A DNA stretch of 35,410 nucleotides from Defluviitaleaceae bacterium (GTDB taxonomy: Bacteria; Bacillota; Clostridia; Lachnospirales; WRAX01): NCBI GenBank assembly GCA_009785555.1, contig WQWB01000010.1, positions 1 to 35,410 on the forward strand, read 5' to 3'. How positions within the stretch are numbered: the first letter of the stretch is position 1; every line of letters starts with the position of its first letter. Below, one piece after another: positions 1-35,410 of the stretch. A model generated the notes under the pieces. The model saw only the letters and a list, made by a program, of their open reading frames with translations. It did no database searches and was not told where the DNA came from. Made by a program: the position numbers and the translations under genes.

Positions 1-550
1 GCGGGATATTTTTTATAACAGCGCGGAAAACATCCTCAATACCGATATTGGCCTTTGCAGAAATCTTTGGGCAATCCTCCGCCGGCAAACCGATAATTTC
101 CTCAATCTCGTCAACCACGCGCGGTATATCCGCCGCTACAAGGTCAATTTTGTTGATAACGGGCACAACCTCAAGGTTGCCCTCAATCGCCAAATATACA
201 TTGGCAAGCGTCTGCGCCTCCACACCCTGCGCCGCATCCACTACAAGCACTGCTCCCTCGCACGCGGCAAGACTTCTTGAAACCTCGTAGTTAAAGTCGA
301 TATGGCCGGGCGTGTCGATCAAATTAAGCACATACTCCTGCCCATCGAGTGTATACACGAGGCGGACGGACTGCGCCTTGATAGTGATGCCGCGCTCACG
401 CTCCAGATCCATATTATCAAGCACCTGATCCTGCATTTCGCGGCTCGTCAATAGGCCAGACGATTGGATAAGCCTGTCGGCCAGCGTGGACTTGCCGTGG
501 TCTATATGTGCGATGATGCTGAAATTGCGTATAAATTGTTGGTTACTCAT
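1..550 (-). CDS. lepA: Elongation factor 4 (LepA), N-terminal part, cut by window edge
   Basis: Translating the minus strand from the ATG at 548-550 gives a start of the form [20 protein letters not shown], the classic LepA N-terminus with the G1 P-loop AHIDHGKST. The switch sequence [10 protein letters not shown], the G3 motif DTPGHIDF and the G4 motif NKIDL follow in order. LepA is a ribosome-binding translational GTPase thought to back-translocate or rescue stalled ribosomes. Only about 183 of the usual ~600 residues are present because the gene runs off position 1; no frameshift is seen. The ribosome binding site is GGAGG/AGGA just upstream, and a promoter lies at 635-663. Assignment to LepA rather than another translational GTPase rests on the N-terminal sequence and is strong. 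Confidence 0.96.
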
Positions 551-571
551 GTTTCCTGTTCCTCCAAACCC

Positions 572-590
572 GGGCGGCCTAAGACCGCCC
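572..590. repeat. Short GC-rich palindrome in the lepA leader
   Basis: GGGCGG and CCGCCC, 6 bp each, flank a 7-nt loop between the lepA start and its promoter. On the minus strand it reads as a GGGGCGG...CCGCCC hairpin after a short T tract. It resembles the short dispersed GC palindromes found between genes in many Bacillota; only one clear copy of this type is seen here. Confidence 0.45.
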
Positions 591-597
591 CTACAAA

Positions 598-634
598 AAT
601 AAATAACCCGCCCTAAAATGAGTGGGTTATTTAT
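598..634 (-). terminator. Rho-independent terminator downstream of the lipoprotein gene
   Basis: A perfect 10-bp stem (600-609 with 624-633, core AAATAACCC/GGGTTATTT) with a 14-nt loop is followed on the minus strand by a T-rich stretch ATTTATTTTTG. It sits after the stop of the small lipoprotein gene and before lepA. The right arm overlaps the expected transcription start of the lepA promoter, so a transcript that begins there would lack a complete 5' arm. Confidence 0.7.
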
Positions 635-663
635 ATTGTACATTATTTATTGATGATTTGCAA
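635..663 (-). promoter_or_regulatory. Sigma-A type promoter for lepA
   Basis: Minus strand: -35 TTGCAA (658-663), a 17-bp spacer and -10 TACAAT (635-640). The expected start is near 628, about 80 nt before the lepA ATG. Confidence 0.65.
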
Positions 664-700
664 CCTAAAATATACTTACCTACATACTTTCAAAAATTTA

Positions 701-1105
701 TTACTGCCTTATATAAGGATTGCCATTGATTTCAATAGTGTCGCTTGAGCGCAAGAATGAACGTGGAATTACCACGGGATTCTCAAAAACTCCACGTTCG
801 CAGCGCGTACCGTCATAATGGACATTTTCAGTCCACATCCAAGAGAATTCAATCTCCGTGGAGGTGATTGTAAACGTGCCATGCTCTTCACGTGAATGTA
901 TAAGCTGGCCGCAAGTGAAACATTCATAACCATGGTCTTCTACAATCGTCCATGTCACGTTGTTTCCTTGGAAAGTATACGACGTGAAAGTGCCAACATT
1001 ATTCACCCACGTGCCGTCAAGATTTGCGCGGCAAGCAGTCAATAGTAGCGCCGCAAAAACAGCAGCAAGCCCAAGCAATAAAACCTTAAATTCAAAATGT
1101 TTAAT
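701..1105 (-). CDS. Small putative lipoprotein, unknown function
   Basis: I do not recognise a family. The open frame encodes about 125-134 residues with a hydrophobic N-terminus ending in LLLTAC, a good lipobox, so the mature protein is probably lipid-anchored at the outer face of the membrane. The mature part is polar and beta-rich looking (DGTWVNN..GTFTSYTF..GTFTI), like a small lipocalin-like or DUF-type domain, with a CFTC pair and one further cysteine. The first conventional start is TTG at 1078, but that leaves a signal peptide without positive charges. An in-frame ATT at 1103-1105 sits 8 nt after GGAAGGTG and gives a normal signal peptide beginning with K-H-F-E-F-K-V, so ATT may be the real start. 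The terminator at 598-634 follows it. Confidence 0.6.
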   Translation of the reverse strand: MKHFEFKVLLLGLAAVFAALLLTACRANLDGTWVNNVGTFTSYTFQGNNVTWTIVEDHGYECFTCGQLIHSREEHGTFTITSTEIEFSWMWTENVHYDGTRCERGVFENPVVIPRSFLRSSDTIEINGNPYIRQ

Positions 1106-1223
1106 AATAAATCACCTTCCAGTTTATGTTTATTAATGATTGCTTTAAACCAAACAACTTCTTAATATCAACTTTGTTTGCTAGCCCGAAAAATATCATT
1201 ATCAACAATGTTAGCAGAAATTT
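1101..1223 (-). CDS. Possible 41-residue hydrophobic leader peptide
   Basis: An open frame starting MKFLLTLLIMIFFGL at the ATG of 1221-1223 ends with a stop overlapping the ATT start region of the lipoprotein gene. It lies inside the leader predicted from the promoter at 1273-1301. No good ribosome binding site precedes this ATG (the nearest AAAGGAG is about 30 nt away). It could be a small membrane peptide coupled to the lipoprotein gene, or chance. Confidence 0.2.
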   Translation of the reverse strand, partial: KFLLTLLIMIFFGLANKVDIKKLFGLKQSLININWKVIYY

Positions 1224-1272
1224 CATCAACAAAATATTTATTAATAAAAATTCACATACTCCTTTACCGAAA

Positions 1273-1301
1273 ATTATAGAGGCCTGTTCGTAGAATAACA
1301 A
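1273..1301 (-). promoter_or_regulatory. Sigma-A type promoter upstream of the lipoprotein gene
   Basis: Minus strand: -35 TTGTTA (1296-1301), a 17-bp spacer and a perfect -10 TATAAT (1273-1278). It would give the lipoprotein mRNA a leader of roughly 160 nt. Confidence 0.5.
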
Positions 1302-1374
1302 TTATGCAACTCGCGAGGTGCATCCGAATGCCTTCATGGCGAATTTACCCTGCAATCTAATACGTAGTTTTTAG

Positions 1375-1431
1375 ATTACGGAGCAAGCAAGAGTACATTG
1401 CATTGTTTCTACTCCCGCTTGCCCCGGTTAA
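1375..1431. repeat. Imperfect hairpin downstream of tsf, related to the one at 7406-7467
   Basis: The arms are about 20 nt: GCAAGCAAGAGTA on the left and, reversed, GCAAGCGGGAGTA on the right. The stretch 1302-1449 holds no gene; besides this hairpin it has ATGCA..TGCAT around a TCGCGA palindrome at 1304-1323. Neither has a T tract on the minus strand, so a standard terminator for tsf was not found. Confidence 0.5.
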
Positions 1432-1449
1432 GGTTAGCAACGCAAATAA

Positions 1450-2379
1450 TTAATTCCCAGTAACCTTCGCCACTTCCTCGGCAAAGTTTTCTTGCTTCTT
1501 TTCAATACCTTCACCGCGCTCAAAGCATACGAAGCGGTTTACGGATACCTTAAAGCCAAGCTCTTTGGACACGACGTCGAGATACTTCGCAACGGTCAAG
1601 CTGCCGTCCTTCACGTATTCTTGATCCATCAAGCAGATTTCCTTCATATATTTCGCGAAGCGGCCGGGGATGACGTTTTCCATCATAACCTTTTCCGGTC
1701 TTGGTTTTTCCATCGCCGCGTTCTCGTTCAAAGCTGTATTTGTGATGATTTCCATCTCAGCGGCCTTAAACTCTTCCGGCACATCGTCAACCTTGGTAAA
1801 TCTGGGAAGAAGCGCCGCGATTTGAAGGCAGATGTTTTTGCCGGCTTCATGCACGCCTTCGTTTACTTGCTCCGCTTCCAAATCCACAAGCACGGCGATC
1901 TTGCCGCCGCCATGGATGTATGAGCAGAGAATACCTGGCGTTTTCTTTTCTATTTTCGTAAAGCGGCGGATGTTGATGTTCTCACCGATAACGGCGATTG
2001 CGCCTTTAACAGCTTCCTCAACCGAAAGGTTTGCGTCTTCCACCCATTTTTCGGCCATCAATGCCTCAACGGTATTTGCCGGGCCGTTAAGGATTTGGTT
2101 GCTTACCTTACCTACAAACTCGACAAACCTGTCCGCCTTTGCGGCGAAGTCCGTTTCGATATTCACTTCAACAACCATACCCGTATTGCCTGCGACGAGT
2201 ACGTTACATACGCCCTCAGCAGCGATGCGTCCAGCTTTTTTAGCTGCTTGCGCAAGACCTTTCTCACGCAAAAACTTAATGGCTTCGTCTATATTATTAT
2301 TGGTTTCGGCTAGGGCTTTCTTGCAGTCCGCCATGCCTGCGCCTGTGCGCTCACGTAATTCTTTTACTAATTCTAACAT
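1450..2379 (-). CDS. tsf: Elongation factor Ts
   Basis: A 309-residue protein beginning MLELVKELRERTGAGMADCK, the N-terminal UBA-like domain shared by all EF-Ts, followed by the core with TDFAAKADRFVEF, the conserved segment that contacts EF-Tu. EF-Ts catalyses GDP-GTP exchange on EF-Tu in the cytoplasm. Length is normal for the family. It follows rpsB after 33 bp in the same orientation, the near-universal rpsB-tsf pair, and is probably cotranscribed from the promoter at 3281-3308. A GAGAGG ribosome binding site lies about 11 nt before the ATG. Confidence 0.97.
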   Translation of the reverse strand: MLELVKELRERTGAGMADCKKALAETNNNIDEAIKFLREKGLAQAAKKAGRIAAEGVCNVLVAGNTGMVVEVNIETDFAAKADRFVEFVGKVSNQILNGPANTVEALMAEKWVEDANLSVEEAVKGAIAVIGENINIRRFTKIEKKTPGILCSYIHGGGKIAVLVDLEAEQVNEGVHEAGKNICLQIAALLPRFTKVDDVPEEFKAAEMEIITNTALNENAAMEKPRPEKVMMENVIPGRFAKYMKEICLMDQEYVKDGSLTVAKYLDVVSKELGFKVSVNRFVCFERGEGIEKKQENFAEEVAKVTGN

Positions 2380-2412
2380 ATATACATAAACCTCTCTTAA
2401 TTTAAAATACAG

Positions 2413-3198
2413 TTATTCCTGCGTCGCTTCCCCATTAAAGCTCATCGCTTCTTGATCCAAATCAACGTCAGCCATGTCAGCGATCTCCGCCTGTTCCTTC
2501 GTACCGTCACCCATCGCACCTTGGCGTGCCTCTATTACAGCATCGGCGATTTTGCCGGCGATAAGCTTAACGGCGCGGATAGCGTCATCATTTCCGGGGA
2601 TAACGTAGTCCACCTCGTCCGGGTCACAGTTCGTGTCAACAATACCGACGATTGGGATACCAAGGTTATGCGCTTCCAAAATCGCGATATGCTCTTTGCG
2701 CGGATCAACAACAAACAAGACATCCGGTATTTTGTTCATATCCTTTATACCGCCGAGGTTGCGTTGCAGTTTGTCCTTTTCGTGGCGGAGTTTGGCAACT
2801 TCCTTCTTCGTAAGCTGCTCCATAGAGCCGTCAAGCTCCATGCGCTCAAGCTCCTTAAGGCGGTTTACGCGGAGTTTGATCGTCTTAAAGTTCGTCAACA
2901 TGCCGCCGAGCCAACGTTCGTTGATGTAGTGCATGTTGCAACGTTCAGCCTCTTCTTTTATCGAATCCTGCGCTTGCTTCTTCGTACCGACAAAAAGGAT
3001 GGTTCCGCCCGCTCTCATGATTTCGCTGACGGCGTTGTAAGCCGTGTCAATCATCTTAACTGTCTTTTGAAGGTCGATGATGTAGATACCGTTACGCTCG
3101 GCAAAGATATACTCAGCCATTTTGGGGTTCCAGCGGCGTGTTTGGTGGCCGAAGTGTACGCCGGCTTCCAAAAGCTGCTTCATTGAGATTACGCTCAT
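2413..3198 (-). CDS. rpsB: 30S ribosomal protein S2
   Basis: A 261-residue protein starting [20 protein letters not shown] with the S2 signatures [29 protein letters not shown] and [17 protein letters not shown]2 is a late-assembling small-subunit protein needed for S1 docking. The length matches the family (~230-260), with an acidic C-terminal tail. CTGGAGGAACAAATT precedes the ATG, a strong ribosome binding site. It heads the rpsB-tsf operon. The 80-nt leader may take part in S2 autoregulation, but I see no structure I can assign. Confidence 0.97.
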
Positions 3199-3280
3199 AA
3201 TTTGTTCCTCCAGATTTTCCTCCCACGACCGTGATATTTATCATCCAGTATTCAGCCGTGTGCGATTTTTATGCTAGTGT

Positions 3281-3308
3281 ATTATACCACATTATTTTCA
3301 TAATGCAA
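3281..3308 (-). promoter_or_regulatory. Sigma-A promoter for rpsB-tsf
   Basis: Minus strand: -35 TTGCAT (3303-3308), a 16-bp spacer and a perfect -10 TATAAT (3281-3286) with an upstream TG giving TGGTATAAT, an extended -10. Expected leader of about 75-80 nt. Confidence 0.8.
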
Positions 3309-3327
3309 GCATTTTTTGCAGTTAATC

Positions 3328-3867
3328 CTATTTTTTCTTATAAAATAACCCCTTTGCGTACATATCCTGCTCTTTTGAGATAAGACTTATCAAAAACCCC
3401 TCGCCGAAACCTATAAACGCTAAAACGCAACATACTATAAGCAACGGCACAAGCGGCACGCCAACCCAATATAGAATCGGAAATAGGAACACAACCCACG
3501 CCGCCGCTTTTATGCCGATTGTATGCAATAAGACAAACTTCTTGAACCTTATAACGCCAACAATCGGTTCCAACACCCTCAATGCCACGATGAAAATTGC
3601 CACCGGCGCACCCCATGACGGAAGATCCATAACCGGTATTATCCTAAACAAAACGATAATGCCAAGCGCTAAGTCCGCCACACTATCCAGGTTTGAGCCC
3701 AGCTTTGATGTTGCGCCAAGCCGCCGAGCCAGCGGCCCGTCAAACGCGTCTGTCAAACCGGCGACTATGTAAATCACCATAAATGGAATAGCATAAGGCA
3801 CCAGAAATAATAGAAGCACCGCTAAGAGAAGCCTTGAACCTGACAAAATATTTGGAATATGCTTCAT
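3328..3867 (-). CDS. CDP-alcohol phosphatidyltransferase family membrane enzyme
   Basis: A 179-residue integral membrane protein with about five hydrophobic segments. It carries the complete CDP-alcohol phosphotransferase signature: DAFDGPLARR followed by G eight residues after the AR, then D and D (NLDSVAD). Such enzymes move a phosphoalcohol from CDP-diacylglycerol or a CDP-alcohol to an acceptor. PgsA (phosphatidylglycerophosphate synthase) is the commonest member of this size, but cardiolipin- or inositol-type substrates cannot be excluded from sequence alone. AAGGGG lies 9 nt before the ATG. The start is 2 bp from the dnaE stop codon, suggesting translational coupling to dnaE. Confidence 0.87.
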   Translation of the reverse strand: MKHIPNILSGSRLLLAVLLLFLVPYAIPFMVIYIVAGLTDAFDGPLARRLGATSKLGSNLDSVADLALGIIVLFRIIPVMDLPSWGAPVAIFIVALRVLEPIVGVIRFKKFVLLHTIGIKAAAWVVFLFPILYWVGVPLVPLLIVCCVLAFIGFGEGFLISLISKEQDMYAKGLFYKKK

Positions 3868-3869
3868 GT

Positions 3870-6800
3870 TTATACCCCTTTATTTACAGTTTTTACTACA
3901 ACATTCTTATCCCCAAGCAACGCCTTAAGCGAAAGTATCAGTTTCACATCATCAGCGTTTGCATTGTACTCGACGGATATATTCAGCCGTTGCCGCGTCT
4001 TTTCATCATACGCGATGACCGGGTTCTTACCAGGGTGCTTTTGTAAGGTTTCAAGTATCTTGCTATACGGCACGGTCGTGTCCTTAGCCAGTTTTAGCCA
4101 CAACTCGTCATAAGCCTTTTCTTCCGCGGTTGCTTGCATAATGCGGATATCGTTGCACACGACCTTGGCCGCCTCACCCTCGCGCACGCTGGCGCGGCCC
4201 ATTGCAAGAATGGCCGTACCCGTTGCCAACTGCAGTTCATACTTCGCAAAGAGGTTTGGGAAAACGATCAACTCAACCTCGCCGTACATATCCTCAATGG
4301 TAACGAATGCCATCGCTTCGTTCTTTTTCGTGTATTTTGTAGTTTTCGAGGTTATAATCCCACCCACAGTACAGGAAGCATTGTCTTCAATCAATACACT
4401 TTCGCCTATTTCGTTCGGATCGCCGCCATCCTCGGCCTGGGCCATAAAATCCCGGCTTGTGGCGGTTATTTTAGAGGAATACAGCCCCTCGTACGTTAAG
4501 TATGGGTGCCCGCTCACATATATCCCAAGCATTTCTTTTTCATCACTGAGGCGCAGGCTGTCTGGGAACTCGGGGATATTGGGCAGATCGTCGGCAAGAT
4601 TCTGCTCCTGTTCATCGCTGCTCATCAAGTCAAACAGGCTTACCTGCCCTTCCAGCACGTTCTTCTTCGTATCGGACGAGCTGTCCATAAGCGCAGCGAA
4701 GACAGAAATGTACTGGCTGCGCTTGCCGCCTAAACTGTCAAGCGCGCCGGCGCGGATAAGGCACTCCATCGCACGCTTATTAAGGTACTGGCTGTCCATC
4801 CTACTGATAAAATCCGATAAGCTCTTATACGGCCCTCGCTCACGCTCCTTTACGATTGCGTTGACCGTTTGCCGTCCTACGTTTTTAATAGCGTTAAGGC
4901 CGAAGATTATCGCATTTTTGTCCGCGGTGAAACGCCCAAAACTCCTGTTCACATCAGGTGGGCTGACCTGCAGATTCATTTTCTTACATTCGGAGATATA
5001 CGCAGATACACTACTCGGACTGTCTAGTACGGAGGATAGCAAAGCCGACATATACTCAAGCGGATAATGATATTTCAGCCACGCTGTTTGATACACCAAA
5101 TAAGCATATCCCGCCGAATGGCCTTTTGGAAAAGCGTAACGGGCGAAATCCTCCATCTCGTCCCATATACGCTCAGCTATCTCGCGGGGGATACCGTTTG
5201 CCACGCAGCCCGGCACGCTGTTCTCGTCATCATTGAGGCCGTTGATAAAGTAATTCTTCTCCATCGCCATAACGTCTGCTTTTTTCTTGCTCATAGCGCG
5301 GCGGATAAGGTCACCGCGGCCGTATGAATAGCCGGCTAAGTCACGCACGATTTGGATAACCTGCTCCTGGTATACGATACACCCATATGTTTCCCTCAAT
5401 ATCGGCTCCAACGACTTATGCGTATAGCGCACCGCGCCACCGTTTTTGTTGCGTACAAATTTCGGTATAAAATCCATGGGGCCAGGGCGGTACAGGGCAA
5501 TGCCGGCACATATATCATCCAAGCTCGACGGCCGAAGCTCCTTCATAAAACTCTTCATCCCACCGCTTTCGAGCTGGAAAACGCCTTCCGTGTTCGCTTT
5601 GGATATGCTGTCGTAGACACGCTTATCACCATAATCCATAGTGGCCGGATCTACCACGACATTATGTCGTCGTTTCACCTCGTCTATGGTTTTTTTGATG
5701 ACGGTTAGGGTACGCAAGCCAAGGAAATCAAATTTAAGAAGACCCAATTCTTCCAACGTGTTCATGGTAAATTGTGTCGTGATTAAGCCATCGTTCGTGT
5801 TGAGGGGTATGTAGTCGTCCACCGGCCTATCACACACCAAAACGCCAGCGGCGTGGGTTGATGCGTGGCGTGGTAGGCCCTCCAGTTTCATAGCCATGGT
5901 AATAAGGTGGCGGATAGGCGGCTCAGCATCATACCGCGCCTTCAAATCTTTGTTGATTTCAAGCGCAGACTTTAAATCCGCGCCGAACGGTATCATCTTC
6001 GCCAACCTGTCCACATCGCCGTACGGCATAGCAAGGGCCCGGCCAACGTCGCGCACAGAGGCTTTGGCGGCCATCGTGCCGAAAGTAATGATCTGAGCGA
6101 CATGGTCTTCACCGTACGTACGGTTTACGTAGTCTATAACCTCGCCGCGCCGCTCATAGCATATGTCCAGATCGATATCCGGCATGGAGATGCGTTCCGG
6201 ATTAAGAAACCTCTCGAAGATAATGTTAAACCTATATGGGTCAACAGTTGTGATATCCAGCAGATAGTTTACGACGCAGCCGTTGCCGCTGCCGCGTACA
6301 CCGATGTTTATGTCGTTATCCCTGGCGAATTTAACGGCATCCCAAACAACCAGGAAATACATGGCGTAACCCATTTTCCCGATAACGCTGAGTTCGTGAT
6401 CAAGCCTTGATGTAACCTCGTTGGCTTGTTCCCTGTATTTTACAGGCAAGGCCGCCTCACACAGTTGCCGTAAATATCCATCGGCCGTTAAATTGTCCGG
6501 CAGAGGAAACTTAGGCAGTTTATATTCGTTAAACCGTATCTCAACGTTACATCTGTCTGCAATTTCCGCCGTATTTTCAAGCGCAATTGGTATGTGCGCA
6601 AACTTTTTCCGCATCTCTTCGGGTGAAGTAAGGTAAAACCCGCCGCCGGGGTAAGACATGCGGTCAGGGTCATTCACCGTCTTGTTGGTTTGTATACAAA
6701 GCAAGATATCGTGGGATTCCGCATCGTCTTCGAAAATATAATGGACGTCGTTTGTAGCAACGAGGGGAATGCCCGTTTCTTCACTCATACGGATAAGCTC

Positions 6801-7370
6801 AGGGTTAAGCTGCGCCTGTTCGTCCATGCCGTGGTCCTGCAGTTCCAAATAAAAATTACCGCGGCCGAATATCTCGTCATAAACTAACGCCGTTTCCTTC
6901 GCGCGGTCGTAACCTTTGTCTAAGAAATCCTTTGCAACAGGGCCGCCAAGGCAAGCAGACAAAGCGATGAGCCCGGTTTTGTACTGCCTTAGCACAGCCA
7001 AGTCAATGCGAGGTCGGTAATAAAAGCCCTCTTTGAATCCGTAGGACACAAGTTTTACGAGATTATGGTACCCCTCGTTATTTTCTGCAAGTAAGACGAG
7101 GTGGTAATAAAAATTCTCCTTCGACGGCGTTTTATCCGTACAGCTGCCGGATGCGACGTAGACCTCGCAACCCAATATCGGCTTTACGCCTTCCGCGTGG
7201 CAAGCCTTATAGAAGTCGATAACTCCATACATCGCGCCATGGTCAGTGATGGCAAGTGACGTCATGCCAAGCTCCGCGGCCCGCTTGGGCAGCTCGGCGA
7301 TCTTGGCCGACCCGTCCAGCAGGCTAAACTCCGTATGTACGTGGAGGTGAGAAAAGTTTTTATCTGTCAT
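3870..7370 (-). CDS. dnaE: DNA polymerase III subunit alpha (DnaE type)
   Basis: A 1166-residue replicative polymerase. Order of domains: N-terminal PHP domain (HLHVHTEFSLLDG, residues ~8-20; ITDHGAMYG; NDVHY), palm with catalytic PDIDLD (residues 397-402), fingers with QEQVIQIV and RAMSKKK, a helix-hairpin-helix region (LNAIKNVG..AI), and a C-terminal OB fold (VGGIITSKTTKYTKKNEAMAFVTIED). There is no inserted exonuclease domain, so this is DnaE, not PolC. The glycine-rich loop reads VRGSGNGCVVNYLL where most DnaE proteins have GRGSAAGSLV. No ribosome binding site is visible before the ATG. The gene lies between the dUTPase fusion and the phosphatidyltransferase. Confidence 0.96.
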   Translation of the reverse strand: MTDKNFSHLHVHTEFSLLDGSAKIAELPKRAAELGMTSLAITDHGAMYGVIDFYKACHAEGVKPILGCEVYVASGSCTDKTPSKENFYYHLVLLAENNEGYHNLVKLVSYGFKEGFYYRPRIDLAVLRQYKTGLIALSACLGGPVAKDFLDKGYDRAKETALVYDEIFGRGNFYLELQDHGMDEQAQLNPELIRMSEETGIPLVATNDVHYIFEDDAESHDILLCIQTNKTVNDPDRMSYPGGGFYLTSPEEMRKKFAHIPIALENTAEIADRCNVEIRFNEYKLPKFPLPDNLTADGYLRQLCEAALPVKYREQANEVTSRLDHELSVIGKMGYAMYFLVVWDAVKFARDNDINIGVRGSGNGCVVNYLLDITTVDPYRFNIIFERFLNPERISMPDIDLDICYERRGEVIDYVNRTYGEDHVAQIITFGTMAAKASVRDVGRALAMPYGDVDRLAKMIPFGADLKSALEINKDLKARYDAEPPIRHLITMAMKLEGLPRHASTHAAGVLVCDRPVDDYIPLNTNDGLITTQFTMNTLEELGLLKFDFLGLRTLTVIKKTIDEVKRRHNVVVDPATMDYGDKRVYDSISKANTEGVFQLESGGMKSFMKELRPSSLDDICAGIALYRPGPMDFIPKFVRNKNGGAVRYTHKSLEPILRETYGCIVYQEQVIQIVRDLAGYSYGRGDLIRRAMSKKKADVMAMEKNYFINGLNDDENSVPGCVANGIPREIAERIWDEMEDFARYAFPKGHSAGYAYLVYQTAWLKYHYPLEYMSALLSSVLDSPSSVSAYISECKKMNLQVSPPDVNRSFGRFTADKNAIIFGLNAIKNVGRQTVNAIVKERERGPYKSLSDFISRMDSQYLNKRAMECLIRAGALDSLGGKRSQYISVFAALMDSSSDTKKNVLEGQVSLFDLMSSDEQEQNLADDLPNIPEFPDSLRLSDEKEMLGIYVSGHPYLTYEGLYSSKITATSRDFMAQAEDGGDPNEIGESVLIEDNASCTVGGIITSKTTKYTKKNEAMAFVTIEDMYGEVELIVFPNLFAKYELQLATGTAILAMGRASVREGEAAKVVCNDIRIMQATAEEKAYDELWLKLAKDTTVPYSKILETLQKHPGKNPVIAYDEKTRQRLNISVEYNANADDVKLILSLKALLGDKNVVVKTVNKGV

Positions 7371-7405
7371 AGAAATTATCGCGAAACTAATCGGTTCGCA
7401 CCGTC

Positions 7406-7467
7406 ATTGCGGACTAGCGAGAGTTAGCCCGCGGTTTTTGCGGTCTTACTCTCGCTTGATCCGCAAT
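7406..7467. repeat. Long imperfect hairpin between the dUTPase fusion gene and dnaE
   Basis: The arms ATTGCGGACTAGCGAGAGTT and, reversed, ATTGCGGATCAAGCGAGAGT match at about 20 positions and enclose a further CCGC/GCGG pair. No T tract follows on the minus strand. The core CAAGCGAGAGTA is shared with the hairpin at 1375-1431. Confidence 0.6.
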
Positions 7468-7484
7468 CTCCGGGTTATAGTTGT

Positions 7485-8312
7485 TCAATTCTTTGTGCTT
7501 CCATATCCGCCTGCGCCGCGCAAAGTCTCGTCCCGGCTTATTCCTTCAACTTCTATCCATTCAACCCGCTCAAACTTATGTACGACCATCTGCGCTATCC
7601 TGTCACCGCGTTTTACGGTATAGCTTTCTTTTCCGTGATTAATGAGCAGGACGGAAACCTCGCCCCGATAGTCGGCGTCTATTGTGCCAGGCGCATTCAG
7701 CACGGTGATGCCGTGTTTTAACGCCAAACCGCTTCGTGGGCGTATCTGCGCCTCGCAATCCGGCGGCAGGGCTATAACAAGCCCCGTCGGGACAAGAACG
7801 CGCTCTCTTGGCGGTATAATCAGGTCGCCGTTTATAGCCGCGCAAATATCCATACCCGCCGCACCCGCGCTTTGGTAAGTTGGAAGCGGCAAACCAACGG
7901 CATTTTGTAGTATCGCTATCCTAAACATATATTTCTTTTCGATATATTCATCAATCAACTTTATGTCATCCCAGTCTTTTTGCCTGTCAAGCTCGACCTT
8001 CTGCTTTCGTATGCTCTGTATGGAAGCTACACACAAGCCGTCTATTTCCATTATATCATCCACGAGCCAGTTCTCAAACACTTCTATTAAGTCATTAATG
8101 ACGATCTTACGTTCGCCCGTTTCCAGAACGCGATATTTAGCGCCGCTGCTTATTAGAAGCTCCGCCAATCGGGTTGTGCAGCCAATATCAATATCCCTAG
8201 TCTCGGTTTTTATACCATGCATAACCAAGCCCGCTCCGGCTGTAATCCAATAATCACCACCGGAGAGCTGTTGTTCCGTCATTATATTGATTATATCTTG
8301 TTTATTAAGCAT
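7485..8312 (-). CDS. dut: Nucleotidyltransferase-like domain fused to dUTP diphosphatase
   Basis: A 275-residue protein of two parts. Residues 1-128 look like a minimal nucleotidyltransferase: GAGLVMHG, then TRDIDIGC with the metal-binding D40-x-D42, then IRKQK and [10 protein letters not shown] near the end, as in small stand-alone clostridial proteins of this kind. Residues 129-275 are a complete trimeric-type dUTPase with all five motifs: [38 protein letters not shown] and RGAGGYGST. dUTPase hydrolyses dUTP to dUMP, keeping uracil out of DNA. I start at ATG 8312 because AAAGGAT lies 7 nt upstream; an earlier ATG at 8351 overlaps the preceding gene. The dUTPase part has its own internal ATG at 7928 with weak signals. 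The position after an M16 peptidase is the usual place for dut. Confidence 0.9.
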
Positions 8313-8323
8313 TTGGATATCCT

Positions 8324-9571
8324 TTACATAACAGAGTTCAAAAAACCGCAATCCCGCCCGACGGCGGCTATACTTCTTTTCTCGGCATCAAAAATCATTT
8401 TTGCTAGGTTATAAATATTATCCAGGCTAATAGCCTCAATCTTCTCTAATTGCTCGTTCGGCGTGATTATACGCCCCATCAGCAGCTCAGCGCGGGCGTT
8501 AGCCGACATGCGCGACGACGTGCTTTCCAATCCCAATACAAGGTTGCTTTTAAGCTGCTCCTTCGTATTCTTCAAAATCTCCTCCGTAACAGGATTGGAA
8601 AAAAAACCGTTGATTTCGCTATTTATCAGCTCATACGCCTTACCCACAGAACTTGGGTTAAGCGCGGCGCAGATGATAAAAATACCGGAATCCCTATAAC
8701 ATATAGGCGTTGAATAGATGGAGTACACCAAGCCGTGCTTTTCACGTATGTTTTGAAATAGCCGGCTGCTCATCCCTCCGCCGAACATTGTATTCATAGC
8801 TGTTGCGGCGTACATCTCATCCCGCCCAAGCGGCACACCGGGGAAAGCCATGCAGATATGCAGCTGTTCTATATCCTTGTTACGCGAAACGATGCCGGGA
8901 GTGTAGGATGCAGCCTCATCTTCACGAGGCTTTGCGTCGCCGCCGCCAAAAACGGAAAATAGCCGCTCGACCTCAGCCAAGACCGTGGATTTATCAAACT
9001 TACCGGCGACGGATACCACGACGTTCTCCGCTCGGTAATTCCGCTTAATAAAGTCATCAAAATCGGCGCGTTTAAACGATAAAACCGTCTCCTCCGTACC
9101 AAGGATATTGCGCCCAAGCCCTGTATTCGGCCAAATGGTTTGGTGTAGGATTTCATGGCACAGATCCTCCGGCGTATCCTCGCACATGCTGATTTCCTCC
9201 AATATTACGTTCTTTTCCTTCTCAATCTCATCTTCGTCGAAAAGGGAATTAAAAAACATGTCGGAAAGGATGTCCAACGCGGTAAGGAGGTGATCGTCCA
9301 GCACGCGGGCGTAGTAGCAGGTAAGTTCTTTTGCGGTATAGGCGTTTATTTGGCCGCCTATACTGTCCATCTCGTAGGCTATGTCCGCCGCAGTGCGCTT
9401 CTCCGTGCCTTTAAAAAGCATATGCTCGGTAAAATGGGCAATACCGGAATCTCTATCCGCTTCGTGGCGCGAGCCGGCCAAAACCCAAACGCCGACGGAC
9501 GCCGAGCGCAGGTATGGGATTTCTTCAGTAACGATACGCAATCCATTACTTATCTTCGTTATTTCTATCAA
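8324..9571 (-). CDS. M16 family zinc metallopeptidase (pitrilysin/insulinase-like, YmxG/MlpA type)
   Basis: A 415-residue cytosolic-type processing peptidase. The inverted zinc motif HFTEH is at residues 46-50, with the downstream glutamate in [13 protein letters not shown]. The C-terminal half has the usual inactive M16 domain with [16 protein letters not shown]. Its best match is the single-domain peptidase found after pnp in Gram-positive genomes. I start at TTG 9571, three bases after the upstream stop codon, with GGAG 11 nt before it; this gives [19 protein letters not shown], which matches the start of the family. An upstream in-frame start at 9616 would overlap the previous gene. It is in one transcription unit with 9574-10440 and the dUTPase fusion. 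Confidence 0.9.
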
Positions 9572-9573
9572 AA

Positions 9574-10440
9574 TTAATTCAACTCCAAATGTAATTCTCT
9601 GGTTTCCCCGCACCAAGTAATGTCGCCGAAAACAGACAAGTCATCAAAATATATAAGCATATACCCGTCAAGCGAATAACTGCGTATTGGTATGGTTTGC
9701 TCGTCGCACACGATAAACGTTACGATATCCGTAAAGTAAAAGTTTTGCTTAAAGCTGCCGATAGGTGCGGTTGCTTCTACAAAGGCGATTGGATAAAAAA
9801 CCGTATCGTAGACAGATATGGCAGAGCGGCTAATTTCCAAATGGCGTAATTGCTCCACCCAACTTACTTCAAAACCATAGTTATGCAGGTCTTCCGCCGC
9901 AACTAAAAGCCAACCATCGGAATTTATGCTTGAAGGAATAGCATACCCATTTATCCTCGCAATTATGTCCGAATGCAGAACCTCACCTATTACTTCACCA
10001 AGAGACGGCACCGCGAATGATTCGTTCGCGCTAAGCCTTTCTGCTATTTCGGCGTGGTCCGGGTCATTCATATTTAGGGTGGCGAAATAAAATCCAAAAT
10101 ATTCCATCAGCATAAATGGGTTAGGTGAAAAATAGTTGCGTACGCCGAATGCCATATTACCCGGTGATATTAAGGTGCTTCGTATATTTTCAGATCCTTC
10201 TATATCCATGACAATAAACTCCGCCCCTACGCCGCCGTGGACGAAGACGGCCAAGCTCATCCGCACAGAACCCCCCGGCTTGCGTATAGGTATCCATTCA
10301 TAGCCTATAAACTCGGTTACATGAAAAGTACCGCGCGGGTCGTTTATAGTAAGTGTTTGTGGCTCCGCAGCTAAAGCGGTTTGCGCGGTGGTGTAAAGCA
10401 TAATAATCATAACAAATGCAAACAAAAATTTCGCCTTCAT
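9574..10440 (-). CDS. Secreted protein with two copper-amine-oxidase-N-like repeats
   Basis: A 288-residue protein with a clear signal peptide (K2, K4, a hydrophobic stretch, then TALAAEP). The C-terminal half holds two copies of a ~48-residue pattern. The first runs from about residue 157 (DIIARINGYAIP.. WLLVAAEDLHNYGFEVSW..LRHLEIS), the second from about 240 (DEQTIPIRSYSLDGYMLIYFDDLSVFGDITW..TRELHLE). These resemble the short stalk repeats annotated as copper amine oxidase N-terminal-like in clostridial cell-surface proteins. No catalytic domain is seen. GGAGAACAT precedes the ATG. It occupies the slot between pnp and the M16 peptidase where Bacillus has ylxY, but it is not a polysaccharide deacetylase. 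Confidence 0.75.
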   Translation of the reverse strand: MKAKFLFAFVMIIMLYTTAQTALAAEPQTLTINDPRGTFHVTEFIGYEWIPIRKPGGSVRMSLAVFVHGGVGAEFIVMDIEGSENIRSTLISPGNMAFGVRNYFSPNPFMLMEYFGFYFATLNMNDPDHAEIAERLSANESFAVPSLGEVIGEVLHSDIIARINGYAIPSSINSDGWLLVAAEDLHNYGFEVSWVEQLRHLEISRSAISVYDTVFYPIAFVEATAPIGSFKQNFYFTDIVTFIVCDEQTIPIRSYSLDGYMLIYFDDLSVFGDITWCGETRELHLELN

Positions 10441-10476
10441 ATGTTCTCCGTAAATAATTCCTGTTTTGTATTATAT

Positions 10477-10639
10477 AGCGTAATGAAGTTAAAACAGTTA
10501 TTTAGAGAACGGACGGGCCCACTTGTTTGCTTCGCAAACGGTCGGGTGGCACTCCGCATTGCTGCGCAATTGGCAAACGAACTTGAGCGTCAGCGTATTT
10601 TGTCCGCGAACTTAGTAACTGTTTAATCTTCATTTAGCT
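10477..10639. repeat. 163-bp imperfect palindromic element (MITE-like)
   Basis: The left end 10482-10500 (AATGAAGTTAAAACAGTTA) matches the reverse complement of 10616-10634 at 17 of 19 positions. Similarity continues outward through TAGC and inward to a shared CGGAC. The interior has the small hairpin GTTTGC-ttc-GCAAAC. The stretch 10441-10826 has no credible gene; it holds this element and the pnp terminator. Confidence 0.6.
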
Positions 10640-10749
10640 ACAAAATTGCATTCTTTCCAGTAGATAACAACAATAATCCTACCAATCCGCGTTGCAATAA
10701 TAAAACTCCTTAACATTATCGCCAAAGCGCATTATAGGTATAAAAGATC

Positions 10750-10787
10750 AGGGGAAAGGGGTTTATATCAACCCATTTCCCCTGTAT
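10750..10787 (-). terminator. Rho-independent terminator after pnp
   Basis: The stem pairs CAGGGGAAA with TTTCCCCTG and AACCC with GGGTT around a small loop. On the minus strand it is followed by GATCTTTTAT. It closes the rpsO-pnp unit about 40 bp after the pnp stop. Confidence 0.8.
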
Positions 10788-10826
10788 TATTTTATATTTA
10801 TGAGACAACTACAGGTCACCCCTACG

Positions 10827-13067
10827 CTATCTCCTCGGCGGGCGCCTGTCCCTGTCGCCGCCTCGCCTATCGCCGCCTTCACGCGGCTTTTGCGGCGGGC
10901 GTTTTGCTAGGAACTCGTCGTCCTTTACCTCGTACCCATCAGGCACTGGCAACGCCGCTTTTGCAGAGAGGTTAATGCGCCCCTGATCATCTATCTCAAC
11001 AAGCTTAACGGTGATCATGTCGCCTTCCTTCACAACATCCTCCACGGATTTAACCCGCTCGTACGCAAGCTGAGAGATGTGTACAAGCCCTTCCTTCTCC
11101 GGCGCGATTTCCACGAAACAGCCAAAAGTCATCAACCGTGTGACCTTACCGGTGTACATTGTACCCACTTCCGGGTCGGTTGCGATGGCAAGTATCATGT
11201 TTACGGCCTTTGTGATCTGTTCCGTCTCGGCCGCCGCGATGAAGATGCGTCCGTCGTCCATCGTATCTATCTTCAGAACGCCGGACTCGTCAATAATCCT
11301 ATTGATTACCTTGCCCTTAGAACCAATAACTTCGGAGAGCTTGTCTGGGTTAATCGTGATCATTTGTATCTTTGGCGCGTATTTTGAAATTTCAGCCCTC
11401 GGTTCTGCGATTGCGTCCTTCATGACGCCCGCAAGCATACCAAGCCTTGACTTCTTCGCGTCGTCAAGGGAAAGCCTGATAATTTCAGGCGTAAGACCGT
11501 CCAACTTAATATCCAATTGGATGGCTGTGATACCCTCCGTCGTGCCGGCAACCTTAAAGTCCATATCGCCGAAGAAATCCTCAATACCCTGGATGTCCGT
11601 AAGCAGGACAAAATCGTCTATACTCTCGCCCGTAACGAGGCCTACCGATATACCCGCAACCGGGCGTTTAATCGGCACACCGGCCGCCATAAGAGCAAGG
11701 GTTGACGCACAAACCGCACCCTGGCTTGTTGAACCGTTTGAGCTTACAACCTCACTGACTAAACGGATAGCGTACGGGAACTCCTCTTCCGTTGGGATAA
11801 CGGAAAGCAGCGCACGTTCCGCCAATGCGCCGTGGCCTATCTCGCGGCGTCCTGGGCCGCGGCTGGGGCGCGTCTCACCAACGGAGAAGCTGGGGAAGTT
11901 GTAATGGTGCATATAACGCTTGGTTTCCTCGAGAATGTCAAGCCCGTCTAATTTTTGAGCCTCACCCGCCGTACCAAGTGTAGCGACTGTTAAAACCTGC
12001 GTTTGCCCGCGGCGGAAAAGGCCGGATCCGTGTGTGCGCGGCAAGATATCCACTTCAGCCTCAAGGTGGCGTATCTCATCCAACCTACGCCCATCGGGGC
12101 GTTTATGGTCGCGAAGGATCATACGGCGCACGGTTTCTTTTTCATAACCATATATGGCTTCGCCGATAAGGGCTGGCAGATTATCTTTTGCTTCATCGGA
12201 GGCGTTGGACAAAAGGCTCTCAAAAACCTCTTCGTTGATCTTGCTGATAGCCTCATCCCGCGCCTGTTTTTGGTCATGGAAAACGGCCGCTTCCATACGG
12301 TCGGCAGAAATAAGCTCGCGTATGCGCGACGCAATCTCGTCCGGTACTCCAGCGTCCTCATACGAATGCTTAGCCTTGCCTTCAGCAGCGACGATTTTAT
12401 CGATAAACTCAACGACCTGCACGTTCAGGTTATGGCCAAGCATGATCGCTTCAAACATGTCGTCTTCGGATATCTCGTTCGCTCCAGCCTCAATCATCAT
12501 AACCTTTTCACGAGTCGATGCTACCGTAAGGACGAGTGAACTTTTTTCCCGCTCCTCAATCGTTGGGTTAAAAACAAACTTACCGTCAACCATGCCGACG
12601 TACGTTGCCGACGTAGGCCCCTGGAAAGGTATTTCAGAAATGGACAACGCGATGGACGCGCCTATCATGGCAGCGACGTCTGGGCTGCAGTCTTGCTCCA
12701 CACTCATAACGGTGGCAACAACACCAACGTCATTACGGTAGTTTTTGGGGAATAATGGGCGGATAGGCCTATCTATAAGGCGTGATGTTAAGATTGCATG
12801 CTCCGTCGGGCGCCCTTCGCGTTTGTTCCAGCCGCCAGGCAGCTTGCCGGCGGCATAGTAACGTTCTTCATAATCAACGCTAAGTGGGAAATAGTCAATC
12901 CCGGCGCGTGGCTTGTCTGCCGCGGTGGCCGTTACGAGTACAACCGTTTCGCCATACCGGCAAAGCGCCGCTCCGCCGGCCAACTCCGCAACCTTACCGA
13001 TTTCGACGGAAAACGGGCGACCGGCGAGGTCCATGGTATATGTTCTGCTTGGTATTTTGTTTTGCAA
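10827..13067 (-). CDS. pnp: Polyribonucleotide nucleotidyltransferase (PNPase)
   Basis: A 746-residue 3'-5' phosphorolytic exoribonuclease. Order: first RNase PH-like core (residues ~10-230), a helical linker, second RNase PH core (from about 310, with RRDG-like KRPDGRRLDEIR, FPSFSVGE and GRREIGHGALAERAL), KH domain (INPDKLSEVIGSKGKVINRI), S1 domain (VGTMYTGKVTRLMTFGCFVEI), and a basic Arg/Gly/Pro-rich tail that probably binds RNA or partners. PNPase forms a trimer and degrades mRNA. The TTG start at 13067 has AGGTGA four bases upstream. It lies 16 bp after rpsO, the classic rpsO-pnp pair. Confidence 0.98.
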   Translation of the reverse strand: MQNKIPSRTYTMDLAGRPFSVEIGKVAELAGGAALCRYGETVVLVTATAADKPRAGIDYFPLSVDYEERYYAAGKLPGGWNKREGRPTEHAILTSRLIDRPIRPLFPKNYRNDVGVVATVMSVEQDCSPDVAAMIGASIALSISEIPFQGPTSATYVGMVDGKFVFNPTIEEREKSSLVLTVASTREKVMMIEAGANEISEDDMFEAIMLGHNLNVQVVEFIDKIVAAEGKAKHSYEDAGVPDEIASRIRELISADRMEAAVFHDQKQARDEAISKINEEVFESLLSNASDEAKDNLPALIGEAIYGYEKETVRRMILRDHKRPDGRRLDEIRHLEAEVDILPRTHGSGLFRRGQTQVLTVATLGTAGEAQKLDGLDILEETKRYMHHYNFPSFSVGETRPSRGPGRREIGHGALAERALLSVIPTEEEFPYAIRLVSEVVSSNGSTSQGAVCASTLALMAAGVPIKRPVAGISVGLVTGESIDDFVLLTDIQGIEDFFGDMDFKVAGTTEGITAIQLDIKLDGLTPEIIRLSLDDAKKSRLGMLAGVMKDAIAEPRAEISKYAPKIQMITINPDKLSEVIGSKGKVINRIIDESGVLKIDTMDDGRIFIAAAETEQITKAVNMILAIATDPEVGTMYTGKVTRLMTFGCFVEIAPEKEGLVHISQLAYERVKSVEDVVKEGDMITVKLVEIDDQGRINLSAKAALPVPDGYEVKDDEFLAKRPPQKPREGGDRRGGDRDRRPPRR

Positions 13068-13083
13068 AATTTCACCTCAAAAG

Positions 13084-13341
13084 TTACTTTCTTAAGTTAA
13101 GCTCCGCAAGCAGACTGCGGTACTTTGTAATATCCGTTCTGCGGATGTAGTCTAAAAGCCCTCTTCTCTTACCAACCAGCATTAAAAGACCTCTGCGAGA
13201 ATGGTGGTCTTTCTTGTGGATTTTAAGATGCTCCGTGAGCATGTTGATCCGTTCCGTAAGAAGTGCGATCTGCACCTCGGGCGAGCCTGTGTCAGCCTCA
13301 TTGCGGCCAAATTTCGTGATAACTGCTTTTTTGTCGATCAT
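13084..13341 (-). CDS. rpsO: 30S ribosomal protein S15
   Basis: A protein of 85 residues with the S15 pattern: [37 protein letters not shown] and [11 protein letters not shown]15 is a primary 16S rRNA binder that nucleates the platform. Two ATGs are close: 13347 is only 2 nt from AGGAG, while 13341 is 8 nt away and gives the usual MI-start of the family, so I use 13341. It has its own promoter and a GC-rich leader, and is followed by pnp. Confidence 0.96.
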
Positions 13342-13371
13342 TTTCATTTCTCCTATAATTTTACTACATAC

Positions 13372-13412
13372 CTACGCCGGGGAAAGGTCGGAGCCTCCGA
13401 AGCCCCCGCGAT
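13372..13412 (-). promoter_or_regulatory. GC-rich structured leader of rpsO
   Basis: On the minus strand, GGGG (13404-13408) can pair with CCCC (13378-13382), extended by CGC/GCG, enclosing the palindrome CGGAGCCTCCG (13389-13399). S15 represses its own mRNA through leader structures in several bacteria, each with a different fold. Its position between promoter and start fits such a site, but binding is inferred only. Confidence 0.4.
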
Positions 13413-13429
13413 AAAGATAGTGTTTTGAT

Positions 13430-13458
13430 ATAGTAACACAAGTTAAGCGAAAGTACAA
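13430..13458 (-). promoter_or_regulatory. Sigma-A promoter for rpsO-pnp
   Basis: Minus strand: -35 TTGTAC (13453-13458), a 17-bp spacer and -10 TACTAT (13430-13435). Confidence 0.7.
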
Positions 13459-13472
13459 TAGTTAATTTAAAA

Positions 13473-13850
13473 TTATTTTGCGTTCGCCTTGTCCTTCCCA
13501 AAAAGCTCCAACAACCCAACCGCTAACAAGAAAAACCCAAAAAGCCTGCGCAGAACGCCGCCGTCGATATGCGTCGCGATCCACGCACCCGCCACCGTGC
13601 CGACGATGCCGTAAAGAATCAGCCCCTTAACTAAGCTGCCGTTGATCTTTTTATTCCGCATATGCGTAATAACCGCAATGCCCGCCGTGGGTATAAAATA
13701 AAGCAGGTTTATACCCTGCGCGGCCTTTTGCTCCATCCCCATAAAAATCGTCAATATTGGTATTAAAATCGCCCCGCCGCCAACACCAAGCCCTGCGGCA
13801 ACACCTGCGGCAAGCCCCGCCGCGCACAATAATAAAAGACTCCACCCCAT
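13473..13850 (-). CDS. TSUP (TauE/SafE) family half-transporter, second of a pair
   Basis: About 125 residues with four predicted membrane segments and the TSUP motif GLGVGGGAILIPIL. TSUP permeases export or import small anions such as sulfite or sulfoacetate and are normally ~250 residues with two homologous halves; this is one half only. The start is ATG 13850 (AGGT about 6 nt upstream) or TTG 13856; the latter overlaps the upstream stop as TTGA. It is directly coupled to the other half at 13853-14197, so the two products probably form a heterodimer. Substrate unknown. Confidence 0.82.
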   Translation of the reverse strand: MGWSLLLLCAAGLAAGVAAGLGVGGGAILIPILTIFMGMEQKAAQGINLLYFIPTAGIAVITHMRNKKINGSLVKGLILYGIVGTVAGAWIATHIDGGVLRRLFGFFLLAVGLLELFGKDKANAK

Positions 13851-13852
13851 AA

Positions 13853-14197
13853 TCAACCTATAACCATCTTAATGGCCGCCGCGAGTATAAAGAAAGCGAA
13901 AACTTTCCTCAAAACCTTCGGAGGTAATTTTGGCAAGAGCCTTGCGCCGATATACCCGCCGGCCAAACCACCTAAAGAAACCATCAGCACCTGCCATAAT
14001 ACCGGGCGCGTCTGCACGACGTAAAAAACGCCGCTAACCACGCTCATCGGCAGCATTACGGCTATCGCGCTTGCATGCGCCTCGTGAACGCCTGCACCCA
14101 AAAACCTGCGCGATGCGGGTACTAAAAGCGCACCGCCGCCCGCGCCAAACAGCCCGTTTAGAAACCCGGCGGTCAAACCGATTATAATTTTCTTCAT
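13853..14197 (-). CDS. TSUP (TauE/SafE) family half-transporter, first of a pair
   Basis: A 114-residue membrane protein with about four hydrophobic helices and the TSUP motif NGLFGAGGGALLVPA near the N-terminus, followed by HEAHASAIAVMLP. It equals one half of a normal TSUP permease. GGGGG lies upstream of the ATG. The stop codon touches or overlaps the start of the second half-gene, so the pair is translated together. Both halves keep the glycine motif and neither shows internal damage, which argues for a stable split transporter rather than a recent frameshift. Confidence 0.82.
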   Translation of the reverse strand: MKKIIIGLTAGFLNGLFGAGGGALLVPASRRFLGAGVHEAHASAIAVMLPMSVVSGVFYVVQTRPVLWQVLMVSLGGLAGGYIGARLLPKLPPKVLRKVFAFFILAAAIKMVIG

Positions 14198-14241
14198 ATT
14201 GAAGTCTACCCCCTTTGGATTTTATCAGCTGTAAATATTTC

Positions 14242-14271
14242 TTCCCATTTTACCGGAATTTATGATATAAT
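14242..14271 (+). promoter_or_regulatory. Extended -10 promoter for the HAD phosphatase gene
   Basis: TGATATAAT at 14263-14271 is an extended -10 element. A weak -35 (TTCCCA, 14242-14247) lies 18 bp upstream. Confidence 0.55.
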
Positions 14272-14323
14272 AAAAATCCCTATCCACACCATCAAGCATA
14301 TACAAAGCTGGGGAGTGCAAAAA

Positions 14324-15151
14324 ATGCCAAAAACACTATACCTCTCCGACCTGGACGGAACGCTGCTGCGCCCGGACGCGCGCCTATCGAACTTCGCGAT
14401 AAAAACGATCAACAACCTCGTAAAAAGCGGCGGGTATTTTTCCTACGCCACGGCGCGTTCGCTGGTTACCGCATCGGCCGTAACCATTGGCTTAGATGCA
14501 GACTTCCCCGTGATATGCTATAACGGTGCGTTCGTTTTCGGCAATAAATCAAAGAATATTTTACTGTCTCATTATTTCACCGGCGAAGAAATAACATTTG
14601 TCATGGATGTAATGGAGCAGAATAATTTTACTCCGATAGTCTATTCGTTCATAAATGGGGTTGAGCATTTTTCATTTATAAGCCGTAATAACAGCACTGG
14701 TGTACAGAAGTTTTTGAACGCGCGACAAAATGACCCGCGCCGACGCGAAGTTACGTCTGCGGATGAGCTGTTTAGTGGCAATGTATTTTACATAGCCTGT
14801 ATAGACGATTATGACAGGCTTTTACCGATAAACGGCGTGCTTACGCCCGATGTCCGCATATACGGCATTTTTCACAAAGACGTTTATACAGGTGACTGGT
14901 GGGGCGAATATTTACCCGCAAAAGCTACGAAAGCTACGGCTGCGGCCAAATTGAAGAAGATGCTAGGTTGCGATAAGCTGATCGTCTTTGGTGACGGGCT
15001 TAACGACATACCGCTGTTTGAGGCGGCCGACGAGGCATATGCCATGGCAAACGCCGTTTCGGAATTAAAGGAGATCGCCACGGCCGTTATCGGCTCAAAC
15101 GCGGACGACGGCGTGGCGAAATGGCTTATAAAGAATTTGGGGATACTATAA
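14324..15151 (+). CDS. HAD superfamily hydrolase, Cof type
   Basis: A 275-residue Cof/YbjI-like phosphatase. HAD motif I is LSDLDGTLL at the N-terminus with the nucleophile Asp, motif II lies around YATAR (Thr/Ser), motif III is the lysine region KATKATAAAKL, and motif IV is FGDGLNDIPLFE. The long cap between motifs II and III is of type IIB. Family members dephosphorylate sugar phosphates, flavin or pyridoxal phosphates with broad range; the substrate here cannot be told. GGGGAG is 8 nt before ATG 14324, so I prefer it over the GTG at 14315. It is followed without a gap by a membrane protein gene. Confidence 0.9.
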   Translation: MPKTLYLSDLDGTLLRPDARLSNFAIKTINNLVKSGGYFSYATARSLVTASAVTIGLDADFPVICYNGAFVFGNKSKNILLSHYFTGEEITFVMDVMEQNNFTPIVYSFINGVEHFSFISRNNSTGVQKFLNARQNDPRRREVTSADELFSGNVFYIACIDDYDRLLPINGVLTPDVRIYGIFHKDVYTGDWWGEYLPAKATKATAAAKLKKMLGCDKLIVFGDGLNDIPLFEAADEAYAMANAVSELKEIATAVIGSNADDGVAKWLIKNLGIL

Positions 15152-15889
15152 ATGAGGCTGCTTTTCGTTCATTGGTTTTTATTATTCGCATTATATGGGT
15201 TTTGGGGATATATCCTAGACTCGGCGTACAGCTGTTTACGCCGCCAAAAACTTACAAACAACGGCCTGCTTGCCTTGCCTATAATGCCAATCCACGGCTT
15301 TACGGCTGTTATATCGGCGTTTTTTACTTCAATATACGTCGGCAATCCCGTGTTTGTTTTTCTATTCGCAATATTGATAAGCTGCGTTATGCGTGTCGTA
15401 TCCGTATATTTGCCAGAAATTGCGTTTGGCATTATATTACATGACTATCAAAAATTCAAGTTCTCACTGCACGGCCGCGTCAACTTCTATGCGTCAACAA
15501 TAGACGCCGCCGTGGTAACGGTTCTTATACTTTTCGTACATAACCCTGTAAGCAGCCAACTCGCCGCCGCGCCGCTGGCCGTGGTGCTGCCTGTGGCCGT
15601 TGCACTGTGTATCGCCATCGGGTACGATACCTTCATGGTATCGCGCCATCTGTCAAGGTTAAACTCTTTGCTTTCACTAATGGAAAACGCGAAAATGAAT
15701 ATCCGCGCCACATCTGTGCAGGCACCGCTACGCAGAGACGGTGCGAAATACCATCGGCTGTTCCACGCATTTCCTGCCATAGGGCATAAACACCACCCGG
15801 AAATGCTTATAAAAATCAAGGAGCAGCTTATAGAGAACGGAAAGCAGATTGATACTCCCGTATCCGCTCCACCGGATTTAGATGGTTAA
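15152..15889 (+). CDS. CmpB-like multispan membrane protein (putative ABC transporter permease family)
   Basis: A 245-residue protein with about five hydrophobic segments in the first two thirds, then a hydrophilic tail. The N-terminal pattern YGFWGYILDSAYSC... NNGLLALPIMPIHGFTAV fits the family annotated as putative ABC-transporter permease (CmpB type, usual form GW..E...RGFL.GP..PIYG). No ATPase partner is nearby and the role is unknown. The start follows the HAD gene stop directly. The last 62 bp overlap the 3' end of rpe on the other strand. Confidence 0.68.
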   Translation: MRLLFVHWFLLFALYGFWGYILDSAYSCLRRQKLTNNGLLALPIMPIHGFTAVISAFFTSIYVGNPVFVFLFAILISCVMRVVSVYLPEIAFGIILHDYQKFKFSLHGRVNFYASTIDAAVVTVLILFVHNPVSSQLAAAPLAVVLPVAVALCIAIGYDTFMVSRHLSRLNSLLSLMENAKMNIRATSVQAPLRRDGAKYHRLFHAFPAIGHKHHPEMLIKIKEQLIENGKQIDTPVSAPPDLDG

Positions 15890-16505
15890 ATATATCCGTG
15901 CCGGCCACTATCATGTCCGCACCCGCACCCAATATCTGCGTAACATTGCTTATATTGACGCCGCCGTCCACTTCGATATTTAGGTTGATATCATTATCTT
16001 CCGCAAATCGGCGAAGCATCTGCACCTTCGGCAACGCGTTTTCCATAAACCTCTGCCCGCCGAAACCAGGGTATACAGACATAACCAAGACCATATCTAA
16101 ACCACACCTTTTGATGTAAGGCAAAATTCGCTCCGCGTCTGTATCAGGGTTTATGGTTATAGCCGGTCTTTTACCAAACGATTTGATTTCTTCTATCACA
16201 TCAGCGGCGTCATCGTCTGCCTCAATGTGAAACGAAATAACGTCCGCGCCGGCCTGTGCAAATGGGCTAATATAACGCAAGGGTTGCTTAAGCATTAAAT
16301 GCACGTCAAAAACAAGTCCTGATACCGGGCGAAGCGCACGCACTACTGCTGGCCCGATTGTAATATTCGGCACGAAGTGGCCGTCCATTACATCAATGTG
16401 TACATGCGTAACACCAGCATTTTCAAGCATCTTCAGTTCTTCGCCAAGCTTAGAAAAATCCGCAGCAAGCATGGATGGAGCAAGTATTGGTTTCATTCTT
16501 ATCAT
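15828..16505 (-). CDS. rpe: Ribulose-phosphate 3-epimerase
   Basis: A 225-residue TIM barrel beginning MKPILAPSMLAADF, with the metal and active-site segments HVHIDVMDGHFVPN, VHLML, MSVYPGFGGQRF and NIEVDGGVN. It interconverts ribulose 5-phosphate and xylulose 5-phosphate in the pentose phosphate pathway. Length is normal. GGTGA is 6 nt before ATG 16505; ATG 16496 is also possible. The 3' end overlaps the convergent membrane protein gene by 62 bp, so the last residues (HLNPVERIREYQSAFRSL) and the partner's tail share DNA. Confidence 0.96.
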   Translation of the reverse strand: MIRMKPILAPSMLAADFSKLGEELKMLENAGVTHVHIDVMDGHFVPNITIGPAVVRALRPVSGLVFDVHLMLKQPLRYISPFAQAGADVISFHIEADDDAADVIEEIKSFGKRPAITINPDTDAERILPYIKRCGLDMVLVMSVYPGFGGQRFMENALPKVQMLRRFAEDNDINLNIEVDGGVNISNVTQILGAGADMIVAGTDIFNHLNPVERIREYQSAFRSL

Positions 16506-16523
16506 AAAATTATCACCGAAACC

Positions 16524-16529
16524 ATTATA
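16524..16529 (-). promoter_or_regulatory. Extended -10 element for rpe
   Basis: Minus strand TGTTATAAT: a perfect -10 with the extended TG. The -35 region is only a T-rich tract, so this promoter would lean on the extended -10. Confidence 0.5.
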
Positions 16530-16605
16530 ACAGAAAAATCTTCAAAAAAAAAGACTCTATTTGTTTTACAATGATAAAAAGACACAAAATATCCACACAC
16601 TTTGG

Positions 16606-18204
16606 TTAATCGTATAAAATACCGGCCTTTATCGCCTCCAGCACCATATCGTACCCGTTAGCCAAGTCACGAAAGAGAATAGGTATATAGATATCCGGCA
16701 TCAAAGTCGAGTATGGATAATTAGCCCAAAACTTTTGCATGTCAGTCGAAACCTGAATAGTAAGCCCTGGAAATAATCTATTTTCAATATACCCCCCGCC
16801 ACCCCTGCCGCGTACCAACGATGGTGGGGTTGCGAAAAGATTTGGTGGCTGGCCGGCTGGTTCTCCAATAAGGGTTACATTACAAAGGATTGATCGTTTA
16901 AGTGCTGCCGTCGCAACACCTGCGGACGCCGTTGAACCGTCGATTACCACAAAGATATCACCAAACAGTTCTCGCTCCGCTTCCATATCATTAAAGAGGA
17001 ACATGAATGTCAGTAGATTGCCACCACTATTGCCGCGTAAATCGAATACGAAAGTATCCACGCCGTCCAGTTCACGCAAAGCGATCATCACGTCATCCCT
17101 CATCGCGTTTCGCTCAGCTTGTAGCAAAGTATCTCCTGAACGTCGATAGCGGTAGAACAAGATATCGTACTCAGGCAAATATAAGAAGTAGTTCGCGCCG
17201 ATACATTGTACGTCTGCATATCTAAACGCGATAAGTGCATCGCTATCAAAGGTGAAGCGCATACGATCATCCGCTCGCTCTTCATTCTCCGTCTGTGTGA
17301 TCGCTGCCGTCTCAACAATATAGACCTCGCCGTCCTCTGTTTGCATCATCAAGATGATATTCTCCGGATCATCCACCACGCCAACAAAACGAAGGGCTTC
17401 CACGTTTGTGAATTGCGATCTCCGCATCTGCGTACGCACTAGACCGGGATTGTTGTTTTCGGCAGCAACAACAATCGCAAGGAGTTCAATAATTTCATCT
17501 ACAGCAAAGCCATTGACATATATAAATTCAGCTCTCAGCAAGTGTTCATATTCCGCCGGGGCGGCCATAACAAAAACACCATCAGGGAAAAATGTAAATT
17601 CGAAATCCAACAGCTCCCGCGTTGGAATACGGAACCAAGTGTGGGCATCCCCTACCATGGCAACTATAGTTGCCAAACGGAACATGATTTCATAATCGCA
17701 CAAATCTGGCAAGTCGCTAATTAATGCTTCCGTTTCGTAGATAAAGGCATCGCGCAGTTCCGTGTCTGTAAAATACAACTGTTGTATGTAAACTAAATTT
17801 TGGGGATATTGCGGGGACGTTCCTCGTATAAAGGATATGTTCAAATATGCTGTAATAACCCGCGTGGATTGCGTCCGCAAACTCGGATGCCCAAGGAAGT
17901 TAGGTATAACCGCTGTGTCAGCAACACCTAAGAAATTACCCGCCACCCAGATAACGAACTCCTCCCACTCCCGCTCGACGCTGCCTTCCGGCCAACGCAG
18001 CACATAACCAGCTTCTCCTGTAAAAACCACCACCGGTTTTATATAAGAGTAAGTACAAGCTACACTCTCTTCACTTTCCGATCCAAAAACCTCAGCAAGC
18101 ACAAGCATATAAATTAGGACAAAAAACAGCGCAACTGCGCATAACTTTACAATTAATGCAGTTTGCCCCATTTTCGGCATACCTAATATCAAGGAATTTT
18201 TCAT
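16606..18204 (-). CDS. Membrane-anchored S41-like (tail-specific) peptidase
   Basis: A 532-residue protein with one N-terminal membrane segment (LCAVALFFVLIYMLVLAEV) and a large extracytoplasmic part. The C-terminal half has S41 hallmarks: FDLRGNSGGN, then VVIDGSTASAGVATAALKR carrying the candidate nucleophile Ser, then LIGEPAGQPPN. A central region (GDAHTWFRI, FIYVNGFAVDEI) may be a PDZ-like or cap part. S41 proteases cleave exported proteins near C-termini; many relatives of unknown target exist. I start at ATG 18204 with GGGAG upstream: the longer start at 18264 would lie on the -10 box of the gene's own promoter (18251-18279) and cannot be in the mRNA. Confidence 0.8.
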   Translation of the reverse strand: MKNSLILGMPKMGQTALIVKLCAVALFFVLIYMLVLAEVFGSESEESVACTYSYIKPVVVFTGEAGYVLRWPEGSVEREWEEFVIWVAGNFLGVADTAVIPNFLGHPSLRTQSTRVITAYLNISFIRGTSPQYPQNLVYIQQLYFTDTELRDAFIYETEALISDLPDLCDYEIMFRLATIVAMVGDAHTWFRIPTRELLDFEFTFFPDGVFVMAAPAEYEHLLRAEFIYVNGFAVDEIIELLAIVVAAENNNPGLVRTQMRRSQFTNVEALRFVGVVDDPENIILMMQTEDGEVYIVETAAITQTENEERADDRMRFTFDSDALIAFRYADVQCIGANYFLYLPEYDILFYRYRRSGDTLLQAERNAMRDDVMIALRELDGVDTFVFDLRGNSGGNLLTFMFLFNDMEAERELFGDIFVVIDGSTASAGVATAALKRSILCNVTLIGEPAGQPPNLFATPPSLVRGRGGGGYIENRLFPGLTIQVSTDMQKFWANYPYSTLMPDIYIPILFRDLANGYDMVLEAIKAGILYD

Positions 18205-18250
18205 TACTTTTCTCCCATTTACGGATAATTTAAAATTTTTATTCAAATTC

Positions 18251-18279
18251 ATTATACCATTCATTGTTTACAAATGCAA
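18251..18279 (-). promoter_or_regulatory. Sigma-A promoter for the S41-like peptidase gene
   Basis: Minus strand: -35 TTGCAT (18274-18279), a 17-bp spacer and -10 TATAAT (18251-18256), with TGG before the -10. It fixes the translation start at or after 18245. Confidence 0.75.
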
Positions 18280-18295
18280 GGAAAATTAGAGGAGA

Positions 18296-18749
18296 TGCGG
18301 ACAAGCAGCGTCTATTGTGATATAATAAACGCATGAGAAAACAAACAGTAGACCCGAACTGCAAATGCCCAAAATGCAATTGCGATGATAACCTATTATT
18401 CCAGAGTTAGCGGCAGAGGTGTCGGACGATTAATGGGATTTAGCAAAGCAAATATTTATAACTGAATAAAAAAACCGAATCGAGTGTGGCTGACACCCCG
18501 CAGGGGCGAGCCGGAGTCGAAGGTATAAACGCCGATCCAAGGCATTACATTCCTGTTTTGGCAAGAAGAAGTCGATGCTTTTGTCGAAGCCTTAAAAACA
18601 TTAGTTGCTGTATTTTCGGTATTTATTGATGCCTTTAATAAGTTTGACGAAGTAAAGTTAAAATACAGGCAAAAATGTTGACTTGATAAAAAAGCCGCGA
18701 ACTACCGTTCGGCCTTGTTGATTTCTTTTAAAAGACGCACTTGTCCACA
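18296..18749 (+). mobile_element. Decayed insertion sequence with terminal inverted repeats
   Basis: The left end TGCGGACAAGCAGCGTCT and the reverse complement of the right end, TGTGGACAAGTGCGTCT, match apart from one gap and one or two changes. Between them are pieces of a transposase gene. At 454 bp it is too short to be active. No target-site duplication is obvious. It lies exactly between the S41 peptidase promoter and the GNAT ribosome binding site. Confidence 0.65.
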
Positions 18750-18757
18750 CTTTTTGT
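18333..18757 (+). pseudogene. Transposase gene remnant (IS1-like features)
   Basis: The fragments read in different frames and are broken by stop codons. First comes an N-terminal zinc-finger-like piece with CKCPKC (18333-18405). A helix-turn-helix piece VGRLMGFSKANIYN follows (18420-18465), cut by TGA where Trp would be expected. Last is a C-terminal piece FVEALKTLVAVFSVFIDAFN and KFDEVKLKYR (18573-18680), ending near YRSALLISF. The order zinc finger, HTH, C-terminal region resembles IS1-type or related DDE transposases with most of the catalytic core deleted. Family assignment is by memory of the pattern and is tentative. Confidence 0.55.
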
Positions 18758-18773
18758 TTTGAAAGGATATTAA

Positions 18774-19181
18774 ATGTTTATTGATATAAAACCAAAAATA
18801 TACGGAACGGAAATACGCAAAATTTTGGCAGAGTGCGTTTTTGACAGTTCATCATCCGGTTTAGACAAATTGACACTCGATTACGAAAGACATATGGGTT
18901 GGCAACTGTACGGATGGAGTGAAAATGACAGAATAATTGCTGTGTGCGGATTTGAGGCACACGATGACTGGGTTGAAATTTTGCATATCGCCGTCCGCGC
19001 CGACGCTCGCCACCGCGGCATCGGCGGCAAGATTGTCGCCGCGTTAAAAGACATGTATGGTATGAACATTGAGGCGGAAACGGACGACGATGCCGTCGAT
19101 TTCTACCGCAAATGCGGCTTTGAGGCGACGCCAATAAAAAAATATGATATGCAACGATGGGCTTGCGTATTGTTTATATAA
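18774..19181 (+). CDS. GNAT family N-acetyltransferase
   Basis: A 135-residue protein with the GNAT core: a beta4 segment EILHIAVRADARHRGIGGKIVAAL containing the acetyl-CoA pyrophosphate loop R-H-R-G-I-G-G, and the C-terminal DAVDFYRKCGFEA, the usual alpha4-beta6 region. It transfers acetyl from acetyl-CoA to an amine; the substrate is unknown. AAAGGAT is 7 nt before the ATG. It directly follows the decayed insertion sequence and has no clear promoter of its own, so the element may have cut it off from, or supplied, its expression signals. Confidence 0.88.
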   Translation: MFIDIKPKIYGTEIRKILAECVFDSSSSGLDKLTLDYERHMGWQLYGWSENDRIIAVCGFEAHDDWVEILHIAVRADARHRGIGGKIVAALKDMYGMNIEAETDDDAVDFYRKCGFEATPIKKYDMQRWACVLFI

Positions 19182-19374
19182 AGTAATACTTATAAAATAT
19201 TTACATACGCTGCCATTTCAAAGGTATCTCTTCCATAAAAAATAGCATAAATTTACCTCTTATATTTCGCAATGATTTTCACATAATATGATTGAGCCGA
19301 TAAAAACAGAAGCAAATATATAATCTGACAATCGGTTAACGTAAAGTACATTACAAATCTAGGAGGCAATACAA

Positions 19375-19608
19375 ATGAACAACTGGAACAATTCTAATAG
19401 CAATACAAGCACAGGCAAAACAGCTGTACCGGAAGCACGCGAAGCTCTTAACCGCTTTAAGTATGAAGTGGCTAACGAAATCGGCGTACCGCTTAACCAA
19501 GGCTACAACGGCCATCTTACAAGCGCGCAAAACGGCAGCGTAGGCGGTTATATGGTTAAGAAAATGATCGAAGCGCAAGAGCGCAAAATGGCTGGCGGCA
19601 GCTTCTAA
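19375..19608 (+). CDS. Alpha/beta-type small acid-soluble spore protein
   Basis: A 77-residue protein with both signatures of the family: ALNRFKYEVANEIGVPL (with the E-V/I-A germination protease site region) and NGHLTSAQNGSVGGYMVKKM. These proteins coat spore DNA and protect it from UV and heat, then feed amino acids to germination. It shows that the host makes endospores. AGGAGG is at an ideal distance from the ATG. I could not identify a convincing sigma-G promoter in 19182-19374, which has no other gene. A strong terminator follows. Confidence 0.95.
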   Translation: MNNWNNSNSNTSTGKTAVPEAREALNRFKYEVANEIGVPLNQGYNGHLTSAQNGSVGGYMVKKMIEAQERKMAGGSF

Positions 19609-19643
19609 AGCATTGTAAATTAAATTAAATAAAATAAGAGTAA

Positions 19644-19681
19644 GAACCCCGGAGGTGAGTTTAACCCGCCGGGGTTTTTAA
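19644..19681 (+). terminator. Rho-independent terminator after the spore protein gene
   Basis: The stem AACCCCGG pairs with CCGGGGTT and is followed by TTTTTAATT. Confidence 0.85.
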
Positions 19682-19683
19682 TT

Positions 19684-19699
19684 CCCCTCATAGGAGGGG
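19684..19699. repeat. Small CCCCTC/GAGGGG palindrome
   Basis: A 6-bp stem with an ATAG loop follows the spore protein terminator. The surrounding 19682-19850 has no gene and no other clear structure apart from the promoter at its end. Confidence 0.35.
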
Positions 19700-19855
19700 T
19701 GGCACGACTGCCGCCCGGTAGGGATGCGCAATATAACGCGTCGTAGACATCTTTAATAACGCGCAGGCGCAAAGTGCCAATCAGGGCAGTAAGCAAAGCG
19801 AACGAGATGGTATGGTTGGAACAACGGTGTTAATAATGATAGCAAAATATTTTTG

Positions 19856-19884
19856 TTGACGAACACCAGGCCGTATTATATAAT
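19856..19884 (+). promoter_or_regulatory. Strong sigma-A promoter for the rubredoxin fusion and valS
   Basis: -35 TTGACG (19856-19861), a 17-bp spacer and -10 TATAAT (19879-19884). Confidence 0.85.
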
Positions 19885-19915
19885 GTTTGAATAGCTATAA
19901 AGGAGTTTAAGCAAA

Positions 19916-20527
19916 ATGATAGACAAAACGGCATTATTTAAAATAAGCTACGGTTTATACCTGCTGTCAGCTACCGATAACGACAAGGACAATGCTTGCA
20001 TCGTTGACGCTTTTATGCAGGTTACAGCCACCGAACCGGCCATATGCGCCTTATCCGTCAACAAGCAAAACTTTACGCACGATTTAATTTTTAAGACTGG
20101 CAAGTTTAATGTTAGTGTGCTTACGGTCGAAACGCCATACCAGGTATTTGAGCGTTTCGGCCTTCAATCCGGTAAATATGTTGATAAATTCGCGGGTTTT
20201 ACCGAAAATATAGAAAGAAGTAAAAATGGTTTAATTTACCTCAAAGAGCATACGAACGCGTTTATGTCCTTTGAAGTATTGGATTGCGTTGATTTCGATA
20301 CCCACACCGTTTTTAAAGCGAAAATTACAGAGAGCTCAATTTTGAGTATTGGTGAATGCGTTACGTATGATTACTACAGGAAACATATAAAAGCAAGCGT
20401 AGGCGGGGCAGCAAAAGGTTGGGTGTGCAATGTTTGCGGCTATGTACACAACGGCGTGGACTTGCCCAGTAGTTACAAATGCCCAGTCTGCACCGTCGAC
20501 GCGACGAATTTTACCAAACTATCTTAA
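19916..20527 (+). CDS. Flavin reductase domain fused to a rubredoxin-like domain
   Basis: A 203-residue protein. Residues ~1-160 form an FMN-binding split-barrel of the flavin reductase family (FKISYGLYLLSAT.. NACIVDAFMQVT). Residues ~165-203 are a rubredoxin-like iron site: C171-x2-C174 and C189-x2-C192, with the short spacing seen at the C-terminus of rubrerythrins. This layout is that of the high-molecular-weight rubredoxin of acetogens and clostridia, which passes electrons from NAD(P)H to oxygen- or peroxide-reducing flavodiiron proteins. AAAGGAG is upstream of the ATG. valS starts 20 bp after its stop. Confidence 0.9.
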   Translation: MIDKTALFKISYGLYLLSATDNDKDNACIVDAFMQVTATEPAICALSVNKQNFTHDLIFKTGKFNVSVLTVETPYQVFERFGLQSGKYVDKFAGFTENIERSKNGLIYLKEHTNAFMSFEVLDCVDFDTHTVFKAKITESSILSIGECVTYDYYRKHIKASVGGAAKGWVCNVCGYVHNGVDLPSSYKCPVCTVDATNFTKLS

Positions 20528-20547
20528 AGAAAAGGAATCTATATAAT

Positions 20548-23169
20548 ATGGATAAACAATATAACCCACACGAAATAGAGGGGCGTATATACAAAAAGTG
20601 GCTGGACGGCAAATATTTCCATGCCGAAATTGATAAAGACAAAGCGCCGTTCACGATTTCAATCGCGCCTCCTAATATTACCAGCCGCCTTCACATCGGC
20701 CATGCATTTGAAAACACTTTGAGCGACATCATCATCCGCTTTAAGCGTATGCAGGGTTACGCCGCAATGTGGCTGCCGGGAACGGACCACGCAAGCATCG
20801 CCACGGAAGTAAAGATAGTTGAGGCGATGGCGGATGAAGGCATCACGAAGGAAGGCATAGGCCGCGAGGCATTCTTGAAACGCGGCTGGGAATGGTACAA
20901 CACTTACGGCTCCGCAATTGTTGAGCAGCTGCAGCGCATGGGTTTCTCCTGCGATTGGGATAGGCTGCGCTTCACGATGGACGACGGGCTTAACCGCGCA
21001 GTGAACGAGTTCTTTATACGCCTATACGAAAAAGGCTATATCTACAGGGGAGAAAAGCTGTGCAACTGGTGCTCTACCTGCGAGACGACGATTTCCGACG
21101 CCGAGGTTATGCATAACGAACAAGAAACGCTTTTATACCATATAAAGTATCCGATAAAGGAACTGCCTGGCGAATTTATCCAATTTGCCACGACGCGGCC
21201 GGAGACGATCCTGGCAGACACGGCCGTTGCGGTAAACCCGGACGACCCACGTTTTGCCGCTCTTATTGGCATGTACGTCACCGTACCCTTTGTAAACCGC
21301 GAGATACCTATAATCGCGGATGACTATGTAAGCATGGAGTTTGGCACCGGCGTAGTTAAAATAACCCCAGGACACGACCATAACGACTTTGAGGTAGGCA
21401 CACGCCACAACCTGCCGCAGATTAACATCCTTAACGACGACGGCACGCTTAACCAAATTTGCGGTGTTTATGAGGGTAAAACAGTTAAAGCGGCGCGCGA
21501 ATTGGTTTTAAGTGATTTAGAAACATCCGGACTATTCGTTAAGGCAGAAAAAATCCAAAATTCTATCGGTACGCATGACCGCTGCAAGGATATCGTTGAG
21601 CCGCGCCTTAAGACGCAATGGTTCGTTGCAATGAAAAAACTGGCCGAGCCTGCTTTGGATGCTTATAAAACGGGTAAACTGCGTATAATACCTGAAAGGT
21701 TTGGAAAAGTATATTCACATTGGCTGGAGGGCATACATGATTGGTGCATTTCACGCCAGCTATGGTGGGGGCATCGCATACCGGCATGGTTCTGTGCGTG
21801 CGGCGAGATTTCCGTTGCGAGGGATCTAACCGCGGAAAACGCGAAGTGCGCGAAATGCGGATCAACCAATCTCAAGCAGGAAGAGGATGTACTTGACACT
21901 TGGTTCAGTTCGGCGTTATGGCCGTTCTCCACGCTAGGCTGGCCGGATAAGACACCAGAGTTGGAATATTTCTACCCCACGCAAACGATGAACATGGGGC
22001 GCGATATCCTATTCTTTTGGGGAGTGCGTATGATGTTTTCCGCGATTGAGATGACAGGGGAACTGCCGTTTAAGGATTTGATCTTCCACGGGCTTGTGCG
22101 CGATAAGGACGGCAATAAGATGTCCAAATCCGCCGGCAACGGCATTGACCCGCTTGAAATGCTGGAACAATACGGCACGGATGCGCTGCGCCTTGCCCTC
22201 ATTACCGGCAATGCCCCGGGTGAAGATTTCCGCTTCCGCGACGAAAAGATCACGTCGTGCCGCAACTTTACGAATAAACTGTGGAACGCCGCGCGGTTTT
22301 TGCAATCAAAAGCATCCACAGCCACGGATAACACGGATAGCACGGATTTAACAGACACCGATAAATGGCTCATATCATCATGCAATAACCTGATAAAGGA
22401 CGTTACGAAACTACTTGAAGAATATGACCTTGGACTTGCAGCTGCAAAGGTGTTTGACTTTATATGGGATGAATTTTGCGATTGGGGTATTGAGATGGCC
22501 AAACCTCGATTCGCTGAAAACAATAACGCAGCCGCCGTCCTTACATCCGTTTTCCTGGATCTACTACGCCTTCTCCATCCGTTTATGCCGTTTATTACCG
22601 AGGAAATATTTGGATATCTACAAAATTCAGAAAAAACAATTATGCTATCTAATTGGCCTGTATATAAGGCGGAAAACAGCCACGCCGACGCGGAACGCGA
22701 GATTATCAACCTAAAGGATACAGTTACGGCGATCCGCTCCGCCAGAGCGGAGAAGAATGTGCCGCCTTCACGCAAGGTTGGCTTATACATCGTTGGCGAC
22801 AACGACGGCGTACGCGGCTTGTACGAGCGAAATAGTGGTTGGCTGGCATCTATGGCTGGTGCGTCGGATGTTGTCGTTACCGGCAATAAGAGCGGCGTGC
22901 CCGATAATTCACTGTCGCTAATAGTCCCCGGCGCGGTTGTTTATATTCCTATATCCGATTTGGTGGATACCGAGCAGGAAATCACGCGCCTCGAGAAGGA
23001 AAAAGCACGGCTTGCGGGCGAAGTTGCGCGGTGCGAAAGCAAATTGGCAAACAAAGGCTTTACTGACAAAGCAAGGCCTGAATTAGTTGCGGCAGAACAG
23101 ACGAAACTTACCGAATATAAAGATATGCTTTCGAAAGTTGCCGAAGAGTTAGCGGGGTATGTAAATTGA
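20548..23169 (+). CDS. valS: Valyl-tRNA synthetase
   Basis: A class I synthetase of 873 residues. The HIGH motif is at 49-52 (RLHIGHAFE), the editing domain contains TTRPETILADTAVAV and GTDHAS precedes it, KMSKS is near residue 525 (NKMSKSAGNG), then come the anticodon-binding helical domain and a C-terminal coiled-coil (EQEITRLEKEKARLAGEV) characteristic of ValRS. It charges tRNA-Val and deacylates Thr-tRNA-Val. Start ATG 20548 is preceded by AAGGAA. Around residues 590-605 the sequence S-T-A-T-D-N-T-D-S-T-D-L-T-D comes from three 9-nt repeats and looks like a small insertion before the DKWLIS segment. Confidence 0.97.
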   Translation: MDKQYNPHEIEGRIYKKWLDGKYFHAEIDKDKAPFTISIAPPNITSRLHIGHAFENTLSDIIIRFKRMQGYAAMWLPGTDHASIATEVKIVEAMADEGITKEGIGREAFLKRGWEWYNTYGSAIVEQLQRMGFSCDWDRLRFTMDDGLNRAVNEFFIRLYEKGYIYRGEKLCNWCSTCETTISDAEVMHNEQETLLYHIKYPIKELPGEFIQFATTRPETILADTAVAVNPDDPRFAALIGMYVTVPFVNREIPIIADDYVSMEFGTGVVKITPGHDHNDFEVGTRHNLPQINILNDDGTLNQICGVYEGKTVKAARELVLSDLETSGLFVKAEKIQNSIGTHDRCKDIVEPRLKTQWFVAMKKLAEPALDAYKTGKLRIIPERFGKVYSHWLEGIHDWCISRQLWWGHRIPAWFCACGEISVARDLTAENAKCAKCGSTNLKQEEDVLDTWFSSALWPFSTLGWPDKTPELEYFYPTQTMNMGRDILFFWGVRMMFSAIEMTGELPFKDLIFHGLVRDKDGNKMSKSAGNGIDPLEMLEQYGTDALRLALITGNAPGEDFRFRDEKITSCRNFTNKLWNAARFLQSKASTATDNTDSTDLTDTDKWLISSCNNLIKDVTKLLEEYDLGLAAAKVFDFIWDEFCDWGIEMAKPRFAENNNAAAVLTSVFLDLLRLLHPFMPFITEEIFGYLQNSEKTIMLSNWPVYKAENSHADAEREIINLKDTVTAIRSARAEKNVPPSRKVGLYIVGDNDGVRGLYERNSGWLASMAGASDVVVTGNKSGVPDNSLSLIVPGAVVYIPISDLVDTEQEITRLEKEKARLAGEVARCESKLANKGFTDKARPELVAAEQTKLTEYKDMLSKVAEELAGYVN
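22323..22349. repeat. Three 9-nt tandem repeats inside valS
   Basis: CACGGATAA, CACGGATAG and CACGGATTT follow one another in frame, encoding T-D-N/S-type residues. The 9-bp period keeps the reading frame. Confidence 0.6.
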
Positions 23170-24518
23170 AGCTAACATACGAAGAAGCCGTACAGATAAT
23201 AATAAAAAGCTACGGCAAAGGCCGCAAAGGTGGATTTGACGTTTGTAGGCGGATACTTAGCAAACTAGGCGACCCACACACAAACCAACGGTTTATCCAT
23301 GTAGCAGGTACAAACGCCAAAGGTTCCACCTGCGCGTTTTTACAAAATATTTTATTGGAGGCGGGTTATACTGTTGGCATGTTCACATCGCCGCATTTAA
23401 TCCGTTTTAATGAAAGGTTCAATATAAACGGCACGGATATCTCTGATGATGATTTTTCCGATATGGTATCCGCCGCCTGCTCGGCATACAAGGAAATCTT
23501 TGGCGTTGGCCTATACGAGAATGACGACGCGCCGACGATTTCGTACTTTGAACTTCTCACGATCATCGCATTTTATTACTTTAAACAACATAACGTGGAT
23601 TTCGCGATAATTGAGGTCGGCATCGGCGGCAGGATTGATGCGACGAATATTTTGGAATCTCCGCTCCTATCCGTAATAACGAAAATCAGTTTTGACCACA
23701 TGGACGTGCTTGGTAACACGATTGAAGCTATCGCAGGCGAAAAATGCGGCATAATAAAACCCGGATCACCCATTGTTTTATTCCATCAGAGCAAAGCCGA
23801 TGATTGCCCAGTCCTATCTGTCGCGCAGGGTTTTTGCGACAACCTTGGCAGTCCGCTTTACTATCCGTCGGGGCTTGAGGTAGATATCCACGATGAAAAT
23901 ATTGACGGCATAACGTTTTCGGCTAAATTTAACCATGAAAAACATGAAAACATGGAACTGGACGCAATTGGAAGCTACCAGGCATACAATGCAGCCAATG
24001 CTGTTTACATTGTCCAGGCACTACGCAAACAAGGCGTGGCGATAACTGATGCTCAAATGCGCGCCGGTCTCAAAAAAACGCGTTGGCCAGGCAGGATGGA
24101 AATTTTATCAAGGAAGCCGCTTCTAATTGTGGACGGGGCGCACAACGCTGAAGGTGCGGCCGCCGTACGCAAATTTATAGACACTTATTTAAGCGGCAGA
24201 AAAATAATTTTAATAACCGGAGTACTTAGCGACAAGGATTTTATGGAAATTATAGCAAAAATGGCAGCCCCATGCTCGCATGTGATATTAACGTCACCAA
24301 AATACTCCGTTAAAGCACACACGCCAGAAACTTTGCAAGCCGCCTTGCCAAGCCAAGCTAAATTTAACGTTATTACGGATTGCGACGAAGCATTGGAGTA
24401 CGCTCTCAAAATCGCGGAAGAAATTGGGGATGATGCGGCCATTATCGTTTCCGGTTCGCTATATTTAGTTGGGGACATAAAGAATTATGTTAACCTTAGT
24501 CGAGGTAAAAATGATTGA
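23166..24518 (+). CDS. folC: Folylpolyglutamate synthase / dihydrofolate synthase
   Basis: A 450-residue Mur-ligase-like enzyme with the ATP loop VAGTNAKGSTCAFLQ, then GMFTSPHLIRFNERF, IEVGIGGRIDATN, SFDHMDVLG and IAGEKCGIIKPG, and the C-terminal domain with RKPLLIVDGAHN. It adds glutamate to dihydropteroate and/or folates. The TTG start overlaps the valS stop by four bases (TTGA), so it is translationally coupled; valS-folC order is common in Bacillota. A short repeat-like stretch (23931-23960, encoding N-H-E-K-H-E-N) lies in the middle of the protein. Confidence 0.96.
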   Translation: MKLTYEEAVQIIIKSYGKGRKGGFDVCRRILSKLGDPHTNQRFIHVAGTNAKGSTCAFLQNILLEAGYTVGMFTSPHLIRFNERFNINGTDISDDDFSDMVSAACSAYKEIFGVGLYENDDAPTISYFELLTIIAFYYFKQHNVDFAIIEVGIGGRIDATNILESPLLSVITKISFDHMDVLGNTIEAIAGEKCGIIKPGSPIVLFHQSKADDCPVLSVAQGFCDNLGSPLYYPSGLEVDIHDENIDGITFSAKFNHEKHENMELDAIGSYQAYNAANAVYIVQALRKQGVAITDAQMRAGLKKTRWPGRMEILSRKPLLIVDGAHNAEGAAAVRKFIDTYLSGRKIILITGVLSDKDFMEIIAKMAAPCSHVILTSPKYSVKAHTPETLQAALPSQAKFNVITDCDEALEYALKIAEEIGDDAAIIVSGSLYLVGDIKNYVNLSRGKND

Positions 24519-24690
24519 CTTCACAAAAGAATTATTGAAATTTAAGCCAGCGAAAACTGCGGACGACGTTAAGCGAAGCGGGCAAACCGTTGCGGAGATG
24601 ACTGATGTTATCGACTGCTTAAAATTTTTGTTGGAATCCGAAGCAGAAAAAAAGCCCGCGCAAACCCATGGGCAGAGCCGCGGCAATTAA
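24511..24690 (+). CDS. 59-residue conserved-looking protein, unknown function
   Basis: A small soluble protein starting MIDFTKELLKFKPAKTADDV and ending in a polar tail, predicted mostly helical. I do not recognise a family. GAGGT is 5 nt before ATG 24511, and the start overlaps the folC stop by 8 bp, so it is probably translated with folC. The next gene starts right after its stop. The tight coupling on both sides supports a real gene. Confidence 0.6.
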   Translation: MIDFTKELLKFKPAKTADDVKRSGQTVAEMTDVIDCLKFLLESEAEKKPAQTHGQSRGN

Positions 24691-24691
24691 C

Positions 24692-25735
24692 ATGCCACCA
24701 GATAATTTTACCGAAACTTTATCCCTGCGCGCCCTTACCCTCTCCGACATGCATTACGACCAAGGACTTGCGCACGCAAACGATGGGAATATCTCCGCCG
24801 CGGTATCAGCTTTACGTACTGCGGTTTATTTTGATAAATACAATATATCCGCACGCACGTTACTTGGCTTATGCCTATACCGTTTGGGCAGGCTTGGGTG
24901 CGCAATGGAAGAATGGCACATTTCCGCAGGTACAAAAGGCATCGGTAACCCGGCGGAAAGTTATATAGAATCTATCGTGGAAAACCCGCGCTACTCCGAC
25001 AAGATAAACCAAAGCCTTGAAAACTACAATACCGCGCTGGACTTCTTTCGCAAGCGGTCTTTGGACATGGGTATTGTCCGGCTTAAAAAGGCTATCGAGC
25101 TAAACCCAACGTTTATAGATGCGCTCAACCTCCTTGCCCTTGGCTACATCCAAACAAATAAGGCGGATCATGCCTTGCCGTATCTCCAGAAAGCACTTGC
25201 GGTAGACGCTTCCAACAAAACGTCGCTTGCATATTACGCCGCCGCATCATCCGCCGCAGATAAAACCGCCGTGCGCGATGGCACGCTAGTCGATGCTGAA
25301 GGCTATGCAAAAAAGGAAAACAAACGCGTCGTCGCTCAAGATTTCTATATTTCAGAGATCGTAACATTTTTAATTACCGCGTTCCTCACGGCCGTTGTCT
25401 TTTTGGTGCTTATCGTTCCAGACAGAGAGTCCAACCTTCGTGGCGAACTTTCCGACTTAAGCAACCACCTAATCCAAACCAGGGAAGTAAACCAGGTGAC
25501 TATACGCGACCGAGATACCACCATCCAAAACCTGGAGGAACAACTTGAGGTTTACGCCGAAAGGCTTGATTTATTAGAACGTATCGAAGAGCTAACGCAC
25601 GCGCAAATCCTTTTGTCACAGGGTGAGCGTGGGCAGGCGCTTAGCCGCCTGCAAAACCTGCAGACCCACGGATTTTCTGACGAGCAGCTGGAGTTTTATT
25701 ACTCTTTGATGACGGAGGCAGGTGCGTTTGAGTGA
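24692..25735 (+). CDS. Membrane protein with TPR repeats and coiled coil
   Basis: About 347 residues. Residues ~15-80 and ~115-190 hold tetratricopeptide-like helix pairs (YDQGLAHANDGNISAAVSALRTA; GIVRLKKAIELNPTFIDALNLLALGYI). A single membrane segment (EIVTFLITAFLTAVVFLVLIV) follows near residue 230. The rest is a long coiled coil (TIRDRDTTIQNLEEQLEVYAERL) with a final TPR-like pair. The TPRs are probably cytoplasmic and the coiled coil outside. No catalytic motif; it may be a scaffold in the cell envelope. Start is uncertain: ATG 24692 follows the previous stop, ATG 24668 is also in frame. Confidence 0.75.
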   Translation: MPPDNFTETLSLRALTLSDMHYDQGLAHANDGNISAAVSALRTAVYFDKYNISARTLLGLCLYRLGRLGCAMEEWHISAGTKGIGNPAESYIESIVENPRYSDKINQSLENYNTALDFFRKRSLDMGIVRLKKAIELNPTFIDALNLLALGYIQTNKADHALPYLQKALAVDASNKTSLAYYAAASSAADKTAVRDGTLVDAEGYAKKENKRVVAQDFYISEIVTFLITAFLTAVVFLVLIVPDRESNLRGELSDLSNHLIQTREVNQVTIRDRDTTIQNLEEQLEVYAERLDLLERIEELTHAQILLSQGERGQALSRLQNLQTHGFSDEQLEFYYSLMTEAGAFE

Positions 25736-25797
25736 TGTTAATTAATATTAATCTGCATCAAGTATAAAGCTATAATTCGAAAAATACGATATGACGT

Positions 25798-25826
25798 TAG
25801 CAACTTCTCTAACATAGATAAGTTGC
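25798..25826. repeat. Small hairpin between the TPR and GNAT genes
   Basis: GCAACTT pairs with AAGTTGC across a 13-nt loop. It might end the valS-folC-TPR transcript, but no T tract follows. Confidence 0.35.
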
Positions 25827-25926
25827 GTAGTGTTGCATTAAAGCAATGCCCCACTTGTGTACTGCAGCGAATGTTAATTTATGTATTTGCACGGCACTAT
25901 GCAAACGAGCGGAGAGGATAAATATT

Positions 25927-26454
25927 TTGATAGCATTAAAGAAAATTACACACCAAAATTTATGTGAGTGTATTTACGATATAGAAACCACAGAGGAACA
26001 AAAGGGTTTTGTTGACAGTAATGTAGAAAGTCTCGCCGAAGCCTATGCCAGTATTACGAATGGCGGCTTCGCTACCCCTTACGCTGTGTATAATGATGAT
26101 ATAATGATTGGCTTTGTGATGTATACGTTTTTTGATAGAGCTGATGCCGTTGATATATCTGACCCGCAAACAGCTCCTGAATCATATAAATCATCGCCTT
26201 GTTATTATATATGGAGAATACTTATTGACAGAAACCAACAAGGAAAAGGGTATGGGAAACAAGCAATTGCAAAAATTATTGATGAAATAAAGACTATGCC
26301 GTATGGTAAAGCTGACCGTATTTACACCTCGTGGGCACCAGATAACATTGCCTCTAAAATGTTGTTTGAATCGTTTGGATTTGTTGAAACCGGCGAAGTT
26401 GATGGATCTCTGGAAGAAGGTGATTACGAAATAGTCGTCAGATTGGACATTTGA
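25927..26454 (+). CDS. GNAT acetyltransferase, polyamine acetyltransferase-like
   Basis: A 175-residue GNAT protein similar in layout to the BltD/PaiA type of spermine or spermidine acetyltransferases: ITHQNLCECIYDIE, FVDSNVESLAEAYA near the N-terminus, GFVMYTFFD, then YIWRILIDRNQQGKGYGKQAI with the acetyl-CoA loop, and SKMLFESFGFVETGEV. It probably acetylates a small amine. The TTG at 25927 has GAGAGGAT 9 nt upstream and gives the usual N-terminus; the longer frame from 25846 has no such site. Base composition is more AT-rich than its neighbours, so it may have been acquired. Confidence 0.85.
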   Translation: MIALKKITHQNLCECIYDIETTEEQKGFVDSNVESLAEAYASITNGGFATPYAVYNDDIMIGFVMYTFFDRADAVDISDPQTAPESYKSSPCYYIWRILIDRNQQGKGYGKQAIAKIIDEIKTMPYGKADRIYTSWAPDNIASKMLFESFGFVETGEVDGSLEEGDYEIVVRLDI

Positions 26455-26579
26455 TCATTTATCAATAATAAAACATTCAATGTCGCTATTTGCACTCTCT
26501 TCAGCATGTACCATAAATAATTCATCTGTCTTGTTGTATATTGTTCACTGTTTGCGAGGGGTTGCAAGTAAGATCATAA

Positions 26580-26598
26580 AATGATTACAATATAATCA
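26580..26598. repeat. Perfect 7-bp palindrome in the GNAT-truA interval
   Basis: ATGATTA-caata-TAATCAT. The rest of 26455-26678 is AT-rich and holds nothing else recognisable. Confidence 0.3.
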
Positions 26599-26678
26599 TC
26601 AGCTACATTGCTTTCGCTTCTTAACAGCGTACATCTTATCTATTTTACATATTTTTCATTGTTAAATAATATACTGCT

Positions 26679-27428
26679 CTAACATCCCGCATACACTACC
26701 TTAAAAAGTTCCAACCCCGACGCCGGCATGGTGGGGCCTGCAAGTTCGCGGCGGCGCGACCTTATTATCGCGGGTATGCCTTCCGGCATGATTTTACCCA
26801 AACCAACATGCACAAGCGTCCCGGCTATTATCCTTACCATATTGTACAAAAACCCGTTGCCTGATATTTCTAAGGTAATAATTTCACCTTCTTTACTTAT
26901 ATTGCATGAATAAACCTCCCGCACCGTCGTCATGGCAGACGAACCAGCGGACGAGAAGCCAACAAAATCAAATTTCCCGACAAAAAATGACGCCGCCGTT
27001 TGCATTGCACCCACATTAAGCCGTCGGCGTTCATGCGCCGTGTACAACCTATGTTTTGGCGGTACGATTAGGGCATTATAAACCCTGTAAGCATAGGTTT
27101 TAATGCACGGCATACGTAGCGGATGAAAATCATCTACCACTAGCTCCGCACTCATCACGCGGATGTCCTGCGGCAAGAATGCGTTTATGGCGTGAGGGAG
27201 GTTTTGCAACGGAATATTATGCCTTTCGGGCGATAGAATCAAACATTTTTGATCTGATGCGTGCACACCTGCATCCGTCCTGCTCCCACCTATGGTTCTT
27301 ACGGCTCCACGCGAAAAAAGGCGCGCGAGCGCCTCGTTTAAAATCTGCTGGACGGTAACGGCATTTTCCTGCACCTGCCAGCCAGCGTAATTAGTTCCAT
27401 CATAAGACAGCGTGAGAAGCGTTTTCAT
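26679..27428 (-). CDS. truA: tRNA pseudouridine(38-40) synthase
   Basis: A 249-residue enzyme starting MKTLLTLSYDGTNYAGWQ with the catalytic Asp52 in GGSRTDAGVHA and the conserved FLYNMVRIIAGTLVHVG. It makes pseudouridine at positions 38-40 of the anticodon arm. The ribosome binding site is weak. It is the last gene of an ecfT-VOC-truA unit; ecfT-truA adjacency is widespread in Bacillota. Confidence 0.96.
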   Translation of the reverse strand: MKTLLTLSYDGTNYAGWQVQENAVTVQQILNEALARLFSRGAVRTIGGSRTDAGVHASDQKCLILSPERHNIPLQNLPHAINAFLPQDIRVMSAELVVDDFHPLRMPCIKTYAYRVYNALIVPPKHRLYTAHERRRLNVGAMQTAASFFVGKFDFVGFSSAGSSAMTTVREVYSCNISKEGEIITLEISGNGFLYNMVRIIAGTLVHVGLGKIMPEGIPAIIRSRRRELAGPTMPASGLELFKVVYAGC

Positions 27429-27437
27429 ACCACAAGC

Positions 27438-27845
27438 CTATGCAGACATGGAGCGCGTGAGCAAACACCAATGCACTCCGTATTTATCCGTTACCATGCC
27501 GTACATGTCAGCCCAAAACTGCTTTGAAAGCGGATCCGTTATTATCCCGCCGGCGGCGAGTTTATTGAAATTATCCACAACTTCAGCCGCCGTATCGAAG
27601 AAAACCGTAAACGCATGGTTGTTTTCCGTAGGTGGGTTCTCGCACCCGTCCGTCAGCGCGATTACCGTACCGAAAACCTTAATCTCCGAGTGCATAACGA
27701 AATTTGGCGGCATCTCTAAGGCAATATCCGGCGGCGCGTCCGTCCCTGCGTACGCTATTCGGATAACTTCCGCACCCAACGTATTTTTGTAAAACCCAAT
27801 AACCTCATCGCAGTTACCCGCAAAATGTATTGTCGGAATAAGCAT
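27438..27845 (-). CDS. VOC superfamily protein, PhnB-like
   Basis: A 135-residue protein of the glyoxalase/bleomycin-resistance (VOC) fold in the PhnB-type subgroup: PTIHFAGNCDEVIGFYKNTLGAEV at the start and FWADMYGMVTDKYGVHWCL at the end. Metal-ligand candidates are the His near the N-terminus and residues of the C-terminal strand. The function of this subgroup is generally unknown. AAGGAGTGATATT precedes the ATG. It is inserted between ecfT and truA, an unusual place. Confidence 0.85.
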   Translation of the reverse strand: MLIPTIHFAGNCDEVIGFYKNTLGAEVIRIAYAGTDAPPDIALEMPPNFVMHSEIKVFGTVIALTDGCENPPTENNHAFTVFFDTAAEVVDNFNKLAAGGIITDPLSKQFWADMYGMVTDKYGVHWCLLTRSMSA

Positions 27846-27860
27846 AATATCACTCCTTTT

Positions 27861-28661
27861 TTATAAAGTAAAAACCCTAAGCACCACAACAACACTGCTA
27901 TAAAACAATATTACCAAAAGCGCAAGGTGGTCTCGCCTCGCCAATTTCAAAACCTTGAACTTCGTGCGTCCGTGGCTGCCGCGGTAACAACGAGCCTCCA
28001 TCGCGACGGCCAACTCATCCGCTCTTCTAAAGGCCGATATAAACAGCGGCACAAGCATAGGCACAAGACTTTTTGCCTTTTTTATTATCCCACCCGTGTC
28101 AAAGTCCGCACCTCTGGCCATTTGCGCCTTCATTATCCTGTCAACCTCTTCCATAAGAGTAGGGATAAACCTAAGGGCTATGCTCATCATCATCGCGATC
28201 TCATGCGACGGCACTTTTATTATTTTTAACGGGGAAAGTACGTACTCTATCGCGTCCGTCAACTTTATCGGCGTCGTAGTAAGCGTTAGGATGGATGAGC
28301 CGACGATGAGCATAACCAGCCGCAAAACCATACGCCCAGCGTTCATCAAACCTTCCAGTGTAATTGTTATGCGCCAAAACTCCACGAGCACCGTGTCTCC
28401 CGCCGTAAAAAATATATTAAGCACGGATGTGAAGACAAAAATGAAAATAAGCGCACGCAAACCGCGCAACAAGTGCCTAATCGGTACTTTGGATATATAA
28501 ATTATGGAAGCCAAAAACAAAAGCATAACACCGTACCCACCAAATGTACGTACGGTAAACAACCCCGCTATATATAAAACCAACCCCAATAGTTTAACAC
28601 GCGGATCTAAATTGTGGATACGCGAATTACCGGGATAATATTGCCCGATCGTTACTTTCAT
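27861..28661 (-). CDS. ecfT: Energy-coupling factor transporter transmembrane subunit EcfT
   Basis: A 266-residue protein with about five to six membrane helices and the two Ala-Arg-Gly coupling-helix motifs, AQMARGADF and AMEARCYRG, that bind the EcfA ATPases. EcfT joins ATPases to S-components for vitamin or metal uptake. The N-terminus GQYYPGNSRIHNLDPRVKLL is typical. In most relatives ecfA1 and ecfA2 precede ecfT; here the upstream DNA is a divergent transglutaminase gene only 41 bp away, so the ATPase genes must lie elsewhere. GAAAGG lies upstream of the ATG. Confidence 0.94.
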   Translation of the reverse strand: MKVTIGQYYPGNSRIHNLDPRVKLLGLVLYIAGLFTVRTFGGYGVMLLFLASIIYISKVPIRHLLRGLRALIFIFVFTSVLNIFFTAGDTVLVEFWRITITLEGLMNAGRMVLRLVMLIVGSSILTLTTTPIKLTDAIEYVLSPLKIIKVPSHEIAMMMSIALRFIPTLMEEVDRIMKAQMARGADFDTGGIIKKAKSLVPMLVPLFISAFRRADELAVAMEARCYRGSHGRTKFKVLKLARRDHLALLVILFYSSVVVVLRVFTL

Positions 28662-28667
28662 TTATTG

Positions 28668-28696
28668 TTGCCTTTCTCGTTTCTTTCCTGTATAAT
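28668..28696 (+). promoter_or_regulatory. Sigma-A promoter giving a probable leaderless mRNA
   Basis: -35 TTGCCT (28668-28673), a 17-bp spacer and a perfect -10 TATAAT (28691-28696). The ATG of the transglutaminase-like gene begins at 28703, 7 nt after the -10, where transcription should start. It lies wholly in the 41-bp gap to divergent ecfT. Confidence 0.65.
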
Positions 28697-28702
28697 AACG
28701 AT

Positions 28703-29470
28703 ATGAAAAAACTTATTGCGTTTATATTGATATTGTTAATTTCCCTGCCGGTTATGCATTCGTACGCCGCGCCGCTTTTGTGGCGCAAGACGCTTACCGC
28801 ACATGAACAAATACTATATGACCGGATACTGCGTACAGCAAACAACCTAGGCAGCCGCGTATTGGTGGGCGGCCTGGTCGGTGCCTCGCGTATACTTAAT
28901 GTACTGGAAGCCGTACGAATGGACAACCCTGCCGTTTTTTGGCTCAGCTATAGCGCGGAGATATCATTCATAGACCAAAACCGCGTACTTTTCATGTTCC
29001 CCACTTATATCGAAGACGAAGAGACACTTACAGCCATGTGGTTTGAGTTTACCGGAAATACGGAATACGTAATTAACATCGCCAAACAAGAGAAGAACAT
29101 AACCGAACAAGCTCGCCTCGTGTTTATCCATATTATGGAAACAACTGAGTTTGATAGATACGCGCACTTCCACCAATCCGCCTTTAGCGCGGTTGCCTCG
29201 GCTTATTCCGTCTGCATGGGAAAGTCCCTTGCCTTTCTGCACTTCTGCCAAATCCTCGGCATCCCCGCCGCCGTCGTTTTCGGCACCATTGGCGGTTACC
29301 TGCACGCATGGAACGTTTTGCTAATAAACGGCAACTTATACCACGCCGACGCGACTTGGGGATACTTTATGAAGACGGATGAGGAACTGCGCGCGGCTTT
29401 TGCCAACCTACACATAACGCCGGAGAGCGAGGCCGTTATAAACCGCCTGCTACTCCTCGTTGATAACTAA
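28703..29470 (+). CDS. Secreted transglutaminase-like (papain-fold) protein
   Basis: A 255-residue protein with a signal peptide (MKKLIAFILILLISLPV.. SYAA) and a C-terminal transglutaminase core with the full triad: Cys171 in AYSVCMGKSLAF, His201 in GYLHAWNV and Asp216 in YHADATWG. Members of this group are extracytoplasmic cysteine proteases or cross-linking enzymes of unknown target. The usual Gly before the catalytic Cys region (GVC) is Ser here (SVC). The upstream region has a promoter but no ribosome binding site. The last 21 bp overlap the convergent P-loop gene. Confidence 0.83.
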   Translation: MKKLIAFILILLISLPVMHSYAAPLLWRKTLTAHEQILYDRILRTANNLGSRVLVGGLVGASRILNVLEAVRMDNPAVFWLSYSAEISFIDQNRVLFMFPTYIEDEETLTAMWFEFTGNTEYVINIAKQEKNITEQARLVFIHIMETTEFDRYAHFHQSAFSAVASAYSVCMGKSLAFLHFCQILGIPAAVVFGTIGGYLHAWNVLLINGNLYHADATWGYFMKTDEELRAAFANLHITPESEAVINRLLLLVDN

Positions 29471-29875
29471 CGTGTAAGCAAGCTCTGACGGCAACGCGCC
29501 CGGCTCTATGTTTATGGTTGCTGTGAAATTCACCCCACGGTCTTTTCCGAGGGACGAAAATAGGTTTTTTATGTCAATAAGGTTATCGCTATCAAGGTTT
29601 GGTATTAAATTCGTCAACCCGTCGATGTATACGTCACTTACGTCGTTGTCCATAGACAAAACGCCGTGGATAAACGCCGCAAACTCACGGAAATTGGCCA
29701 ATGGGAACTCCGTAGTGTCTATAAAGCGTATAATGTGGCTGATGTCATGGATATGGCGCCTATCGTCGTCAATAAAAACGACTTTGCCGTCGGCCTTTTC
29801 AGCCTTCTCGTTTGCCATCGCAATCAAACGCTTTGTTTTGCCTTCTCCCTTTAGCCCTGCTAATAACTGTATCAT
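29450..29875 (-). CDS. Small P-loop protein, unknown function
   Basis: A 141-residue protein with a Walker A motif GLKGEGKT at residues 7-14 and a Walker B-like KVVFIDDD, then a second acidic strand DVYIDGL. This looks like a minimal P-loop nucleotide-binding domain without a second domain. Similar stand-alone proteins occur in clostridia but I know no role. AGAGGTGA sets the start at ATG 29875 rather than GTG 29884. The promoter is at 29905-29933. Its 3' end overlaps the transglutaminase-like gene by 21 bp. Confidence 0.75.
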   Translation of the reverse strand: MIQLLAGLKGEGKTKRLIAMANEKAEKADGKVVFIDDDRRHIHDISHIIRFIDTTEFPLANFREFAAFIHGVLSMDNDVSDVYIDGLTNLIPNLDSDNLIDIKNLFSSLGKDRGVNFTATINIEPGALPSELAYTLVINEE

Positions 29876-29904
29876 AGATATCACCTCTTAATTTTATTAT
29901 CTTG

Positions 29905-29933
29905 ATTATACACTATCCTTACCAAAATTACAA
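29905..29933 (-). promoter_or_regulatory. Sigma-A promoter for the P-loop gene
   Basis: Minus strand: -35 TTGTAA (29928-29933), a 17-bp spacer and -10 TATAAT (29905-29910). Confidence 0.75.
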
Positions 29934-29957
29934 GCCTTAGTTTGAAAGGAATAATTT

Positions 29958-30986
29958 ATGCCCAACTATGTTATTATGCTTAACCCCGGCCACAACCGCG
30001 TTTATTTCGATTCTGCCATCCAGATGGCGATTAAGGAGTTTACCTTAGCCGCCGGGTGCGGAAATTCCGCTCCCGAAATCATTAAGATAGGCGGCATAGA
30101 CTATCTAAGATTCGACAGCGAAATATTGTCGCCTGAAGAGATAAACCGTTTGCATAACCTATCCTTTACGTACGCGATATTTGAAAAGCGCGGCGGTAGC
30201 GGAGATGTTGCCCTGCACCCCATCACCGGCACATTTGAGCCGTTCGTACCGGCATCATTCAGCCAAATACTTAAGTATACAGGTAAAACCAACGAATTGT
30301 TTACGCGTATGTGCATTAATATCGCTCAAAATACCATTCAGCATAAACATGACAGCATAAACCTATTAGATCCGATGATGGGCAAAGGCACAACGCTGTA
30401 CGAAGGGTTCATCCGCGGATTTAACGTCTATGGCGTGGAGCTGGACGACGGGCTTGTTACGGAATCACATAACTTTGTAAAGCGTTTTATGGAAAAGGAA
30501 CGGTATAAATTTGAGCAGAAAACGATAAAGATTTCCGGGCCTAACAAATCCTTTCGAGCCGAACGGCACAGCTTTACCGTTGCACGCAGCAAGGACGATG
30601 AAAAAGCCGGAAACACCCGCACGATTGAAATGATAGCCGGCAATACCATCCACTCCGATTCATATTTCAAAAAGGATTTCTTCGATATCATCATGTGCGA
30701 CCTGCCATACGGCGTACAGCACGATTCGGCGGCACGCAAGGCCAAGGGCGGCTCTCGCAATCCGATAGAGCTGTTGAAACAAACTCTGCCGGTTTGGCGC
30801 GGCGTACTGAAGCCCGGCGGCGCAATAACCCTGGCGTGGAACACGTTTGTCTGCCCAAGGAACGAAATAGTGAAAACCTTGGAAGAATCCAGCTTTGCCG
30901 TACAAGCAACCGAGCCGCACATGCAGCTTCGCCACCGGGTGGACCAAGCGATCATGCGCGATATGGTTGTGGCAATAAAACTTTAA
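29958..30986 (+). CDS. Trm11-like SAM-dependent RNA methyltransferase
   Basis: A 342-residue protein. The N-terminal ~110 residues may be an RNA-binding part; the C-terminal part is a Rossmann methyltransferase with motif I LLDPMMGKGTTLYEGFIRG, an acidic VYGVELD after it, and motif IV DLPYGVQ, the form used by N2-guanine tRNA methyltransferases (Trm11/Trm14/TrmN). It most likely methylates a guanine of tRNA, though a DNA or other RNA target cannot be excluded. AAAGGAATAATTT precedes the ATG. An insert between motifs I and IV (residues ~185-225) is polar. Confidence 0.83.
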   Translation: MPNYVIMLNPGHNRVYFDSAIQMAIKEFTLAAGCGNSAPEIIKIGGIDYLRFDSEILSPEEINRLHNLSFTYAIFEKRGGSGDVALHPITGTFEPFVPASFSQILKYTGKTNELFTRMCINIAQNTIQHKHDSINLLDPMMGKGTTLYEGFIRGFNVYGVELDDGLVTESHNFVKRFMEKERYKFEQKTIKISGPNKSFRAERHSFTVARSKDDEKAGNTRTIEMIAGNTIHSDSYFKKDFFDIIMCDLPYGVQHDSAARKAKGGSRNPIELLKQTLPVWRGVLKPGGAITLAWNTFVCPRNEIVKTLEESSFAVQATEPHMQLRHRVDQAIMRDMVVAIKL

Positions 30987-30990
30987 AATA

Positions 30991-31491
30991 TTATATCTCT
31001 ACTCCTGCTTGGTTTTTCATTAGATACTTATGATTTTCAAATATTAATTTCTTGATTTCGGCAAGATCATCCGCCGAAATGTTTGGAATCTCGAACGGAA
31101 CCGCGCCGCAATGGTATTCATCTTCGTGTTTATATACGTGGCTTTCGGGTTCTCCTCCGCAATAATTACAATTTGCAAATATGCAGCCGGGTTTATTTTC
31201 AGCTATAACGAGAACATCCTTAACAATATCAGCAAACCGCTGGGAATAACCTCTGCAAGCAGAAAAGCGAAGGCTGAAGAATGGGGCTTTATCTTTATTA
31301 ATTCGTATCCCGGTTTTTGCTATTTGCTTATTATGATCTGTGTGTTTGAAAACGATATAAGAGCGCTGTTTATGCGGGCTATAACCATGTTCGGACAGGC
31401 ATTCAAATATCTCTCTATACAGCGGCTCTAGTGGTTGCCCAACCTGTGATAAGAACGTATTGATTAATTCTTTTTGCTTAGGTGTTTTCAT
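30991..31491 (-). CDS. Unknown 166-residue protein with a Cys-rich centre
   Basis: I do not recognise the family. It is soluble and mixed alpha/beta, with FANCNYCGGEPESHVYKHEDEYHCGA near residue 120, where C-x2-C plus later His and Cys could hold a zinc ion. The start ATG 31491 has GGAGG 7 nt upstream. It follows the radical SAM gene after 33 bp in the same direction, so the two are probably one operon and the protein may assist the radical SAM enzyme, by context only. It ends 4 bp from the convergent methyltransferase gene. Confidence 0.7.
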   Translation of the reverse strand: MKTPKQKELINTFLSQVGQPLEPLYREIFECLSEHGYSPHKQRSYIVFKHTDHNKQIAKTGIRINKDKAPFFSLRFSACRGYSQRFADIVKDVLVIAENKPGCIFANCNYCGGEPESHVYKHEDEYHCGAVPFEIPNISADDLAEIKKLIFENHKYLMKNQAGVEI

Positions 31492-31524
31492 TAGCATACC
31501 TCCGATTAACAGATTTTTATATTT

Positions 31525-32763
31525 TCAACTTAACGGACTAACAAGCAGGTTTTTATAAGTATCAACATTGTCACCTCGTATACCCTTAAATACTCCGCCG
31601 CATGTAATAAAATGCTGGCTGCGCTTTAAAGATACGCCGAGCTTTCTTAACGCATCATGTGTCAGCCTGCATTGCCTGCGCGCGCGGACAATCCGCTCCG
31701 CGTAGGTCGTGCCTATACCCGGCGTGCGCAGAAGCATCTCGTAATCCGCCGTATTTACCTCTATCGGGAACATGTGGATATTCCGCAATACCCACGCGGC
31801 CTTGGGGTCTAAGTCCTGCACCAAATCGGGTTCCGCGTCGGGCGCTATCTCTTCCGGCGTAAAGCCGTACAGCTGCATAAGCCTGTCCGCCTGGTACAGG
31901 CGTTTCATCCGCCACACGGGCGTAGCGGTGCGCGGAAGCTCACTATACCCCTTAGCTGACCAGGTATAGTGAAACGGCGTGTAATATACGCGTTTTAAAT
32001 CATATTTTTTATATAGCGCGTTTGATAGTCGCAATATCTCAAAATCGCTCTCACCAGTACTTCCGGCCATAATCTGTGTCGCCTGCGACGTGGCCGCGTT
32101 AAACATACCGAATGCGCCGTACGAATATCGGTTTTTCGCCGCTGCTGATTTCCGCTCCTTATTGGCCTTAACAAGGCTGTGGATATGACCCATCGGCGAC
32201 AAAATCTTATCCTTGCTTTTGTTTCGCGCAATTTGGGAATACCCCTCTGATTTAGCAACCTCTATGTTTATGCTCATACGGTTGGCGTAAAGGCTTGTTT
32301 GGCGGATAAGCTCATAATCCGTACCCGGCATAACCTTTGCGTGTATAAATCCTGTATAATGGTGAATGTTCCTGATAATCTTAACCGTCTCAAGGATAAG
32401 CTCACCCGTGTTATCGGCGTTTTTGCATACTGCGGAGGAAATGAAGATGCCTTGGCGGCTTTCCCTTGCCACTTTAACCGATATATCAGCCAGGTCTTTG
32501 GGTGTATGGGTATACCGGTCGTGGTTATCCTCACTTATACGCAGGCCGCAGTAGGCGCAGTTAAAAACACAGTCGTTTGACGCCATTATCTTAGGCAAAG
32601 CCGGTAAAGTGCCTTTAGAGCGCACATCGTCTCTTATAGCCAATAAATCTGGTCCATAATCCTCGTCACCATTACCGTCAGCCACGTCAAAAGCAGCGTC
32701 ACGCTGCATCTGCCGTATTTTGTCAAGTGCGGTTATATTCGGTTTAATAATAACATTTGCCAT
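31525..32763 (-). CDS. Radical SAM protein, putative DNA modification/repair type with helix-hairpin-helix
   Basis: A 412-residue protein. The iron-sulfur cluster motif is C65-x3-C69-x2-C72 (CVFNCAYC), followed by ISSAVCKNADNT. The C-terminal end has a helix-hairpin-helix DNA-binding motif (LLRTPGIGTTYAERIVRAR). This layout fits the family annotated as putative DNA modification/repair radical SAM protein, usually next to a DUF4130-type protein; that partner is not here. Start ATG 32763 has GGAG 7 nt upstream. A long inverted repeat lies in its promoter region (32803-32853). Confidence 0.9.
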   Translation of the reverse strand: MANVIIKPNITALDKIRQMQRDAAFDVADGNGDEDYGPDLLAIRDDVRSKGTLPALPKIMASNDCVFNCAYCGLRISEDNHDRYTHTPKDLADISVKVARESRQGIFISSAVCKNADNTGELILETVKIIRNIHHYTGFIHAKVMPGTDYELIRQTSLYANRMSINIEVAKSEGYSQIARNKSKDKILSPMGHIHSLVKANKERKSAAAKNRYSYGAFGMFNAATSQATQIMAGSTGESDFEILRLSNALYKKYDLKRVYYTPFHYTWSAKGYSELPRTATPVWRMKRLYQADRLMQLYGFTPEEIAPDAEPDLVQDLDPKAAWVLRNIHMFPIEVNTADYEMLLRTPGIGTTYAERIVRARRQCRLTHDALRKLGVSLKRSQHFITCGGVFKGIRGDNVDTYKNLLVSPLS

Positions 32764-32785
32764 ATAAAAGCTCCAAACACAAAAT

Positions 32786-32815
32786 TTTATATCGGTATTA
32801 TATTTGAAATAGCAA
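32786..32815 (-). promoter_or_regulatory. Candidate promoter for the radical SAM gene
   Basis: Minus strand: -35-like TTGCTA (32810-32815), inside the inverted repeat arm, an 18-bp spacer and TATAAA (32786-32791). A separate TATAAT at 32797-32802 is an alternative -10 without a good -35. Confidence 0.35.
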
Positions 32816-32853
32816 CAAAGTTTTAGCAAGCTAAATTTTGTTGCTATTTCAAA
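32803..32853. repeat. 51-bp near-perfect inverted repeat upstream of the radical SAM gene
   Basis: The arms TTTGAAATAGCAACAAA (32803-32819) and 32837-32853 are perfect 17-bp reverse complements. They enclose TTTAGC-aa-GCTAAA with only 3 unpaired bases between. It has no T tract typical of a terminator. The rest of 32854-32970 is AT-rich without a gene. Confidence 0.85.
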
Positions 32854-32971
32854 GTAATTCCTCTATATTATAAATCAAGTAGTTTCATTTGTCAACATTT
32901 TGTTGAAATTATTTCTCTTTAATTGTTTTTGCACATCATAATTTTTTTGATCCCGTTATTGCTTAAAAAAC

Positions 32972-33000
32972 TTGCATTAATACGCATTCCATGCTATACT
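32972..33000 (+). promoter_or_regulatory. Sigma-A promoter for gyrB
   Basis: -35 TTGCAT (32972-32977), a 17-bp spacer and -10 TATACT (32995-33000), about 30 nt before the ATG leader. Confidence 0.75.
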
Positions 33001-33035
33001 TAAATTCTTAAATACATTTATGGAGAAACGATAAA

Positions 33036-35009
33036 ATGCACGATAATAACGCCGGAAATAATATTGTCAATAACGAGGAAATCAACTTCACCGAAAATAC
33101 CGCGGCTGAATACAGCGCAGACCAGATCGAGGTGCTTGAGGGGCTTGACCCTGTTCGCAAACGCCCTGGTATGTACATCAGTTCCACCTCCATACGCGGC
33201 CTTCACCAGCTCGTACACGAAATCATGGACAACGCGGTAGACGAAGCGTTGGCCGGCATCTGCACGGATATCTTTATCACAATACATGCGGACAACTCCG
33301 TTACCGTGTCAGATAACGGCCGCGGCATACCAGTCGGCATGCACAAAACCAAGGGTGTGTCCGCGCTCCAACTCGTTTACTCTACGCTACACGCTGGCGG
33401 CAAGTTCGGCGGGGACAATTCTGGTTATAAGGTTTCCGGCGGCTTACACGGCGTAGGCGCAGCGGTCGTAAACGCGCTTTCCACGGAGTGTATCGTCACC
33501 GTTAAGCGTGAGGGTAAAATACATCAAATAAAGTTCTCCAGAGGGGATTTGGTCTCGCCCCTTGCCATTATCGGCGATTCGGACGAAACGGGCACGACCG
33601 TACATTTCAAGCCTGACCCCGAAGTTTTTGAGGATATCGTATTCGATTTCGATACCTTAAAACAGCGTGTACGCGAAACAGCGTTTTTGACTAAAGGCCT
33701 TAGCCTTACGCTAAAAGATGAGAGACAAGACCCGGAAATGGAGCGCACATACCTCTACAAGGGCGGAATATCCGAGTTCGTGGAGCATGTAAATAAAAAC
33801 AAGACACCGATTTTCGACAAAATCTTCTACACCGAAGCCGTGCGTGAGGACATCCACGTCGAGGTGGCCCTCCAATACAACGAAAACTTCACCGAAACGA
33901 CATACTCTTTCGTCAACAATATTAACACGATCGACGGCGGTACGCATATGGTTGGTTTCCGCGCCGCGCTGACGAAGACCATTAACGACTACGGACGCAA
34001 GTTCGGCCTACTCAAAGAGAATGACAAAAACCTAAGCGGGGACGATGTACGCGAGGGGTTAACGGCAGTTATCAGCATTAAAATACAGGAGCCTCAGTTC
34101 GAATCGCAAACAAAGGTTAAGCTAGGCAACTCCATAGCCCGCACCGCCGTTGAATCCGTGATGAACGAGTATTTTAAATATTTCCTTGAAGAAAACCCGG
34201 CTATCGGCAAGTCCATCATAGATAAAGCTCTTCTTGCATCCCGCGCTCGCGAGGCGGCTAAAAAGGCACGCGACCTCGTGCTTCGCAAATCTGCATTAGA
34301 AGGCAACCGCCTACCCGGCAAACTTGCAGACTGCACAGAAAAGGATCCGGCAAAATGCGAAATCTTCCTTGTTGAGGGTGATTCGGCCGGCGGTTCTGCC
34401 ATCGGCGCAAGAACATCAAAGACGCAAGCCATTCTCGGGTTAAGGGGCAAACCGCTTAACGTGGAGAAAGCGCGGTTCGACAAAATCCTTGAAAACGAGG
34501 AAATCCGCGCGATGATAACGGCCATCGGTGTTGGCATTAAGGACGACTTTGATATAGCCAAGCTCCGCTACCACAAAATAATAATCATGGCTGACGCGGA
34601 CGTGGACGGCGAACATATCCGCACACTCCTCCTCACTTTTATCTACCGCTTTATGCCGCAACTTATCGACGACGGCTATGTATACATCGCACAGCCGCCG
34701 TTGTTTAAGATTGAGCATCGCCGTCAAATTAAATATGCCTACTCTAACGATGAATATCAGCGCTTGATTAAGGAATATCCGCCAGATGCGCGCCCAACTG
34801 TGTCCAGGTATAAGGGTTTGGGCGAAATGAACAAGGAACAGTTGTGGGAAACAACAATGGACCCAGAGCGGCGTGTGCTGAAGAAAGTGACGATAGACAG
34901 CCATTTCGAGGCCGATGACATCTTCACCCGCCTTATGGGCGAAAAGGTCGAGCCGCGGCGCGAGTTTATCGAAGAGTATGCGGCAACAGTACGGGAGTTG
35001 GATTTTTAA
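33036..35009 (+). CDS. gyrB: DNA gyrase subunit B
   Basis: A 657-residue type IIA topoisomerase ATPase subunit. The GHKL ATPase domain has [38 protein letters not shown] and [19 protein letters not shown]; the Toprim domain has [11 protein letters not shown] (near residue 447) and [14 protein letters not shown] (near 519); the end [20 protein letters not shown]...[11 protein letters not shown] is GyrB-like. With GyrA it introduces negative supercoils. It has an N-terminal extension of about 28 polar residues before the usual start. ParE is less likely, but gyrA is not seen next to it. GGAG lies 10 nt upstream. Its last 31 codons are the first unit of a 161-bp tandem array. Confidence 0.9.
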
Positions 35010-35410
35010 CACACGCCATACGCTCATGCACTGCTACCCGGCAACCCGCGCCAGCCACTTCGGGTTTAAAGGGGGACGACATCTTCACACGCCTTATGGG
35101 CGAAAAGGTTGAGCCGCGGCGCGAGTTTATCGAAGAGTATGCGGCAACGGTGCGGGAGTTGGATTTTTAACACACGCCATACACTCATGCACTGCTACCC
35201 GGCAACCCGTGCCAGCCACTTCGGGTTTAAAAGGGGACGACATCTTCACCCGTCTTAGGGGCGAAAAGGTCGAGCCGCGGCGCGAGTTTATCGAGGAATA
35301 CGCGGCAACGGTGCAGGAGTTGGATTTTTAACACACGCCATACACTCATGCACTTCTACCCGGCAACCCGTGCCAGCCACTTCGGGTTTAAAGGGGGACG
35401 ACATCTTCAC
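34914..35410 (+). repeat. 161-bp tandem repeat containing the 3' end of gyrB
   Basis: Units begin at 34914 (inside gyrB), 35075, 35236 and 35397, exactly 161 bp apart; the fourth is cut by the window end. Each unit holds 31 codons from GAYGACATC to GATTTT, a TAA, and about 65 bp of downstream DNA ending in CGGGTTTAAA. The non-coding part contains AACCCG...CGGGTT, a weak hairpin. Units 2 and 3 have no start codon or ribosome binding site in the gyrB frame, and 161 is not a multiple of three. No other gene is seen in 35010-35410. Confidence 0.95.

Follow-up and report, generated by a model that had tools for sequence, protein, structure and literature searches.

The long perfect palindrome that separates a radical SAM gene from a divergent gyrB-type gene in the genome of a Defluviitaleaceae bacterium can be read, with good confidence, as the truncated remnant of a mobile repeat of MITE-like type, now sitting at the promoter of the radical SAM gene. 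The feature is non-random and its explanation is ordinary: it is a piece of a MITE-like family, a kind of repeat that is well known. The family itself is new as far as we have seen, with no convincing member in the other collections searched. By "the window" we mean the whole stretch of DNA that was analysed, 35,410 nucleotides in length; the host draft genome from which it comes comprises 1,685,546 bases in 109 contigs and is 83.7% complete.

The palindrome is present as an earlier note on this DNA had described it, with two perfect 17-bp arms that make up 51 bp together with their spacer (Table 1). Lengthening the arms to 21 nt leaves 9 nt between them and a complementarity of 95%. Folding of the palindrome as single-stranded RNA gives z-scores of -8.2 (plus strand) and -6.8 (minus strand), and folding as single-stranded DNA gives -7.1; each of these is better than 200/200 shuffles. 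The earlier note had also remarked on the absence of a T tract at the hairpin; an intrinsic terminator was rejected as a candidate, with 0 terminator-like sites in 32700-33060. Judged against 16 full copies in the same genome, the palindrome is the right-hand third of a longer element, of which the window copy keeps hairpin 3 and the right end and nothing else. A degenerate left terminal repeat, TATCGGTATTA, was considered in the window copy and is not relied on, because the stretch is very AT-rich. The window has two further ends with one mismatch; one, at 4470, falls within an ORF, the other is at 35289, and both look like chance matches.

Table 1. Features at the palindrome and its neighbouring genes in the window, parts of the full element, and shortened forms in the host genome
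Feature	Position	Strand	Basis or remark
Gene for a TIGR03916-like radical SAM protein (putative DNA modification/repair)	31525-32763	-	E 8.5e-98
GGAG, likely ribosome-binding site for the radical SAM gene	32771-32774	-	read from the sequence
Promoter-like pair TTGCTA-18-TATAAA	32786-32815	-	TTGCTA 32815-32810, TATAAA 32791-32786
Left 7-bp direct repeat TATTATA (TATAATA on minus)	32796-32802	+	adjoins the 63-bp unit 32803-32865
Palindrome, hairpin 3 of the MITE-like family	32803-32853	none	folding, repeat matches
Left arm TTTGAAATAGCAACAAA	32803-32819		perfect over 17 bp
Right arm TTTGTTGCTATTTCAAA	32837-32853		perfect over 17 bp
Promoter-like pair TTGCTA-17-TATATT	32841-32869	+	TTGCTA 32841-32846, TATATT 32864-32869
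Right end of the element GTAATTCCTCTATA	32854-32867	+	identical or near-identical right end in full copies
Terminal inverted repeat ATTCCTCTATA	32857-32867	+	exact TATAGAGGAAT on minus at 32867-32857
Right 7-bp direct repeat TATTATA	32866-32872	+	
Predicted promoter TTGACA-17-TATAAT	32867-32895	-	12/12 match, read leftward into the palindrome
Possible promoter of the gyrB-type gene, TTGCAT-17-TATACT	32972-33000	+	TGC before the -10 box; read from the sequence
DNA gyrase subunit B-type gene, divergent neighbour	33036-35009	+	TIGR01059, 937.7 bits, above cut-off
Hairpin 1 of the full element			GTTCGTAGAATAACTAC-ATGC-GTAGTTATTCTACGAAC
Hairpin 2 of the full element			GGCTGGG...CCCAGCC
Hairpin 3 of the full element			the palindrome, stem extended by TAC/GTA
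Shortened form: hairpin 3 and right end only	window, C1:46373		n=2
Shortened form: left end with hairpin 1 or hairpins 1-2 only	C56:6804, C3:53084, C2:46568, C20:738		n=4
Shortened form: two-ended, 45-60 bp			n=7
Shortened form: end fragments			n=13

The evidence for a repeat family comes mainly from the copies. Together with its right flank, the palindrome occurs 17 times in the genome (the window and 16 others) at 83-98% identity, with opposite-strand self-matches of the hairpins left out of the counts, and in 16/16 of the non-window copies the similarity runs on leftward of the palindrome. The earlier note had allowed that many scattered copies would mean a plain dispersed repeat, and the 16 further copies largely bring about that outcome. 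The full element measures 143-152 bp, about 147 bp (n=16 full copies), and is laid out as TATAGAGGAAT, hairpin 1, hairpin 2, hairpin 3 and ATTCCTCTATA; that is, three adjacent and near-perfect hairpins are enclosed by 11-bp terminal inverted repeats. The terminal stem is paired in 95.4% of cells across the 16 copies. As single-stranded DNA, one full copy (L002) adopts a closed three-arm fold of -57 kcal/mol (z -15.6).

When covariance-model and end-sequence matches are combined by eye, at least 42 places carry the element, 16 of them in full and at least 26, including the window, in shortened form. The end search, which permitted up to one mismatch, returned 122 matches; many of the one-mismatch ends are chance matches, because the same pattern read backwards gives 42. 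The tally of shortened forms is a lower bound, made by eye from the 100 of 122 end matches listed, minus 29 one-mismatch ends. A length of 60 bp and an identical internal junction are shared by five of the short forms, which lie at five separate places, with 49 to 56 of 60 positions alike and C11:27169 the most diverged. The deleted 60-bp form may itself have been copied; alternatively, it may have arisen by repeated deletion at a 4-base match. In the other copy that consists of hairpin 3 and the right end (C1:46373-46436), the arms AAACAGTAAAAA diverge much from the family. The palindrome appears to outlive its own sequence, because these arms differ so much and still pair.

Most of the full copies lie between genes. 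Among ORFs of at least 90 codons, from which smaller overlapping ORFs were dropped, 11/16 full copies touch none, 4/16 run at most 20 bp into the 3' end of an ORF, and 1/16 overlaps just a doubtful 5' extension, the ORF in question having its likely ATG beyond the element. A glyoxalase-like and an iron-dependent-repressor-like ORF both end in IEECS encoded by the element, and a third ORF ends in the element-encoded residues IEELL, as would be expected of insertion at gene ends. Copies are found upstream and downstream of genes and between convergent genes, in either orientation to their neighbours. Nine flanking proteins, chosen from 31 flanking ORFs, were scanned, and no shared function is evident among them: they comprise an AraC-type HTH protein, an abhydrolase-like protein (below cut-off), a TIR/NB-ARC protein, GH3, HTH_3, BacA, glyoxalase and iron-dependent repressor proteins, and one without a family. 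The TIR-domain and NB-ARC gene (L004:1601-3058) lies 36 bp after one full copy.

At the window site, the earlier note overlooked a predicted promoter, TTGACA-17-TATAAT, which is directed toward the radical SAM gene and is one of three sites that pass a promoter scan of 361 bases (32700-33060). It is the only exact match with a spacing of 16-18 across the window, its simulated chance within the 272-bp intergenic stretch is 0.00065, and the T with which it finishes also opens the element end. The number of sites passing the scan is at chance level (3 vs 2.3 +/- 1.9 in shuffles). The two outward pairs noticed earlier, TTGCTA with TATATT at 17 bp and with TATAAA at 18 bp, are located as had been said, but look weak as promoters. 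TTGCTA-17-TATATT matches at 9/12 positions and is the sole one of the two to pass the scan, from whose sites TTGCTA-18-TATAAA is absent. Across the 17 copies, TTGCTA stands 17 bp from a TATA in 7, a variant hexamer does so in 2 more, and the remaining copies have the two motifs at other spacings or not at all. A conserved outward promoter of the family was therefore rejected. When all 17 copies were scanned to 90 bp from each end for at least 10/12 matches, L012 (before an HTH_3 gene) had a 12/12 site reading in, L004 a 10/12 site reading in and L005 a 10/12 site reading away. In short, the earlier suggestion of a small mobile palindrome that supplies promoters survives as far as a dispersed, MITE-like family is concerned, but gains no support as regards the supply of promoters: the strong promoter is located beyond the element and is directed into it. 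For the gyrB-type gene, the TTGCAT of its possible promoter is too weak for the scan.

Homologues of the radical SAM gene bear on how the site may have arisen. The protein matches TIGR03916 at 328.2 bits, under the curated cut-off of 343.5. Seven homologues were found, of which the closest two (L134 and L135; 67% and 66% identical) come from records titled Defluviitaleaceae bacterium. Both have TATAAT or TATATT 36 nt before the ATG, and neither has a comparable palindrome in the stretch of upstream sequence read. They also share TGCGAACATACATGCGA directly after the -10 box (L134:3400-3500, L135:3400-3500), which we take to resemble the LexA/SOS box of Firmicutes and which is not seen in the window.

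A 63-bp unit that contains the palindrome is bounded on both sides by TATTATA, with a probability of about 4e-4 for a fixed boundary; because the boundary was picked after the repeat was seen, the true odds are milder. The -10 box that originally served the radical SAM gene likely lay at the left repeat. If the flanks are joined without the unit, they read TTGACA-17-TATAAT and place the -10 box at 39 nt from the ATG (36 in L134 and L135). The simplest history would be insertion at the -10 box with the promoter left intact; full insertion, followed by deletion of the left part and with the 7-bp repeat arising by chance, would also do. The full copies (n=16) show no duplication in excess of shuffled pairings, and the window repeat is therefore unlike them and points to another route or to chance. 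TA stands at both ends in 15/16 full copies, equally in shuffled pairings, and is inseparable from the repeat itself.

Our preferred reading, that of a shortened MITE-like copy, can be put as a sequence of steps. The copies would owe their movement to a trans-acting transposase that works on the ends, and the window copy would retain the right end and hairpin 3 of such a moved element. With the unit at the -10 box, TTGACA-17-TATAAT would stay whole and the transcript start would shift into the element. A predicted start near 32860 on the minus strand would give a leader of about 97 nt, with the hairpin as its first feature, and the hairpin stays intact when this predicted leader is folded. Because the promoter reads into the palindrome, the radical SAM mRNA probably carries it as a stem-loop at its 5' end. 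Such a stem-loop may change mRNA stability or RNase III processing, by analogy with Correia elements, and an operator role would not be needed for the palindrome. A bolder version, which we regard as rather unlikely, makes hairpin 3 and the right end a mobile module in their own right, whose 63-bp unit, with a 7-bp duplication, would have landed exactly at the -10 box, rebuilt the promoter and provided the gene with its 5' stem-loop. If it were true, small palindromes could act as portable stabilisers of mRNA 5' ends or as portable RNase III sites.

Several other readings have to be weighed. The earlier note proposed an operator for divergent transcription, and the palindrome could accordingly be the operator or bidirectional promoter of the radical SAM/gyrB pair, its arms bound by a dimeric protein. 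It does sit amid divergent genes, its arms are symmetric, and the TTGCTA boxes are plausibly spaced on either side. However, the same kind of sequence is found at 16 other places, the nine scanned flanking proteins lack a common function, the boxes are at chance level and occur in a minority of copies, and no such palindrome was seen upstream of the two closest homologues. We hold this reading to be extremely improbable. An operator of a wider regulon was rejected on the same lack of common function. A further idea of the earlier note, that the palindrome is a site recognised by the radical SAM system itself, found no backing either: 0/9 scanned flanking proteins match the radical SAM family, and the homologues speak against it in the same way.

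A conserved structured RNA or cis-regulatory RNA, as opposed to mobile DNA, seems very unlikely, and here the stems themselves provide evidence on both sides. In 12 pairs and 35 cells both sides of a stem have changed, a level reached by 0/500 shuffles (6.8 pairs and 11.4 cells there), and some copies lie upstream of genes with promoters reading in. RNA that acts in one sense would prefer G-U mispairs. The mispairs observed comprise 23 G-U vs 21 A-C and 10 others, with neither strand preferred, and further pair types number 29 vs 29.5 in shuffles. Searches with Rfam 15 gave 0 matches at the gathering score in the window and in the loci L002, L012, L017 and L019, each with a full copy, and copies stand in either orientation to their neighbours, even between convergent genes. 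Because neither G-U nor A-C mispairs are favoured, we infer that the mispairs are better accounted for if the palindromes are maintained as DNA, whether through transposition or because one arm serves as template for the other.

If the family is mobile, the one RAYT-like Y1 transposase of the genome could be what moves it, which would make the palindromes unusual REP relatives with terminal repeats; we find this unlikely. In its favour, a 164-aa Y1_Tnp protein is present, its gene (C3:54260-54754) has the shortened copies C3:53084-53174 and C3:56521-56580 at distances of 1.1 and 1.8 kb, both less than the mean spacing of copies, and hairpin 2 begins with GTAG on the minus strand in many copies. 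RAYT-type genes with flanking terminal inverted repeats are also reported in PMC3733652. However, the gene is flanked by, and contains, another repeat, CGTAGGGGCGAAC; this other repeat, as CGTAGGGGCGNNC, has 37 exact sites in the genome vs 4 in the control, and no TATAGAGGAAT end lies within the 801 bases read around the gene. The Y1 transposase thus looks as if it belongs to a separate system. At the RAYT-like gene itself (L142:1459-1953; G000:C3, minus), GTAGGGGCGAAC palindromes occur on both flanks, and two GTAGGGGCGAAC-type stretches lie inside its reading frame, reading ...NVGANCVRQ... and ...RRTQFAPT.... Elsewhere, at G000:C20:12733-12759 and G000:C2:36007-36033, left ends of the element continue into a GTAGGGGCG repeat at the common letters GTTCGTAG, a junction that looks like the product of recombination between the two families or of insertion of one at the other's GTAG.

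The search for a parent transposase gave nothing further. DDE_3, the family that we take to represent IS630, and DDE_Tnp_1 are absent from the host draft at its 83.7% completeness. Five pairs of facing ends, 1.8-3.4 kb apart (C2, C5, C6, C8 and C12) and drawn from the 100 of 122 end matches listed, enclose ORFs in which no transposase was recognised by eye.

Beyond the host, and as far as the searches reach, the family looks private to the species or genus. A DNA search of 57 relatives, none of them congeneric, gave nothing convincing, namely two hits that are weak (E of 0.003 and of 0.005, each for one genome), against some 0.6 expected at the limit used. The exact left end has 0 matches in genome_contigs and viral_contigs, from which very near records may have been left out, and one copy used as query has 0 matches among plasmids and phages. 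A covariance model run on 15 other family members gave one match, in G007 (25.2 bits, E 1.9e-4); it was rejected as a copy, since the 351 bases read there form a different hairpin that is richer in G+C and is without TATAGAGGAAT. The papers listed by literature searches, in which the sequence itself cannot be used as a query, include none on this family.

The outcome gives a lone puzzle, the perfect palindrome lying ahead of a DNA-repair-type gene, its place in an annotatable family of repeats, and it cautions against taking every palindrome between divergent genes for an operator. The near-fully paired layout of three hairpins and the recurring 60-bp deletion form make the family a case for studying how bacterial MITEs shrink and possibly continue to move, and the window copy offers a candidate example of a MITE fragment absorbed into an mRNA leader.

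By comparison with known systems, the element is best classed as MITE-like. At 143-152 bp the unit is too short to hold a transposase gene, it is bounded by the terminal inverted repeats TATAGAGGAAT/ATTCCTCTATA, and its 16 full copies and their derivatives are dispersed and mainly intergenic. In PMC2229807, bacterial MITEs are described as shorter than 200 bp, AT-rich and mainly intergenic, mostly with terminal inverted repeats, 5'TA3' ends and target duplications; the present element fits these features, though for the target duplication its TA ends and the 7-bp repeat of the window copy give no clear sign either way. The RUP element of Streptococcus pneumoniae (107 bp) is likewise intergenic, with terminal inverted repeats and TA in the target, but has a likely parent, IS630-Spn1 (PMC2229807), whereas a DDE_3 gene was not found in the draft here. 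The CIR repeats of Caulobacter and Brucella resemble our element in having several stem arms on linkers instead of one end-to-end stem, and are set apart by the two arms and GANTC motif described for them in PMC2229807, in contrast to three arms and terminal repeats here. The REP/RAYT system is also palindromic and extragenic, and a REP-RAYT locus exists in the host genome. However, GTAG-tagged REPs are given as 20-40 bp with an unpaired tag (PMC3733652), whereas the unit here measures about 147 bp and is closed by terminal inverted repeats, and it is the CGTAGGGGCGAAC repeats that the RAYT locus bears.

The closest likeness is to the Correia (CREE/NEMIS) elements of Neisseria, which, according to PMC2649163, are mostly 104-108 or 153-157 bp long and end in TATAG[CT]GGATTAA. 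The ends differ, being TATAGAGGAAT followed by G or TAC here, and the neisserial core patterns of that source were not seen by eye, so that neither the Correia end nor the core is present as such, and the element is not put forward as a Correia element. Three separate hairpins are found here, whereas end-to-end pairing prevails among such elements (PMC2229807); about 120-250 copies are reported for CREE, more than here, and the phylum is another. Nevertheless, full and shortened length variants occur in both (PMC2649163). At mtrCDE, a CREE separates the native promoter from the genes, and within the mRNA it is cut by RNase III (PMC2649163); action of RNase III on the present element is a guess from this analogy. 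The window copy likewise lies between a predicted promoter and a gene, and by analogy the Correia element, even in its TATAG.GGA ends, is the nearest working counterpart of the family described here.
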